From positions 1 through 64,000 of the forward strand of contig NZ_QOLD01000004.1 of NCBI RefSeq assembly GCF_003333305.1: a stretch of 64,000 bases of DNA, written 5' to 3'. The stretch comes from Candidatus Colwellia aromaticivorans (lineage in GTDB: Bacteria; Pseudomonadota; Gammaproteobacteria; Enterobacterales; Alteromonadaceae). The notes below the pieces were generated by a model. The model did no database searches. It worked only from the letters and a program-made list of their open reading frames with translations, and was not told where the DNA came from. Below, one piece after another: positions 1-64,000 of this stretch; within the stretch, counting starts at the first letter, position 1; every line of letters starts with the position of its first letter. A program made the translations under genes and the position numbers.

Positions 1-180
1 AGTTTTGTCCCAATAAAGTACCTTCAATTTATCTCGGCCCTTATTGCAAAAAACAAAGACACTGCCCGTGAGAGGTGAAACTTGCATCTGCTGTTCGACA
101 ATCACCACTAAACCATTTATCGATTTTCTAAAATCGACAAAATCACGATAAAGAAAAACCTCGGGAACATCACTAAACAT
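1..180 (-). CDS. tnpB: IS66-family accessory protein TnpB (partial, C-terminus beyond window)
   Basis: Reading the complement from the ATG at 180 gives a protein beginning MFSDVPEVFLYRDFVDFRKS, with FVFCNKGRDKLKVLYWDK further on. This is the typical N-terminal half of the IS66 Orf2 (TnpB) protein, an accessory protein needed for IS66 transposition whose biochemical role is not settled. The start overlaps the end of the upstream tnpA by 8 bases, as is usual in IS66 elements. The gene runs off the left edge, so it cannot be said whether the transposase tnpC follows or whether the element is complete. Confidence 0.85.
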   Translation of the reverse strand, partial: MFSDVPEVFLYRDFVDFRKSINGLVVIVEQQMQVSPLTGSVFVFCNKGRDKLKVLYWDKT

Positions 181-490
181 CTTCATGCGTTAGCCCATTG
201 AGCAGCTCAGCTATAAAGGCAGGAGAAATATTATGAGGAAATGATAATTCACCAACGGGTAGATTCAGTTTGATGGGATATTCAATGGGCTGAGTGATAA
301 TGGTTTGTTTGGTAATAATTTTGGCTTGTATAAAATCAGTACGGTTATTGCCTTTAGCGATAATAGCTTTACGCGCATAAAAATACTTAGTACTTAATTG
401 ATACTGGTCACAGAACTTTGGTACTGATAGACCGCTAGTGATTTGTTTCTCTACAAGACATTTCCACTCATCGGAAGTTTTACGGCTCAT
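173..490 (-). CDS. tnpA: IS66-family accessory protein TnpA
   Basis: A 105-residue protein with an N-terminal helix-turn-helix-like segment (roughly residues 8-45, W..LVEKQITSGLSVPKFCDQ then YQLSTKYFYARK) characteristic of IS66 Orf1/TnpA. It precedes tnpB and overlaps it by 8 bases, suggesting translational coupling. A Shine-Dalgarno-like AAAAGGAGCAAT lies just before the start on the complement. The element edge should lie between about 491 and 570, but I could not define its terminal inverted repeat with confidence. Confidence 0.8.
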   Translation of the reverse strand: MSRKTSDEWKCLVEKQITSGLSVPKFCDQYQLSTKYFYARKAIIAKGNNRTDFIQAKIITKQTIITQPIEYPIKLNLPVGELSFPHNISPAFIAELLNGLTHEDV

Positions 491-570
491 ACATTGCTCC
501 TTTTATTACGTTGAAGCAAGTCTAGGGTTAATGCTTAGCTTAGGATATGTGCATTTGGCGAGACGTTCAC

Positions 571-697
571 GAAACTCGCGGCTCGTAACTTCACTCTATT
601 GTTGTGTCTTCGTATCTCGAAACTCGCGGCTCGTAACTTCACTCTATTGTTGTGTCTTCGTATCTCGAAACTCATGACTAGTAACTTTACTCTTTGT
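571..697. repeat. 48-bp tandem repeat, two full copies plus a decayed third
   Basis: Two identical 48-base units (571-618 and 619-666, starting GAAACTCGCGGCTCGTAACT) are followed by a partial diverged copy from 667 to about 697. The ACTCG/CGTAACT words also occur between mraY and murD (about 47357-47380) and after mutT (about 63753-63780), so this looks like a dispersed intergenic repeat that expanded here. The unit length is a multiple of three, so it produces a spurious ORF. Confidence 0.85.
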
Positions 698-768
698 AAC
701 TGATTTATATTGCATTTAGCTTATTCTTTGGATAATGTGAATTATCTTAATTTGTTAATGTTAATCTA

Positions 769-1458
769 GTGTCTATGGTCAATAAAGCAACTAATGTTGA
801 AACAGCAACTCGCTTAAATCGTAATTTGTCTTTGTTGCATGCGGGCTCAATGATCTCTATTGAGATTATTACGCCTGCAGGTCAACGGGCTAAATTCAGA
901 ACAACTTTTATTGGTTATTTACCTAAAAGATATGTACTGATTCAGTTTCCCGATATGAAGAAACTAGGCAGCTTTGCTCAGCATATAACGCAAGGAATGG
1001 GCATTACAGTGCGTGGTTTGATTGAAGGGCATGAGGGCGCAGTGCTTGCTTTTATTAGCACCATTAAACAAACCATTCAAATGCCATCACGTATTATAGT
1101 ATTAGACTTTCCTCGTACGGTTGGCATACAAAATTTACGCTCAGCTATTCGTATCGACACCCATATCCATGCCAAAGTAAAAATAGATCAAGATTATTGG
1201 CAAACAACTATTATCAATTTGTCTGTTAGCGGTTGTCAGCTAAATATTGAGAATGGCGAAAAACTTGTTTTATCAGAAAAAAAAGTGATTGAAATTATTA
1301 TTGAAGATAAGCAAGGTGGTAGTAACATTAAGCTTAGTGGCACGGTATGTAATTTAAAGCAGCAGGCAGATGGATTGTCTTTTGGTGTTAAATTCAACAA
1401 AGAAAGTGATAATCAAGTAAATCAGTTGTTACTGAATACTATCACTATACAAGAGTAG
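769..1458 (+). CDS. PilZ-domain c-di-GMP-binding protein (YcgR-like)
   Basis: A 229-residue protein with two parts. The N-terminal half (about 20-110) resembles the YcgR/flagellar-brake beta domain. The C-terminal half (about 115-225) is a PilZ domain with the c-di-GMP signature, an R...R segment at RSAIRID and the NLSVSGCQL loop matching D/NxSxxG. Such proteins bind c-di-GMP and usually tune flagellar motility or surface behaviour. The start may be GTG at 769 or ATG at 775; neither has a strong ribosome-binding site. It is convergent with xseA and 23 bases apart from it. Its target here cannot be told from sequence. It may respond to the GGDEF-EAL protein encoded at 12837-14744, but that is inference. 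Confidence 0.82.
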   Translation: MSMVNKATNVETATRLNRNLSLLHAGSMISIEIITPAGQRAKFRTTFIGYLPKRYVLIQFPDMKKLGSFAQHITQGMGITVRGLIEGHEGAVLAFISTIKQTIQMPSRIIVLDFPRTVGIQNLRSAIRIDTHIHAKVKIDQDYWQTTIINLSVSGCQLNIENGEKLVLSEKKVIEIIIEDKQGGSNIKLSGTVCNLKQQADGLSFGVKFNKESDNQVNQLLLNTITIQE

Positions 1459-1481
1459 TTTTTTGATAACGTGTTCATGAC

Positions 1482-2816
1482 TTAGAGTACTTTGGCTTTA
1501 ATCGAGCCATCAGTCACTTGTACCGTAATCTCATCGTTCAACGCAACTTGTGAAATTGAATTGATCACTTCATTATTTGTACTTCGCGTGATGCTATAAC
1601 CGCGAGCAATCGTTGCTAACGGGCTTACTAGCTGTATTTGCTCTATTAGATGTACAAAAAACTTGCGCTTATGCTGTAAGCTATTTTGCATAGCATAAAT
1701 TAATCTTTGCTCTTGCTGTTTTACTTGGTGTTGTTGTTCAGTGATACCCTTTAAAGGGGATAACTGTTGTAATCTTTGTTGTAATTGTTCCGGCTGTTGT
1801 GTTGATTGTACCATTAACCGTTGTATTGCGATTGATAAGCGCAGGCTCAACTCATCGTGTTTTTGTTGTTGTATCCGTAGTTGTTGCTCAGGATGAACTT
1901 GTGCCAACCTATGTTGGATATGATTGTGTTGTTGCAGCAAATCGGCTTTTTTTCGGCTAATAGCATGGATTAAACGTTGTTCACCAATTTTTATTTTATC
2001 TAATAATTCACTACTGTCACTTGCGACTAATTCAGCTGCCGCTGAAGGTGTAGCAGCACGTAAATCGGCGACATAATCGCTTAATGTAGTATCAACTTCA
2101 TGGCCAACCGCACTGATAATGGGTAAGTGACTATCATAAATAGCTTGTACTACAGACTCTTCATTGAACGGCCACAGATCTTCTAAAGAGCCACCACCAC
2201 GACCAACAATCAGTACATCGCATTCTTGTCGACTATTCGCTTGAGCAATGGCATGACAAATATCATTACTGGCATATTCTCCTTGAACTAATGCAGGATA
2301 AATAATGGCGTTAATGTTGGGATTGCGGCGCATCAATACCGATAAAATATCTTTAACAGCAGCGCCGGTAGGTGAAGTTACTATACCTACCGTTTGAATG
2401 TGCTCAGGGATGGCTTGCTTGTGTGTTTGGGAAAACATACCAAGGGCATTGAGCTTGTTTTTTAACTGTTCATACTGTTGACGTAGTAATCCTTCACCAG
2501 CATCTTCCATCTGTTCAATAATTAATTGAAAATCACCACGAGGCTCATACAATGAAACCTTGGCACGCACTAATACTTGTTGTCCATTACGTGGTATCCC
2601 TTGGTTAGAAAGTCTAACACGACGATTATTACCTTTAAACATGGCACAACGAACTTGTGATTTACTATCTTTAAGGGATAAATACCAATGACCGGAACCC
2701 GCAGCAACAAAGTTAGATATTTCACCCGTTAGCCAAACAGTATTGAGCTCGCTTTCTAAAATAAAGCGAACTTTTCTGGTTAACTCACTTACTTGTAAAA
2801 TGTGCTGTGCTGCCAT
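1482..2816 (-). CDS. xseA: exodeoxyribonuclease VII large subunit
   Basis: A 444-residue protein, the usual length for XseA, the catalytic large subunit of exonuclease VII, which degrades single-stranded DNA into short oligonucleotides in complex with several XseB subunits. An OB-fold DNA-binding domain occupies about residues 1-105. The catalytic domain carries the family signatures GRGGGSLEDLWPFN and SAVGHEVDTTLSDYVADLRA. A long Gln/Leu-rich coiled coil (about 290-390) follows, where XseB binds in the family. It is divergent from guaB, the same arrangement as in Escherichia coli; xseB is not in the window. Confidence 0.96.
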   Translation of the reverse strand: MAAQHILQVSELTRKVRFILESELNTVWLTGEISNFVAAGSGHWYLSLKDSKSQVRCAMFKGNNRRVRLSNQGIPRNGQQVLVRAKVSLYEPRGDFQLIIEQMEDAGEGLLRQQYEQLKNKLNALGMFSQTHKQAIPEHIQTVGIVTSPTGAAVKDILSVLMRRNPNINAIIYPALVQGEYASNDICHAIAQANSRQECDVLIVGRGGGSLEDLWPFNEESVVQAIYDSHLPIISAVGHEVDTTLSDYVADLRAATPSAAAELVASDSSELLDKIKIGEQRLIHAISRKKADLLQQHNHIQHRLAQVHPEQQLRIQQQKHDELSLRLSIAIQRLMVQSTQQPEQLQQRLQQLSPLKGITEQQHQVKQQEQRLIYAMQNSLQHKRKFFVHLIEQIQLVSPLATIARGYSITRSTNNEVINSISQVALNDEITVQVTDGSIKAKVL

Positions 2817-2862
2817 AAAAATCGGTGTTTAATCAGTTAAATCGTGTTGGAACAAGAGTATA

Positions 2863-2904
2863 TACCCAAACCACCTCAATATGCGAGTTTCAGGACGTCT
2901 GAGC
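2863..2904. repeat. partial copy of a TACCCA... element end
   Basis: About 42 bases starting TACCCAAACCACCTCAATATG repeat the left end of the element that begins at 2907 with only a few differences. It has no matching right end of its own, so it is probably a remnant of an earlier insertion or a local duplication in the xseA-guaB intergenic region. Confidence 0.7.
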
Positions 2905-2906
2905 TA

Positions 2907-3340
2907 TACCCAAGCCACTTCAAAATGCGAGTTTCAGGGCTACAGAGAAATTCTTGATCAAGGCGTATATGCCGCGTTATTGATTTTGACAATAGAACAA
3001 CTATTACCTTCAATCAATGCCTTGCCTATATACCCGTAATCATTCAAAGTGCGTGATTTCAGTGGGAATTAAAAGCCATTTAAGCAAGGCATTAAATTTA
3101 TAGAATGGTTGTTCCATTCTTTAATTTAATAACGCAGTATAAATGACTTTTAAACCCATCGAAGAAGGGCTTGAGCAATCTCACTTCCTCGTTGCTGTGA
3201 TTTATAAGGGAGTAACCATTATTACATCACAGCGCCTTGAATTGAAATCGCTCAAGCACTCTGAAACCTGCATCTTGAATGGTAACGGGTATAAGCCTTT
3301 TAATTCTCGCTGAACCCTGCATCTTGAAGTGGTTTGGGTA
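2907..3340. mobile_element. MITE-like element (about 171 bp) interrupted by a second element
   Basis: The ends are inverted repeats: the left starts TACCCAAGCCACTTCAAAAT and the right reads, on the complement, TACCCAAACCACTTCAAGAT. TA dinucleotides flank the element at 2905-2906 and 3341-3342. Removing the 261-bp insertion at 3031-3291 with one TA leaves a 171-bp element. It has no coding capacity. Its inner part (CTTGCCT...AAGCCTTTTAATTCTCGCTGA) is shared with the element at 20097-20371, so the two are related. It lies in the xseA-guaB divergent region, within 175 bp of the guaB start. Confidence 0.85.
3031..3291. mobile_element. MITE-like element, 261 bp, nested inside another element
   Basis: It starts TACCCGTAATCATTCAAAGT and ends, on the complement, TACCCGTTACCATTCAAGAT, with TA on both sides (3029-3030 and 3292-3293). 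It shares most of its length with the element that breaks the TonB receptor gene (26908-27167, opposite orientation), including an internal hairpin around GCTGTGA...TCACAGC. It has no open reading frame of note. The TA target and TACCC ends suggest mobilisation by a transposase of the IS630/Tc1 type, which is inference since none is in the window. Confidence 0.88.
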
Positions 3341-3511
3341 TAAACATTATCAATGGGTATTTATTTTGCTTTCATCAATGAAAATAATACTACTTGATGT
3401 TAAATTTATGTTTACCTAACCAAAGAAAACAGTTAAAATTCTGCCGCAATATTCAGTACTAACTTATACGACTTTAGTACTCACTTCACATCTAACTCTG
3501 GTGATATTGCG

Positions 3512-4984
3512 ATGTTACGAATTGCCCAAGAAGCGTTAACTTTTGACGATGTTCTACTAGTACCTGCTCATTCAACGGTACTACCTCATACAGCTGATCT
3601 AAAAACCCGTTTAACCCGAAAAATCACATTAAATGTACCTATGGTTTCTGCATCTATGGATACAGTCACTGAAGCACGTTTAGCTATTACCTTAGCGAAA
3701 GAAGGTGGTTTAGGTTTTATTCACAAAAATATGACTATCGCAGAACAAGCCAGTAATGTGAAGCAAGTTAAAAAGTATGAAAGTGGTATTGTCTCTGACC
3801 CGAAAACTGTCAGAGCCTCTGATTCTATTGAGAAAATCATGCGTAAAGCCGATGATTTAAGTTTTACCGGCTTTCCAGTAGTTGATGATAACAATAACCT
3901 AGTCGGTATTATTACCGGTCGTGATTTACGTTTTGAAACAGACTTAACTAAGCCTGCATCAGCGTTGATGACCACTAAAGAAAACTTAGTGACAGTTAAA
4001 GAAGGTGCTGCACGCGAAGAAATTTTAGGACTAATGCATGAAAACCGTATTGAAAAAATATTGGTTGTTGATGATGCGTTTAAATTAGTGGGTTTAATTA
4101 CGGCGAAAGATTATCAAAAAGCTGAAAACAAGCCGAATGCATGTAAAGATGAGCTAGGCCGCTTACGTGTTGGCGCTGCTGTTGGCGTTGGTGCCGGTAC
4201 TGATGAGCGTATTGACGCTTTGGTTGCTGCAGGTGTTGACGTATTATTAATTGATACTTCTCATGGCCATTCACAAGGCGTATTAGACCGCGTTAAAGAA
4301 ACTCGCGATAAATACCCTGATTTACAAATTGTTGCTGGTAACGTTGCTACCGGTGCTGGTGCGAAAGCAATGGCTGATGCGGGTGTTGATGCCGTTAAAG
4401 TAGGTATTGGCCCAGGTTCAATTTGTACAACACGTATTGTTACCGGTGTTGGTGTTCCACAGCTAACGGCTATTTCAAATGCAGTTGAAGCATTGAAAGG
4501 CACAGGCATTCCAGTGATTGCTGATGGCGGAATTCGCTTTTCAGGTGATATTGCTAAAGCTTTAGTCGCGGGTGCACACTCTGTAATGGTTGGTAGCATG
4601 TTGGCAGGTACTGAAGAAGCACCGGGTGAAGTTGAACTTTACCAAGGTCGTTACTATAAATCATATCGTGGTATGGGTTCTTTAGGTGCTATGGATCAAA
4701 AAGAAGGTTCAAGTGATCGTTATTTCCAGAAATCTGATGGTGAAGCTGATAAATTAGTCCCAGAAGGTATTGAAGGTCGTGTGGCGTATAAAGGCCCGGT
4801 ATCGGCAATCATTCATCAACAAATGGGCGGTTTACGTTCATCTATGGGCTTAACTGGCTCTAAAGATATTGAGACAATGCGTACTAAGCCTGAGTTTATG
4901 AAAATAACGTCAGCAGGTATGGGTGAGTCGCATGTACATGATGTAACCATCACAAAAGAAGCCCCTAATTATAGAATGGGCTAA
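3512..4984 (+). CDS. guaB: inosine-5'-monophosphate dehydrogenase
   Basis: A 490-residue protein that oxidises IMP to XMP with NAD+, the first committed step of GMP synthesis. The TIM-barrel catalytic domain (about 8-90 and 205-475) is split by two CBS domains (about 93-200; [20 protein letters not shown]). The active-site loop [11 protein letters not shown] with the catalytic Cys and the flap region [10 protein letters not shown] are intact. The gene is followed 380 bases later by guaA, the next enzyme of the pathway. A hairpin in the gap (5153-5197) suggests at least partial termination between them. Confidence 0.98.
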
Positions 4985-5040
4985 GCCGAAAATTTCATTT
5001 CTGTGCTATTTAGCGTAATAGCGGCATCATAAGTGCTCAT

Positions 5041-5052
5041 TGACTAGCGTCA
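5041..5052. repeat. TGACTAGCGTCA palindrome, copy 1
   Basis: The 12-base word TGACTAGCGTCA followed by ACTCCGCGC occurs 57 bases after guaB. Nearly the same block (TGACTAGCGTCAGCTCCGTGCG) occurs 60 bases after guaA at 7002. The similar placement after both genes suggests a short dispersed repeat. A regulatory role is not supported by anything else visible. Confidence 0.55.
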
Positions 5053-5152
5053 ACTCCGCGCTTCTTCTTTGCTCTAACGCTAACTAGCTTTGAACTAAAA
5101 CATTCTTAATCTTTTGCTAAACGTAAAGAGATTAAAAGATAAAAATTCAAAC

Positions 5153-5197
5153 AGGTTGAGCTGTAACTCTTAAATAGAGAAAGCTCAGCCTTTTTAT
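5153..5197 (+). terminator. hairpin terminator after guaB
   Basis: AGGTTGAGCT (5153-5162) pairs with AGCTCAGCCT (5182-5191) with one G-T wobble and is followed by a run of T residues. It looks like a rho-independent terminator 170 bases after guaB, which would partly uncouple guaA from guaB. Confidence 0.75.
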
Positions 5198-5223
5198 TTA
5201 ATGTACACCGCTCTATATGAATG

Positions 5224-5333
5224 GGCTTTAGGCAAGGCTGTTGAGTGATTAAACAAATGACTTATCTTATGATAAATAAGGTTTTATAAATGATTTTGTT
5301 TAATGATGAAAACAACGCAGTATAAAGTTTATT
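5224..5333. repeat. degraded core of a MITE-like element upstream of guaA
   Basis: The stretch has the inner words of the elements at 3031 and 24478 (TTTAGGCAAGGC at one side, AACGCAGTATAAAGT at the other) and an internal palindrome (CTTATCTTATGATAAATAAGG). The TACCC terminal repeats are missing. It ends a few bases before the guaA leader, so it probably forms part of the guaA upstream region. Confidence 0.5.
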
Positions 5334-5364
5334 CATGACGAGTGTTAATAGTAGGAAAACAAAC

Positions 5365-6942
5365 ATGAGTAAAGACATTCATGATCACCGCATACTGATT
5401 TTAGATTTTGGTTCACAATACACTCAGCTTATTGCTCGTCGTGTACGTGAAATTGGCGTTTACTGTGAACTTTGGTCATGGGATGTGACTGAAGCGCAAA
5501 TTAAAGAATTTAACCCAACGGGAATTATTCTTGCGGGTGGCCCTGAATCAGTGACTGAAACTAATTCACCTCGTGCGCCAGAATATGTATATACCGCTGG
5601 CGTACCGGTATTAGGTATTTGTTACGGCATGCAAACAATGGCAGAGCAACTTGGCGGTGGTGTTGAAAGTTCGAGCCATAAAGAGTTTGGTTATGCTGCG
5701 GTTGAGTTAATTACTAAATCGGCGTTATTCAATAATGTTGAAGACAGTATTGGCGATAACGGTAATGCTTTACTTGACGTTTGGATGAGCCATGGCGATA
5801 AAGTATCGGCAATTCCTGACGGTTTTGTAACGGTTGCTAAAACCGACAGCTGTGCCTATGCGGCAATAGCCAATGAAGACAAGCAATTCTATGGTGTTCA
5901 ATTTCACCCAGAAGTTACCCACACAAAGCAAGGTATGCGTATTTTAGAGCACTTTGTTGTTGATATTTGTCAGTGTGAAAAACTTTGGACTTCAGCAACT
6001 ATCATCGAAGACGCTATCGCTAAAATGAAAGCGCAAATTGGTGATGATGAAGTTATTTTAGGCCTTTCAGGTGGCGTTGATTCATCAGTTGTTGCCATGC
6101 TTTTACAACGCGCTATTGGCGATAAGCTTACCTGTGTTTTTGTTGACAACGGTTTGTTACGTTTAAACGAAGGCCAACAAGTAATGGATATGTTTGGTGA
6201 TCACTTTGGTTTAAAAATAATACATGTGAATGCCGAAAACAGGTTCTTAGACAGAATGGCAGGCGAAAGCGAGCCAGAAGCAAAACGTAAAATTATCGGT
6301 AATGTTTTTATTGATGTGTTTGAAGAAGAGTCGAAAAAACTTGAAAATGCTAAATGGTTAGCTCAAGGGACTATTTACCCTGATGTTATCGAATCAGCTG
6401 CGTCAGCAACAGGTAAAGCCCATGTGATTAAATCGCACCATAATGTTGGTGGCTTACCTGATTATATGGAGCTAGGTTTAGTTGAACCATTACGTGAATT
6501 ATTTAAAGATGAAGTACGTAAAATTGGTTTAGAACTCGGTTTACCATACGATATGCTTTATCGTCATCCATTCCCTGGGCCTGGGTTAGGTGTACGTGTT
6601 TTAGGTGAAGTGAAAAAAGAATACTGTGATTTACTACGCCGTGCAGATGCTATTTTTATTGAAGAATTACACAAAGCTGAGCTGTACCACAAAGTTAGCC
6701 AAGCCTTTACGGTATTCTTACCGGTACGTTCGGTTGGTGTTATGGGCGATGCCCGTAAATATGACTGGGTAGTTAGCTTACGCTGTGTTGAAACTATTGA
6801 TTTTATGACCGCTCGTTGGTCACATTTACCATATGATTTCTTAGGCTTGGTTTCAAACCGTATTATCAATGAAATTGATGGCATTTCACGTGTTGTTTAC
6901 GACATCAGTGGTAAGCCGCCAGCGACAATAGAATGGGAATAA
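5365..6942 (+). CDS. guaA: GMP synthase (glutamine-hydrolysing)
   Basis: A 525-residue enzyme that converts XMP to GMP using ATP and glutamine. The class I glutamine amidotransferase domain is N-terminal (about 1-200; nucleophile Cys in GICYGMQ, His and Glu in QFHPEVTHT). Next comes the ATP pyrophosphatase P-loop, [11 protein letters not shown] (about 225-235). The C-terminal dimerisation domain ends in PPATIEWE. An in-frame ATG lies 30 bases upstream at 5335, but the start at 5365 gives the family's usual N-terminus ([16 protein letters not shown]) and has TAGGAAAAC upstream. Confidence 0.97.
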
Positions 6943-7001
6943 CTTGTTAAGTGATTTTTAAACTTGCTGTAATGTACTACTTCATCGTCAAACGTACTTA
7001 C

Positions 7002-7013
7002 TGACTAGCGTCA
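7002..7013. repeat. TGACTAGCGTCA palindrome, copy 2
   Basis: Second copy of the 12-base palindrome seen after guaB, here followed by GCTCCGTGCG, 60 bases after the guaA stop. Confidence 0.55.
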
Positions 7014-7084
7014 GCTCCGTGCGATTTCCTTGAATTAATAAATTACTTCGTCGTTTAAACAACACTTAGATTTTATACCTTGAT

Positions 7085-7117
7085 AAAACCCCAATGTTGA
7101 AAAACCTTGGGGTTTTT
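7085..7117 (+). terminator. rho-independent terminator after guaA
   Basis: AAAACCCCAA (7085-7094) pairs with TTGGGGTTTT, ending in five T residues at 7113-7117. A strong GC stem with a U tract, placed 143 bases after the guaA stop. Confidence 0.88.
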
Positions 7118-7255
7118 GTTGGTTATTTATAAATAGAATAAATACATACCCGACTCGTTTAATCAATATTAGCGCTTTTCACACTAGGCGATAAAGGGTA
7201 TTGTGAAAAGTAATACTAATTGAACAATAATTTTAGGATCAAATAAGGAAATTTT

Positions 7256-7903
7256 ATGTTTAAATTCAGTCAAAAGTTATGCGTTATTATAAGCTTTATT
7301 ACATTATCAGGCTGTTCAAGCGCTTATTATTCGGCAATGGAAAAAGTAGGAATTCACAAACGTGACATCATGGTTGATCGTGTGGTTGACGCCAAAGAAT
7401 CTCAACAAGACGCTCAAGAGCAATTTAAGTCGGCATTAGCAGAAATGACGGCATTAATTAACTTTGATGGCGGCGATCTTGAAGAGCAATATAATGTAAT
7501 TCAAGAGCAATATGAAGACTCTAAAGATGCGGCAGAGCGTGTCAGTTCACGTATTGAAAAAATAGAAGATGTGTCTGATGCGCTATTTGAAGAGTGGGAA
7601 GACGAAATAGATGAGATTTCAAGCTCAAGCCTTAAAAGACAAAGCGCTACAAAATTAAGAGAAACCCAACGTCGTTACCAGTCATTAATTAAGTCTATGC
7701 GTAAAGCGGAAAGTAAAATGGCACCTGTTTTATCAGCATTAAAAGATAACAGCCTGTTTTTAAAGCATAACTTAAATGCTAAAGCGGTTGGTGCATTACA
7801 AGGTGAAATGGTATCAATTAAAAGAGATGTTAGCGCACTCATTAAAGAGATGAATTCAGCCATTGAACAATCACAAAAATTTATAGATATGTTGGAGAAG
7901 TAA
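7256..7903 (+). CDS. DUF2959 lipoprotein
   Basis: A 215-residue protein with a lipoprotein signal peptide (hydrophobic residues 8-17, lipobox LSGC with Cys20), so probably anchored in a periplasmic-side membrane. The mature part matches the DUF2959 family ([20 protein letters not shown] then [16 protein letters not shown]). It is mostly charged alpha helix with coiled-coil character throughout. Function unknown in the family. The ribosome-binding site AAATAAGGAAATTTT precedes the start. The RidA gene begins 3 bases after the stop, so the two are very likely co-transcribed, though no functional link is known. Confidence 0.85.
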
Positions 7904-7905
7904 GA

Positions 7906-8256
7906 ATGTCTATTGAAAGACAAGAAACGAAGCAACGCATGAGTCGTATTGTTAAGCATAACGGAACCATCTATTTATGCGGCCAAGTAGCGGCAGATGC
8001 AACAAAAGATATTACCGAACAAACACAAACCATGTTGGATAAAGTGGATGACTTATTAATAAAAGCGGGTAGTGACAGAGAGCACATATTATCAGCAACT
8101 ATTTATGTTAAAGATATGAGTTATTTTGCTGATATGAACGCCGTATGGGATGCTTGGGTACCGACAGGTTATGCGCCTGCACGTGCTTGTGTTGCGGCTA
8201 AAATGGCACGCGAAGCTTTGTTAGTTGAAATTTCAGTCGTGGCGGCAGAGATTTAA
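7906..8256 (+). CDS. RidA/YjgF/YER057c family protein
   Basis: A 116-residue protein of the Rid family, whose archetype hydrolyses reactive enamine/imine intermediates from PLP enzymes. The C-terminal signature [21 protein letters not shown] holds the conserved Arg that binds the substrate carboxylate. The N-terminus ([18 protein letters not shown]) is typical of the family members that follow RidA itself in length. It sits 2 bases after the DUF2959 gene and 51 bases before the RecQ-type helicase. Deaminase activity is inferred from the family only. Confidence 0.88.
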
Positions 8257-8307
8257 AGTAAAAAATAAAGTGTCGCTATTGAATAACAATTTACTGGAAT
8301 ATAGAAC

Positions 8308-10344
8308 ATGAATGGACAGCCTTTAAACTCTCTTCAACAATCGTTAAAAACTACTTTTGGTTTTGAAGCGTTCAGAGAAGGCCAACAACAAACCATAACG
8401 CAATTGCTTTCAGGGCAGTCAACATTATCTATATTCCCAACAGGTTCAGGTAAGTCTTTATGTTACCAATTAACGGCTTTGCACTTACCCCATTTAACGC
8501 TTGTTGTTTCACCTCTGTTAGCCTTAATGAAAGATCAATTGGCGTTTTTGGCTAGCAAAGGCATTAAGGCGGCAAGTATTGATTCGACTTTAAAAGGAAA
8601 TGAAGCACAAACTGTTATGGCAGGTGTGCGCAGTGGTGAAATTAAAGTATTAATGGTGTCGGTAGAGCGTTTCAAAAATGAGCGCTTCAGGCAGTTTATT
8701 GAATTGGTACCTGTGTCTATGCTGGTGGTTGATGAAGCGCATTGTATCTCTGAATGGGGTCATAACTTTAGACCCGATTACTTAAAACTACCCAGTTACT
8801 GCCAAGCGTTAAAAATATCATTAGTGTTACTACTCACCGCGACGGCTACGCGTAAAGTAAAGCAAGATATGGCGGCTAAGTTTGCCATTCAAGACGAACA
8901 TATTGTACAAACAGGCTTTTATCGACCAAACCTTGATTTAAGCGTGCTACCCGTTACACAGTCACATAAAAACAAGCAACTTGAACAAGTTATTATGGCG
9001 CAACAAGGCGCGGGTATTGTTTACGTTACTTTGCAACATTCGGCTGAAACAGTCGCGCAATACTTAACGCAGCAAGGGATTAACGCTTGTGCTTATCATG
9101 CAGGTTTTGACAGTGATACCCGTAGTCAAATTCAGCAAGATTTTATGGCAGGTCAAATACAGGTTATTGTTGCTACCATTGCGTTTGGTATGGGTATAGA
9201 CAAAAGCGATATACGTTTTGTTATTCATTACGATTTGCCAAAATCCATTGAAAACTACAGTCAAGAAATAGGCCGAGCAGGGCGAGATGGTTTGCCTTCT
9301 CAGTGTTTTACCCTAGCAAATCTTGATGGCTTAAATACCGTTGAAAACTTTGTTTACGGTGACACCCCTGAGTTTACTGGCATTGAAATGTTATTAAACA
9401 CGATAAAATCAGAAGTAATAACAAACACCTATGACAGTAGATCTGAAGGAAAGTGGGAGTTACAAATATTGCAGCTGTCTAATGCCGTTAATATTAAACA
9501 ATTACCGCTGAAAACGTTACTGGTACAGCTAGAACTCGCTGGCGTGATAGAACCGCTTTATGCTTACTTTGCTGATTTTAAAATTAAACTATTAAAGCCT
9601 AAAGCTGAAATTGTTAATAGCTTTAATGATCAGCGTAAAGACTTTTTACAACGCATCTTTAACGCGACAGAATTCAAAAAAGTGTGGGGCAGTTTAAATT
9701 TCGATACCTTATTGCAAGACAAAAGCATCGATCGTAATCGTGTTATTGCCGCCCTTGAATACCTGCAAGAACAACAATTAATTGTGCTTGAAACAAAAGG
9801 TATGACTGAGGTTTTTAAAATAAACCTGAATGAATTGGCTGATCCGAATTTATGCCAAGACCTTTATAATTACTTTAAAGGCAATGAAGAAAAAGAAATT
9901 AAACGTATTGCCACCTTAGTTCGCTTCTTTCAACTGGACACTTGTTTAACAGTAAACCTAGCGCGTTACTTTGATGATACTTTTTTTGATAGTAATAGGT
10001 TTGATGATGCTGCTTCTACGAATAATAGCTCAGTACCACAATGTGGTCACTGTAGCGTTTGTCGTGGCCAAGTAGCAGTACTTGAACACTCTCAAACACA
10101 AATTCCATGGCCGAATGATGAAACATTAAAACAAGGCATGCTGGAATTAGCACAACGGCTTAACGATAAAATAAACCAACCCTTGTCACTTGAAAGCTAT
10201 TGTCGTTTTTTTGCAGGCATGACAGTGCCATTATTTGGTCGTAATAAAGTCAGACAATTATCGGGCTTTGGTATTTGTGAAAAACAACGATATCAAGCGA
10301 TTAGAGATAGAGTTACTCCGCTATTCATCGATATGAACAAATAA
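8308..10344 (+). CDS. RecQ-family ATP-dependent DNA helicase
   Basis: A 678-residue SF2 helicase. The Walker A motif is PTGSGKS (about residue 43), the DEAH box is VVDEAHCISEWGHNFRPDYL (about 140), and motif VI is ENYSQEIGRAGRDG (about 317). A RecQ-type zinc-binding region follows (Cys in DTCLTVNLARYFDD, then CGHCSVC). The C-terminus is longer than in E. coli RecQ and I do not see a clear HRDC domain; the terminal VRQLSGFGICEKQRYQAIRDRV may be a diverged DNA-binding helix set. It is therefore a divergent RecQ paralogue rather than certainly RecQ itself. Role: unwinding 3'-tailed DNA in repair or recombination. Confidence 0.9.
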   Translation: MNGQPLNSLQQSLKTTFGFEAFREGQQQTITQLLSGQSTLSIFPTGSGKSLCYQLTALHLPHLTLVVSPLLALMKDQLAFLASKGIKAASIDSTLKGNEAQTVMAGVRSGEIKVLMVSVERFKNERFRQFIELVPVSMLVVDEAHCISEWGHNFRPDYLKLPSYCQALKISLVLLLTATATRKVKQDMAAKFAIQDEHIVQTGFYRPNLDLSVLPVTQSHKNKQLEQVIMAQQGAGIVYVTLQHSAETVAQYLTQQGINACAYHAGFDSDTRSQIQQDFMAGQIQVIVATIAFGMGIDKSDIRFVIHYDLPKSIENYSQEIGRAGRDGLPSQCFTLANLDGLNTVENFVYGDTPEFTGIEMLLNTIKSEVITNTYDSRSEGKWELQILQLSNAVNIKQLPLKTLLVQLELAGVIEPLYAYFADFKIKLLKPKAEIVNSFNDQRKDFLQRIFNATEFKKVWGSLNFDTLLQDKSIDRNRVIAALEYLQEQQLIVLETKGMTEVFKINLNELADPNLCQDLYNYFKGNEEKEIKRIATLVRFFQLDTCLTVNLARYFDDTFFDSNRFDDAASTNNSSVPQCGHCSVCRGQVAVLEHSQTQIPWPNDETLKQGMLELAQRLNDKINQPLSLESYCRFFAGMTVPLFGRNKVRQLSGFGICEKQRYQAIRDRVTPLFIDMNK

Positions 10345-10400
10345 CATAACTGCTTAAGCAGAGCGTAACTTTCCTTTTTGCTATTCGAGTACAACAGTCA

Positions 10401-11276
10401 ATGTTCACTGCAATAAAAAATTCAATGCCAATGAGTGTTTGGTATATGTTGATCTCGGCATTAGGCTTTTCCTTAATGGCTGCCTGTGTAAAAGAAGTCA
10501 GCGGTTTAGGTATTCCGGTACTTGAAATTGTCGCGGTCAGATCCATCGTTTCAGGCATTATTAGTTACGCGGATATTAAGCGTAAAAAAATCCCGATGTG
10601 GGGGCACAATAAAATGCTGTTAATTGCGCGAGGCATTGTTGGCTCGTTTGCTCTCATGCTCGTTTACTATGCGGTAACAACCTTGCCATTAGCAGAAGCG
10701 ACGGTATTACAATATTTGCATCCAGTGTTTACCGCTATTCTGGCGTTGTTTTTTCTAAAAGAAGTTATTCAGCGATCAACCGTTGCCTGTATTGTTATCA
10801 GCTTAATTGGCTTATTTATTATTATTCAGCCGAATTTACAAGTAGATGGTGGCGTACATTACCCATGGTTAAGTATTGTCGCTGGTGTACTAGGGGCTTT
10901 CGGTAGTGCGGTTGCTTATGTTATTGTGAAAAAATTGACCAAAACCGATGACAGTTCGGTCATTATTTTTTACTTCCCACTGGTTGCCTTTCCCGTTTCA
11001 ATTATCATGTTAGGCAGTGATTTTGTTGTGCCGAGTTTATTGGCGATGGGCTTATTGATTTTAGTGGGTATATTCACCCAAGTAGGGCAAGTAGGATTAA
11101 CAAAAGCACTACATTGCGCTGACGCTAACAAAGCAACCGCTTATTCTTACGTGCAAGTACTGTTTTCGGTATTTATAGGATGGGCGTACTTTAGTGAGGT
11201 ACCCATGATTACCACTATTATGGGTGGTGGATTAATCATGGTAGGCGCGTTAATCAACGTGTTTTGGAAACGCTAG
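10401..11276 (+). CDS. EamA/DMT-superfamily transporter
   Basis: A 291-residue inner-membrane protein with about ten hydrophobic helices arranged as two EamA repeats (about 12-140 and 155-288). Typical motifs include LPLAEATVLQYLHPVFTAIL at the end of the first repeat. Members of the drug/metabolite transporter superfamily export amino acids, metabolites or drugs. The substrate cannot be predicted. It lies 56 bases after the RecQ-type gene on the same strand and is followed by a convergent gene. Confidence 0.88.
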   Translation: MFTAIKNSMPMSVWYMLISALGFSLMAACVKEVSGLGIPVLEIVAVRSIVSGIISYADIKRKKIPMWGHNKMLLIARGIVGSFALMLVYYAVTTLPLAEATVLQYLHPVFTAILALFFLKEVIQRSTVACIVISLIGLFIIIQPNLQVDGGVHYPWLSIVAGVLGAFGSAVAYVIVKKLTKTDDSSVIIFYFPLVAFPVSIIMLGSDFVVPSLLAMGLLILVGIFTQVGQVGLTKALHCADANKATAYSYVQVLFSVFIGWAYFSEVPMITTIMGGGLIMVGALINVFWKR

Positions 11277-11305
11277 CGGGCTGGTTTATTTTAATTTTAA
11301 TCGCT

Positions 11306-12157
11306 TTATTTGCTGTTAGCAGCGATTAATCGCGCATGATCAGGATTAGTTTTTTGTTGTAAATACAGTGTGATTTCTTTGTGTGCTTGGCGAAATGGCT
11401 TATATAAATGAGATTTTAGTTCTTTCTTTATCGGTTTAATATCAAGCCCTTTTATTACGCTAAATAATGCTAACGCGTAGACTGTTTCTAACTCAGGTAA
11501 TGCTGGTTGTCTGTTAAGGTTTCGATTATTACATGAGCCACAACCGCCTTTAAATTGGTAAGCAGTATTTGCAAAAATAACACCAAAGCCCATAAAACAA
11601 GCGACTAAATCAATGGTTTGCGCTAATAGGTCTTTGCCGCCGGGGGCACTTGAACCATGTTGATTAACTAAAATACCTGCCTGTATTTGCACTAAATAGG
11701 CGATTAAATCTTGCGGTTGGTTAAGTTGACTAGGATGAAAAGCAATGTCTATTGTAGGTGTTGAAGATACGAGCGCTTCACCCTCTACTTTATAGCTTAT
11801 TTCATTATTTACTTGAGCGCTTATGCCAGCGGTAACAATTGCATTTTCACCACGAAGCGATGATTCAAAAGACAACTGAGGCATTGGCTTTGGGCTAAAA
11901 GTATCAGCTGGTACAAGTCTTATTGGCCATGACGTCATCCCAGTGTACTTAATGGTATTAGCAAAAATGGTTTCAGCCATTTCTTCTACGCTGCTTGAAC
12001 TACCCGGATAGAAGGAGTTATTAGGTAATATCAACTCACTGTTCTTTTGAAAAAAATCACCATCAAGTTGCTCAATACACCAAGCAAAGGTATCAAAAAT
12101 CCACTCTTTGCTTGATTCATCAATAACAGGTTTTGCTTTGAAAAAAGTTGAGAACAT
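11306..12157 (-). CDS. hypothetical protein, not recognised
   Basis: A 283-residue soluble-looking protein with no signal peptide and no membrane segment. Visible features are an Asn/Ser-rich stretch near residues 45-55 (PNNSFYPGSSSSVEEMAETI), a central beta-rich part, a hydrophobic segment near 190-200 (LVACFMGFGVIFANTAYQF), and immediately after it the motif GGCGSCNNRN, a CxxC that could bind metal or form a disulfide. The C-terminus is helical and basic (PIKKELKSHLYKPFRQAHKE). Codon use looks like that of its neighbours. I cannot assign a family. It is convergent with the EamA gene. Confidence 0.75.
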   Translation of the reverse strand: MFSTFFKAKPVIDESSKEWIFDTFAWCIEQLDGDFFQKNSELILPNNSFYPGSSSSVEEMAETIFANTIKYTGMTSWPIRLVPADTFSPKPMPQLSFESSLRGENAIVTAGISAQVNNEISYKVEGEALVSSTPTIDIAFHPSQLNQPQDLIAYLVQIQAGILVNQHGSSAPGGKDLLAQTIDLVACFMGFGVIFANTAYQFKGGCGSCNNRNLNRQPALPELETVYALALFSVIKGLDIKPIKKELKSHLYKPFRQAHKEITLYLQQKTNPDHARLIAANSK

Positions 12158-12335
12158 TGATGGTTAGCCTTTATTTATTGTTTATTGGTGTAAGGAGCGT
12201 TTGTTAGCACAAGAGTGAGCTTTAGTATTATAAAGCTAAGTTAATTAAGAACCAGCTAATAACAAACTAATTTCAAGATAGTAACGATTAGCGCAATAAT
12301 TACCATTAATGTTCTCAACTTTTAGGAGGATTTAT

Positions 12336-12467
12336 ATGTTATTTATATCGAGTAAACTAAATTTTATTGGCTCAAACGCACATTACAGTCGTGAAAGTGC
12401 GCTAAGAAGAAGTAAGTGTTTGAAATTGAGAGTGTTTGTCGAGGTCAACAGTACACCTGTTAGTTGA
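12336..12467 (+). CDS. possible 43-residue small protein or leader peptide
   Basis: A short reading frame beginning MLFISSKLNFIGSN has an excellent ribosome-binding site (TTTAGGAGGATTT, 5-6 bases before the ATG). It ends inside a hairpin (GGTCAAC...GTTGACT, 12443-12468) directly before the possible structured RNA at 12470-12617. The strong Shine-Dalgarno in an otherwise gene-free 680-base gap is the only real support. No family recognised and no signal peptide. Confidence 0.35.
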   Translation: MLFISSKLNFIGSNAHYSRESALRRSKCLKLRVFVEVNSTPVS

Positions 12468-12469
12468 CT

Positions 12470-12617
12470 TAAATAGGTCGACAGCCAGCCTAATAATCAT
12501 TGGCATAGCGGACGTTCCTAAGATCGGTTTTGAGACTCATTCCATTAGCCTGAGCTCATTGCTGCCAGTGGATGCCACCTCACAATGCTAACTATGCAGC
12601 CCTGAGACCTATTTTAA
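12470..12617 (+). ncRNA. candidate structured RNA of unknown class
   Basis: An outer 9-base-pair stem AAATAGGTC/GACCTATTT encloses about 130 bases that fold further: GCATAG pairs with CTATGC, TTAG with CTAA, CATTG with CAATG and GTGG with CCAC, the last four being nested in order. The region is more GC-rich than its flanks and has no long ORF. It matches no RNA class I know. It could be a stand-alone small RNA or part of a mobile element. No reverse transcriptase is nearby, so a retron is unlikely. Strand is chosen from the small ORF before it; the helices are equally possible on the other strand. Confidence 0.4.
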
Positions 12618-12836
12618 TTAATATATTACTAATTAATTGGCTTAAACTAGTGATGGAGGTTTTAGTACAAGCAACTTTGATCATTTCATTTCTGCGAAAC
12701 TAAAAACTAATATTGTAAATTATTGTGATACATGGATTAGTACGCGGTAAATCTTTAGTGAGGTATTAAGAGCTGAATGAATGCTAGTAATAACTTGTTT
12801 TAAGTATTTATACCTTAGAAAAGTTCAAAGGAGTAA

Positions 12837-14744
12837 TTAGGTACGTCCAATAAACGGTTGATTACTACTTAACCATTTTATATAGCCTTTTACGGGAAGG
12901 GCAGGAGAAATATAATAACCTTGTGCTACATCACAGCCAAGTTGATGTAGCAATTGATATTGCTCTGCTGTTTCAACCCCCTCGGCAACCACTTTTCTTT
13001 TCATAGAATGAGTCATTTGGATAATAGCTTGAATAATATGTAAGCTTTGATCTTTAATCGCTAAATCATCAATAAATATTTTATCAATTTTAACCCAATC
13101 TACAGGTAAAATTTGTAAATATTTTAGGCTGGAATATCCCGTGCCAAAATCATCGATATAGATATCAATACCTAAGGTTCTCAGTTCTGTAAGTACGGAT
13201 ATTGCACGCTCCATATCACCTAAAAAAAGATTCTCGGTAACTTCTACCTGTAAATGATGTGCGGATATTTTGAATTTATTAATGGCTACAGTAAATATTG
13301 CTACAATATCTTGATATTGAAATTGAACGGACGAAAGATTAACACCTACTTTCTGAACTATTCCATTTTTTTCAAGTTTTGCTACAAAACAACAGGCTTG
13401 GCTTATAATTATTTCGCTTAACTTTAGAATAAGACCACTTTCTTCTGAAACCTCTATAACCTCTTGAATAGTTGAACCTTCAGGTTTATTGTTCCATCGT
13501 AATAACGCTTCGCTGCTGTTACATTTACCCGTAGATACTTCAATGCAAGGTTGAAATTCAAGATGAAAGTGATTGTTTTCAATCGCATCTTCAATTTTAC
13601 TCCGTAAGGTTAATTTTTTGCTTTGTTCATCATCTAAATCCCGACAGTAATAGGCAAAGGTACTGCCTGTAACTTTATTCCTTTTCGCTGAATACATAGC
13701 GATGTCAGCACAATTTAATAGACTAGTAACAGTCTCAGCATCATTTGGATATTTCGCAATGCCGATACTTAAACTTGCTGAAAACTGCTGGCCTAATACT
13801 TCAATAGGCTTTGAACAGGATGTGATTAAGGTCTTGCAAAAGTGGTCTAAACTGCCGACAGGAGAAAGTTCATTTAAAACCAGCGCAAATTCATCTCCGC
13901 CCATACGAGCAACAATATCTACCCCTTTAATATGTTCGGCTATAATAGTGGAAATATTCACCAGTAATGCATCGCCAGATTGATGACCATAACGATCATT
14001 AATGAGTTTAAAGTCGTTTAAATCAATCAATAATAGGGCAAAGGTATGGTTATTTATTTTTGATGATTTGATACTTTCAATGATGAAGTCATTAAAGAAG
14101 CTTCGATTCGGAATATTAGTTAACGCATCATAATGCGCCATTTTCTTGATGATTTTTTCACTTTCTTTGCGTTCATGAATATCAACAAAAGAACCAACTA
14201 TACGTAATGCCCCCTCATCAACTTGAGCAACTATATGAAACCAATGATAAATGCCATTTTTGTGTAATAAACGGCATTGTAAATCAATAGTTTTTAGTGA
14301 ATTTAAAAGTGCTTTATAAGCATTCACAACAGCAGGTTTATCATCCGAATGGATAATGGAAATAAATTCATCGTAGGTTGTAATTTCTTCAGGATGATAA
14401 GCTAACTGATTTACAATCGTTTCAGAACAAGAAAAAGTATTGGTTGTTAGGTTATATTCCCATGTTGTGGCACCCGATGCCTGAACAATTAACTCAAGCC
14501 GCTCTAAGCTTTCTTTTAGGTGTACTGCCGCCAATTCAGCGGCACTGTGAGCTATTTTTAATTCAGAGGTGCGCTCTTCGACAGTTTGGTCAAGGTTTTT
14601 ATTGGTGATAAGTAACTGCTGATTAACCTGATATAATTCTAAACTTTTAAATTCCAATAAACGCTCAGCCTCTGTACGAGCAATTTTTTCTCGATCAACT
14701 TTACGCTTTAAGAATAAAATTTGTTTTTCGTCTTGGTTCATCAT
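12837..14744 (-). CDS. PAS-GGDEF-EAL c-di-GMP enzyme, partner of H-NOX
   Basis: A 635-residue cytoplasmic protein. It has an N-terminal coiled coil (about 8-85), a PAS_3-type sensor domain (about 83-195, WEYNLTTNTFSCSE then HSDDKPAVVNAY), a GGDEF domain with an intact RMGGDEFALV, and an EAL domain with SEALLRW, VEVTENLFL, DDFGTGYSSLKYL and AEGVET all intact. Both diguanylate cyclase and phosphodiesterase activities are therefore possible. The usual RxxD inhibitory site before GGDEF reads KGVD, so product inhibition is probably weak. It starts 6 bases after the H-NOX gene. In studied relatives the H-NOX protein switches such an enzyme in response to NO, changing biofilm formation. Confidence 0.93.
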   Translation of the reverse strand: MMNQDEKQILFLKRKVDREKIARTEAERLLEFKSLELYQVNQQLLITNKNLDQTVEERTSELKIAHSAAELAAVHLKESLERLELIVQASGATTWEYNLTTNTFSCSETIVNQLAYHPEEITTYDEFISIIHSDDKPAVVNAYKALLNSLKTIDLQCRLLHKNGIYHWFHIVAQVDEGALRIVGSFVDIHERKESEKIIKKMAHYDALTNIPNRSFFNDFIIESIKSSKINNHTFALLLIDLNDFKLINDRYGHQSGDALLVNISTIIAEHIKGVDIVARMGGDEFALVLNELSPVGSLDHFCKTLITSCSKPIEVLGQQFSASLSIGIAKYPNDAETVTSLLNCADIAMYSAKRNKVTGSTFAYYCRDLDDEQSKKLTLRSKIEDAIENNHFHLEFQPCIEVSTGKCNSSEALLRWNNKPEGSTIQEVIEVSEESGLILKLSEIIISQACCFVAKLEKNGIVQKVGVNLSSVQFQYQDIVAIFTVAINKFKISAHHLQVEVTENLFLGDMERAISVLTELRTLGIDIYIDDFGTGYSSLKYLQILPVDWVKIDKIFIDDLAIKDQSLHIIQAIIQMTHSMKRKVVAEGVETAEQYQLLHQLGCDVAQGYYISPALPVKGYIKWLSSNQPFIGRT

Positions 14745-14750
14745 AATTAA

Positions 14751-15278
14751 TTAACGTACGACAGTAATTAGAGTATCTTTGTGCATATTTTCTATATTAA
14801 TACTCACTTGCTCATCATAATACTGGGCACAGCCGAGGATTAATCCCTTAGCTAAATAAGCAAATGGTCGACAAGAACTATAAATTAGCTTTAATTCATT
14901 ATCTTTATGACTGGCAGTAGTAAATTTTGGTAGTTCAGCATCCGGATACAGTTTTTGCACTTCAACATGAATAATACTATCTACTGCCAGTAATAAATCA
15001 AATAAGTTCTCAAATTTATTAATCAACTCGGGAGCAATATCTGCTAGTCTAGGAAATAAATACTGGCCATAATTTTCTAATAGTTCGTTAACTGGAATAT
15101 TGGTAAATTTATGTAAGTTGGACACTAATGCTAAAAGCTCTCGGTGATCATAGGTGCCTACTGAAGTATAAGACCCCGCTGTTTTAAGCTCGGTTTCATC
15201 AATTAATTTATCGACAAGCTCAAAACCTAATTGCTCTTCTACCATTTCAAAAAATTCAGTAAATACAATGCCTTTCAT
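14751..15278 (-). CDS. hnoX: H-NOX heme-based NO/O2 sensor protein
   Basis: A 175-residue protein of the heme-nitric oxide/oxygen binding family. His104 in SIIHVEVQKLYP is the expected proximal heme ligand, Pro112 follows as in the family, and YSSCR (133-137) is the YxSxR motif that holds the heme propionates. The N-terminus MKGIVFTEFFEMVEEQLG is typical. I see no obvious distal Tyr of the oxygen-binding subclass, so NO is the likelier ligand. It is the first gene of a two-gene operon with the PAS-GGDEF-EAL enzyme, the classic H-NOX arrangement, and lies near the nitrite-reductase genes, whose product is NO. Confidence 0.93.
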   Translation of the reverse strand: MKGIVFTEFFEMVEEQLGFELVDKLIDETELKTAGSYTSVGTYDHRELLALVSNLHKFTNIPVNELLENYGQYLFPRLADIAPELINKFENLFDLLLAVDSIIHVEVQKLYPDAELPKFTTASHKDNELKLIYSSCRPFAYLAKGLILGCAQYYDEQVSINIENMHKDTLITVVR

Positions 15279-15447
15279 GATGCACCTTAAATTAACTATT
15301 GTTATGTAAAGGAAAAAATAATTTCCATGAATCAGCCTGAGTTATGGATAGTCATTTACATAAAAAAAATGAACAACTGTTTTACATCGCCTTTTCGAAC
15401 AAAAGTATAGAAACAGGCATGGGTAACTTAATTGTTTTTTTTTATGA

Positions 15448-15609
15448 TGTCTATGGCATATTGATTATGGGTTATTAAAAACTTACCTTAAATTAAGTGA
15501 TAGACCAGTAGATTTATATTTGGCGTGCAGTTTACAAACATCTAAAGATGTCGTTGAAAAACTTTCACAAGCAATTTATACAGAGAATCAATGGGGGCAG
15601 AGCAATTGA
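15448..15609 (+). pseudogene. C-terminal remnant of a periplasmic solute-binding-like protein
   Basis: An open stretch without a start reads ...DYGLLKTYLKLSDRPVDLYL then ACSLQTSKDVVEKLSQAIYT before a stop. This resembles the last 50 residues of family 3 solute-binding-like (SBP_bac_3) proteins of marine gammaproteobacteria. No upstream part of the gene is present and a stop precedes it in frame, so it is a fragment. The call rests on recognition by eye. Confidence 0.45.
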
Positions 15610-15953
15610 TTTCAGCAATTGACATTCAATTTCTGATACTTTAAGTCATGCCATTTCAACATCTTGACTGGCGGCAATGGTGGCTTTGTTCCCAGCCAGA
15701 CTGATCGACTTATTGGTAAAAGTTATCATCAAAAACAACATGTTTTCATCTGTGGGGAACGTCTGCTATCAGGAACCTGCCAGAGTAATGTGGTTGTTCA
15801 GTCATGTCCGCTCTAGATCTAAACATACAAAAAATTTCAGTATTAATTTTCAAATGCTAACTTCCGCAGTAGTTGTCTTACCCCGTAGTGGCAATTCCAG
15901 ACTTAATCAATGGTAAGGTTAAGTCAAAATTAATATTCAAGCTAAAATTAACT
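15610..15953. other. gene-poor stretch between the pseudogene and nirN
   Basis: No gene is supported in this stretch of about 340 bases. An open frame at 15677-15916 has no ribosome-binding site and no recognisable family, and the base composition is more even than that of coding neighbours. Together with the adjacent solute-binding-protein fragment it looks like decayed or transferred sequence at the border of the nir island. Confidence 0.4.
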
Positions 15954-15986
15954 AAAAGCCTGTAATATGAAATATTACAGGCTTTT
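15954..15986. terminator. perfect bidirectional hairpin terminator at the end of the nir operon
   Basis: AAAAGCCTGTAATAT (15954-15968) is followed by GAA and its exact complement ATATTACAGGCTTTT. The stem is flanked by A and T runs on both sides, so it could terminate from either direction. It lies 47 bases beyond the nirN stop and is most likely the terminator of the minus-strand nir operon. Confidence 0.9.
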
Positions 15987-16032
15987 AGAGTGGATAGTTC
16001 TTAGCTGTTCTGAATTGTTATTGACTCAAAAA

Positions 16033-17661
16033 CTAATGACTTGTTCCCTTCTCATAGCTAATTTTGTTAAAGACATTGTACTTGCCAGAGGGTTTTTTCA
16101 TTGGCATGCGTTTAACAATTTCTAATGTTTGAGCATCGTACACAATCAGTTCACCGTCCATATCCCACACACTGAGTAATACGAATTTTCCGTCTTTGGT
16201 AAATTCTACATGGGCGGCATTTTTGCCCGGTGCTGGCGCTAAGGTTTTCACTATTTCTAATGTGCTCTTATCAATAACGTGTACTTTGTCATTATTTGGA
16301 CCAAAGAATACATCGGTCCACGCATAAGGTGACTTGCTGTGGCTGCGCATAAAGAAACCTGGTCCTTCGGTTTTTATTTCTTTGATAATGTCCCAGCTTT
16401 CCATATCGATGACGGTAATTTTACCTTCTTTGATATTGGGTGAAGCGAATACTTCCTTACCTTGATAGTTCCATGTGATACCGGAGCCTAAATGTGGCAT
16501 GCCGGTTAAGCCGATTGAAGCGACTTTCTTTTTAGTGTCTAAGTTGATCACTTGGCCATTATGGCTATTACGCGCAGTACCAATTAAATTGATGTAATCA
16601 GGGTCGAAGAAAAAGTCATTTAAATAATCGTCGGTTTTAATACGGCGAATAGGGAATTGCTCACTTTTTTTAGATAGGTCAGCTTTCCAACCTTCAGCTT
16701 TCGCTTCTACTCTATAGTCATGCGCCCAGCCTTTATAGACCTCAACGCCGCCTTTATCACTGTAGGGTATCTCCCATACTTCTTTCACGTCTTTTAGTGC
16801 AACAATAAAGCTATGACGAGGCGGTGCGTTATAAACAGCACTTACGCGAGAGCTATTACCATCACTGTCTATGGCATCAATCACTTTAAGGGGCGATAAA
16901 TCGCTGGTATTAAGTATTACTACGTTATTAGGCAGGTAGTTGCCAACAATTAAATATTGCCCGTCATTTGATATGGCGATGTTACGGGTATTAATAGCCG
17001 CACGTACTTCATTGACGGTTTTTCGATTATAAATATCGTATTTGCTTATCCACCCATCACGTGAGGCAAAAAAGACAAAACGACCATCAGGTGAATATTT
17101 TGGCCCACCATGTAAAGCAAAGCGGGTTTTAAAGCGGTCTAAGCGCTCAAAGGTATCGCCGTTTAATAAGGTAGCGCTGTGATCGCCTAACTCAACTACA
17201 ATAAATAAATTCATTAAGTCAGCGTCAAACTGCGCTTTATTTGGTAGTTTACTTTGGTCAAAATGTTGCACTTTTGACGCGTTTATATCGGCAACTGTCC
17301 AGCTGAGTGACGCTTTTGATGGCGTATAAATATATGTCGCTAAACTGGCAATTTCAGCCTTGGTTAAGGTTTTATTAAAGGCAGGCATTTGAGTAGCAGC
17401 ACGACCTTTATTGATTACTTTAATCGCTTTGCTTTGACGAAAGCGAGCAAGGTTTTCAGGTAGTAGTGCAGGCCCCATAGCGCCTAATCTGTCTACACCA
17501 TGACAGCTTTGACAATTGTCTTGATAGAGTTTTTTGGCAGCAACTTTTTCCGTTGCAGACATTGTGGTCTTTTTGACTGGAGCTGCATTGGCAGTACTGG
17601 CGGCAAAGGAACTACATAAAAGCGCCACAGAAATAGACAGTAAAAAAGGGTATTTAGTCAT
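16033..17661 (-). CDS. nirN: NirN, c-type cytochrome / heme d1 domain protein (dihydro-heme d1 dehydrogenase)
   Basis: A 542-residue periplasmic protein with a Sec signal peptide (about 1-27), a cytochrome c domain (CQSCH at 50-54, axial Met92 in TQMPAF) and a C-terminal eight-bladed heme d1 propeller. It resembles NirS, but where NirS reads LHDGFFDP this protein reads LNDFFFDP, so the first active-site His is Asn. The second site is kept in MPHLGSGITW. NirN in Pseudomonas catalyses the last oxidation that makes heme d1 and hands it to NirS. It is the last gene of the nirC-F-DL-G-H-J-E-N run, the same place as in Pseudomonas aeruginosa, followed by a strong hairpin terminator. Confidence 0.9.
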   Translation of the reverse strand: MTKYPFLLSISVALLCSSFAASTANAAPVKKTTMSATEKVAAKKLYQDNCQSCHGVDRLGAMGPALLPENLARFRQSKAIKVINKGRAATQMPAFNKTLTKAEIASLATYIYTPSKASLSWTVADINASKVQHFDQSKLPNKAQFDADLMNLFIVVELGDHSATLLNGDTFERLDRFKTRFALHGGPKYSPDGRFVFFASRDGWISKYDIYNRKTVNEVRAAINTRNIAISNDGQYLIVGNYLPNNVVILNTSDLSPLKVIDAIDSDGNSSRVSAVYNAPPRHSFIVALKDVKEVWEIPYSDKGGVEVYKGWAHDYRVEAKAEGWKADLSKKSEQFPIRRIKTDDYLNDFFFDPDYINLIGTARNSHNGQVINLDTKKKVASIGLTGMPHLGSGITWNYQGKEVFASPNIKEGKITVIDMESWDIIKEIKTEGPGFFMRSHSKSPYAWTDVFFGPNNDKVHVIDKSTLEIVKTLAPAPGKNAAHVEFTKDGKFVLLSVWDMDGELIVYDAQTLEIVKRMPMKKPSGKYNVFNKISYEKGTSH

Positions 17662-17808
17662 GGGGGTAACCTTTTATATTCGTGATCTTAACCGGTGGAT
17701 CCCCGCTTAGTTACTGCGGGAATCCACCGGTTGTTGGGCTAAACTTCTATAAAATCACTTTTTAGTTGTCGTCCTCGTGGTGCTTTAATCGAGGATCCAG
17801 TCGTTTTG

Positions 17809-18687
17809 TTAAGCTATTTTTTCAGAGACTGATTGCACATAGTCATTAGCATCTAAAAAGCCGGGTGTTTTTAATTGTTGTTCAGTTAGTTGATTAACCA
17901 CATCACCAATAATTATTAAGGTTGGCGGAGTGATGTTGTGTTTTTCAACAAGCTCAGCCAAGTTACCGATAGTACCACGGTAAGTTTTTTGTTCAGGTTG
18001 GGTGCCTTTGCGAATTAATGCTGCAGGGGTATTAATATCTCTGCCATGCTCTACTAATTTTTCAGCTATTTTAGGTAGGGTATTAATGCCCATGTAAAAC
18101 ACAACTGTTTGGGTTGGGCAGCACAAACTTTGCCAAGGTAAGTTAAGTTGACCATTGTTTTGAATATGTCCAGTAATGAACGTACAACCTTGCGCAACAC
18201 CACGATGAGTAAGTGGAATACCTGCATAAGTTGTACAGCCAGATGCGGCGGTAATGCCGGGGCAAATATGACAGCTAACGCCATGTTGCAGCATGTATTC
18301 TGCTTCTTCACCACCTCGACCAAAAATAAATGGGTCACCACCTTTTAGGCGTAATACTTTTTTACCTGAGCGAGCTTCTTCTACTAAAATTTCATTGATT
18401 CGGTCTTGCGGTACGCAATGCTTTGCTTGCTCTTTACCCACGTAAAAACGTTCACAATTTTCAGGTAATAGCGCTAGTATTTCTTCGCTAACTAATCTGT
18501 CATAAATAGCTATTTCAGCTTGCTCAATAAAGCGCATTGCACGAATAGTCAGTAATTCAGCATCGCCGGGGCCAGAGCCAACTAAAGCGACTTCGCCGCT
18601 ATTTAGTACTGATTTTCCTCTTGCAGATACCTTTTTATTATCTACAGATATGATGCTATTTTGTTGGTTTATTGATGGTGAGTTCAT
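17809..18687 (-). CDS. nirE: uroporphyrinogen-III C-methyltransferase (NirE)
   Basis: A 292-residue SAM-dependent methyltransferase that methylates uroporphyrinogen III at C2 and C7 to precorrin-2, the entry to siroheme and heme d1. Signatures: VALVGSGPGDAELLTIRA near residue 33, YDRLVSEEIL, and LRLKGGDPFIFGRGGEEAEY (about 115-135). It has no fused siroheme synthase (CysG) domains, as expected for the dedicated denitrification copy. It lies between nirJ and nirN, which supports the nirE call over cobA. The 147-base gap to nirN and 169-base gap to nirJ are larger than within the first part of the operon. Confidence 0.93.
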   Translation of the reverse strand: MNSPSINQQNSIISVDNKKVSARGKSVLNSGEVALVGSGPGDAELLTIRAMRFIEQAEIAIYDRLVSEEILALLPENCERFYVGKEQAKHCVPQDRINEILVEEARSGKKVLRLKGGDPFIFGRGGEEAEYMLQHGVSCHICPGITAASGCTTYAGIPLTHRGVAQGCTFITGHIQNNGQLNLPWQSLCCPTQTVVFYMGINTLPKIAEKLVEHGRDINTPAALIRKGTQPEQKTYRGTIGNLAELVEKHNITPPTLIIIGDVVNQLTEQQLKTPGFLDANDYVQSVSEKIA

Positions 18688-18856
18688 GTTATTGCCTTAT
18701 TGCTATTGAGCCACTTTTTCAGGACTGGCTCAGTTGCTTAATTAGTTTCTTTCGTGCTTAATTTGTTACGTATTTTTAATAATCAGCTTGTTACGTGTCG
18801 CTAAGTATTTGTTATATCTTCATCAATTTTTCACACGGCCTATTTTACTTTTGCCG

Positions 18857-20089
18857 TTAAACTTCAACAAATTGAATTGGGTTTTCAGCGTTGGCTAAGT
18901 CGTTAGCAAACTTTGACGGCGGCTGAATATAGCCAATTTCATCGTCATCTAAATAACAGCCCGGATCTTCAGCCCACGCATCACCTGATTGTGCAAAAGC
19001 ACGGGTACGGGTATTGCCACCACAAATAGCTAGGTGATCACAACTTGCACAACGTCCTTTTACTGGACGAGGACTTTCTCTAAAACCAAGCATCAGTGGG
19101 TCTTGAGTGTTTTTCCAAACGTCAGAGAATTTTTCTTTTTTTACATTGCCAATAGGATGATTCCACCAGTAAGTATCAGGGTGAATGGTGCCAGTGTTAT
19201 CAATGTTGGCTACGTTAATGCCACTGGAGTTACCACCCCAATTGATTAAACGCTGTTTTAAATTAGCGATAGCTTCAGGGTATTCTTCAGCATATCTTTT
19301 GGTTGCCCATTGTAATAAAAACGGGCCATCAGCGTCATTATTACCAGTAACAAAGTCAGTTTCTATGCCTTGAGTGATATGTGACCATGCACGTTCATAA
19401 AGCATTTCCATGGCGTCTTTTGTCATTTTGAACATGGCGTCATTTTCGGCACTGCGCTTGCCACGGCCTGAATAATTAAGGTGAGATAAATAGAATTTAT
19501 CAACGCTGTTTTCTTCCATTAAATCTAACATCGCTGGTATGTCTTTAAAATTTTCTTTGGTTAAGCAAAGACGCATACCCACTTTAATACCTGCTTCTTT
19601 ACACAATTTAATGGCGTGCATAGAAGTTTTAAAGCTACCTTGTTGTCGACGAAATTTATCGTGAAATTCTTCTAAACCATCAATACTGATACCTACATAT
19701 TGATAATTTGCCGCTTTTATTTTATCAATGTTTGATTCATCAATTAATGTGCCGTTAGTTGATAAGGCAACATAAAAACCTTTGGCTTTAGCATAGGCTG
19801 TAATTTCATAGATGTCGGGACGAAGCAATGGCTCACCACCCGATAAAATGATTACTGGTACGTGAGCTACTTTTAGATCATCAATAGTGGACTTGACTTG
19901 CTCTGTGCTTAGTTCGTCTTTGAAGTCGATATCAAGTGAAGTGGAATAACAATGTTGACAACGTAAATTACAACGACGGATAAGGTTCCATATAACCACA
20001 GGACCTGGCATTTTACGTGATGCTTTTACAGGCTTAAGTTCAAGCATGTCATCATGAAGTGTTTTTAATAATTGTGAAATTCTAAACAT
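18857..20089 (-). CDS. nirJ: NirJ, radical SAM heme d1 biosynthesis enzyme
   Basis: A 410-residue radical SAM protein. The CxxxCxxC cluster motif is CNLRCQHCYS (about residues 40-49), followed by the SAM-binding GGEPLLR. A C-terminal Cys-rich segment (CASCDHLAICGG...DPGC) would bind a second Fe-S cluster, as in SPASM/Twitch proteins. NirJ removes the propionate side chains from didecarboxysiroheme during heme d1 formation. It is separated from nirH by 320 bases that hold a MITE-like element. Confidence 0.94.
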   Translation of the reverse strand: MFRISQLLKTLHDDMLELKPVKASRKMPGPVVIWNLIRRCNLRCQHCYSTSLDIDFKDELSTEQVKSTIDDLKVAHVPVIILSGGEPLLRPDIYEITAYAKAKGFYVALSTNGTLIDESNIDKIKAANYQYVGISIDGLEEFHDKFRRQQGSFKTSMHAIKLCKEAGIKVGMRLCLTKENFKDIPAMLDLMEENSVDKFYLSHLNYSGRGKRSAENDAMFKMTKDAMEMLYERAWSHITQGIETDFVTGNNDADGPFLLQWATKRYAEEYPEAIANLKQRLINWGGNSSGINVANIDNTGTIHPDTYWWNHPIGNVKKEKFSDVWKNTQDPLMLGFRESPRPVKGRCASCDHLAICGGNTRTRAFAQSGDAWAEDPGCYLDDDEIGYIQPPSKFANDLANAENPIQFVEV

Positions 20090-20093
20090 AATC

Positions 20094-20374
20094 TTATACC
20101 AATTCTATTAAATTTATTCCCAGCTCAGAGCTACTATTAGCGAGCTTAGAACAAGTGAAATTGATTAAATATAGTTATTCTATATTTCACCAATTTTGCG
20201 ATGTTATCAGTTTGCTAATAAGCTCCCGAAGGGCGAGTACCTAGTAAAAAGTAAAGGCTTATATACAGCGTTATTGATTTTGATAATGGAATAACCATTA
20301 TCTTTAATTAAATCCTTGCCTTTAAGCCTTTTAATTCTCGCTGAGCGGGAAATAACTTAACAGACTTGGTATTA
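20094..20374. mobile_element. MITE-like element with TACCAA ends between nirJ and nirH
   Basis: The element body is 20097-20371 (275 bp). The left end TACCAATTCTATTAAATTT and the complement of the right end TACCAAGTCTGTTAAGTTA are inverted repeats, and TTA flanks both sides (20094-20096 and 20372-20374). Part of its interior (TTATTGATTTTGATAATGGA and AAGCCTTTTAATTCTCGCTGA) matches the outer element at 2907-3340, so the families share internal sequence while differing at their ends. It lies inside the nir operon, where it could place a hairpin in the mRNA. Confidence 0.8.
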
Positions 20375-20409
20375 CATACCTTGGCCTAGGGCGTTGCTCT
20401 ATGTGCGAT

Positions 20410-20961
20410 TTACTTCTTTAATCGCAAACCTGTTTTTTTCAGTATTGCTGTGCTGGTTAACATATCATTATTCTTGGTGATAGAGTTTTGACTTGAATCA
20501 TTGTTACGTGTAACCAATATTTCTTTTAACAATTCTTTGATCTGACCCCTATACTGGGTTATTTCTTCTTGAGTTTTTCCGTGCACCATGGCAAATAAAT
20601 TGTAATTCCATTCAGGTAAAAAACGTGGTCTTAAGTAGCAATGGCTAACAAAAGGCAATTGACCAACTGCATCGCCGAATTTTTCAGCGTGTTCATCATC
20701 AATATCCCATACGGTCATCCCGTTAAATTGGTAGCCTAATTTATAGTGATTAGGTACAGCAGCAATACGCCTAATAATGCCGCGCTCTTGCATACTTTTA
20801 GTTAGGGTAAGTACTTGCTCAACACTAAGGTTCATTTGTTCGGCAATGGCGTGATATGGCTTTTCAATAATGGGAATACCATTTTGAGTTAATAAAATAT
20901 ATTGCCTTTCCTGCTCGGTAAGGTTTTCTTTTGTTATGTGTTCTTTAGTGTCTGTAGACAT
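20410..20961 (-). CDS. nirH: NirH, siroheme decarboxylase subunit (Lrp/AsnC-like)
   Basis: A 183-residue member of the NirD/L/G/H family, related to Lrp/AsnC regulators: an N-terminal helix-turn-helix-like part (about 18-70, NGIPIIEKPYHAIAEQMNLS) and an alpha/beta part with RRIAAVPNHYKLGY and CYLRPRFLPEWNYNLFAM. The family converts siroheme to 12,18-didecarboxysiroheme. The C-terminal tail after about residue 155 (NNDSSQNSITKNNDML...) is Asn/Ser-rich and extends past the usual end. Placed between nirG and the element before nirJ. Confidence 0.88.
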   Translation of the reverse strand: MSTDTKEHITKENLTEQERQYILLTQNGIPIIEKPYHAIAEQMNLSVEQVLTLTKSMQERGIIRRIAAVPNHYKLGYQFNGMTVWDIDDEHAEKFGDAVGQLPFVSHCYLRPRFLPEWNYNLFAMVHGKTQEEITQYRGQIKELLKEILVTRNNDSSQNSITKNNDMLTSTAILKKTGLRLKK

Positions 20962-21027
20962 AATGTAAACTCTTTTGACTGTGGTGTTTTACTTACTTAT
21001 TAACAAGCTAATTTGTTATACAACTAG

Positions 21028-21519
21028 CTATACCGGTAAGTATAAACAGACATAAAATTCTTTTAATTTAGGTACATTAAGCACTTTTAAGCCAGTTTTA
21101 TTTTCAATGGCTTGAACTACTTGCTCAATTTCTTCAGCCGATTCAGTGGCGATAACAAACCACATATTATAGTCATGATCTCGGCGGTAGTTATGAGCAA
21201 TTTGATCAAAGCTATTGACTTGCTCGGTGACAAAGTCAAAATCTTCTTCGGGTACCGATAAGGCAGCTAAGGTAAACGCGCCACCTAAACTTGCTGCGTC
21301 AAACATAGGGCCAAAACGGGTCAGTACTTCTTCACTGCGTAAATTATTTAAGCACGCAATGACTTCTTCCTCAGTGCTTGATACTTCTTCGGCAATTTGC
21401 GCAAAAGGGCGTTCACACACGGGTAAGCCATGTTGTAATAGGTTAATTAAGCTTTTTTCTAAGGGTGATAGCTCAACAGTTTGGCATTTTCTTCTTTTGC
21501 TTATGCTGCTCTTATCCAT
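21028..21519 (-). CDS. nirG: NirG, siroheme decarboxylase subunit (Lrp/AsnC-like)
   Basis: A 163-residue NirD/L/G/H family protein with the NirD/NirG-type signatures LTRFGPMFDAASLGGAFTLA and FDQIAHNYRRDHDYNMWFVI, where the Arg/His/Tyr cluster is thought to form the substrate site in this family. It overlaps nirDL by 8 bases, so translation is probably coupled. It would act with NirDL and NirH in removing the acetate carboxyl groups of siroheme. Confidence 0.88.
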   Translation of the reverse strand: MDKSSISKRRKCQTVELSPLEKSLINLLQHGLPVCERPFAQIAEEVSSTEEEVIACLNNLRSEEVLTRFGPMFDAASLGGAFTLAALSVPEEDFDFVTEQVNSFDQIAHNYRRDHDYNMWFVIATESAEEIEQVVQAIENKTGLKVLNVPKLKEFYVCLYLPV

Positions 21520-22600
21520 GGGCTTGTCCTTGTTCTATTACTTTACTGCTTTGTGTTTTACCGCTTTTTTCTTTACCGTAACGAGCACCGTGTTGCTTGT
21601 ATGCTTTAAAGCTAAATAGCACGTCTTTTTGAATAGCCTCAAGGCCTAGTTGTTCGGTAATTTGGCTAATTTGTTCTAACACTAGCGCTCTGTCGGTGCC
21701 ATGAATCATGCAAAATAAATTGTAAGGCCAATCAGGTAGACGGCGAGGGCGCTGATAACACAGTGAAACTGGATCACACTTCGCTAATTCTAGGGCAACG
21801 CCATCCATGTCGTCATTAGGTATATTCCAAACCACCATGGCATTGGCGTTATATCCTAGTTTTCTATGTTTAATGACTAAACCAAAACGGCGAATTAGCC
21901 CTTCTTCTCGCCAAAGAGAAATTTGCATTAGCACTTGTTGCTCTGTCAATACGAGTTGCTGAGCAATAACTTGGTAAGGGTTTAAATGTGTTGGTAGGCC
22001 TTTTTCAATGGCGCTACGTAGCGCTATTTTTTCAATTTCAGTTAAGCGAGCAGTTGTGTCATTTTGCTTAAGGGAAACTAGAGTGTCTTCTTGATTCGAA
22101 GTAGGGCTTTCTTTGCCAGTAACATTGATGCTAAACGCTAAATCAATATGGTATGAAGCTTCCATTGGTAAGACTAAAACAGCTAAGCCTGTCAGTAATT
22201 CAATATTTGCTAAGGTGTTATTAAGTGCCACCATATCGCTTGCCGTTACCACAAACCATAAATTATAAGTATGCTCTCTGCCGTAGTTATGATTCACTTG
22301 GTCAAATTTATTAACAATACTGGCAATTTTATCTAGGTCTTTTTCTGGCACAGCAAGTGCAGCTAATGTGCTTGCGCCTGCTTTTTTATGATCAAACACG
22401 GGCCCAACACGTGATAGTACTTCTTTGCTGTTGAGATCATCAACGGCTTGAAATACTTCCGGCTCATTCGTGAAGATATTAACTTGAGCCAGTTGCTCAG
22501 CAATTGTTTTATAAGGCTGGCTAGTAAGGGGGAAACCCTTTTGGCTATTATTAATAATGTCTTGCTGTAATTGACTAATTGCTACTGTTTCTTTAGTCAT
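21512..22600 (-). CDS. nirDL: NirDL fusion, siroheme decarboxylase
   Basis: A 362-residue protein in which a NirD-like domain (about 1-155; LSRVGPVFDHKKAGASTLAA, FDQVNHNYGREHTYNLWFVV) is joined to a NirL-like domain (about 180-340; IRRFGLVIKHRKLGYNANAM, CYQRPRRLPDWPYNLFCMIH) through a short Ser/Thr/Gln-rich linker (about 160-180). Such fusions occur in some denitrifiers and have been shown to decarboxylate siroheme. It follows nirF with a 2-base gap and overlaps nirG. The C-terminal tail is basic and Gln/Ser-rich. Confidence 0.9.
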   Translation of the reverse strand: MTKETVAISQLQQDIINNSQKGFPLTSQPYKTIAEQLAQVNIFTNEPEVFQAVDDLNSKEVLSRVGPVFDHKKAGASTLAALAVPEKDLDKIASIVNKFDQVNHNYGREHTYNLWFVVTASDMVALNNTLANIELLTGLAVLVLPMEASYHIDLAFSINVTGKESPTSNQEDTLVSLKQNDTTARLTEIEKIALRSAIEKGLPTHLNPYQVIAQQLVLTEQQVLMQISLWREEGLIRRFGLVIKHRKLGYNANAMVVWNIPNDDMDGVALELAKCDPVSLCYQRPRRLPDWPYNLFCMIHGTDRALVLEQISQITEQLGLEAIQKDVLFSFKAYKQHGARYGKEKSGKTQSSKVIEQGQAHG

Positions 22601-22602
22601 GA

Positions 22603-23856
22603 TTATAACCCTATTTGATGTGCGCGATTGGTGAAAAAGATACCGCTAGGACTTGATGATTTAAGTGTTTTTTGTAAGGTTTGTGTTTTTGTGTCGTATA
22701 TTTGAATTTCATTACTGTCGCGTACTGACATCCATACGTGTTCGCCACGGGGTGTAAACTCCATATGTAAAACAGCAGGGCCAGGCGTTAAGGTTTTTAC
22801 TAATTCAAAGGTTTCGGTATTAAATACTTGAATAGTATTGTTATCAGGGTAAGCAAAGTTAACCCATATTTGGCGGTTATCAGGCTGAGCCATAACAAAT
22901 ATTGGCTGGCTATGAGCCGGGATTTCTGTCACTTGTTCCCATGTTTTAGTATTTACTACTAAGACGCTATGTTGACCCACTGCAGGCATAAAAGCGTAAT
23001 CGCCAGCGATTGCCCAGCCTTCTAAATGCGGCATTTTATAAACGGGTAGTTTCTGCTGGCCTTTACCGTAATTAGGTAAAATGCGTTTAACACCTTTTTC
23101 TATATGCCATAAGTCAATAAGCGCCATGCCGTCTTCGCCAAATAAACCCGCTATGTAATAGCGACCGTCAGGGCTGATTAACGCATCGTAAGGGAATAAG
23201 CCAATATCAGTGAACTTAGTTAACTTAGGCATAGCTTTAGGTGTTTTGTTTTTCACAATATCAGAAAAATCAGCAACCCATATTTCATGGCTATCAAATA
23301 AGCTAAAGACAAATTTGTTGTTTGGTGCATCAACTAAGCCAACTACTTTAGAGCGAACTGGGCTACCATCTTTATTTTTAGGCTTAGTCGTTAAAATTGA
23401 ACTGTCGATAGTGGCGACTAATTCAAGGGTTTCACTGTTAAAGACTTTAATGCCGCCAGGGGTGTAGTTTGATACGGCAACTAATTTACCGTCTTGGCTA
23501 ATTGCGCCGCCAATACTATTGCCTGACTGCATTACCCGTTTGGCAATTTTATCTTTAAGAATATCAATTTTAGTTAAACCGCCATCACGGCCAAAAACAT
23601 AGGCATAGCGTTGGTCACGTGAATAAACAATTGAGGCGTGAGATAAGTCACCTAAACCGTCAATTTCTGCTAATACTTCTTGATGGGTATGGTTAACAAT
23701 TTGCACTTGGCCTGTGGCGCGTTCAATAACAACACCCATATCACCTGTTGCACGCAACGGTGCTTGAGCAATTTCATTAGGTGTATGACTAACGCAAGCT
23801 GCAATAACGCTAGAGAGTATTGCAATGCTTGCTAGTTTTATTAATTTAGTATTCAT
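22603..23856 (-). CDS. nirF: NirF, heme d1 biosynthesis lipoprotein
   Basis: A 417-residue beta-propeller protein related to the d1 domain of NirS but with no heme c motif. NirF binds a late heme d1 intermediate, probably dihydro-heme d1, in the periplasm. The start at 23856 (MNTKLIKLAS) is preferred over an in-frame ATG 15 bases upstream because AAAGGATTACTG sits directly before it. The signal peptide ends in a lipobox IAAC (Cys21), so it is a lipoprotein as in P. aeruginosa. Propeller repeats include VVIERATGQVQIVNHTHQEV and GIKVFNSETLELVATI. It lies between nirC and nirDL. Confidence 0.93.
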   Translation of the reverse strand: MNTKLIKLASIAILSSVIAACVSHTPNEIAQAPLRATGDMGVVIERATGQVQIVNHTHQEVLAEIDGLGDLSHASIVYSRDQRYAYVFGRDGGLTKIDILKDKIAKRVMQSGNSIGGAISQDGKLVAVSNYTPGGIKVFNSETLELVATIDSSILTTKPKNKDGSPVRSKVVGLVDAPNNKFVFSLFDSHEIWVADFSDIVKNKTPKAMPKLTKFTDIGLFPYDALISPDGRYYIAGLFGEDGMALIDLWHIEKGVKRILPNYGKGQQKLPVYKMPHLEGWAIAGDYAFMPAVGQHSVLVVNTKTWEQVTEIPAHSQPIFVMAQPDNRQIWVNFAYPDNNTIQVFNTETFELVKTLTPGPAVLHMEFTPRGEHVWMSVRDSNEIQIYDTKTQTLQKTLKSSSPSGIFFTNRAHQIGL

Positions 23857-23910
23857 CAGTAATCCTTTCATGGTGCTATTATCTAATATATTTACTATTT
23901 AATCTTTGGT

Positions 23911-24267
23911 TTACTGTTTAGCTATTTTTCCTGCTTTTAATTGTTGGGAAATCCACAACACTTCTTGTTCAGTTAATAGGTTTTTCCATGGCGGCATGGC
24001 AGTTCCTGCACGGCCATATAAAATTGTATTTTGTAAAAAAAGAAGAGGTTTTCCTTCAAGGTTTTCAGGTAATAAAGCTGGCCCTAATCCGCCTTTCAAT
24101 GTCATGCCATGGCATGAGCCACAATCTTGCTTCACTATATGAGTTAGCTGTGCTTTTCGTGTATTTGATAATGACTTGTCATTAGCATAACTTTGACTTG
24201 TTAGTATCAAAAATGTAGCCACTATAGCTGTGATACGACAAGTACGATTAATTATAGGTGAACTCAT
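23911..24267 (-). CDS. nirC: NirC, small c-type cytochrome
   Basis: A 118-residue monoheme cytochrome c with a signal peptide (hydrophobic residues 12-25), CGSCH at 49-53 and axial Met91 in GTAMPPW. It is the first gene of the minus-strand nir operon, upstream of nirF, as NirC is in Pseudomonas, where it can pass electrons to NirS or serve in heme d1 maturation. Its LGPALLPENL sequence is almost the same as in NirN, suggesting they share a heme-domain origin. An FNR-like box lies 117 bases upstream. Confidence 0.9.
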   Translation of the reverse strand: MSSPIINRTCRITAIVATFLILTSQSYANDKSLSNTRKAQLTHIVKQDCGSCHGMTLKGGLGPALLPENLEGKPLLFLQNTILYGRAGTAMPPWKNLLTEQEVLWISQQLKAGKIAKQ

Positions 24268-24383
24268 ATTAACTACCCAAACACTGCTTTTTACTTTATG
24301 TGTATTCTACAGAGAAGGAGAATAGTGTTTTTTGCCTAAGATCATCTTTTCGAGCATAAAGATAGAACAAAAGGCAGCCTTTA

Positions 24384-24397
24384 TTGATTTAAATCAG
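24384..24397. promoter_or_regulatory. FNR/DNR-like box upstream of nirC
   Basis: TTGATTTAAATCAG matches the FNR/DNR palindrome TTGAT-N4-ATCAA with one change in the last base. It is 117 bases upstream of the nirC start, a sensible place for activation of the nir operon under low oxygen or NO. Confidence 0.55.
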
Positions 24398-24477
24398 CAA
24401 ACATTAAAAATGATGAAATGTTGACTGTGTTTTTTGGAAGTGTAAAGCTAGCTATCCTGCAATAAAATCATAATATA

Positions 24478-24835
24478 TACCCGTTCCACTTGAAGGTGCA
24501 TGATTCAGCTGGAATTAGAAACGCCTTAGGCAAGGCATTGATTGAAGAGAATGGTTGTTCAGGATAATGTGCTCCTGCATTATCTAATAAGCTACATCCA
24601 TGTAGCGCCATTCTCGAAATCAATAACGCAGCATAAAGCGTTTATAAACCAGCCCTTTGGGGAAGGCTGAGCAAATCATACTCTGCGTTACATTTCTTTT
24701 TAAGGGCGCTACATGGATGTAGCTTATTAGAGAATGCAGGAGCATATTCTCCTGAATAACCCTTAATAAAAAAATGTGCCTTGATTATGAGTCACTCAGT
24801 CTTCCTGAAACGAGCATCTTCAAGTGGATCGGGTA
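24478..24835. mobile_element. MITE-like element enlarged by two opposed 50-bp insertions
   Basis: The ends start TACCCGTTCCACTTGAAGGT and, on the complement, TACCCGATCCACTTGAAGAT, with TA on each side (24476-24477, 24836-24837). It is 358 bp, about 100 longer than its relatives at 3031 and 26908. The difference is accounted for by two copies of a 52-base sequence in opposite orientation (24558-24609 and 24705-24756, 49 of 52 positions equal), each with the small palindrome GCTACATCCATGTAGC. Without them the element would be about 258 bp. It lies between nirC and the divergent TonB receptor gene. Confidence 0.82.
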
Positions 24836-24885
24836 TATACCTTTTTTAAATGAATATTCGGCGTTCAGTCAAAGTCACTTCTTTT

Positions 24886-24899
24886 TTGACATTGATCAT
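24886..24899. promoter_or_regulatory. FNR/DNR-like box upstream of the TonB receptor gene
   Basis: TTGACATTGATCAT matches TTGAY-N4-ATCAA with one change at the end. It is 74 bases before the receptor start codon. Confidence 0.45.
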
Positions 24900-24972
24900 A
24901 TTGTCGTTTTTCTTTTGCTTTATAAATATCAGAAATTATCTATAAATAAATCTAAGTACAAAGGATCGAGAA

Positions 24973-27478
24973 ATGTTTAAAAAATCGTTATTAGCTGTTG
25001 CATTAGCTAGCGTGTTATTACCTAGCACTTATAGTGTTGCTGAAGATGATGTTGTTCACCAAGGTATTGATGAAATTTTTGAGACTTTGGTTGTTATCGG
25101 TAAAACACCACGTAAGGTAGAAGATGTTGTTGGTGCAGTATCGGTTATTAATAGTGAATTAATAGATAAACAATTAGTACATGATATTGCCGATTTACTC
25201 CGTTATGAAGTGGGTATTAATGTTGTTAGTTCGGGTAGTCGTTTTGGTAATTCTAGCGTTGCAATCAGAGGTATTTCGGGTAACCGTATAGCGACCGAGA
25301 TTGATGGTGTACCTGTAGCAGATCAATTTAATATTGGTAGCTATTCTAATTCAGGTAGAAATTATATTGATCCTGATTTGATCAAACAAGTTGAAATACT
25401 CCGTGGGCCAGCATCAAGTACCTATGGCAGTGACGCTATTGGTGGCGTGATTTCTTTTATTACCAAAAAACCAACAGATCTGTTAAGCCAAACTGACAAT
25501 GATTTTTATTTAGGGCTTAAGACAGGTTATTACTCTGTTGACGACAGTAATTCGGTATCAGTGAATACTGCTTTTGGTAATGAGTCATCGAGTTTACTTA
25601 TTTCTGGCTCTCTTCGTAAAGGCCATGAGTTTGATAGTAATACCTCAAGTGATATAGAAAAAGATGTTCAGGACAATGAAATACAGGCATTTTTAGTCAA
25701 ATATTTTTATCAAATATCTGATAACCAAGAACTCAGCTTTAGCTATGATTACTTTAAGCGCTCAGCACAAACAGATTTACAATCAATTTTAGGTTTAGGG
25801 CGTTTTAAATCAACCTCTTTACTGTTAGGCGATGATGAAACCAAACGAGAAAATTTTGTAGTGAGTTATGATTTTGTGCTTGATGCTCCTTGGTTAGAAG
25901 GGGGAGTAATTCGCTATTATGATCAAAATACCGACACCGTGCAATTAACCGATGAACAAAGAGCTGAAACGAGTAGAGGAACGGGTTTAACAAATGGCTT
26001 TCATTACGACAGAGATTTTTTCTTTGAACAAAGATTACAAGGATTAAGAGCCAACTTATATACGAATATCGATTCAAGCTTTGCTACACAACACATTGGT
26101 TATGGTATTGAGTTTAGTAAGAATAAAACTGAAGAATTACGAAATGGCTTAAAAACAACTATTGCGACAGGTGATTCAACCAATAATATTTTAACAGAAG
26201 AATTCCCAGTAAGAGACTTTCCTATTTCAGAAGTTGAAGAGTTAGGTGTCTACATTAATGATGAAATAAGTATTGATGGTACAGCTATTACCATTATTCC
26301 AGCGATACGTTACGATAAATATAAATTAACGCCTAAGCCTGACGATATATATTTAGCGGATAACCCTAGCACTACCGTGGTAAATATTAGTGAAGATAGT
26401 GTGTCTCCAAAGTTAGGCGTAGTATATCAAGTAAATAGCGATAATAAGCTTTATGTGCAATATGCTAAAGGCTTTAGAGCACCACCATTTGAAGATGCCA
26501 ATATTGGTTTAGATATTCCCCTGTTCAAAATACGGGCAATACCTAACCCTGATCTAAAATCAGAAACTACCGATGGCTATGAAATTGGTTATAACTATAG
26601 TGGTATTAAGCATAAAGTTGATTTAGTGGGTTTCTATAATGATTATCAAGACTTTATTCAAACGAAAGTGAATTTAGGTTTTGATCCAACGGTTGGACGC
26701 GTTATTTTCCAATCGCAAAATATAAATCGTGCAGAAATTTATGGGGTTGAATTGAGTTACCAAGGCCACTTTGACAACTTACTAACGGATAGTGATAGCA
26801 TTACTACCTATGTGAATATGTTTTGGAGTAAAGGTGAGAATAAGGAAACCAATCAACCATTAAATGAAATTGAACCCAATCATGCCCTATTAGGTGTGCA
26901 ATGGTTATACCCGTTACCAATCAAGATGCATATTTCAGAGTGCTTGAGCTATTTCAATTCAAGGCGCTGTGATGAAATAATGGTTGTTCCATTATAAGTC
27001 ACAGCAACGATGAAGTGATGTTGCTCAAACGCTTCTTTGATGGGTTTAAAATGACTTTATACGGCGTTAAATAATCAAACCATAGAATGACTATGCTTAA
27101 CTTATTCTCCTTGCCTAAAGTCATTTTAATTCCCACTGAAATCCTGCACTTTGAATGGTAATGGGTATAAGTGCCAATGAAAGTGTCTCTGTTGAGTTGA
27201 ATGCAAACATTGTTGACGCTAAATCTGATATTGACGATCCAAATGCGGGAGATCCTGAAACCGAGTTGGCAACAACTAAGGGTTATGCCACATTTGACTT
27301 GATTGCTAATTATCACTTTAATGGGCAGCTAACCATAGCAGCAGCGGTCAATAACCTTACTGATCGCCAGTATTGGCGTTGGTCTGATGTGAATGGGTTT
27401 GCAGCAAGTGACCCGTTATTAGCAACCTTAGCTGCACCAGGTGTAAATGCCTCGTTGCAACTAAAGTATACTTGGTAA
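24973..27478 (+). pseudogene. TonB-dependent heme-type receptor, split by an inserted element
   Basis: The intact gene would encode 747 residues: 645 codons at 24973-26907 and 102 codons plus stop at 27170-27478. The 260-bp element at 26908-27167 and one duplicated TA interrupt it; removing both gives ...HALLGVQW-LSANESVSVEL... in frame. A signal peptide (1-24), a plug with GNRIATEIDGVPVADQFNIG and VEILRGPASSTYGSDAIGG, and the FRAP...NPDL pair typical of heme/hemoglobin receptors are present. As it stands, translation ends at 26997 after 30 foreign residues, without the last beta strands and the terminal aromatic Trp needed for barrel insertion. It is probably non-functional. Confidence 0.9.
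26908..27167. mobile_element. MITE-like element, 260 bp, inserted in the TonB receptor gene
   Basis: The left end TACCCGTTACCAATCAAGAT and the complement of the right end TACCCATTACCATTCAAAGT are inverted repeats, with a TA duplication at 26906-26907 and 27168-27169. It is homologous to the element at 3031-3291 in reverse orientation. The clean duplication and the exact restoration of a long protein make this the best-documented insertion in the window and define the element boundaries to the base. Confidence 0.93.
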
Positions 27479-27497
27479 GGTCCCTTCGACCCTTCGA

Positions 27498-27810
27498 CCC
27501 TTCGACAAGCTCAGGGCAAGCGGTAAATAGTCAGGGCAAGCGGTAAATAGTCAGGGCAAGCGGTAAATAGTCAGGGCAAGCGGTAAATAGTCAGGGCAAG
27601 CGGTAAATAGTCAGGGCAAGCAGTAAATAGTCAGGGCAAGCGGTAAATAGTTAGGGCAAGCGGTAGATAGATTAAGTAGTAGATAGTTAGTTCAGCTCAG
27701 ACGGTAAATAGTTCCGCTCAGGAGAAACGGGAACTTCTGAGTAGATCTAATCATTCTGAGCAGTTTGGGTCACCCTTCGCACTTCCGTTCATCCTGAGCT
27801 TGTCGAAGGG
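27498..27810. repeat. 18-bp inverted repeat around an eight-copy 20-bp tandem array
   Basis: CCCTTCGACAAGCTCAGG (27498-27515) and its exact complement (27793-27810) flank the region. From 27511 to 27670 a 20-base unit, TCAGGGCAAGCGGTAAATAG, is repeated eight times with only two single-base changes, followed by decayed copies. The array begins inside the left arm. The TTCGACAAGCTCAGG word also recurs at 62930-63230. The units are contiguous with no unique spacers, so this is not a CRISPR array. It lies between the convergent receptor pseudogene and hemerythrin gene. Confidence 0.9.
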
Positions 27811-27820
27811 CCATATTCAG

Positions 27821-28387
27821 CTATTTTATTCCACGTTCGTTAAGGTATTCGCTATATTCTTTATCAGTGCCATTAATATGATTAATTAACCAAACAGTTA
27901 AAAATTCGCTAATATCTTTTAAAGCATCGTGACCTTTTTCATTATATAAATCGACAAAACCATTTACTTGAGCAATCATTTCTTGATGCTTGGCTTGATG
28001 AGCAACAAAGTCAGGGTAATCATTATCACGCATCATTTTTTCTTCTCGTTTAAAATGATATTTAGTGTAATCAATTAACGCTTCTAGTGCTTCTTTTTCA
28101 AACGCTTCACTCATGTCGTGATCATAGGCAACAGTAAATTGATTTAATAACTTGATTAGCTCTTTATGATCTTCATCGATAAAGGCAATACCTACACTGA
28201 ACTCATCTTTCCACTTAATTTGATTAGACTCGGCTGATTTTTTATAAAAAAGAGGAATAAGCAATAAAGCGCCAATTAATACCCAAGAGACAGGGTTACT
28301 GAAACTTGATAAAAAGCCAAGAAATATAATGACAATAATAAGACCTATTGCCATGGCGTAAATAAAAGATTTAGTACGTTTGTTCAT
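27821..28387 (-). CDS. membrane-anchored bacteriohemerythrin
   Basis: A 188-residue protein with two N-terminal membrane helices (about 8-27 and 32-48) and a C-terminal hemerythrin domain (about 58-186). The diiron ligands are visible: His in DEDHKEL, His and Glu in YHFKREEKMM, two His in HQAKHQEM, and His and Asp in NHINGTDKEY. Such proteins bind O2 or NO. It is divergent from nirS and shares the region holding two FNR-like boxes, so a role in handling NO or oxygen near the nitrite reductase is plausible but inferred. Confidence 0.92.
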   Translation of the reverse strand: MNKRTKSFIYAMAIGLIIVIIFLGFLSSFSNPVSWVLIGALLLIPLFYKKSAESNQIKWKDEFSVGIAFIDEDHKELIKLLNQFTVAYDHDMSEAFEKEALEALIDYTKYHFKREEKMMRDNDYPDFVAHQAKHQEMIAQVNGFVDLYNEKGHDALKDISEFLTVWLINHINGTDKEYSEYLNERGIK

Positions 28388-28516
28388 TTTACTTCCTTCT
28401 GTTATTTCTGCAATAAAGCCCTTACTTTAAATAGGGTTAAATTATTAGGATTGATTCTTAATCAAAGGATATTCTAAGTTTTTTTACTGTAAAGCACAGC
28501 GTTAACTTTCGATTTA

Positions 28517-28530
28517 TTGACCTTGATCAA
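28517..28530. promoter_or_regulatory. FNR/DNR box 1 upstream of nirS
   Basis: TTGACCTTGATCAA fits TTGAY-N4-ATCAA with no mismatch. It lies 170 bases before nirS and 130 bases before the divergent hemerythrin gene, so it could serve either. Confidence 0.6.
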
Positions 28531-28566
28531 CTTGTTTTACTATTAGTTATCATTTTTTAAAAATAT

Positions 28567-28580
28567 TGATCTGCATCACA
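28567..28580. promoter_or_regulatory. FNR/DNR-like box 2 upstream of nirS
   Basis: TTGATCTGCATCAC matches the same palindrome with one mismatch in the last base. It is 120 bases before the nirS start. Confidence 0.5.
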
Positions 28581-28699
28581 TAAATGTAACTCAAATAAAG
28601 AGATAGTTACATTTAGAAACATTTAGTGCCTGTATTTTTTGAAAAGAACAGGTATTAGCAAATAAAGACGAAAATAAAATAATATCTGGAGAGTAACCG

Positions 28700-30331
28700 A
28701 TGAGAAATATTAAATACAGTCTTTCAGCACTTGGTTTAGCTATTGGGATGGCAGCTGGCGGTATCAGCATGTCAGTATCAGCAAGCGATAAACCTGAGCT
28801 ATCTGAAGCTGATTATGAAAAAGCAAAATTACAATACTTCCAGCGTTGTGCTGGTTGTCATGGTACTTTGCGTAAAGGTGCTACAGGCAAAAACTTAGAG
28901 CCGAAAAGCACAATGAAAAAAGGTCAGAAGCGTTTAGAGAAAATTATCGCTTTAGGTACTGAAGGCGGCATGAACAATTTTGATGACTTGTTCACTAAGA
29001 AAGAAATTGCCAACATGGCAACGTTCATTCAAATGGAACCACCTGTTCCACCAGAAATGTCTATAGAGCAAATGCGTTCACATACTAAAGAATATGTTGC
29101 GCCGAAAGATTACCCAACTAAACCAATGCACGGTTTAAACTGGAAAAACTTCTTTGTTGTTATCGAACGTGACGCAGGTACTGCGGCAATCATCGATGGC
29201 GATACTAAAAAAATCATCACTCATATCGATACGGGTTACGCAGTACATGTAATCAAAGGTACTGAGCATCATAAAATTGACCATGCAAAAGATGTTGGTC
29301 GTTTCTGGTACACCATTGGTCGTGACGGTAAAGTTAACAAAATCGATTTATGGCAAACACCTGATAAAATGTTAGTTGCTGAAACTAAAATGGCTTATGA
29401 CGCTCGTGATATCGCTGTTTCTGGTGACGGAAAATACGTAATTGCTGGTGGTTACTGGCCTGCGCATTTCGTTATCATGGATGCTGTAACGTTAAACCCA
29501 CTTAAAGTTGTATCTACTCGTGGTTACAATACTAAAGGTGAATTCATCAATGAAGCACGTGTAGCTGCAATTTACACTTCACCTCTAACGTCTTCATTTA
29601 TCGTTGCTGTTAAAGAAACGGGTCAAATGTTACAAGTTGATTATACCGACTTAGATAACTTAACGATTACCAGCATTGCTTCTGCAGAATTCTTACATGA
29701 TGGTTTCTTCGACCCTTCAGGTCGTTACTTCCAAATTGCGGCTAATGCGTCAAACAAAATGGTTGTTGTTGATACAATAGAGCGTAAGTTAGAAGCGATG
29801 ATCGAAGTTGATGCGCTACCACATCCTGGTCCTGGTGCTAACTGGATTGATAAAGAATGTGGTCCTGTTGGCGGAACAACTCATTTAGGTGTTGGACTAG
29901 TTTCTGTTTGGGGTAACGATCCTATGGGTCACCCAGATAAAGCGTGGAAACTTTGTTATGAAGTTGAAACAGATGGTGCTGGTGCATTCATTCGTACACA
30001 CGAAACTTCACAATATGTTTGGGCTGATCAACTTAAGCATCCTGAGCCAGAAATTCAACAGTCAGTGCAAGTATTTGATAAAGATACTCACGAAATTGTT
30101 AAAACTATTCGTGTAACAACTGAGCCAGGTAAAGCGGCTTTACACATGGAATTTAACAACGATGGCTCTGAAGTTTGGGTTTCAGTTTGGAACCGTAAAG
30201 ATGCTAAAAACCCTACTGGTGAAATTGTAGTTTATGATGCAAAAACTCTTAAAGAGCTATACCGTATCAAAGGCTTAACAACGCCAACAGGTAAGTTTAA
30301 CGTTCATAACCGTATGAACCATAAAACTTAA
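28700..30331 (+). CDS. nirS: cytochrome cd1 nitrite reductase NirS
   Basis: A 543-residue periplasmic enzyme that reduces nitrite to nitric oxide, the defining step of denitrification. It has a signal peptide (1-29), a cytochrome c domain (CAGCH at 50-54, likely axial Met in GGMNNF), and the heme d1 propeller (about 145-543). Both active-site His are present, in FLHDGFFDP and LPHPGPGANW. Strong ribosome-binding site CTGGAGAGTAACCG. It is transcribed alone or with the next cytochrome, with a terminator hairpin between them. Unlike Pseudomonas, it is separated from the other nir genes by the receptor and hemerythrin genes and faces away from them. No norCB or nos genes are in the window. Confidence 0.97.
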   Translation: MRNIKYSLSALGLAIGMAAGGISMSVSASDKPELSEADYEKAKLQYFQRCAGCHGTLRKGATGKNLEPKSTMKKGQKRLEKIIALGTEGGMNNFDDLFTKKEIANMATFIQMEPPVPPEMSIEQMRSHTKEYVAPKDYPTKPMHGLNWKNFFVVIERDAGTAAIIDGDTKKIITHIDTGYAVHVIKGTEHHKIDHAKDVGRFWYTIGRDGKVNKIDLWQTPDKMLVAETKMAYDARDIAVSGDGKYVIAGGYWPAHFVIMDAVTLNPLKVVSTRGYNTKGEFINEARVAAIYTSPLTSSFIVAVKETGQMLQVDYTDLDNLTITSIASAEFLHDGFFDPSGRYFQIAANASNKMVVVDTIERKLEAMIEVDALPHPGPGANWIDKECGPVGGTTHLGVGLVSVWGNDPMGHPDKAWKLCYEVETDGAGAFIRTHETSQYVWADQLKHPEPEIQQSVQVFDKDTHEIVKTIRVTTEPGKAALHMEFNNDGSEVWVSVWNRKDAKNPTGEIVVYDAKTLKELYRIKGLTTPTGKFNVHNRMNHKT

Positions 30332-30387
30332 GGTAAAAGCTTAAGTGTAAAGTTTAATCATTATTGATTAGCTTTATTTAAAACTAA

Positions 30388-30416
30388 GGACATGGCTGAT
30401 GTCATGTCCTTTTTTT
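30388..30416 (+). terminator. rho-independent terminator after nirS
   Basis: GGACATG (30388-30394) pairs with CATGTCC (30403-30409) and is followed by seven T residues. It lies 57 bases after the nirS stop. Confidence 0.85.
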
Positions 30417-30430
30417 GTTTTAAGGATATA

Positions 30431-30478
30431 TAGGCAAACCACTTTACTCGAATCAGGTTATTTAAAGTTGTTTGGGTA
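30431..30478. mobile_element. 48-bp miniature inverted-repeat element between nirS and the NapC-like gene
   Basis: TAGGCAAACCACTTTA at the left pairs with the right end, whose complement is TACCCAAACAACTTTA. TA lies on both sides (30429-30430 and 30479-30480). It resembles the two ends of the larger TACCC elements joined with almost nothing between. Confidence 0.65.
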
Positions 30479-30557
30479 TATATACCGACATTCTGTTATT
30501 GAAATTAACAGATAATTTGATCTAATCATTACGAGTCATTCGTTCGTAGGAATCAGC

Positions 30558-32345
30558 ATGACAAATAACACATTTACAAAACCGAGTTTCTGGTCACGTC
30601 GACTAATACTAGGTACTACCGTTTCAGGCGCCGTTATCTTCTTTATTGTTGGTATCGTTTTTTGGGGTGGTTTCAATACGGCAATGGAAGCTACAAACAC
30701 TACTGAGTTCTGTATTGGTTGTCATGAAATGGAAGCGAACGTTTATCAAGAATATAAGCCAACAATTCACTTTGCCAATCGTACGGGTGTTCGTGCAGGT
30801 TGTCCTGACTGCCATGTACCTAAGCCTTGGATACATAAAATTGTTCGTAAAATTCAAGCGTCAAAAGAAGTTTTCTCTTGGTTAACAGGTAAATTAGATA
30901 CTAAAGAAAAATTCAATGAACATCGCTTTGATCTTGCTCAAAGTGTTTGGAAAGCGATGAAAGATACTGATTCGAGAGAGTGTCGTAACTGTCACAACTT
31001 TGAATCCATGAATCCTGAGTTTCAAAAACCACGTGCACGTAAGCAACATTTGAATGCGTTTGAAACAGGGCAAACCTGTATCGATTGTCATAAAGGTATC
31101 GCACATCATAATGTACGCGACAAGCTTTCTGATGAAGAATTAGAGAAGCTAGAAGCGCCGAATCCAGAATATATTCGTGAAGTGCCACAAGCTTATCGCG
31201 ATGGTTTAGCACGTGTTGAAGCGAAAGAAGCTGCAGCTGCTGCAAAAGTCAAAGAAGAAAAAATGGCTGAAAAAGCAAAAACTGAGCAAAAAATAACGGC
31301 AGCCGTTGAAGCAGCACTCGCTAATGCTGGTTCTAGCAAAGCGACTAGCAAAGCGTCGAAAGCTGCTGCACCTGTTGCAAGTAATATTAATGTTGATTGG
31401 GGCAAAGCAAGCTCAAAAGATATTGGTGTTTTCTACCCAGGTACTGCGTCTATTGAATGGATATTAGGTCGTAGACATGGTGGTAAACGCGCTTTTACTA
31501 AAGGTGACCGTTGTATTGAGTGTCATGGTGAAGAGATAGCTGATATTGGTAACAATATAGTTTCAGGTGAAAGTGAGAAGAAACTTGAACCTAATGTTAT
31601 CCCTGGAAAACGTGGTCATATCGATGTAACTATTGATTCAACTCATGATGCTGAAAATCTATATTTGAGATTTAGTTGGGCTGACGGTGAACATGCTGCT
31701 GTTCCATTTGTTGATGGTGGTAAAATGGACCCAGAAAACCCAATGAAATTAGCCTTTATGCTAGCAACTGATGATGTTGAATATGCAGACCGTGCTGGTT
31801 GTTGGGGTACGTGTCATGCCGATGCTAACTCTATGCCGTTTGCACCTGATGTTGATACATTGAAGGGCAGTGATTTAGCTAAACGCCTTAACTTCGATAC
31901 GGGTGTTACTAAGTATGTTAAAGAATCGCGTACTAAATTAGAGCTTAAAGGTCGAGGTGGTAAAGCGCTAGGTGGCTGGGATAAACTCAAAGATCAAAGC
32001 GAAATTGATGCTGCACAATCGGCTAATCAATTTATGGATGTTGTTCGCTATAAATCAGGTACTAAAGAAGTAGAAGATGGTCAAATTTTAGCAGAACGCG
32101 ATATGCATAAAGGCGTAGGCGCAACTGTTGAAGCTTCACTTAAAAATGGTACTTGGTCTGTGATTGTTAAGCGTAAACTGAAATCAGATAAAGCTGGCGA
32201 TGTTAGCATTGAAGCCGGTAAAGTGTATAACTTTGGTTTCGCTATCCATGACGATTACTCAAGTGCTCGTTATCATCATGTTTCATTTGGTTACAAGCTA
32301 GCGCTTGATAATGATGAAGCTGAAGTGAATGCTGTTAAACAGTAA
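30558..32345 (+). CDS. NapC/NirT-type multiheme cytochrome fused to an ethylbenzene-dehydrogenase-like heme domain
   Basis: A 595-residue protein. One membrane anchor (about 17-38) precedes four CxxCH sites (52-56, 82-86, 142-146, 174-178) that make up a NapC/NirT quinol-oxidising domain. An Ala/Lys-rich linker (about 220-275) follows. The C-terminal half has a fifth CxxCH (319-323), an unusual CWGTCH at 415-420 (three residues between the Cys), and sequence like the heme-binding EB_dh domain. It probably takes electrons from quinol and passes them to periplasmic acceptors, perhaps NirS, which precedes it. NirT-like roles are known; this longer architecture is less described. The axial ligands of the C-terminal hemes are not assigned. 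Confidence 0.88.
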   Translation: MTNNTFTKPSFWSRRLILGTTVSGAVIFFIVGIVFWGGFNTAMEATNTTEFCIGCHEMEANVYQEYKPTIHFANRTGVRAGCPDCHVPKPWIHKIVRKIQASKEVFSWLTGKLDTKEKFNEHRFDLAQSVWKAMKDTDSRECRNCHNFESMNPEFQKPRARKQHLNAFETGQTCIDCHKGIAHHNVRDKLSDEELEKLEAPNPEYIREVPQAYRDGLARVEAKEAAAAAKVKEEKMAEKAKTEQKITAAVEAALANAGSSKATSKASKAAAPVASNINVDWGKASSKDIGVFYPGTASIEWILGRRHGGKRAFTKGDRCIECHGEEIADIGNNIVSGESEKKLEPNVIPGKRGHIDVTIDSTHDAENLYLRFSWADGEHAAVPFVDGGKMDPENPMKLAFMLATDDVEYADRAGCWGTCHADANSMPFAPDVDTLKGSDLAKRLNFDTGVTKYVKESRTKLELKGRGGKALGGWDKLKDQSEIDAAQSANQFMDVVRYKSGTKEVEDGQILAERDMHKGVGATVEASLKNGTWSVIVKRKLKSDKAGDVSIEAGKVYNFGFAIHDDYSSARYHHVSFGYKLALDNDEAEVNAVKQ

Positions 32346-32383
32346 CAACGGCTACTCCAGCGGTACTTAAGCTACCCACTATA

Positions 32384-32423
32384 GCGCCTTGATTTGTTAA
32401 CTCATATCAAGGCGCTTTTTTTT
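32384..32423 (+). terminator. rho-independent terminator after the NapC-like gene
   Basis: GCGCCTTGAT (32384-32393) pairs exactly with ATCAAGGCGC (32406-32415) and is followed by eight T residues. It is 39 bases after the stop codon. Confidence 0.92.
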
Positions 32424-32561
32424 GCAACCTTGTATGCCTCGTTTTTTTTTCAATATTCTGCAAGCGAAAAACTACCGATTATTTTAGCATCAATGGTTGT
32501 ATCAGCAATGTTGAATGTTCACTACTTGCTGTACCTACTTTAAGGCTTGGTATAATGCCTA

Positions 32562-32615
32562 TACCCATGATACTTCAAGATGTGCTGAATCCGACATATT
32601 GAAGTAACATGGGTA
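32562..32615. mobile_element. 54-bp miniature inverted-repeat element
   Basis: It starts TACCCATGATACTTCAAGAT and ends, on the complement, TACCCATGTTACTTCAATAT, with TA at 32560-32561 and 32616-32617. It consists of little more than two terminal repeats. It lies in the 384-base gap between the NapC-like gene's terminator and the end of the transglutaminase-like gene. Nothing else was seen in that gap. Confidence 0.75.
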
Positions 32616-32729
32616 TATATCAATACGCTTCAATAATATTCATTAAGCCATGCTTGGCTCGGATCTCATTAGCGTTAGGTAAGTTAATAAGGTTGGGATA
32701 GAAATGTTAAGTAATGAAATAAACGGTAT

Positions 32730-33704
32730 TTAATAACTACCGTCGGAATGAAACTCTTCAACAACATAACGGCCTTGATTTATTGCTAATTCAGATTCAG
32801 GGGCTAAGCTGCCTAGCTTATATAAAGCAGGCCCTGTTGGCTCTGCTAAGAGGTAGTTAATTCCTTGGAATTCAATACTTACCTCATTAGCTTTCGAAGG
32901 AATAGCAATACCAATAAAGGCATGTTGATCAATATATATCATTGCCATATCTATTCTTGGCATTAATGCCCGTAAAATAGTTGCTGTTAATGTCATTTTG
33001 CTATCGCAATCACCTTGATTTTCCCACAATAATTTTGCTGGAGGGTTAAAGCCCGCACCTGAAGAGGTAAGGCGAGACTCTAGCGTTGAATAGGGAATAC
33101 TCTGTACAAAGCTGAGTACAAAATTGGTGACTTTACGAATATTTTCAATTGAGACTCTATCTAAAATTATCGGTTTGAGTACTTTCAAATCAGAAACAGA
33201 ATCTAATGCAATATTAACATGATCTACTTTTATGCCTGTTTGTTGATCATGCGTGGTAAAACGTTGATAGTAATTTTTCTGAAAATACTTCTTAGTAACT
33301 TCTTGTTCTATTATTTTTATTTTTTGATACGCAGCAGCAACTTTTTCTTCATCTAGCCCTTTTACCTGAATAACTGTTTCACCCTGTTGCTGTTTAAAAA
33401 CTGCGTGGGCGCCTATTAACGGTTGTTGCCTAAGTTGTTTTTTTATTGTGCGTAAAATTGTTTTTTGGGCAAACTCACCTTGATAAGGTTTAAGCATTCT
33501 AAAACGTTCAAATAAAGCGGGTTTAGATAAGTTAAAGCTGATGGATTGGCGAACTTTGTCACGATCAAGCCATTGATAACTAAAGTTGTAATTATCCTCT
33601 TGTACTTTTTTTGTGAAGCTGAATTGTTTGGCGTGCACAGATGTTATTAGCAATAAAGCCAATGACAGTAAACTTATGAAGAATTTCACCGCAGTTTTGT
33701 ACAA
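32730..33704 (-). CDS. secreted transglutaminase-like protein
   Basis: A 324-residue protein with a signal peptide (about 1-25). The C-terminal half (about 195-300) has a transglutaminase-like papain-fold triad: Cys in NQGDCDSKMTL, His in IDQHAFIGI and an acidic residue in YLLAEPTGP. The N-terminal half is basic and has no recognisable domain. Members with this triad can be cysteine peptidases or structural domains; substrate unknown. It is divergent from the acyl-CoA dehydrogenase gene with about 210 bases between. Confidence 0.7.
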   Translation of the reverse strand: MYKTAVKFFISLLSLALLLITSVHAKQFSFTKKVQEDNYNFSYQWLDRDKVRQSISFNLSKPALFERFRMLKPYQGEFAQKTILRTIKKQLRQQPLIGAHAVFKQQQGETVIQVKGLDEEKVAAAYQKIKIIEQEVTKKYFQKNYYQRFTTHDQQTGIKVDHVNIALDSVSDLKVLKPIILDRVSIENIRKVTNFVLSFVQSIPYSTLESRLTSSGAGFNPPAKLLWENQGDCDSKMTLTATILRALMPRIDMAMIYIDQHAFIGIAIPSKANEVSIEFQGINYLLAEPTGPALYKLGSLAPESELAINQGRYVVEEFHSDGSY

Positions 33705-33916
33705 GTTATCTATACTTTGTTTTAGGGTTTTATTAACACTAACGCAAGTTTTGATAAAACATCAAGTTAAACACAGGTTAATTTGGGCTAATACTTTACT
33801 TTTCTTGTTTTTAAGGTATATTCAAACAAGTGTTTTAATTGAGTGTTTCTTTTGCTTGTTTTATCAATGAAGCGAAATAAGTTAATTACAACTTAACAAA
33901 TAAATTAGGAGTTATT

Positions 33917-35725
33917 GTGGCTGAATATAAAGTTCCGTTAAAAGATATGAGTTTTTTGCTTTATGAAGTATTTAAAGCAGATGAAATGTGGCAAAAACTA
34001 CCTAAATTAGCAGAGCAAGTTGATAAAGACACGGCTCAAGCTATTTTACAAGAGTGTGCCAAAATTGCTGAACAAGAACTTGATCTTATTGCTCGCCAAG
34101 GTGACGAAATAGGCGTGAGCTTTAAAGATGGTGTAGTTACCACAGCACCTGGTTACAAAGAAGCGTTTAAAACCTATGCTGAAGGTGGTTGGACTGCGCT
34201 TGGTGGAGATGTTGATTATGGCGGCATGGGTATGCCAAAAATGTTAACAGCGATGCATGAAGAAATGTTATGCAGCGCCGATATTTCTTTTGCGCTTTAC
34301 CCAGTGCTTACCGCAGGTGCTGCGTTATCATTAGCCAAACATGGTAGTGAAGAATTAAAAGAGCGCTATTTAACGCGTATGTATGCGGGTGATTGGTCTG
34401 CATCTATGTGTTTAACTGAATCACATTCTGGCTCTGATTTGGGTATTATTCGTACAAAAGCAATTCCACAAGATGATGGTAGTTATAGTATTACTGGCAA
34501 TAAAATATTCATCACCGGTGGTGAACATGATTTGACTGAGAATATTGTTCACTTGGTGTTAGCTAAATTACCTGATGCGCCAGCAGGCCCTCGCGGTATT
34601 TCTCTATTTTTAGTGCCTAAATATAATGTTAATGATGATGAATCACTTGGCGAGCATAACAATGTTAGTTGTGGTTCAATTGAGCATAAAATGGGTATTC
34701 ATGCCTCTGCAACTTGTGTGATGAACTTTGATGATTCTAAAGGTTTCTTAGTTGGTGAGCTAAATAAAGGTTTAGCCTGTATGTTCACCATGATGAATTT
34801 TGAACGTATTGGCGTGGGTATTCAGGGATTGGGTGCTGCAGTACGCTCTTATCAAAATGCGCTAGAGTATGCGAAAGACAGATTACAAGGTCGAGCACTT
34901 GATAGTAAAATAAATGGGGTTAAAAATCCTACTCAAGAAGCCGACTCTATCATGGTACATGGTGATGTTCGCCGCATGCTTTTAAATATGAAAGCATTGA
35001 ATGAGGGATCGCGTGCGCTTGCTAGTTATATCTCGATGCAACTTGATTACGCTACTTATGGTGAAGGCGAAGAGCAAGCTAAAGGTGAAGCCTTAGCAGC
35101 TTTGATGACACCTATTGCTAAAGCCTTTTTCACTGATTTAGGCTTTGAAAATACGGTTGCGGGTCAACAAGTTTTTGGTGGTCATGGTTACATTCGTGAA
35201 TGGGGTCAAGAACAATTAGTACGTGATGCCCGAATTACCCAAATTTATGAAGGCACCAATGGTATTCAAGCCATGGATTTATTGATGCGAAAAGTAGCCG
35301 GTTCAAAAGGTACTATGTTAAAAGTATTTACTGATGAAGTGAGTACTTTTATCGAAAGCAATAAAGATAATCAAACCATGAATGAATTTATTCTTCCTTT
35401 AGCAGAAGCGTTAACGGATTTATCCGAATTAACGTCGGATTTATTATCTAAGTCAGAAAGTGATATCAATGAGTTAGGCGCATCGGCAAATGACTATTTA
35501 CATGTATTTGGTTATACGGCAATGGCATTTATTTGGGCGAAAATGGCACAGGTTTCTTTGTCACAGCAAGAGAGTAATGGTGAAAGCGGTGCAGACTTCT
35601 ATCAAAGTAAACTGCACACGGCTCGATACTTCTTTGCCCGATTATTACCGCGTAGACTGTCTTTAATTGCTTCAGCAAAATCTGGCAGTGATTGTTTGTT
35701 TGCCATTGATGATGAGTTGTTTTAG
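33917..35725 (+). CDS. acyl-CoA dehydrogenase family protein
   Basis: A 602-residue flavoprotein that would catalyse the first oxidation of fatty acyl-CoA in beta-oxidation. Acyl-CoA dehydrogenase N, middle and C domains cover about residues 40-460 (CLTESHSGSDLGIIRTKA; QVFGGHGYIREWGQEQ). The expected catalytic Glu is in QIYEGTNGIQAMDLL. An additional helical C-terminal domain (about 470-600) is the type seen in the larger FadE-like proteins. The start is GTG, supported by TTAGGAG six bases upstream. Substrate chain length cannot be predicted. Confidence 0.92.
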   Translation: MAEYKVPLKDMSFLLYEVFKADEMWQKLPKLAEQVDKDTAQAILQECAKIAEQELDLIARQGDEIGVSFKDGVVTTAPGYKEAFKTYAEGGWTALGGDVDYGGMGMPKMLTAMHEEMLCSADISFALYPVLTAGAALSLAKHGSEELKERYLTRMYAGDWSASMCLTESHSGSDLGIIRTKAIPQDDGSYSITGNKIFITGGEHDLTENIVHLVLAKLPDAPAGPRGISLFLVPKYNVNDDESLGEHNNVSCGSIEHKMGIHASATCVMNFDDSKGFLVGELNKGLACMFTMMNFERIGVGIQGLGAAVRSYQNALEYAKDRLQGRALDSKINGVKNPTQEADSIMVHGDVRRMLLNMKALNEGSRALASYISMQLDYATYGEGEEQAKGEALAALMTPIAKAFFTDLGFENTVAGQQVFGGHGYIREWGQEQLVRDARITQIYEGTNGIQAMDLLMRKVAGSKGTMLKVFTDEVSTFIESNKDNQTMNEFILPLAEALTDLSELTSDLLSKSESDINELGASANDYLHVFGYTAMAFIWAKMAQVSLSQQESNGESGADFYQSKLHTARYFFARLLPRRLSLIASAKSGSDCLFAIDDELF

Positions 35726-35764
35726 ATAATTAACTGTTATTTAGTGAATAGTTTTCTAATTAAT

Positions 35765-35790
35765 CCCCGCTGATTCAGGCGGGGTTTTCT
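35765..35790 (+). terminator. rho-independent terminator after the acyl-CoA dehydrogenase gene
   Basis: CCCCGC (35765-35770) pairs with GCGGGG (35779-35784), followed by TTTTCTT. It is 40 bases after the stop. Confidence 0.88.
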
Positions 35791-35870
35791 TATGCGGAAT
35801 AATATTTCTCGACTACTCCACCTGCCAAATCAAATATTAGGTAATGAATCGTAATCGCCTATATTAAGAA

Positions 35871-36644
35871 TTATCCTGCATAAATATCAAAAAAGAAATA
35901 CACAGTGGTGGCAATACTCGCCAAAATAACAAAGCGTCTGACTTGTTTTTGGGGTAATTGGCGTGATACATGCGCGGCAACATAGCCTCCTGCTAAGGTG
36001 CCACATAACACAATAGTGCCTTCATACCAGGCAATAACATCATTATAAATAAACAGTGCAATGGCAATCAATGATACCGTCGATGAGACTAATAATTTTA
36101 ATCCATTCATGGTATTGATATTGGTGTGGCCAGCTAATGCTAAATAGCTGAGTGTAATGATGCCTAGCCCTGCGTTGAAGAAGCCACCATAAGTTGACAC
36201 CCCCAACAGTACTATTAACAGTAATATCCCGCCGATAGATGATGCATGACGGTGATTAGAGGCTATTTTTTTAAGTCCCGTATTAATCTGCCCGCCAAAA
36301 ATAAACAATACGGTAGCAAATAGTAGCAACCATGGAATGGCCTCTCGAAATACTGCTTCAGGTGTTTTCAGTAATAGCCAAGCACCTGAAATACCGCCGA
36401 TTAAGCTAATAATTATGATTGGTATCAGTTCATCTTTATGGTCAGCAATTTCTTTTCGAAAGGCATAAGTACCACTCATATAGCCGGCGCATGATGCAAA
36501 AGTATTTGTCGCATTTGCGATAATAGGTGGAATACCAACAAAGATCAGCGCGGGGAATGTAATGAAACTTCCGCCGCCTGCAATTGAGTTAAGCACACCG
36601 CCAAAAAAGCCTGCGAAGAAGAGAAATATAAGTTCAAATGACAT
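35871..36644 (-). CDS. TSUP (TauE/SafE) family membrane permease
   Basis: A 257-residue protein with about eight membrane helices. The N-terminal signature FAGFFGGVLNSIAGGGSFIT and the second repeat GVSTYGGFFNAGLGIITLS are those of the TauE/SafE family, which exports or imports sulfite, sulfonates or other organic anions. Substrate unknown. It lies 32 bases after ttcA on the same strand and may be co-transcribed with it. Confidence 0.88.
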   Translation of the reverse strand: MSFELIFLFFAGFFGGVLNSIAGGGSFITFPALIFVGIPPIIANATNTFASCAGYMSGTYAFRKEIADHKDELIPIIIISLIGGISGAWLLLKTPEAVFREAIPWLLLFATVLFIFGGQINTGLKKIASNHRHASSIGGILLLIVLLGVSTYGGFFNAGLGIITLSYLALAGHTNINTMNGLKLLVSSTVSLIAIALFIYNDVIAWYEGTIVLCGTLAGGYVAAHVSRQLPQKQVRRFVILASIATTVYFFFDIYAG

Positions 36645-36676
36645 TATTAACTATAAGCCTGTGAATATGAATGAAG

Positions 36677-37570
36677 CTAGACATTAGTGGCATCAATAAT
36701 TAATGACTCATCAATATTAGTCGACGATACGATTTCTTTAGAAAACTCATATTCATCTTTGGCTACTGTTCGGTCAATTGGCAAATTATTAAAATCAAAT
36801 AATTGTGTATCGGCTAATTGACTCGGACTTACATTTTTTAATGATTTAAAAATATTTTCTATTCTATTAGGAGATATAGTATCCCAGTCTGATAACATGG
36901 CTTTAATGTTTTGTCGTTGTAAATTTTCTTGGGAACCACATAAATTACATGGAATTATTGGGTAACCTCTTAATTCTGCAAACTGTATTAAATCTTTCTC
37001 TCTGCAATAAGCAAGGGGACGAATTATAGTATTTCGACCATCATCAGACCTTAATTTAGGTGGCATTGATTTTAATCTAGCACCGTGAAACATATTTAGA
37101 AATAAGGTTTCGACAATATCATCCATATGGTGGCCTAAAGCAATTTTTGTTGCCCCAATCGATTCTGCGAATGAATATAATGTACCTCTGCGTAATCTTG
37201 AGCATAAGCTACAAGTCGTTTTTCCTTCAGGAACCTTTTCTTTAACAATAGAGTAAGTATCTTTGTCTACAACATAATAAGGGATATTGAGAGATTCAAA
37301 ATAGTCTGGAAGGATATGTTCTGGAAATCCAGGTTGCTTTTGATCAAGATTAACAGCAATTATTTTGAAATTTATTGGTGCAGCCTTTTGTAAAGTTAAT
37401 AAGATATCTAGCATTGCAAACGAATCTTTGCCGCCACTTATTGCTGCCATTACCACATCTGACTCTTCAATCATTGTGTAATCCGCTATAGCTTTTCCTA
37501 CTTTCCCTCTGAGCTTTTTCTCAAGTTTATATGCCACAGAAGTTTCTTTTTTAGTAGTAGGTATAGTCAT
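36677..37570 (-). CDS. ttcA: tRNA 2-thiocytidine biosynthesis protein TtcA
   Basis: A 297-residue enzyme that thiolates cytidine 32 in certain tRNAs, using ATP and a Fe-S cluster. The PP-loop is SGGKDSF (about residues 45-51). The cluster-binding Cys pairs are [10 protein letters not shown] (about 120) and CNLCGSQ (about 210), both intact. The C-terminal tail past about 255 is acidic and variable. The neighbouring TSUP permease follows on the same strand. Confidence 0.94.
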
Positions 37571-37760
37571 TTTGAAAATATAGACCTTATTAAGGTGATA
37601 GTGATATTAATTATGAGCAGTATTATAAAATTGAAAGGGAAGGAATGCTAATCAATTATTAGGAATGTTTTAGTTGGAAGTATGAAAACTGAACGTGTTT
37701 GTTTTTTCGATGTTCAGGAATTTTTTTATGTAAAATTACCATAGATAGCAACAACACCTA

Positions 37761-37813
37761 TACTCATGATACTTCAAAATGGCTGAAATGAGTATTTCGA
37801 GGTAGCATGAGTA
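37761..37813. mobile_element. 53-bp miniature inverted-repeat element
   Basis: TACTCATGATACTTCAAAAT at the left and TACTCATGCTACCTCGAAAT on the complement of the right are inverted repeats, flanked by TA (37759-37760 and 37814-37815). It resembles the 54-bp element at 32562 with TACTC in place of TACCC. It occupies the 500-base gap between ttcA and the DUF4382 gene; the rest of that gap holds only AT-rich promoter-like sequence. Confidence 0.7.
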
Positions 37814-38070
37814 TATACCGAATATAGCGGCTATATTCTTTTATGTTGTGACTGATTCAAGTATAATTATCTCGTAATTGATAAGTTGTCGAAAGACAAT
37901 CGTGAAATTGAATCTAAAATTGGTTTCATTTTTTCTATTGAGAAAGTCTATCAGTGAGTTTCATTAATGTATAAATGAAACAACAAAAGTATCTGCTTTT
38001 GCATAACATGACTTTACCCTAGATTAATTTATTATTTTAATTAATTAAAGTAACAATAAAGGTAAACATT

Positions 38071-38997
38071 ATGATTAATAAAAATTTTCTTATCCCATTC
38101 TTATTCACCCCTATTATATTTGTCATTTCTGCCTGTGGCGGTAGTGACGATTCAGCAGACCAAGCAAAGTTTTCTTTAGGGATTAGTGATGCACCAGTTG
38201 ATGATGCTGTTTCAGTATTTATTGAAATAGATGAAATTACTATTGCTGGGCCAGAGACTACCATAATTTCTGAATTTACTAATGAACATAATGAAATTGT
38301 AGATACCATTCAAATTAATCTATTAGCCTATCAAGGCACTGACCAACTTAAAATTATTGATGAAGCTCAAGATGTAACTATGGTTCCTGGCACCTATTCA
38401 ATGGAGTTATTGGTAGTAGATGCTGGCTCATATGTACTGCTTGATAATGATGCTACCGAATATTCGATTAAAGTACCTAGTTCTAGACTACGTTTAGGGG
38501 ACTTTGAAGTCGCAGCAACCTCAATCCAAGTAGGAAATACGCCCGCTTATACTATTGAATTTAGTTTACGTGAGTCATTAGTGATGCGCGGTAATACACC
38601 ACCAAAAAATGGTTTTATTATTAAGCCTCATGGCGTTCACATTGTAAGTGAATACGGAACGTTAGAAGGTGAAATTTCCCCTGGTAACACTAACTTAGGT
38701 GACTGTATTGTTTATCTATATGAAGGGGAACCAACTATATTAGGTGATAGCTATAATGACGAAAATACAGCACCCTTGGGTGAACCACCGGCAACAGCAC
38801 CACTTATATCAACAGTGGTATTAGATGGAGCTTACAGCATAGGATTTGTACCTGAAGGCAGTTACACGGTTGCTTTAATGTGTGGCACAGATATTGATAA
38901 CAACATTCAATATGACGCATTAACTATTCCTTCTCCTGATGGAAATGTAGCAACAGTAGATATTGTTAAAGGTGATGTTAAAACTGTCGATTTTTAA
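38071..38997 (+). CDS. DUF4382 lipoprotein
   Basis: A 308-residue protein with a lipoprotein signal peptide (lipobox ISAC, Cys22), then GGSDDS as a flexible linker. The body begins FSLGISDAPVDDAVSVFIEI, the hallmark of DUF4382. The C-terminal half (about 205-305) looks like a carboxypeptidase-regulatory-type beta sandwich (EGSYTVALMCGTDIDNN). Function unknown; likely a surface or periplasmic protein. Low basic content and many acidic residues suit a cold-marine organism. Confidence 0.82.
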   Translation: MINKNFLIPFLFTPIIFVISACGGSDDSADQAKFSLGISDAPVDDAVSVFIEIDEITIAGPETTIISEFTNEHNEIVDTIQINLLAYQGTDQLKIIDEAQDVTMVPGTYSMELLVVDAGSYVLLDNDATEYSIKVPSSRLRLGDFEVAATSIQVGNTPAYTIEFSLRESLVMRGNTPPKNGFIIKPHGVHIVSEYGTLEGEISPGNTNLGDCIVYLYEGEPTILGDSYNDENTAPLGEPPATAPLISTVVLDGAYSIGFVPEGSYTVALMCGTDIDNNIQYDALTIPSPDGNVATVDIVKGDVKTVDF

Positions 38998-39020
38998 ATA
39001 AACTTATAGCAACAACTCAT

Positions 39021-39066
39021 AGGCTAGCAGGATAGCTACCAAGCATAAATAAATGCCTGCTAGCCT
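39021..39066 (+). terminator. hairpin after the DUF4382 gene
   Basis: AGGCTAGCAGG (39021-39031) pairs exactly with CCTGCTAGCCT (39056-39066), followed by TAATTAAATT. A strong stem, though the tail is not a pure T run, so termination is likely but not certain. Confidence 0.65.
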
Positions 39067-39131
39067 TAATTAAATTGTAACTGATTCAAACCTACCCACC
39101 AGAAGAACAATGTCTTATAGCTGTTACTTAA

Positions 39132-39260
39132 TTATTTGTGTTTAACCACATTATTGATTGAGTTCCACTTACCAGATTTAACTTTATAAGATGAAGCGTA
39201 TGTGCGCCATGCGAAACCAAATCCTTCAAAAACCAGTTTACTTAAAAGTTTTTTTCGCAT
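39132..39260 (-). CDS. possible 42-residue basic small protein
   Basis: On the complement a 42-residue frame reads MRKKLLSKLVFEGFGFAWRT then YASSYKVKSGKWNSINNVVK. It is strongly basic and could form an amphipathic helix. A 14-residue frame (39265-39309, MNLWTFVDQYLKKH) with AGGAAG just before its ATG lies directly upstream in another frame, so the two may be one frameshifted gene or a coupled pair. The coding-like residue mix in an otherwise gene-free stretch is the support; no family recognised. Confidence 0.35.
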   Translation of the reverse strand: MRKKLLSKLVFEGFGFAWRTYASSYKVKSGKWNSINNVVKHK

Positions 39261-39393
39261 TTTCTTAATGCTTTTTGAGATATTGATCTACAAAAGTCCA
39301 CAAATTCATTAACTTCCTAAAAATCTTTTCTCAGCCCTTAATTTTACTGGGTTTTTGACCAGTACTTATACTGATGTTTTTACCGAACTTTGC

Positions 39394-39423
39394 TTGACAT
39401 AACTTTGCTTTAGTCACTAAACT
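39394..39423 (+). promoter_or_regulatory. predicted promoter of the dcw cluster
   Basis: TTGACA at 39394-39399 and TAAACT at 39418-39423 with an 18-base spacer form a sigma-70-type promoter. Transcription would start at about 39430, right at the MraZ repeats. Confidence 0.6.
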
Positions 39424-39432
39424 GTATAAATG

Positions 39433-39457
39433 TGGTAAAAAGTGGGTAATTGTGGAT
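39433..39457 (+). promoter_or_regulatory. MraZ operator (three TGG repeats, 10-base period)
   Basis: TGGTA, TGGGT and TGGAT begin at 39433, 39443 and 39453, spaced exactly 10 bases apart. This matches the MraZ binding site, direct TGGGN repeats separated by 5 bases. It lies just downstream of the predicted promoter and 80 bases before mraZ, so MraZ should repress its own cluster. Confidence 0.82.
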
Positions 39458-39536
39458 CTTGAAGGATTTTTAAGATGATTTTTTAACAATTACGGCAAAA
39501 TATTAAACAAAAGCAACGTTGATATAAGTAAATATT

Positions 39537-39995
39537 ATGTTTAGAGGCGCTAGCGCAATTACGCTTGATAGCAAAAACAGAATCACGATACCTACTAAGT
39601 ATCGCGAGGAGCTATTTGCCGATTGCCAAGGAAAGATGATCTGCACGGTTGATATTCAACACGCGTGCTTATTACTTTACCCTTTGCCTGAATGGGAAGA
39701 AATCGAATTAAAGCTTTGCAGCTTATCAAGTATGAATCCACAAGAACGACTATTACAGCAAGTTTTACTGGGAAATGCTACTGATTGTGACATGGATAAA
39801 AATGGTCGCTTACTACTCAATGGGCCGTTAAGACAACATGCGGGATTAGAAAAATCTGTGATGTTAGTAGGGCAATTGAAAAAATTTGAAATTTGGAGTG
39901 AGTCAGCATGGCAGGCCCAAATGCAGCAAGGTATTAGTAAAATACAATCAGGTGAAATTGAATTAACAGACCGTTTACTGGATTTATCTCTATAA
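39537..39995 (+). CDS. mraZ: transcriptional regulator MraZ
   Basis: A 152-residue protein with two AbrB-like MraZ repeats (about 5-60 and 75-130; AITLDSKNRITIPTKYRE and DCDMDKNGRLLLNGPLRQ). MraZ forms a ring that binds the TGG repeats upstream of the cluster and represses it. It is the first gene of the dcw cluster, followed by rsmH. Confidence 0.96.
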   Translation: MFRGASAITLDSKNRITIPTKYREELFADCQGKMICTVDIQHACLLLYPLPEWEEIELKLCSLSSMNPQERLLQQVLLGNATDCDMDKNGRLLLNGPLRQHAGLEKSVMLVGQLKKFEIWSESAWQAQMQQGISKIQSGEIELTDRLLDLSL

Positions 39996-40074
39996 AAGTA
40001 TTTGTAGGCAATTTTAGCCATACATTTTAGCATTAAACAGACGATTATATTAAAAAGGTTATAAAAAAAACAAT

Positions 40075-41025
40075 ATGGAATCAGATAAAACACACATTTC
40101 TGTTTTATTAGCTGAGGCGATAGATGGTTTAGACATCGATCCCAGTGGATGCTATATCGATTGTACTTTCGGTCGTGGCGGTCACTCGTCGTTGATCCTT
40201 TCCAAGTTATCAGAACAAGGGCGATTAATTGCTATTGATCGTGATCCTTCAGCTATTACAGCGGCTGAAAAATTCCAAGATGATAAACGTTTTCTTATTG
40301 AACACCAAGGGTTTGCCAATTTAGCCGATATAGCCGAAAAACATAACTTAGTCGGCAAAGTGAACGGTATTTTATTAGATTTAGGCGTGTCTTCACCTCA
40401 ATTAGACGAGGCTGAACGTGGCTTTAGCTTTATGAAAGATGGTCCGTTAGATATGCGTATGGATACGAGTCGTGGCCAAACAGCAGAGCAGTGGTTAGCG
40501 GTTGCTGATGTTGAAGATATTACCTGGGTATTGAGAAACTTTGGTGAGGAAAAACACGCTTGGCGTATTGCCAATGCTATTGTTGATGCGCGCGTTGAAA
40601 CACCTTTTACCCGCACTAGCCAGTTAGCTAAATTGATAAAAACTACAGCACCACAGCGTGAAATTAAAAAGCATCCGGCAACCCGTAGTTTTCAAGCCAT
40701 TCGTATGTACATCAACAGCGAACTTGAGCAAATTGAAAAAGTCTTAGCTGCTTCTTTATCTGTGTTAGCTGAAGACGGCCGTTTAGTAGTAATTAGTTTT
40801 CATTCACTTGAAGATCGTTTAGTTAAGCAATTTATGAAAAAGCACTCACAAGGTAAAAAAGTACCTCGTGGTTTGATGATTACAGAAGAAGAGTTAAATA
40901 AAGGCAAAAAACTGGAATTAATAGGTCGTAAGTTGAAGCCGAGTAAAAGTGAAGTGGAAATCAATGTCCGCTCGCGCAGCTCAGTATTACGTATTGCTAA
41001 ACGTTTACCGCATATAGACGAGTAA
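40075..41025 (+). CDS. rsmH: 16S rRNA (cytosine1402-N4)-methyltransferase
   Basis: A 316-residue SAM-dependent enzyme that methylates N4 of C1402 in 16S rRNA. The SAM-binding motif is [10 protein letters not shown] (about 28-37), with [20 protein letters not shown] and [13 protein letters not shown] further on. Length is normal. Second gene of the dcw cluster; ftsL begins 2 bases after its stop. Confidence 0.97.
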
Positions 41026-41027
41026 TT

Positions 41028-41357
41028 GTGTCAAATCACAGAGCGACGCAACGTAAACCCGTGTTAACGCTAGATATTTGGCAAGATATTTTACAACATT
41101 TTGTTAGTTACATTTTATTAGCTTTGGTGGTGATATCAGCATTTTCAGTGATTTATTACACTCATGTAAACCGACAAACTACCAGTGAATTAGAGCTTTT
41201 ATTCACCCAGCGAGATGAGTTAGATATTGAGTGGCGTAATTTATTGTTAGAGCAAAACTCTTTAGCAGAGCACAGCGCAATAGAAAGTAATGCGACAAAA
41301 TTGTTAAACATGAAACGGCCAGATGCTAAATCAGAAATAATTATAACGTTAGAGTAG
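41028..41357 (+). CDS. ftsL: cell division protein FtsL
   Basis: A 109-residue bitopic membrane protein of the divisome: short cytoplasmic N-terminus, one membrane helix (about 25-47) and a periplasmic coiled coil (about 50-85, ELELLFTQRDELDIEWRNLL) that pairs with FtsB and joins FtsQ and FtsWI. The start is GTG. Identification is by position, topology and the LLEQNSLAEHS stretch. ftsB is elsewhere. Confidence 0.92.
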   Translation: MSNHRATQRKPVLTLDIWQDILQHFVSYILLALVVISAFSVIYYTHVNRQTTSELELLFTQRDELDIEWRNLLLEQNSLAEHSAIESNATKLLNMKRPDAKSEIIITLE

Positions 41358-41413
41358 CAGTTAGGTTAATTAGTTTTCAACCAAGTAACTAAAGTACGGA
41401 CAACATGAGTTAA

Positions 41414-43204
41414 ATGAGCAAAAAAGTGAGCGTAAGCGTGAGCAAAAAAGCAAGCAATCGCAGCAGTCAACCAACCACCACAGCATGGCGTTATTACGTA
41501 GTGTTAGGTATTGTTGCATTGATTTATGCTGGATTACTGGCGCGCAGTGCTTATATTCAAATAATTGAACCTGATATGCTGAAAAAGCAAGGGGATATGC
41601 GCTCAATGCGGATTGCTGCCAATACGGTGCAGCGTGGCTCTATTATTGATAGGAATGGTGATGAACTTGCCATTAGTGTACCGGTAGAAACCGTGTGGGC
41701 TGATCCAAAAATCATTATGGATAATAATGCCCTTGCGATGAGTGAACATTGGCAAGCACTGGCTGATGTTTTAGGTCAAAACGTCAATGAATTAACGACT
41801 CGTGTTGTACGCCACCCCACAAAACGCTTTGTTTATTTAGAGCGAAAAATATCCCCTGCCATGGCAAATTATATTCGTGAGTTGAAAATCCCTGGCATTC
41901 ATCTTCGTAAAGAATCAAAACGTTTTTATCCAACGGGTGAAATAAGTGCTCATATTGTTGGTTTTACCAATGTTGATGATAAAGGAATTGAAGGGGTTGA
42001 ACGAGTATATGACCAACAACTTACCGGTATAGGTGGTAGCAAGCGTTTTAGAAAAGATGCTAAAGGTCGTAAAATTGAAATCTTATCCGTTGAAGCTGCG
42101 CATGAAGCAAAAAATATTACACTGACAATTGATCAACGTATCCAAGCGATTGCTTACAAAGAATTAAAAGGTGCTGTACAAGCATTTAAAGCGACTTCTG
42201 GCTCGGTAGTTGTGGCAGATATTCATACGGGTGAAATATTAGCGATGGCGAATAGCCCATCTTATAACCCTAATAATCGTCGTAATACAGCCATTCACCG
42301 CTTCCGCAATCGAGCTATTACCGATATTTACGAGCCTGGTTCAACCATGAAGCCTCTTACTGCGTTAACCGCATTAGAGTTTGGCTCAGCTAAAATTAAT
42401 ACGATTATTGATACTAGCCCTGGTTGGATGCGCTTAGGTGGCCGACGCGTTAATGACCCGATTAATCGTGGTAAATTATCAATTGAAGAAATTTTAGTCA
42501 CCTCATCGAATATGGGAACTACTAAACTGGCCTTGTCAGTGCCAAAAAACTTTTTGCTTGATAAGTTTTTTGATGCAGGATTTGCCGATGATACCGGTAC
42601 AGGTTTGGTTGGTGAAAGCTCCGGTATGATGCATGACAGACCACGATGGTCAAAATTTGAGCTGGCAACGTTATCATGGGGTTATGGTTTAGCAATAACA
42701 CCAATGCAACTAGCGCGTTTTTACGCGACGTTAGCCAACGGTGGCGTTAAGCGTGAACTGTCTATTGTTAAAGCTGAACAAGAAAATGAAGGTGTACGCA
42801 TTTTTTCAAAAGCGAATGCTAATGCTGTGATGGTAATGCTAGAAAAAGTTGTTGATGAGCATGTACAAAAAGCGAAAGTCGCTGGCTATCGCGTTGGTGG
42901 TAAAACGGGTACTTCTTTTAAGGCAGTAGCAGGCGGTTATGGTAATGATTATGTAGGATTATTTGCAGGTGTTGCCCCAATTTCTGATCCTAAAGTTGTG
43001 GTGGTTGTGGTTATTAATGATCCCGGTGGCGATCTTTACCATGGTGGAGAAGTTGCTGCGCCAGTCTTTTCTCGCGTAATGAAAGGAGCACTACGGGTCT
43101 TAAATGTTGCGCCTGATGCTAATGAAAAGTTAGCGCAGAGTAATACATTAAGAAAAACGATTGATGAGTTACGCATAAGTGAACCGGAGGCTAATGATGT
43201 CTAA
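41414..43204 (+). CDS. ftsI: peptidoglycan transpeptidase FtsI (PBP3)
   Basis: A 596-residue division-specific D,D-transpeptidase that cross-links septal peptidoglycan. One membrane anchor (about 24-43), a PBP dimer/pedestal domain (about 65-230) and the transpeptidase domain. The active-site motifs are SxxK in EPGSTMKPL, SxN in TSSNMG and KTGTSFK. The N-terminus (KKVSVSVSKKASNRSSQP) is basic. It overlaps the start of murE. Confidence 0.97.
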   Translation: MSKKVSVSVSKKASNRSSQPTTTAWRYYVVLGIVALIYAGLLARSAYIQIIEPDMLKKQGDMRSMRIAANTVQRGSIIDRNGDELAISVPVETVWADPKIIMDNNALAMSEHWQALADVLGQNVNELTTRVVRHPTKRFVYLERKISPAMANYIRELKIPGIHLRKESKRFYPTGEISAHIVGFTNVDDKGIEGVERVYDQQLTGIGGSKRFRKDAKGRKIEILSVEAAHEAKNITLTIDQRIQAIAYKELKGAVQAFKATSGSVVVADIHTGEILAMANSPSYNPNNRRNTAIHRFRNRAITDIYEPGSTMKPLTALTALEFGSAKINTIIDTSPGWMRLGGRRVNDPINRGKLSIEEILVTSSNMGTTKLALSVPKNFLLDKFFDAGFADDTGTGLVGESSGMMHDRPRWSKFELATLSWGYGLAITPMQLARFYATLANGGVKRELSIVKAEQENEGVRIFSKANANAVMVMLEKVVDEHVQKAKVAGYRVGGKTGTSFKAVAGGYGNDYVGLFAGVAPISDPKVVVVVVINDPGGDLYHGGEVAAPVFSRVMKGALRVLNVAPDANEKLAQSNTLRKTIDELRISEPEANDV

Positions 43205-44771
43205 GCCCTCACCTCAATTTATGGTACAACTGCTACATGATTTTGCCATCAAGTTACCGAATGATTTTACCCAAGCTAACCTACTGGGTGACTTAACTAA
43301 TGACACTCGACAGCTTAATTCAGGTGATGTTTTTTGTGCCATCATTGGTCATGTTGTCGATGGTCGAAAATATATTACTGGCGCTATCAACAAAGGGGCT
43401 AGTTTAGTTTTAGCTGAATGCTTAGATGAAAGTGAGCATGGCAATATTGTTTTTCAACAAGATGTTGCTGTTGTGAGTTTTTACCAATTAAATAAAGAAT
43501 TATTTACCCTTGCCAGTGCTTATTATCAAACACCTCAAGCAAAAATGACCATGATAGGTATTACCGGCACTAATGGTAAAACGAGTACTAGCCAGTTACT
43601 TGGACAAATACTAACAAGTTGTCAAAAGCCTTGTGCAATTATCGGTACTAATGGCGCAGGGTTGGTGAATGATTTACAAACCATAGAAAATACTACGCCA
43701 AGTGCCACTGATTTAGTGCAATTATTCAACCAATTCAATAAACAAAAAATAACGCACCTTGCCATGGAAGTTTCTTCACATGCGCTTGAGCAAGGTCGCG
43801 TTAACGGTAATGCCTTTGATATAGCCGTTTTTACCAATTTAAGCCGAGATCATTTAGATTATCACGGCAGTATGGCTGATTATGCCGCGGCAAAAAGACA
43901 GTTATTCATTCATAACGATAAGCAAGTTGCCGTGTTAAATGGTGATGATCAACAAGTTGAAATGTGGCTTGCAACATGGCCAGATAATCAAAAAAATCTG
44001 TGGCTATACGGGCGTAGTGATTTAGTTAGCAACTCAAGCCAGTTTGTTAGCTGTTATAACATTGAGCACCATAGCCAGGGTGTTGATTTTATTTTAAATA
44101 CGCATCTAGGCAATATTGAAATTCAAAGTCCATTATTGGGTGATTTTAATATTGATAACTTGTTAGCGGTGATTGCGGTGTTATTGATTGAAGGACTTTC
44201 CTTAGACAATATCGCGCAAAAAATCACTAGTGTTAAGGCTATTGCAGGTCGTATGGAAGCCTTTTCGGTAGAATCATCCATATCAACATCATCAACAGTG
44301 CCAACAGCGGTAGTAGATTATGCCCATACCCCTGACGCTTTAGATAAAGCGTTACTGGCTTGTCGTCAACATTGTCATGGTAGTTTATACGTAGTTTTTG
44401 GTTGTGGTGGGGAGCGAGATAAAGGCAAGCGAGTGCTAATGGCGCAAGCAGCAGAAAAGCATGCAGATTACTTGGTAATCACTAATGATAACCCGCGCTC
44501 TGAAACGCCCATGAGTATCATCAATGATATTTTAGTAGGCTTAACGCCACAGGCACAATACAAAGTTATTGTTGATAGAGAACAGGCCGTATTGGCAACC
44601 TTGAGCGAAGCTAACAGTGATGATGTGGTGTTGTTAGCAGGCAAAGGGCATGAAGATTATATTATTTTAGGTAAAGATAAAGTTGGCTACAACGAACGAC
44701 AAGTTGTGATGAACTTTTTTAAGCAAGTTAACGCTAACCCTACGTTTAAATCAGTAGGTACTCAATTATGA
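43197..44771 (+). CDS. murE: UDP-MurNAc-tripeptide synthetase MurE
   Basis: An enzyme of about 524 residues that adds meso-diaminopimelate to UDP-MurNAc-L-Ala-D-Glu. ATP-binding GITGTNGKTST and the DNPRSE motif, which marks the meso-DAP-specific type, are present. The start at 43197 is chosen because GGAGG lies six bases upstream; an adjacent ATG at 43194 is too close. The reading frame overlaps the end of ftsI by 8 bases and its stop overlaps the murF start. Confidence 0.96.
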   Translation: MSKPSPQFMVQLLHDFAIKLPNDFTQANLLGDLTNDTRQLNSGDVFCAIIGHVVDGRKYITGAINKGASLVLAECLDESEHGNIVFQQDVAVVSFYQLNKELFTLASAYYQTPQAKMTMIGITGTNGKTSTSQLLGQILTSCQKPCAIIGTNGAGLVNDLQTIENTTPSATDLVQLFNQFNKQKITHLAMEVSSHALEQGRVNGNAFDIAVFTNLSRDHLDYHGSMADYAAAKRQLFIHNDKQVAVLNGDDQQVEMWLATWPDNQKNLWLYGRSDLVSNSSQFVSCYNIEHHSQGVDFILNTHLGNIEIQSPLLGDFNIDNLLAVIAVLLIEGLSLDNIAQKITSVKAIAGRMEAFSVESSISTSSTVPTAVVDYAHTPDALDKALLACRQHCHGSLYVVFGCGGERDKGKRVLMAQAAEKHADYLVITNDNPRSETPMSIINDILVGLTPQAQYKVIVDREQAVLATLSEANSDDVVLLAGKGHEDYIILGKDKVGYNERQVVMNFFKQVNANPTFKSVGTQL

Positions 44772-46273
44772 TTACACTAGATTTAGCCACGTTAGCAATA
44801 GTAACCAATGGTCAGTTACTTTGTCATGAATCACTTAAATCAGTCACTATCGAAAATTTGATAACTGATTCACGTGCGCTAAAGTTGCAAGAAAAGAGCA
44901 AAGATGCCTTTTTAGCGCTAAAAGGCCCTAACTTTGACGGGCATCGCTTTGCTCAACAAGTTGTTGATAAAGGGTGTCAGGTGTTAATTGTTGATCATCA
45001 AATTGACGGTTTAAACACTGAAACGGTCGCTCAAATAATTGTTGATGATACGCGTATTGCTTTGGGTAAAATAGCGGCTTATGTGAAGCAGCAAGTAGCC
45101 CCTAAAACTATTGGTATTACGGGGAGTAGCGGTAAAACTACCGTAAAAGAAATGTTAGCAGCCATTTTATCTCGGTTAGGTAAAGTATTAGCAACTAATG
45201 GAAATTTTAATAACGATATAGGTGTGCCCTTAACGTTATTACGCTTAACACATGATGATGATTTTGCGGTAATAGAAATGGGCGCGAATCATATTGGTGA
45301 AATTGCGTATACAACAGAATTAGTTAAACCCGATGTTGCCATGATCAACAATATAGCCGCAGCACATTTAGAAGGTTTTGGTGATTTATGTGGCGTTGCT
45401 CGTGCTAAGGGTGAAATATTTTCCGGTTTAGCTGCTGACGGTATTGCGCTTTATAACCAAGACACAAAATACACCAGTAAATGGCAATGGCGCTTAACGG
45501 ACAAACAAGTTCGTACATTTTCTTGTGCTAACTCTAGGTATACCGATGCCCCTGTTAACGCCGATATTTATAGCAATAACGTCTGTTTAGATGACAATGG
45601 CTGTGCCAGTTTTGATTTACAAGCATCTCTTGGTCAATGTTCAATAAAACTTAACGTGCCGGGTAAGCATAATGTTTGTAATGCTGTCGCTGCGGCTGCT
45701 GCCGCCATTGAATGCGGTGCAAGTTTACAGGATATCCGCTTAGGTCTAGCTGATATGGCGCCAGTAAAAGGGCGATTGAATATCCATCACTTAACAAGCA
45801 AAAATTCAGTCAAAGAAATAAAGCTAATTGATGATACTTATAATGCGAATGTGGAGTCGATTAAAGCGGCAATTTCTTTGTTAGCTAATTATTCAGGCCA
45901 ACAGGTTTTAATTTTGGGTGATATGGCTGAACTTGGCAGTGAAGCACGTAGTTACCATCAAGAAGTGGGGGAGTTTGCCAAAGAACAGGGTATTAATGTT
46001 CTCCTTACCCTCGGTGTATTAAGTCAAAATACTAGTGATGCTTTCGCTCACCAAAATGAAGCCATGAGTAAACACTTTAGTGAACGTGCTGACTTATCAG
46101 CATACTTATTTTCACTGCTCACACAAAACAAGAAAAATCAGGAATCGAATATCAATATTTTAGTAAAAGGCTCACGTAGCGCTCATATGGAAAATGTCGT
46201 TGAAGAGATAATTAGTTGGCATGAGAACCGTTGTCAAAACAGCGTTTGCCATGCATCTGAGGACAATTCTTAA
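44768..46273 (+). CDS. murF: UDP-MurNAc-pentapeptide synthetase MurF
   Basis: A 501-residue ligase that adds D-Ala-D-Ala to the UDP-MurNAc tripeptide. The P-loop is [13 protein letters not shown] (about 117-129), followed by [13 protein letters not shown] and the C-terminal [13 protein letters not shown]. The ATG overlaps the murE stop by 4 bases and the stop overlaps the mraY start by one. Confidence 0.97.
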
Positions 46274-47352
46274 TGTTACATTGGCTAGCCGAATATTTAA
46301 CCCAATACTATAGTGCGTTTAATGTATTTTCGTACTTAACTCTTCGTGCAATTGTTAGCACGTTAACCGCGTTATTTATTTCTCTTTTCTTTGGTCCTAA
46401 ATTAATTCGTTATTTACAAAAAATGCAAATAGGGCAAACAATTCGCAGTGATGGCCCTGAAAGTCATTTATCAAAATCGGGTACGCCAACGATGGGCGGT
46501 ATTTTAATTTTAGCCGGCATTGTTTTTAGCGTATTACTGTGGGCTGATTTAAGTAATGTCTATGTTTGGGTTGTGTTGTTTGTTGTAGTAAGTTTTGGCG
46601 CAATTGGCTTTGTTGATGATTACCGTAAAGTGATACGAAAAGACTCAAATGGCTTAATCGCCAAATGGAAATATTTCTGGCAAACCGTAGTAGGTTTAGC
46701 CACAGCAATATTTTTATATCAAATATCACACCCAGAACAAACCTTTTTACTTATACCATTTATTAAAGATGTTATGCCACAACTGGGCATTTTTTATATT
46801 GTGCTGACCTATTTTGTCATTGTTGGTACTAGCAATGCGGTTAATTTAACGGATGGTTTAGATGGTTTAGCCATAGTGCCAACTATCATGGTTGCTGGCG
46901 CTTTTGCGTTGTTCGCCTATGTTACCGGTCACGTTAATTTTTCTAGTTATTTAAATATTCCTTATATCGCCATGACCTCAGAGTTAGTGGTGGTTTGTAC
47001 TGCCATTGTTGGTGCAGGTCTGGGCTTCTTATGGTTTAACACGTACCCAGCACAAGTTTTTATGGGAGATGTTGGTTCCTTAGCTTTAGGCGCAGCATTA
47101 GGAGTAATTGCTGTTTTAGTGAGACAAGAATTAGTGCTTTTTATTATGGGCGGCGTTTTCGTGATGGAAACGGTCTCGGTAATTTTGCAAGTTGGCTCAT
47201 ATAAATTACGCGGTCAGCGAATTTTTCGTATGGCGCCAATTCATCACCATTACGAATTAAAAGGTTGGCCTGAACCACGAGTGATTGTGCGCTTTTGGAT
47301 CATATCATTAATTTTAGTCTTGATTGGATTAGCAACGTTGAAACTGAGATAA
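46273..47352 (+). CDS. mraY: phospho-MurNAc-pentapeptide translocase MraY
   Basis: A 359-residue inner-membrane enzyme with ten membrane helices that makes lipid I from UDP-MurNAc-pentapeptide and undecaprenyl phosphate. The catalytic motifs [19 protein letters not shown] and the [11 protein letters not shown] segment are intact. It overlaps murF by one base. A 128-base gap with repeat sequence separates it from murD. Confidence 0.98.
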
Positions 47353-47480
47353 AAGCGAGTAGCGAGTAACTAGTTACGAGTTGCGAAAACAAAGTGTTTA
47401 TATAGTATGTTCGAAACTTTCCTTGCTCGAAACTGAGTGGCGAATAAGAAAGCAATCAGAGAAAGAGAAGCAAAAGAAAA
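47353..47480. repeat. intergenic ACTCG-type repeat between mraY and murD
   Basis: Words such as GCGAGTAGCGAGTAACTAG and TTACGAGTTGCGAA form an imperfect palindrome, related to the CTCGTAACT repeats at 571-697 and 63753-63780. It is the longest break between mraY and ftsZ other than none at all at most junctions, and looks like an insertion or expansion that the operon tolerates. Confidence 0.55.
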
Positions 47481-48914
47481 ATGACCTTGTTAGCAGATTT
47501 TAAAGATAAACAAATTTTAGTGCTAGGCGCTGGCATCACAGGCATGTCTTGTGTTCGCTACCTTAGTGCTCAGGGTTTGTGCTTTGCTGTTAATGATTCA
47601 CGCACTCAACCTTTTGCTGGTGATTACAATGAACGACAATTTAGTGAAGAATTTCCTCGTGCTAGTTTACATTTAGGGCAATGGCGCAGCGAATTAATTG
47701 CGAATGCTGACATTATTTTGATAAGCCCTGGTATTGATAGTGCGATTGTTGAAATAGCCCAACATATCTCAGCTGATTGTCGTGTTATGGGTGATGTCGA
47801 GCTATTTTGTTTACTTAATAATGAACGGTTTAATCAACCCGATGTTAACCCCATTCAAATATTAGCGGTAACGGGATCAAATGGTAAATCTACCGTAGTT
47901 TCTTTACTGGCTCATTTAGCCGATAGTTTAGGCGTAAATGCTCAACTTGGCGGTAACATTGGTCAGCCGGTCTTAGATATTTTCACCAAAGAAACAACGG
48001 GTGAAAATACCGATATACCAGCAATGTTAATTTTAGAGCTATCGAGCTTTCAATTAGAAACGTTAACAAGTATGCAAGCTATTGCTACTAGCGTGCTAAA
48101 TGTTAGTGATGATCATCTAGATCGTCATCAGAGTATGGAAAATTACCAAGGTATTAAACAAAGTATTTATCCGCAAGGTAAATTAGCCATAATTAACCGT
48201 GATGATGAGGCCACTAAAGCTCTTAATGAATTCCAGCCTGTTATTTCTTTTGGTAGTGATGCACCTGCTCAAAATCAGTTTGGCGTAACACGGGTAAATG
48301 GTAAAGCTATGTTAGCTTTTGCAGAGCAAAACTTAATCACGTTAGATGAACTACCGCTAGCAGGTATGCACAATGCATTGAATTATTTAGCCGTTTTAGC
48401 ACTTGGCTACAGCGCGGGTTGGTCGTTAACGGCAATGGTGAAAAATTTAGCTGGATTTACTGGCTTAGCACACCGTTGTCAAAAAATAGTCAGTGATGAT
48501 GGTATTACTTGGATAAATGATTCAAAAGCCACTAATATTGGCGCAACTATCGCTGCCATTAACGGTTTAGCACAAACACTAACATCACAAGATGGCGTTA
48601 AACAAAAATTAATTTTAATTGCTGGTGGCGATGGTAAAGGCGCAGATTTTACGCCATTAACTGAGCCATTAACTATGCATGTTAGTCAAGTTATTACGCT
48701 AGGTAAAGATGGCGATAAAATTGCGGAATTAGTTCAGAGTGCTAATAAGGTAACGAGTTTATTTACCGCGGTACAAACAGCGAAATCAGTAGCCAAAACA
48801 GGCGATATTGTTTTGTTATCTCCAGCTTGCGCTAGTTTAGATATGTTTAAGAATTTTGGTGATCGCGGTGAGCAATTTATTGCTGCTGTGGCGAAAGTCA
48901 CGGAGGCAAGTTAA
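47481..48914 (+). CDS. murD: UDP-MurNAc-L-alanine:D-glutamate ligase MurD
   Basis: A 477-residue ligase. The nucleotide motif VTGSNGKSTVVSLL (about 132-145), LSSFQLETL and SPACASLDMFKNFGDRGEQF near the C-terminus identify MurD. The stop overlaps the ftsW start by one base. Confidence 0.97.
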   Translation: MTLLADFKDKQILVLGAGITGMSCVRYLSAQGLCFAVNDSRTQPFAGDYNERQFSEEFPRASLHLGQWRSELIANADIILISPGIDSAIVEIAQHISADCRVMGDVELFCLLNNERFNQPDVNPIQILAVTGSNGKSTVVSLLAHLADSLGVNAQLGGNIGQPVLDIFTKETTGENTDIPAMLILELSSFQLETLTSMQAIATSVLNVSDDHLDRHQSMENYQGIKQSIYPQGKLAIINRDDEATKALNEFQPVISFGSDAPAQNQFGVTRVNGKAMLAFAEQNLITLDELPLAGMHNALNYLAVLALGYSAGWSLTAMVKNLAGFTGLAHRCQKIVSDDGITWINDSKATNIGATIAAINGLAQTLTSQDGVKQKLILIAGGDGKGADFTPLTEPLTMHVSQVITLGKDGDKIAELVQSANKVTSLFTAVQTAKSVAKTGDIVLLSPACASLDMFKNFGDRGEQFIAAVAKVTEAS

Positions 48915-50191
48915 TGGCAACATCAACCACTCAAACTGAAAGCCAAATGCAATTGCCACTTTATCAAGAAGTGTTGAGCAACTTGGTTAATAAGTTTCAT
49001 AAATTTAATCAATTTAGTTCATCTAATGTAAATAATGATAGAGCCGTTTTTGATCGCAGCTTTATCGTGATAGCGCTAGTTATGTATATGATTGGCTTGA
49101 TCATGGTTGCAAGCTCTTCTATGCCAGTGGCAGAGCGCCTTTTTAATAACCCTTTTCACTTTGTTATTCGTCATGCTATTTATATTGTTTTAAGTCTTGG
49201 TGTTGCGGGCGTAGCCTTACAAATACCCATGGCTTGGTGGCAAAAAAATAGCGGCTATCTATTAATGTTTGGCATATTTTTGTTAGTAACCGTTTTGTTT
49301 ATTGGGCGCTCAGTTAACGGTTCAACGCGTTGGATTGGTCTTGGCCCTATTACTATACAAGCGGCAGAGCCAGCGAAGTTATTTTTCTTTTGTTATTTGG
49401 CCGCTTATTTAGTGCGCCGTCGCGATCAAGTAATGGAAGATTGGCGAGGTTTTGCTAAACCATTAGTCGTGTTTGCTATATTGGCTGGCTTGTTATTAAG
49501 GCAACCTGACTTAGGCACCATTATCGTGATGTTTGTTACTACGTTTGGTTTGCTATTTTTAGCGGGCGCCAAACTTTGGCAATTTATTAGCTTGGCATCA
49601 GTAGGGGTTGTTCTATTGTCTTTGCTAGCAGTTTTTGAGCCCTACCGCTGGCGTAGAATTACTAGCTTTTTAGATCCATGGCAAGATCCCTTTGGAAGTG
49701 GTTACCAGTTAACTCAGTCACTGATGGCATATGGTCGAGGTGAAGTTTTTGGTCAGGGTTTAGGGAATAGTATTCAAAAATTAGAATATTTACCCGAAGC
49801 ACATACCGATTTTGTTATGGCAGTATTAGCAGAAGAGTTTGGCTTTATCGGTATAGCATTAATTTTATTATTGAGCATGGTATTGGTATTTAAAGCCTTG
49901 ATGTTAGGAAAGAAAGCACTTACTAAAGAGAAATATTTTGAAGGTTTTTTCGCTTATGCTATTGGTATTTGGATATGTTTTCAAGCGGCCGTAAATGTTG
50001 GTGCCAGTGCAGGCATAGTACCGACTAAAGGGTTAACTATGCCACTGATAAGTTATGGCGGTAGCTCTATGATTATCATGACGCTTGCCGTGGTGATTTT
50101 AATTCGTATCGATCACGAATTACGTATGCAAAGTATTCAAGCGACTTCATCTAAAAGAAAAGATAGAAAAATAGGAGGCGAGAATGTCTAA
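48914..50191 (+). CDS. ftsW: septal peptidoglycan glycosyltransferase FtsW
   Basis: A 425-residue SEDS protein with about ten membrane helices, the division-specific glycosyltransferase acting with FtsI. Signatures: WIGLGPITIQAAEPAKL, YQLTQSLMAYGRGEVFGQG and GIVPTKGLTMPLISYGGSS. The N-terminal 45 residues are polar and longer than in E. coli-like proteins. It overlaps murG by 8 bases. Confidence 0.97.
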   Translation: MATSTTQTESQMQLPLYQEVLSNLVNKFHKFNQFSSSNVNNDRAVFDRSFIVIALVMYMIGLIMVASSSMPVAERLFNNPFHFVIRHAIYIVLSLGVAGVALQIPMAWWQKNSGYLLMFGIFLLVTVLFIGRSVNGSTRWIGLGPITIQAAEPAKLFFFCYLAAYLVRRRDQVMEDWRGFAKPLVVFAILAGLLLRQPDLGTIIVMFVTTFGLLFLAGAKLWQFISLASVGVVLLSLLAVFEPYRWRRITSFLDPWQDPFGSGYQLTQSLMAYGRGEVFGQGLGNSIQKLEYLPEAHTDFVMAVLAEEFGFIGIALILLLSMVLVFKALMLGKKALTKEKYFEGFFAYAIGIWICFQAAVNVGASAGIVPTKGLTMPLISYGGSSMIIMTLAVVILIRIDHELRMQSIQATSSKRKDRKIGGENV

Positions 50192-51329
50192 TCAACATAG
50201 CGCACCTACATTACTAGTGATGGCAGGGGGAACCGGTGGGCACATATTTCCGGGACTTGCTGTAGCAGATAAATTAAAAAGTGAAGGATGGCATATTCAT
50301 TGGTTAGGTACGGCTGATCGTATGGAAGCAGATATTATTCCTAAGCATGGCTATGATATTTCTTTTATAAATATTAGTGGACTACGTCATAAAAATTTAC
50401 TGGCTTGGTTGAAATTACCTTTTAAATTAGTGAATTCATTATTACAAGCATTCAGTGTTATTAAAACAATAAAACCTGATGTGGTTTTAGGTATGGGTGG
50501 TTATGCCAGTGCTCCCGGTGGCTTAGCTGCATGGTTAATGAGAAAGCCATTAATAGTACATGAACAAAATGCGGCCGCTGGGTTAACTAATCGATTATTA
50601 GCGCGGATTGCCAATAAAGTCTGTTGCGCTTTTCCAAATGCTTTTAAAAACGATATTAGTGCAGAAGTCGTGGGTAACCCTTTAAGAGCAAGTATTGGAA
50701 ATCATGTAGATCATCAAGTAGAACATAGCATTAGTGAAGACATCGCTAAAATAAGCAACAATATTTTGGTTGTAGGTGGCAGTTTAGGTGCACAAGTATT
50801 AAATCAAATTGTGCCAATGAGTTTTGCTCAATTGGTAGGGAATGATAGCAACGCCGCCGAACAATTACCTTACAACATACGCCACCAAACAGGTAAAGGT
50901 AAACAAAACGAAGTTATTGAAGCGTATAACCAACAAGATTTAAACAATGGCAAAATACGCGTTACAGAATTTATTGATGATATAGCCAGTGCATACAAAT
51001 GGGCTGATGTTGTTATTTGTAGAGCAGGGGCATTAACTGTTTCGGAGCTAGCGATGGCTGCAACGCCTGCTATTTTTGTGCCTTTGCCCCACGCAGTTGA
51101 TGATCACCAAGTTAAAAATGCCCAATACTTGGTTTCTCGTGGTGGGGCAATTTTAGTAAAGCAACAAGACTTAACAAGTGATGGCTTGACTAAATTATTA
51201 AATGAATTGTTTAGTGAACCACACATTTTAAAGAATATGGCGCAATCGGCTTTAGCCGCTGCGGATATAAATGCAACAGATAAAGTTGCCCATATTTGTC
51301 AGCAATTTGTATGTAGCAATAAAAGTTAA
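50184..51329 (+). CDS. murG: UDP-GlcNAc transferase MurG
   Basis: A 381-residue GT-B glycosyltransferase that converts lipid I to lipid II at the inner membrane. MAGGTGGHIFPGLAVADKL (about 13-31), HEQNAAAGLTNR and GGSLGAQVLN identify it. A Gly-rich ribosome-binding site AGGAGGCGAG precedes the start within ftsW. Confidence 0.97.
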   Translation: MSNQHSAPTLLVMAGGTGGHIFPGLAVADKLKSEGWHIHWLGTADRMEADIIPKHGYDISFINISGLRHKNLLAWLKLPFKLVNSLLQAFSVIKTIKPDVVLGMGGYASAPGGLAAWLMRKPLIVHEQNAAAGLTNRLLARIANKVCCAFPNAFKNDISAEVVGNPLRASIGNHVDHQVEHSISEDIAKISNNILVVGGSLGAQVLNQIVPMSFAQLVGNDSNAAEQLPYNIRHQTGKGKQNEVIEAYNQQDLNNGKIRVTEFIDDIASAYKWADVVICRAGALTVSELAMAATPAIFVPLPHAVDDHQVKNAQYLVSRGGAILVKQQDLTSDGLTKLLNELFSEPHILKNMAQSALAAADINATDKVAHICQQFVCSNKS

Positions 51330-51338
51330 ATAGAGAAA

Positions 51339-52829
51339 ATGAGTAATAACATGAGCCAAAATACAATGAATCAAAGCGCAATGAACCCGAACGCGATGAA
51401 TAAACAGAATGCTAAAATACCAGAAATGCGCCGCGTGAAACGGATCCACTTCGTTGGTATCGGTGGTGCCGGTATGGGCGGTATTGCTGAAGTGTTATTG
51501 AATGAAGGTTATCAAATATCTGGCTCGGATATTGGTGAAAATCAAGTGGTAAAACGTCTTACTAAATTTGGTGCTGATATTACTATTGGTCATGCAAGTG
51601 GAAATGTTATTGGCGCTAGTGTTATCGTGGTCTCAACGGCTATTGATCAGGACAACCCTGAATTAATCGCTGCTAAAGCTGAACGTATTCCGGTCGTTCG
51701 TCGTGCTGAAATGTTAGCCGAATTGATGCGTTTTCGTCATGGAATAGCCATTGCCGGTACCCACGGCAAAACGACTACTACTAGTTTGATTGCTAGCATA
51801 TTCGCACAAGGGCAACTCGATCCTACTTTTGTTATTGGCGGCTTACTCAATAGTGCAGGTACGAATGCTCGTTTAGGCAGTAGCCGATATTTGGTTGCTG
51901 AAGCTGATGAAAGTGATGCTTCATTTTTGCACTTACAGCCAATGGTATCTGTTATTACCAACATTGATGCTGATCATATGGAAACTTATCAAGGTGATTT
52001 TGAAAAACTCAAAGACACTTATATTGAGTTTTTACATAATTTGCCATTTTATGGTTTAGCTGTGGTGTGTATTGATAACCCTGTTGTTCGTGAATTATTA
52101 CCACGCATTAGCCGTCAAGTAATTACCTATGGTTTTTCTGAAGATGCTGACATACGCGCAGCTAATTATCAGCAAGATGGCAGTGTGAGTTACTTCACCG
52201 TAGAAATAAATGGTCAACCACCGCTTGATATGAGTGTTAACTTACCCGGACAGCACAATGTACTTAATGCACTTGCCGGTGTAGCGGTTGCCAAAGACGA
52301 AGGCGTTAACGACGAAGCCATTTGTCAAGCGTTAGCTGAATTTGCAGGTATAGGTCGACGATTTGAACAGCTTGGTGATTTAAGTACTGATGTCGGTAAT
52401 ATGGTACTAGTTGATGATTATGGTCATCATCCAAGTGAAGTTAAAGCCACTATATTAGCGATGCGGACTGGTTGGCCAGATAAACGATTAGTCATGGTAT
52501 TTCAACCCCATCGTTATTCTCGTACGCGTGATTTATATGAAGATTTTGTTGAGGTGTTATCAGAAGTTGATTGTTTGTTTTTGTTGGATGTTTACTCTGC
52601 GGGTGAACCGCCAATAACTTCAGCCGACAGTAAAAGTTTAGCCCGTTCAATTCGTCAACGAGGTCAAATTGAACCTATTTATGTTAGTAATGTTGATATG
52701 TTACCGGCGTTACTTGCGGCACAGTTACAAGATAACGATATGGTTATTACTCAAGGCGCAGGCAATATTGGTGCAGTAGCACGTGACTTATCCTTACACT
52801 CATTATTGCAAGTAGAGCAGGTGAAATAA
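51339..52829 (+). CDS. murC: UDP-MurNAc:L-alanine ligase MurC
   Basis: A 496-residue ligase, the first amino acid addition to UDP-MurNAc. [20 protein letters not shown] (about 35-54), [14 protein letters not shown] and [12 protein letters not shown] identify it. The N-terminus holds five further in-frame Met codons in an Asn/Met-rich stretch ([19 protein letters not shown]), so the true start is uncertain by up to 29 codons. The ribosome-binding site is weak. The stop overlaps ddl. Confidence 0.96.
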
Positions 52830-53806
52830 TGACGTTAACGGAAACTGAAAAAATGTCAATATCTCAAAAAATCACACAATTGACTGAATTAAAAAAAGAA
52901 ACGTTAGCTGTGCTATATGGAGGTAATTCTGCTGAACGCGATGTATCGCTAAAGTCAGGTAAAGCGATTGCACAAGGGTTAGAGCAAGCAGGTTTTAACG
53001 TGCGGTTAATTGATACTAAAGATATGCCATTAACAACGTTAGTTAGTCAAAATATAAAGCATGTGTTTATCGCGTTACATGGGCGTGGTGGTGAAGATGG
53101 TTGTTTGCAAGGCGCATTAGAATCATTAGACATCAGTTATACCGGCTCAAATGTTTTAGGCTCGGCTTTATCTATGGATAAAGTGCGTAGCAAACAAATA
53201 TTTAAAGCTTGTGATATACCAACCGCAGCTTTTTCTGTGGTAACAAAAGCCGAATTTTGTGAGTTGGATGTTGAACAGCAGCTCAATGCACTGGGCGGCA
53301 AAGTCATGGTTAAACCCGCTCATGAAGGCTCGAGTATCGGCATGGCAATGGCAGATTCTCCTGCGAAGTTACATAACGCATTAGTGGAAGCTTTTGGTTT
53401 TGATGGTGATGTTTTAGTTGAAGCATGGATTGATGGCCCTGAATATACCGTAGCCATTCTAGGCGATGAAGCACTGCCTGCTATACATATGGAAACACCA
53501 CGAGAGTTTTATGATTATGAAGCTAAATACCAGTCAACGAGTACTCAATACCATTGTCCTTGTGGGTTAAGTGAAAAAGAAGAAGCGTACATTAAAGCGC
53601 TTTCACTAAAGGCATTTAAAGCAACAGGTGCGAGTGGTTGGGGACGCGTTGATTTAATGCAAGATAGCGAAGGGCATTGGCAATTATTAGAAGTGAATAC
53701 CGTACCTGGAATGACACAAACATCATTGGTACCTAAAGCGGCAAAAGTACAGGGTTTAACCTTTAGTGAATTGGTTGAACGTATTGTTTTACTTAGTATT
53801 AGTTAA
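52829..53806 (+). CDS. ddlB: D-alanine--D-alanine ligase
   Basis: A 325-residue ATP-grasp enzyme that makes D-Ala-D-Ala for Mur[18 protein letters not shown] (about 27-43), [11 protein letters not shown] and [18 protein letters not shown] are family motifs. The start follows directly from murC (one-base overlap). The N-terminus is about 20 residues longer than in E. coli DdlB; an inner ATG at 52853 is also possible. Confidence 0.96.
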
Positions 53807-53846
53807 CATGGTTTTGGATTTACTCCGACAAAATAGATAATAAGAT

Positions 53847-54728
53847 ATGAAAAATAAGCAATTAATATCAGTGGATCAACAAGCATTATCGTTTGGCCTT
53901 GGCTTGGCGTTTTTCGTGTGTGTGTTTATTAGCTTGATCAGTATTGCTTGGTGGTTGACAAATTTGTTGATGGATCAAGAGAACTTACCCGTGAACTCAG
54001 TAGTGATCACTGGTGAAATGCCTTATACCACGCGCGAAGATGTATTGGCTGTGATGAACAATATAAACTTAGGTAATTTCTTTCAAGTTGATGTCAATGA
54101 AATCCAAAGTCAAGTTTCTGCTTTACCTTGGGTTTACTCTGTTGCGGTAAGAAAGGAATGGCCTAACGAAGTTAAAGTTTATATTGTCGATCAAACGCCT
54201 GTGGCTTTATGGAATGGTGATTTTCTATTGAATCAATTTGGCAAAGCGTTTCAAGCGGATACTCGGCAACTAACACAGGCTTTACCACAATTTTTTGGTC
54301 CTGAAGGTAGCGAGTTATTAGCATTAGAGAATTTTACCAATTTAAACGACCTACTTGAGTATAGGAATTTAGCCATTGATGAGCTCGTACTTAGTGAACG
54401 TTTTTCATGGCAATTGACCTTAAATGATGGCGTTATGTTGAATTTAGGCCGCGAAGAACGAGTAAAGCGTGTGCAAAGATTTATGGATGTATACCCGCTA
54501 ATTAAAACGCATTTAGAACAGCAACCCAAACAGAAAAGAAAACAGAAAAATAATCGTGAAAAACAGTTAAAACAAGCGGTGGATTACATTGATTTACGGT
54601 ATGATACGGGATTGGCAGTTGGCTGGAAGTCAGTAGCCAACTTCCCCTTAAGCATGAAATTACAAAAACAACAAAAAACCAGCCACATACTTATGCTACT
54701 AACAAAAGAGTTCACCTTTAATGTCTAA
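53847..54728 (+). CDS. ftsQ: cell division protein FtsQ
   Basis: A 293-residue bitopic divisome protein. One membrane helix (about 18-40), a POTRA domain (about 52-125, VVITGEMPYTTREDVLAVMN) and a beta domain that binds FtsB. Near the C-terminus there is a Lys/Gln-rich stretch (QQPKQKRKQKNNREKQLKQ, about 226-244) before YIDLRYDTGLAVGW. The stop overlaps the ftsA start by 8 bases. Confidence 0.95.
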   Translation: MKNKQLISVDQQALSFGLGLAFFVCVFISLISIAWWLTNLLMDQENLPVNSVVITGEMPYTTREDVLAVMNNINLGNFFQVDVNEIQSQVSALPWVYSVAVRKEWPNEVKVYIVDQTPVALWNGDFLLNQFGKAFQADTRQLTQALPQFFGPEGSELLALENFTNLNDLLEYRNLAIDELVLSERFSWQLTLNDGVMLNLGREERVKRVQRFMDVYPLIKTHLEQQPKQKRKQKNNREKQLKQAVDYIDLRYDTGLAVGWKSVANFPLSMKLQKQQKTSHILMLLTKEFTFNV

Positions 54729-55956
54729 AATTACAGAAAGAAATTTAGTCGTAGGATTAGATATCGGCACATCAAAAATATCCGTCGCGGTTGGCGAAAT
54801 TACACCGGATAATCAATTAAGTATTGTTGGTGTTGGTAATCAACCTGCACGTGGTATGGACAAAGGTGGCGTTAATGATTTGAATTTAGTTATTCAGTCT
54901 ATACAGCGAGCAATTAACGAAGCAGAATTGATGGCTGATTGTCAAATCAGCTCAATTTATTTGGGTATTTCAGGTAAGCATATTAGTTGTCAAAATGAAA
55001 ATGGCATGGTGCCAATTAACGACAAAGAAGTTACCCAAGAAGACGTTGATAATGTTATCCATACTGCACGCAGTGTCCCTATTTCAGCAGAGCGTCGTAT
55101 GTTGCACGTGTTGCCACAAGAATTTAGCATCGACTGTCAAGATGGCATTAAAAGTCCTATAGGTATGTCGGGCGTTCGTATGGAAGCTAAAGTACACATT
55201 GTTACGTGTGCTAATGACATGGCTAAAAATTTAGTGAAATGTGTTGAACGTTGTAATTTAACCGCCGATCAACTGATTTTCTCGGCATTAGCTTCAAGCT
55301 ACTCGATATTAACTGATGATGAAAAAGAGCTAGGTATTTGTGTGATTGATATGGGCGCCGGTACGATGGATATTTCGATATTTATTGGGGGCGCACTTCG
55401 TCATACCGCAGTTATTCCTGTTGCAGGAAATCAAGTGACTAGCGATATAGCTAAAATATTTCGTACACCATTGAGTCATGCTGAAGATATTAAAGTGCAA
55501 TATGCATGCGCCTTAAGGCACTTAGTTAGTATGGAAGAAAGTATTGAAGTACCCAGTGTTGGTGGTCGTCCTGCTCGCACTATGTCACGACATACGTTAT
55601 CTGAAGTGGTTGAACCAAGATATCAGGAATTATTTGAATTAATTCAAGATGAAGTTCGTGAAGCAGGTTTAGAAGATCAAATTGCAGCTGGTTATGTCTT
55701 AACCGGTGGCACAGCAAAAATGGAAGGTGTGGTGGAATTTGCCGAAGAAATTTTTCAAATGCCAGTACGAATAGCCTCACCATTAGCCGTACAAGGGCTA
55801 AAAGAATATGTAGATGACCCATGTTATGCCACGGTTGTTGGCTTGTTGCATTATGGTATGCAAGCGCATCAGTCAGGCACTAAAGAAAATCAAAAATCGG
55901 CAGGAGTAACAGGCTTGTGGTCAAGGTTACATGCTTGGTTTAAAGGCGAATTTTAA
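54721..55956 (+). CDS. ftsA: cell division protein FtsA
   Basis: A 411-residue actin-like ATPase that tethers FtsZ to the membrane. LVVGLDIGTSKISVAVGEI (N-terminal phosphate loop), GTMDISIFIGGALRH and GYVLTGGTAKMEGVVEF are the nucleotide motifs. The C-terminal amphipathic helix (GLWSRLHAWFKGEF) is the membrane anchor. ftsZ follows 83 bases later. Confidence 0.97.
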   Translation: MSKITERNLVVGLDIGTSKISVAVGEITPDNQLSIVGVGNQPARGMDKGGVNDLNLVIQSIQRAINEAELMADCQISSIYLGISGKHISCQNENGMVPINDKEVTQEDVDNVIHTARSVPISAERRMLHVLPQEFSIDCQDGIKSPIGMSGVRMEAKVHIVTCANDMAKNLVKCVERCNLTADQLIFSALASSYSILTDDEKELGICVIDMGAGTMDISIFIGGALRHTAVIPVAGNQVTSDIAKIFRTPLSHAEDIKVQYACALRHLVSMEESIEVPSVGGRPARTMSRHTLSEVVEPRYQELFELIQDEVREAGLEDQIAAGYVLTGGTAKMEGVVEFAEEIFQMPVRIASPLAVQGLKEYVDDPCYATVVGLLHYGMQAHQSGTKENQKSAGVTGLWSRLHAWFKGEF

Positions 55957-56039
55957 CTTGTTTGAAAAGTAAGCTTAGATAAAGAATTTTTATAGGTCAG
56001 GATTTATTCTGACAAATTTAATAAAACGGAGAGAGAAAA

Positions 56040-57200
56040 ATGTTTGAATTAATGGAAGACCATAACGAAGAAGCAGTTATAAAGGTCATTGGTGTTGGCG
56101 GCGGCGGCGGCAACGCTGTAGAGCACATGGTTAGTCAAACCATTGAAGGTGTGGAATTTATTACTGCAAATACTGATTCACAGGCACTACGTAATTCATC
56201 TGCTAATGTCACTTTACAGCTAGGTGCTGATGTAACCAAAGGCTTAGGCGCTGGCGCTAATCCTAATATCGGTCGTCAAGCAGCAGAAGAAGATCGTGAA
56301 ACTATTATGCAAACGCTTAATGGTGCAGATATGATCTTTATCGCCGCAGGTATGGGTGGTGGAACCGGTACAGGAGCAGCACCGGTCGTTGCTGAAATAG
56401 CCAAAGAAATGGGGATTTTAACGGTTGCCGTTGTCACTAAACCTTTCCCATTCGAAGGTAAAAAACGCATGAGTTACGCTGACCAAGGCATTGAAGCTTT
56501 GGCTAAAAGTGTTGATTCATTAATTACTATTCCTAACGAGAAGCTGTTAAAAGTGCTTGGTCCAGGAACAAGTTTATTAGATGCTTTCAAAGCAGCCAAT
56601 AATGTTTTATTAGGTGCGGTGCAAGGTATTGCTGAGTTAATTACTCGCCCGGGTTTAATTAACGTCGATTTTGCTGATGTACGTACAGTAATGTCAGAAA
56701 TGGGAACTGCTATGATGGGATCGGGTATTGCATCAGGTGAAGATCGTGCAGAGGAAGCAGCAGAATCTGCAATTTCTAGCCCGTTACTTGAAGATGTTGA
56801 CTTAGCCGGAGCACGCGGTATTTTAGTTAATATTACAGCGGGTATGGATATTAGCATTGATGAATTTGAAACTGTTGGTAATGCTGTAAAAGCATTTGCC
56901 AGTGAAAATGCTACTGTTGTTGTTGGTGCAGTCATTGATCCTGAAATGACAGAAGAGCTTCGCGTAACTGTTGTTGCTACCGGTATTGGAGCAGAAATCA
57001 AGCCAGATATAACGCTTGTTAATCCTGTTCCTATGGTTGAACCAAGAGTTGTTGGTGGTGATTATACGCCAGCAGCACCACAAGTTGATACGGCTGCAGA
57101 CCCTATTGTAATGACGGATAGTAATGTTCAAAAAGTTGCGCATGCAGATTTAGATAATTATTTAGATATCCCTGCATTTTTACGCAAGCAAGCTGACTAA
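56040..57200 (+). CDS. ftsZ: cell division protein FtsZ
   Basis: A 386-residue tubulin-like GTPase that forms the Z-ring. The GTP-binding loop is [12 protein letters not shown] (about 104-115), with ANTDSQAL and [13 protein letters not shown]. The C-terminal conserved peptide [10 protein letters not shown] binds FtsA and ZipA. The linker before it is short. Ribosome-binding site ACGGAGAGAG. Confidence 0.98.
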
Positions 57201-57373
57201 ATTACAAATTACTTGATTAATATTACAAATTGATACTGGTCGGTAATAGGTTGTTAAGGGTAAAATAACGATAGTAATAAGTAGTCACTTTTGATTTTAT
57301 TACCTATTTTTGTTATATTACGTCAGCTAAAAAGCACTAATATAAGTAAAGTATAAGAAAAGACGAGGCTAAT

Positions 57374-58294
57374 ATGATTAAGCAACGTACATTAAAAGCA
57401 AGCGTTTCAACCGTAGGTGTTGGATTACATAAAGGTGAAAAGGTACAGGTTACTCTCCGTCCTGCGCCAGCAAGCACCGGTATTGTCTTTCGTCGTGTTG
57501 ATCTTGACCCTGTGGTTGATATCAAAGCAACACCTGAAGCTGTGGGTGAAACAACCTTGTGTACCTGTTTAGTTAATGACGAAAATGTAAAGATCTCTAC
57601 CGTTGAACATTTGTTATCAGCAGTGGCAGGCTTAGGTATTGATAATTTAATTATTGATATCGATGCGCCTGAAATCCCTATTATGGATGGCAGTGCTTTA
57701 CCTTTTGTTTACTTGATTCAGTCTGTTGGTATTGAAACGCAAAATGCAGCTAAACGCTTTATTCGTATTAAAAAAGCGATCCGCGTTGAAGAAGGTGATA
57801 AATGGGCTGAGTTACTCCCTTATGAAGGGTTTAGAGTTAATTTTGCTGTAGAATTTGATCACCCTGTTATTGCCAATACTTGTCAAACGATGAGTATGGA
57901 TTTTTCTAGTTGTTCATTTATTAAAGAGATCAGCCGAGCTCGTACTTTTGGGTTTATGAAAGATATTGATTTTCTCCGTTCTCATAATCTTGCTTTAGGT
58001 GGTAGCTTAGAAAATGCGATAGTATTAGATGAATATCGCATGCTGAATAAAAATGAATTACGCTACGATGATGAATTTGTGAAACATAAAATACTGGATG
58101 CTATTGGCGATTTATATATGGGCAGTGCAAGTATATTAGCTGAATTTAATGCGTTTAAATCAGGTCATGGTTTGAACAACATGTTATTAAGAGAAGTATT
58201 CAAACAAAAAGATTCATGGGAATGGGTTACTTATGAAGATGATAAAACATCTTCCCCTATAGAGTATCAAGAGGTTAATGCTGGAGCCTTTTGA
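57374..58294 (+). CDS. lpxC: UDP-3-O-acyl-GlcNAc deacetylase LpxC
   Basis: A 306-residue zinc amidase, the committed step of lipid A synthesis. Zinc ligands are in VEHLLSA and [13 protein letters not shown], and the catalytic His is in [10 protein letters not shown]. The active-site EIPIMDGSA is present. Last gene of the dcw cluster, followed by a clear terminator; in this order lpxC follows ftsZ as usual. Confidence 0.97.
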
Positions 58295-58332
58295 TTTTAA
58301 GGTACCTCTCTCTTTACTGATAAAAAACTAAC

Positions 58333-58360
58333 AAAAAACCGAGCACTGACTCGGTTTTTT
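58333..58360 (+). terminator. rho-independent terminator after lpxC
   Basis: AAAAAACCGAG (58333-58343) pairs with CTCGGTTTTTT (58350-58360), giving a hairpin with flanking A and T runs that could work in both directions. It ends the dcw cluster and also faces the convergent dciA gene. Confidence 0.93.
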
Positions 58361-58510
58361 ATGTTCAGGACGAACGGTATATCGCGGTCACAGGATGTGA
58401 AAGAGCGTGTATGTTCAGGACGAACGGTATATCGCGGTCACAGGACGTGAAAGAGCGTGTATGTTCAGGACGAACGGTATATCGCGGTCACAGGATGTGA
58501 AAGAGCGTGT
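58361..58510. repeat. three-copy 50-bp tandem repeat
   Basis: A 50-base unit starting ATGTTCAGGACGAACGGTAT is repeated three times without gaps (58361-58410, 58411-58460, 58461-58510), with one changed base in the middle copy. It fills the space between the lpxC terminator and the end of dciA. It contains the words TTCAGGACGAACGG, resembling the CTCAGGACAAACGGG word of the repeats at 62877-63310, so it may be an expanded relative. Confidence 0.93.
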
Positions 58511-58521
58511 ATATTTATCTA

Positions 58522-59025
58522 TCAGGTTAGGTTATTTGTTTTTTTACTCGCATTAGCCGCCAGTCTTTGTAGTTTTTCTTTTAAACCTTTAGGAGCCTTT
58601 TCGGCAACGTCTAATAAATGTGAAGCGGTACTTGTCGAAATATTTTGTACTGAACTTTTATTATTAGCTGACTCAATATATTCATAGGTTTTTTGGTTTG
58701 GTATTTGTCGATGGCCTTGAGGATTCACTTTTATATCAATTTTAGTAAACTGCCCTTGAGTTTCATCATTAAGTTGTCGGCATATATTATTACGTTCAAA
58801 TTGCAATCTCTGCCCCCAAACGGGTGATTTTACTTCAATGATTAACGTAGATTGAACAAAATTGGCAATATTGAACGCATCCTCTGGTAGGTCAGGGCAT
58901 ATTTGTCGTACAATGTCAGACAATAAACTCAAAGAGTTGGTTTTTACCTGAATTTGTGCCAAAGTGCCAGTCGTTGCATTGAATAGCGTTGACATATCTT
59001 TGGGAGCTTTTGGTCTTCGCGCCAT
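58522..59025 (-). CDS. dciA: DciA-family (DUF721) helicase-loader-like protein
   Basis: A 167-residue protein of the DUF721/DciA family, which in bacteria without DnaC loads the replicative helicase DnaB. The KH-like domain spans about 20-110 (LSDIVRQICPDLPEDAFNIA then VWGQRLQFERNNICRQLND). The C-terminal part is a flexible polar tail ending in a Leu/Lys helix. Its position next to the M23 and secA genes matches that in Vibrio and Shewanella. It is divergent from the M23 gene. Confidence 0.88.
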   Translation of the reverse strand: MARRPKAPKDMSTLFNATTGTLAQIQVKTNSLSLLSDIVRQICPDLPEDAFNIANFVQSTLIIEVKSPVWGQRLQFERNNICRQLNDETQGQFTKIDIKVNPQGHRQIPNQKTYEYIESANNKSSVQNISTSTASHLLDVAEKAPKGLKEKLQRLAANASKKTNNLT

Positions 59026-59085
59026 AATGATTAACCTAAATTTTGAAGCTGTTGTGAGTTTGAAATAAAGTATTAAGAAATAAAT

Positions 59086-60021
59086 ATGAGTTTAACACTA
59101 CTGTACCGAGGAAAGAATGTAAGATTCTCAATGCGCCTAAATAAGCTGCGTTGGCTTTCTGCTGTTATAATTTTTGCTTTGGTTTCAGGTGTTATTGTCT
59201 ATTTAGTCTTGTCTACCAATGAACAGCCTAATAGTAGTGCTAATTATTTAGCGAGCGAAAGAACGGATACTTCTGACCAACAAACTGCTATCAATGTAAC
59301 TGAAATAAATAATGTTGAATTAAACAAGCAACAATTAACGGCATTAACCATGAAATTGGCTGAATTACAAAGTCATGTACTTCGCCTAAATGCGTTAGGT
59401 GGCCGCTTAGCGGATAACGCTAATATTCCCGAAAAAGAATTCGATTTGCACAAATTACCACCAAGTGGTGGCCCTTCTGCAACACGCGCTGATATCAGTA
59501 TAAAATCTATTGCACAATTACTTGTTGAAATTACCCAATTAGAAAATTCACTAAATCATAAAGAAAATCAGTTAACTATGCTTGAATCTTTAACATTAGG
59601 TCACCATATAGAAAATACACGTTATTTATCTGGACGACCTATCACTAAAGGCTGGTTGTCTTCTTATTTTGGACTACGTAAAGATCCCTTTAATGGGCGC
59701 CCATCAATGCATAAAGGTATTGATTTTGCTGGAAAGGAAGACGGAGAGATTATCGCCACGGCATCAGGTATTGTTAGTTGGGCTGATGATCGGTATGGCT
59801 ATGGTCTACTCATAGAAATTAACCATGGTGATGGTTTAAAGACACGTTACGGACATAATAAACAGTTATTGGTTAATGTTGGTGACGTAGTAGTTAAAGG
59901 ACAAATAATAGCTCGTATGGGAAGTACCGGACGGTCAACTGGACCTCATGTACATTATGAAGTTTTGCGCAACAATAAACAAATAGATCCAATTAAATTT
60001 GTTTATCGTAAAGCAAAATAG
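59086..60021 (+). CDS. M23-family (LytM) membrane-anchored metallopeptidase
   Basis: A 311-residue protein with one N-terminal membrane helix (about 24-45), a coiled coil (about 75-105 and 140-175) and a C-terminal LytM domain (about 190-305). The zinc motifs HKGIDFAG and GPHVHYEV are complete, so it can be an active endopeptidase acting on peptidoglycan. The gene sits between dciA and secA, in the place of secM in E. coli, but shows no SecM-type arrest sequence. An inner ATG at 59131 is an alternative start. Confidence 0.88.
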   Translation: MSLTLLYRGKNVRFSMRLNKLRWLSAVIIFALVSGVIVYLVLSTNEQPNSSANYLASERTDTSDQQTAINVTEINNVELNKQQLTALTMKLAELQSHVLRLNALGGRLADNANIPEKEFDLHKLPPSGGPSATRADISIKSIAQLLVEITQLENSLNHKENQLTMLESLTLGHHIENTRYLSGRPITKGWLSSYFGLRKDPFNGRPSMHKGIDFAGKEDGEIIATASGIVSWADDRYGYGLLIEINHGDGLKTRYGHNKQLLVNVGDVVVKGQIIARMGSTGRSTGPHVHYEVLRNNKQIDPIKFVYRKAK

Positions 60022-60155
60022 CCACGGATGGGCGAGTGATTCAAAATAATAAAATTGTAATCTAAGCATATAAATAATAGTTAAAAATTTATAATAAAAT
60101 TCACATGGTATGCAAAATAATTTGCCTGCTAAATATCACAAAATGGTTAAATAAG

Positions 60156-62864
60156 ATGTTCGTAAAATTGTTAACAAAAATGTTTGGTAGTCGTAACGAT
60201 AGATTATTAAAACAAATGGGCAAAGAAGTAAAAAAAATAAATGCATTAGAGCCGATTTTAGAAGCACTAAGTGATGATGAATTAAAAGCAAAAACAGATG
60301 AGTTTAAAGAACGTTTAGCCAATAATGAAACATTAGAACAAATATTACCTGAAGCATTCGGTGTTGTTCGCGAAGCCAGTAAACGTGTTTTTAAAATGCG
60401 ACATTTTGACGTACAAATGATTGGCGGTATGGTGCTCAATGATGGAAAAATTGCTGAGATGCGTACTGGTGAAGGTAAAACGCTTACGGCAACCCTACCT
60501 TCTTATTTAAATGCCTTAACGGGTAATGGTGTTCATGTTATTACCGTTAATGATTATTTAGCAACCCGTGATGCTGATTGGAGTCGTCCATTATTTACCT
60601 TTTTAGGGATGACCGTTGGTTGTAATGTAGCAGGTATGACGCCCCAAGATAAGCAAGCAGCTTATCAAGCCGATGTTACTTACGGTACTAATAACGAATT
60701 TGGCTTTGACTATTTACGTGACAATATGGTGTTTTCACCTGAGGAACGTGCACAGAAAAAATTAAACTTTGCCATTGTCGATGAAGTTGATTCAATTCTA
60801 ATTGATGAAGCGCGTACTCCTCTTGTTATTTCAGGGCAGGCAGAAGATAGCTCAGAGCTATATAAAGCAATTGATGTCATCGTGCCATCACTTGAAGTGC
60901 AAAGTGAAGAAGATAAAGATCAAGACACAGGTCAATCGGAAGATTTTGTTGAAGGTGATTATACGGTTGATGAAAAAGCCAAACAGGTTTATTTAACCGA
61001 ACGTGGTCAAATTCTTATTGAAAATATCATGCGTGAAAAAGGTTTATTGCAAGAAGGGGATACTTTATTCTCTGCAAGCAACATCACCTTGTTACACCAT
61101 GTTATGGCAGCTTTACGTGCCCATAAACTATTTGTTAAAGATGTAGATTACATAGTAAAAGATGAAGAAATAGTTATTGTTGATGAGCACACAGGTCGTA
61201 CGATGGAAGGTCGTCGTTGGTCTGAAGGTTTACATCAAGCTATAGAAGCGAAAGAAGGTGTGAATATTCAAAATGAAAATCAGACCCTTGCTTCAATTAC
61301 CTTCCAAAACTTCTTTAGAATATATGAAAAACTGTCAGGTATGACAGGTACAGCCGACACTGAAGCATTTGAATTTCAACATATTTACGGTTTAGAAACG
61401 GTTATTATTCCTACTAATCAACCGATGATTCGTAATGATATGTCAGATTTGATCTATCTAACGACAGAAGAAAAATTTGAAGCGATATTAGAGGATATTA
61501 AAGAGTGTGTTGAACGTGGTCAGCCAGTATTAGTGGGTACAATCACGATTGAAACATCAGAACTTTTATCTGGATTTTTGAAGAAGGCTAAAATTAAGCA
61601 TAAAGTACTGAATGCAAAATTCCATGAACAAGAAGCTCAAATTGTTGCTGATGCAGGTAAAGAAGGTGCGGTAACCATTGCAACTAATATGGCCGGTCGT
61701 GGTACTGATATTGTACTTGGTGGCAATTTAGACGCGGGTATAGCCTCTCTAACTAAAGGTAAAAAGGACCCGACTGAAGAGCAAATTGAAAAATTCAAAG
61801 AACAATGGGAAGTTGATCATGAACGTGTACTTGAGTTAGGTGGTTTGAAAATAGTCGCTACCGAACGTCATGAATCTCGCCGTATTGATAACCAGCTTCG
61901 TGGTCGTTCAGGTCGTCAAGGTGATGCAGGTGCAACACGTTTTTATCTATCGATGGAAGATTCATTGATGCGTATTTTTGCCTCTGAGCGTATTTCAAAT
62001 ATGATGCGTAAATTAGGTATGGAGCACGGTGAAGCGATTGAACACCCATGGGTTACTCGTAGTATTGAAAATGCTCAACGCAAGGTTGAAGGCCGTAACT
62101 TTGATATGCGTAAACAATTATTAGAATATGATGATGTGGCAAATGATCAACGTGGTGTTATTTACGAACAACGTAATGAATTACTTGATGAAGATGAGAT
62201 AGGCGAAGTGGTGAATGCTATTCGTAGTGACGTTATCACGGGTATTATCGATCAACATATTCCGCCACAATCATTAATTGAAATGTGGGATATTACCGCC
62301 CTAGAAGAGCAACTTAAAGGTGAATTGAATACGTATTTACCTGTGGCTAAGTGGCTTGATGAAGATAAAACACTTCATGAAGAAAGCTTGCGTGAAAAAA
62401 TAATTGTTGAATTTGAACAGGTTTATAAAGATAAAGAAGAGATGGTTGGCGCTGAAGTATTACGCCAATTTGAAAAAGCAGTTATGTTGCAAAGTTTAGA
62501 TTCCCATTGGAAAGAGCATTTAGCAGCCATGGATCATTTACGCCAAGGTATTGGTTTACGTGCACATGCGCAGAAAAATCCAAAACAAGAATATAAACGT
62601 GAATCTTTTGAGTTGTTTACAGAAATGTTAGATCACTTAAAATATGATGTTGTTGGTATTTTATCTAAAGTTCAAATTCAAGCAGAATCTGACGTAGAAG
62701 CGGTAGAAGAGCAACACAGAAAGTCAGAAACACCTAAAGAATTTCAACACCAAAGTGCAGCGGGTATTGATGACAAACCTCAAATGCCACGCGTTGGTCG
62801 TAATGAACCTTGTCCTTGTGGCTCAGGTAAAAAATACAAACAATGTCATGGTAAATTGAGTTAA
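60156..62864 (+). CDS. secA: preprotein translocase ATPase SecA
   Basis: A 902-residue motor protein that drives Sec export. The start at 60156 ([20 protein letters not shown]) is the family's usual N-terminus; an in-frame ATG at 60105 adds 17 unmatched residues. [14 protein letters not shown] (Walker A), [15 protein letters not shown] and [15 protein letters not shown] are intact. The C-terminal zinc-binding segment is complete ([15 protein letters not shown]) and would bind SecB and phospholipid. The linker before it is polar and acidic. Confidence 0.98.
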
Positions 62865-62876
62865 CAACAGTTTTTC

Positions 62877-63310
62877 GTTAATACCGTTCATACTGAGCGC
62901 GAGGAACGAGCAGTCGAAGTACGACAGGCTTCCTTCGACAGGCTTCCTTCGACAGGCTTCCTTCGACAGGCTCAGGACAAACGGGTTGTAAATACCGTTC
63001 ATACTGAGCGCGAGGAACGAGTAGTCGAAGTACGACAAGCTTCCTTCGACAAGCTCAGGACAAACGGGTTGTAAATACCGTTCCTTCGACAAGCTCAGGA
63101 CAAACGGGATGTTAATACCGTTCCTTCGACAAGCTCAGGACAAACGGGTTGTTAATACCGTTCATACTGAGCGCGAGGAACGAGCAGTCGAAGTACGACA
63201 GGCTTCCTTCGACAGGCTCAGGACAAACGGGTTGTTAATACCGTTCATACTGAGCACGAGTAACAGTTAGCCGTCTGCACTGAGCGCGAGGAACGAGTAG
63301 TCGAAGTGTC
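62877..63310. repeat. cluster of mixed direct repeats between secA and mutT
   Basis: Words such as TACCGTTCATACTGAGCGCG, AGGAACGAGCAGTCGAAGTA, CTTCCTTCGACAGGCT and CTCAGGACAAACGGGTTGT recur several times in differing order over about 430 bases. Full units (TACCGTTCATACTG...ACGGGTTGTAA) appear at about 62881, 62991 and 63155, with shorter copies between. The TTCGACAAGCTCAGG word is shared with the array at 27498-27810. No gene is present; reading frames here are by-products. Confidence 0.85.
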
Positions 63311-63337
63311 TAAATAAAAGAAAGATCAGAGAAATAT

Positions 63338-63757
63338 ATGCCTGAATCTGTCCATGTTGCTGTTGGCGTTATCACGTCAACCAATGACTACCATCAAACA
63401 AAATACTTTCTAACTAAGCGCCTTGATAGTGCCCATCAAGGCGGTAAGTGGGAGTTTCCTGGCGGTAAGGTGGAAAAAGATGAAACTACTGCTCAGGCGC
63501 TTGCTAGAGAGTTAAAGGAAGAAATTAATATTGAGGTGTTAAGTTGTCAGCCTTTGACTATTATTACTCATGATTATGGCGATAAAAAAGTATGCTTAGA
63601 GGTGTTTGTTGTCGATAATTATATTGGCGAACCAAGCGCTCAAGAAGGACAACAGCAAAGCTGGTTTATGCTTGAAGAATTTAAAAACCTAGACTTTCCA
63701 AAAGCCAATGAAGCTATCATCGCCAAACTCGTATCTTGCCACCTTTCTTCTTCGTAA
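63338..63757 (+). CDS. mutT: MutT-type NUDIX hydrolase (8-oxo-dGTP diphosphatase)
   Basis: A 139-residue protein. The NUDIX box GX5EX7REUXEEXGU is seen from GGKVEKDETTAQALA to RELKEEINIEV (about 43-65). The length and its place after secA, as in E. coli, support MutT, which removes oxidised guanine nucleotides from the pool to prevent A-to-C errors. It is separated from secA by a repeat cluster. Confidence 0.93.
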   Translation: MPESVHVAVGVITSTNDYHQTKYFLTKRLDSAHQGGKWEFPGGKVEKDETTAQALARELKEEINIEVLSCQPLTIITHDYGDKKVCLEVFVVDNYIGEPSAQEGQQQSWFMLEEFKNLDFPKANEAIIAKLVSCHLSSS

Positions 63758-63785
63758 CTCGTAACTTTTCTTACTCGCCACTGAC
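63753..63785. repeat. short ACTCG-type repeat after mutT
   Basis: TTCGTAACTCGTAACTTTTCTTACTCGCCACTGAC at the end of mutT and its downstream gap repeats the CGTAACT/ACTCG words seen at 571-697 and 47357-47380. Confidence 0.45.
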
Positions 63786-63788
63786 TTT

Positions 63789-64000
63789 TTATTCAGGCTC
63801 AACAAAAAACTTATTATTTAACAAAAACTCATCTTCTAATGCATCAAGCATCTCTTCAGTTAATGGCGTTTCGCTTTGAATTGACTGTGATATTTTATGG
63901 CCTTCATCAGCCCATTCACCTAGATCAATTAATTGGCAACGTTTGCTGCAAAAAGGTCTAAATTCGCTTTCTTTACACCAAGTCACTGATTTATCACAGT
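63789..64000 (-). CDS. yacG: DNA gyrase inhibitor YacG (N-terminus beyond window)
   Basis: The frame is open to the right edge and reads [20 protein letters not shown] then [16 protein letters not shown]. This is the zinc-binding YacG protein, with two Cys of the second CxxxC pair in FCSKRC and the second Cys of the first pair visible. The first Cys lies beyond the window. A GTG at about 63986 is only an internal codon. The C-terminus is acidic. It is convergent with mutT; the same gene group occurs in E. coli. YacG binds GyrB and reduces gyrase activity. Confidence 0.9.

Follow-up and report, generated by a model that had tools for sequence, protein, structure and literature searches.

Results

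A heme receptor gene in two parts

The window (the whole 64,000-nucleotide stretch of DNA analysed, from Candidatus Colwellia aromaticivorans) harbours a receptor gene that is divided by a 260-bp element. The features at the locus are as follows:

24476..24837, no strand: second element of the same TATACCC superfamily, 362 bp, in the receptor leader, 135 bp before the ATG (recognised by its ends)
24973..26907, + strand: receptor 5' part, PhuR-like TonB-dependent heme/hemoglobin receptor, plug and most of the barrel, 645 codons (TIGR01786, TIGR01785, Pfam plug and barrel)
26906..26907, no strand: TA target, left copy (single TA in the 6/6 empty sites inspected)
26908..27167, no strand: 260-bp MITE with imperfect terminal inverted repeats (blastn copies, end pattern, folding)
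26995..26997, + strand: stop codon within the element, the 30th codon inside it, which terminates the 674-aa frame
27168..27169, no strand: TA target, right duplicated copy (single TA in the 6/6 empty sites inspected)
27170..27478, + strand: receptor 3' part, 102 codons and stop, separated from its start (TIGR01786, orthologue ends)

The receptor frame (24973-26997, 674 aa) crosses into the element at 26908. The 5' part alone matched TIGR01786 over positions 16-609 of 719 with 350.3 bits (curated cut-off 323.75) and TIGR01785 over positions 2-582 with 327 bits, also above the curated cut-off; Pfam plug and barrel domains were found in this part. The 3' part covered positions 616-719 of 719 in TIGR01786 (E 2.3e-14) and 588-677 in TIGR01785. 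Both parts match the same curated models in consecutive order, and neither contains an internal stop. A complete barrel with its native C-terminus in one frame was not found, as the match of the 5' frame stops at 609/719 and the remainder lies separate. The closest solved structure to the orthologue of genome G016 was PhuR (8the), with a match spanning residues 38-721 of 741, and the stretch missing from the frame corresponds to the end of TIGR01786 and to most of the equivalent PhuR region. The first-pass annotation had described a TonB heme-type receptor stopped 30 codons inside an element with TACCC ends and a doubled TA. The receptor assignment holds, with two curated cut-offs exceeded and PhuR as the closest structure, and the stop, the ends and the duplication were all correct to the base. 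Its rejoined protein of 747 residues was also borne out (645 and 102 codons counted, with a stop after them), as was the lack of any further stop in the downstream half (27170-27478).

Heme d1/nitrite reductase type genes surround the receptor (20410-30331), among them two cytochrome D1 proteins, siroheme decarboxylase-like proteins and a small cytochrome. The nearest cytochrome gene also lies upstream of the receptor in G016 (86%) and was unmatched in the examined flanks of G024, G031, G025 and G006. Eight head-to-tail 20-bp units (97% matches) are located just past the receptor stop (27511-27670), and a single protein at 30558-32345 combines a NapC/NirT cytochrome c domain with an ethylbenzene-dehydrogenase-type (EB_dh) domain.

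The 260-bp element has the properties of a MITE

The element begins with TACCC and finishes with GGGTA, and its terminal inverted repeats are identical in inverted order at 20 of 24 positions, TA included. Stops occur in all six frames, and there are no ORFs of at least 60 aa wholly inside it. Folding gave -101.1 kcal/mol vs. -51.5 ± 4.5 in shuffles (z -11). It shows what characterises a MITE, namely a short sequence with no transposase gene, inverted repeats, a doubled target and many copies; insertion at TA, which characterises the MITEs of the IS630 family, was also found. There were no Rfam matches within 24000-29000 up to E 1, and no phage record matched the element query. Weak matches came from eight plasmid records, three of which were from Pseudoalteromonas (37-48% of the query at ~71%). 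No description of this MITE was found in searches of the open-access literature, and where that literature joins MITEs with Colwellia, the latter appears as a community member and as a training genome.

Six relatives have an empty site

Among the 39 genomes of the genus compared (own genome included), close receptor orthologues were present in six other genomes (G024, G016, G031, G025, G036 and G006), 68-91% identical to the receptor over the matched parts. The insert was absent from all six orthologues inspected. Each site is empty and has one TA, reading TGGTTA and then directly a Ser or Asn codon. The frame is open through the natural end in five of them (G024, G016, G031, G025 and G036; the G036 orthologue lacks its start, at the edge of the examined DNA), and the same five have a hemerythrin-domain ORF downstream of the receptor, the domain being named from the copy in the window. 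This ORF was unmatched in G006, for which there was a short flank only. The G006 orthologue (L037) itself lies in three pieces in different frames, by an independent break or a sequencing fault. The homologue comparison proposed for the rejoined receptor thus came out in its favour: the orthologues match both halves, and none of the six relatives carries the same 260 bp at the site. Because these six sites are empty, both the insert and the second TA were gained on the lineage of the window; as read from the genomes, the sites demonstrate an insertion with target duplication.

The ends of the 362-bp leader element are 22/24 identical in inverted order, and it holds an inner inverted repeat around GCTACAT/ATGTAGC; the first-pass annotation made no mention of this element. 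It had no match upstream of the receptor gene in G016 or G024, the two nearest relatives, where the leader pieces that flank it lie 69 and 67 bp apart respectively, vs. 422 bp in the window. Given the short spacing and the absence of the element in these relatives, it is probably likewise an insertion on the window's lineage, at a site that is not base-exact, and the receptor locus was probably hit twice by elements.

The element belongs to an abundant family

Blastn revealed at least 58 matches to the element in its own genome, a lower bound, since scoring covered 40 of 145 candidates. Among those scored, the closest full-length copy was 92% identical (C75). The C12 copy consists of two pieces (94% and 90%) flanking an insert, and copies of 82% follow. 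In the sister copy at C12 (L007 1501-1820 = C12:101967-102285), the inner insert has TATAC...GTATA-like ends and is apparently a mini element within the MITE. In an alignment of 17 copies, the left-end ATACCC was invariant and the right-end GGGTATA nearly so.

The end pattern (up to 3 mismatches) occurred 161 + 160 = 321 times in the 3.75-Mb genome, while the reversed pattern, the sole control for end patterns, gave 0. Searching for both heptamers 236-264 bp apart yielded 57 elements of 250-278 bp with exact TATACCC/GGGTATA ends (0 in the control), and 28 exact-ended elements of 30-60 bp were also present (control 0), so that both size classes together amount to at least 85 exact-ended elements. 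One 60-bp element (C82:81313-81372) is identical to the 260-bp element for 38 bases from one end and for 26 from the opposite end, with an overlap of three, an arrangement such as an inner deletion would leave. Within the window, mini elements bounded by ends of this kind lie at 32560-32617 (58 bp) and 37759-37815 (57 bp), and a 265-bp element (3029-3293) is enclosed by another set of TATACCC-type ends (2905 and 3342), which suggests one element inserted within another.

The end pattern was matched in 37 of the 39 genus genomes, in some merely at control level; 26 of 39 had at least 20 ends, and the control was never above 3. The own genome had the most ends in the genus (321), followed by G009 (225). 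Of 295 genomes drawn from across the order, 155 matched the pattern, many at control level; in some genomes from other families the ends numbered from dozens up to hundreds (G392 had 409). As judged by its ends, the 260-bp element is established as a member of this family.

We also analysed the borders of 50 of the 57 full-length elements for ORFs of at least 100 aa extending 240 nt outside the element, a survey with flanks of 1 kb (one flank, at a contig edge, was ~500 bp) that overlooks truncated gene ends as well as old insertions that have decayed. The 260-bp receptor element was the only one with same-strand ORFs over both borders. Eight others had an ORF over one border, one had opposite-strand ORFs over both, and 40 had none.

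IS630 elements with similar ends

Ends ~2.4 kb apart were considered as a candidate autonomous element, but in the ten stretches concerned (ORFs listed for three) they belonged to neighbouring small elements with unrelated genes between them. DDE_3 matches were present in 15 of the 39 genus genomes. Five of 30 DDE_3 loci, from four genomes, had paired TATACCC-type ends around the transposase (L071, L072, L073, L074 and L086), 1093-1101 bp apart. Only L071, a 1.1-kb IS from another species of the genus, is clearly intact, with a single 353-aa ORF; L072-L074 carry a stop. The L071 transposase belongs to the IS630 family by NF033545 (227.5 bits, cut-off 100), and its protein was matched at 100% in a record of an uncultured Colwellia sp. 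(L101). Two species, G034 and G035, have the 1.1-kb IS (L071, L072) with identical 10-base flanks.

Beyond TATACCC, the ends of L071 agreed with those of the MITE at 11-13 of 17 positions (13 and 12 for corresponding ends). Among 16 comparisons, the highest agreement was that between the right end of the MITE and one end of L086 (16 of 17). The binomial P for these matches ranged from 3e-5 to 1e-3, with L086 being the best of several comparisons. The MITE and autonomous IS630 elements therefore have like ends (10-16/17 beyond the heptamer) that are similar and not identical, a likeness established for the ends and not for the inner sequence. The 25 related IS loci inspected comprised 24 of a set of 75 and one further locus; paired ends 999-1226 bp apart were found in 20 of them (one heptamer mismatch allowed, with no shuffled control), including loci from Vibrio, Photorhabdus and Psychromonas. 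No proper end pair was found in the other five.

The own genome contained four partial DDE_3 matches and, for the L071 protein, a single match of 81 residues that includes a stop. Searches with DDE_3 and the L071 protein, which addressed the IS630 type only, revealed fragments and no intact IS630 transposase in the 101-contig assembly; the helper is therefore absent, decayed or missed in this assembly.

Age and effect of the insertion

Changes unique to the window's gene were counted where G016 and G024 agree (counts rounded). On the window branch there were 13 N : 74 S in both halves together (10 N and 62 S in the 5' half, 3 N and 12 S in the 3' half), compared to 34 N : 80 S in G016 and 40 N : 112 S in G024, which are uncut (Fisher P 0.018 and 0.052 respectively). 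In the 3' half, where counts are too small to be decisive, the window had 3 N : 12 S vs. 0 : 10 (G016) and 17.7 : 22.3 (G024). A second outgroup choice (G016 and G036) pointed in the same direction, with 13.2 N : 32.8 S in the window vs. 14 : 25 in G016 for the 5' half and 1 : 10 vs. 3 : 10 for the 3' half. As the N:S ratio of the window's gene is lower and not higher, the counts give no indication of a prolonged neutral phase. A Poisson bound puts the neutral share of the branch below ~0.085, given an assumed neutral N/S of ~3.3. The recent insertion proposed in the first-pass annotation is thus backed by unrelaxed substitutions, and these counts support an insertion that is young compared with the divergence from the closest sequenced species. 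The absence of a near-identical donor among the scored copies (best 92%, 94%/90% in pieces) counts against a very fresh event; cut-and-paste movement, or a donor that was lost or left unassembled, would explain it.

Without its final 102 barrel codons the receptor is likely inactive, as the first-pass annotation proposed. There was no second TIGR01786 match at E <= 1e-40 in the own genome among the 21 of 31 candidates scored, so heme uptake through a receptor of this type may have been lost in the organism.

Discussion

We are confident that a non-autonomous MITE related to IS630/Tc1/mariner, with ends of the 'CCC' type, makes up the 260-bp element and that it entered the heme receptor gene, most plausibly by movement in trans. 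In the proposed mechanism, an IS630-family transposase from a 1.1-kb IS with TATACCC/GGGTATA ends would act in trans on a copy of the MITE, which would be cut out and pasted into the TA of a Trp-Leu-Ser stretch, doubling the TA. Because the insertion shifts the frame and ends the protein 29 codons later, the last 102 barrel codons and the native C-terminus are lost, and the receptor most likely remains unassembled in the outer membrane. We infer movement by that transposase from the similar ends and the TA target, and cut-and-paste in trans by analogy with ISY100. This member of IS630/Tc1/mariner from Synechocystis has 24-bp imperfect ends and duplicates TA; as described in PMC2170065, its transposase is the sole protein needed and 30 bp per end are enough for movement. 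ISY100 is, unlike the 260-bp element, an autonomous IS (PMC2170065), and the two are likened by description and not by end sequence.

MITEs driven by IS630 are already known, and the 260-bp element adds to that kind (a review on prokaryotic MITEs is PMC10969869). In Photorhabdus, the CCC-type IS630 elements ISPlu3, ISPlu8 and ISPlu19 are described together with MITEPlu5, related to ERIC (PMC6267812). From that account, MITEPlu5 and the 260-bp element are both IS630-related MITEs with a conserved CCC near the terminus, high copy number, strong folding and matching IS630 transposons (PMC6267812), but MITEPlu5 has 123 bp and 552 complete copies (PMC6267812), compared to 260 bp and 57 exact-ended elements of that size class here; they are likened by description alone, not by sequence. 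In this analysis, Photorhabdus records also held IS630 loci with TATACCC-type ends. RUP of Streptococcus pneumoniae (107 bp, described as intergenic), whose partner is IS630-Spn1 (PMC2229807), is likewise presented there as non-autonomous, with IS630-resembling ends, TA insertion and stops in six frames; it differs in its length, its phylum and its intergenic location, and is again likened by description and not by sequence. That the 260-bp element works like RUP and MITEPlu5 is well supported by its ends, TA target and copy number. A MITE also interrupts a metabolic gene, hupL, in Candidatus Thiomargarita nelsonii, but for that element direct repeats of 10 bp are reported, and its transposase is presumed to have a different origin (PMC4853749).

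The 674-aa truncated protein might still function as a receptor, unchanged or altered, if the element provided a new C-terminus. The frame stays open for 29 codons into the element, and the plug and TIGR01786 positions 16-609 of 719 are kept, but the five orthologues whose frame runs open to its natural end all have the missing region, which corresponds to the end of TIGR01786 and to most of the equivalent PhuR region, and the new end occurs in 0 of 6 relatives inspected. We therefore regard a functional truncated receptor as very improbable. Slightly less probable still is a reversible switch, in which the element exits and enters often enough to keep both halves selected and the receptor is phase-variable. 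The unrelaxed halves (13 N : 74 S together) and the complete element ends would fit such a switch, but no intact IS630 helper was found in the genome, and a recent insertion is the simpler account of the same data. That the element can be excised in silico to the base reflects its entry and says nothing of clean exit or reversibility in the cell. On/off control of the heme receptor by MITE entry and exit with a helper transposase from outside, such as a visiting IS-bearing replicon, is just as improbable; if true, it would explain the lack of decay in both gene halves. Finally, a repeat misplaced in the receptor gene by the assembly is conceivable for a repetitive element in a 101-contig draft genome, but this copy is unlike every other full-length copy matched (best 92%, 94% in part), and a mis-join would hardly produce complete ends, a TA duplication and an otherwise exact empty-site context, which makes an artefact most unlikely.

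A recent insertion of a MITE, probably mobilised in trans, is the reading we retain. A MITE splitting a gene is an ordinary kind of event, here well documented by uncut relatives: the locus offers a clean natural insertion with a filled site, six empty sites, a doubled target, a plausible autonomous partner and a crude age bound. The abundant TATACCC superfamily, in a genome that yielded no intact IS630 transposase, makes a useful case for studying how MITEs outlive their helpers.
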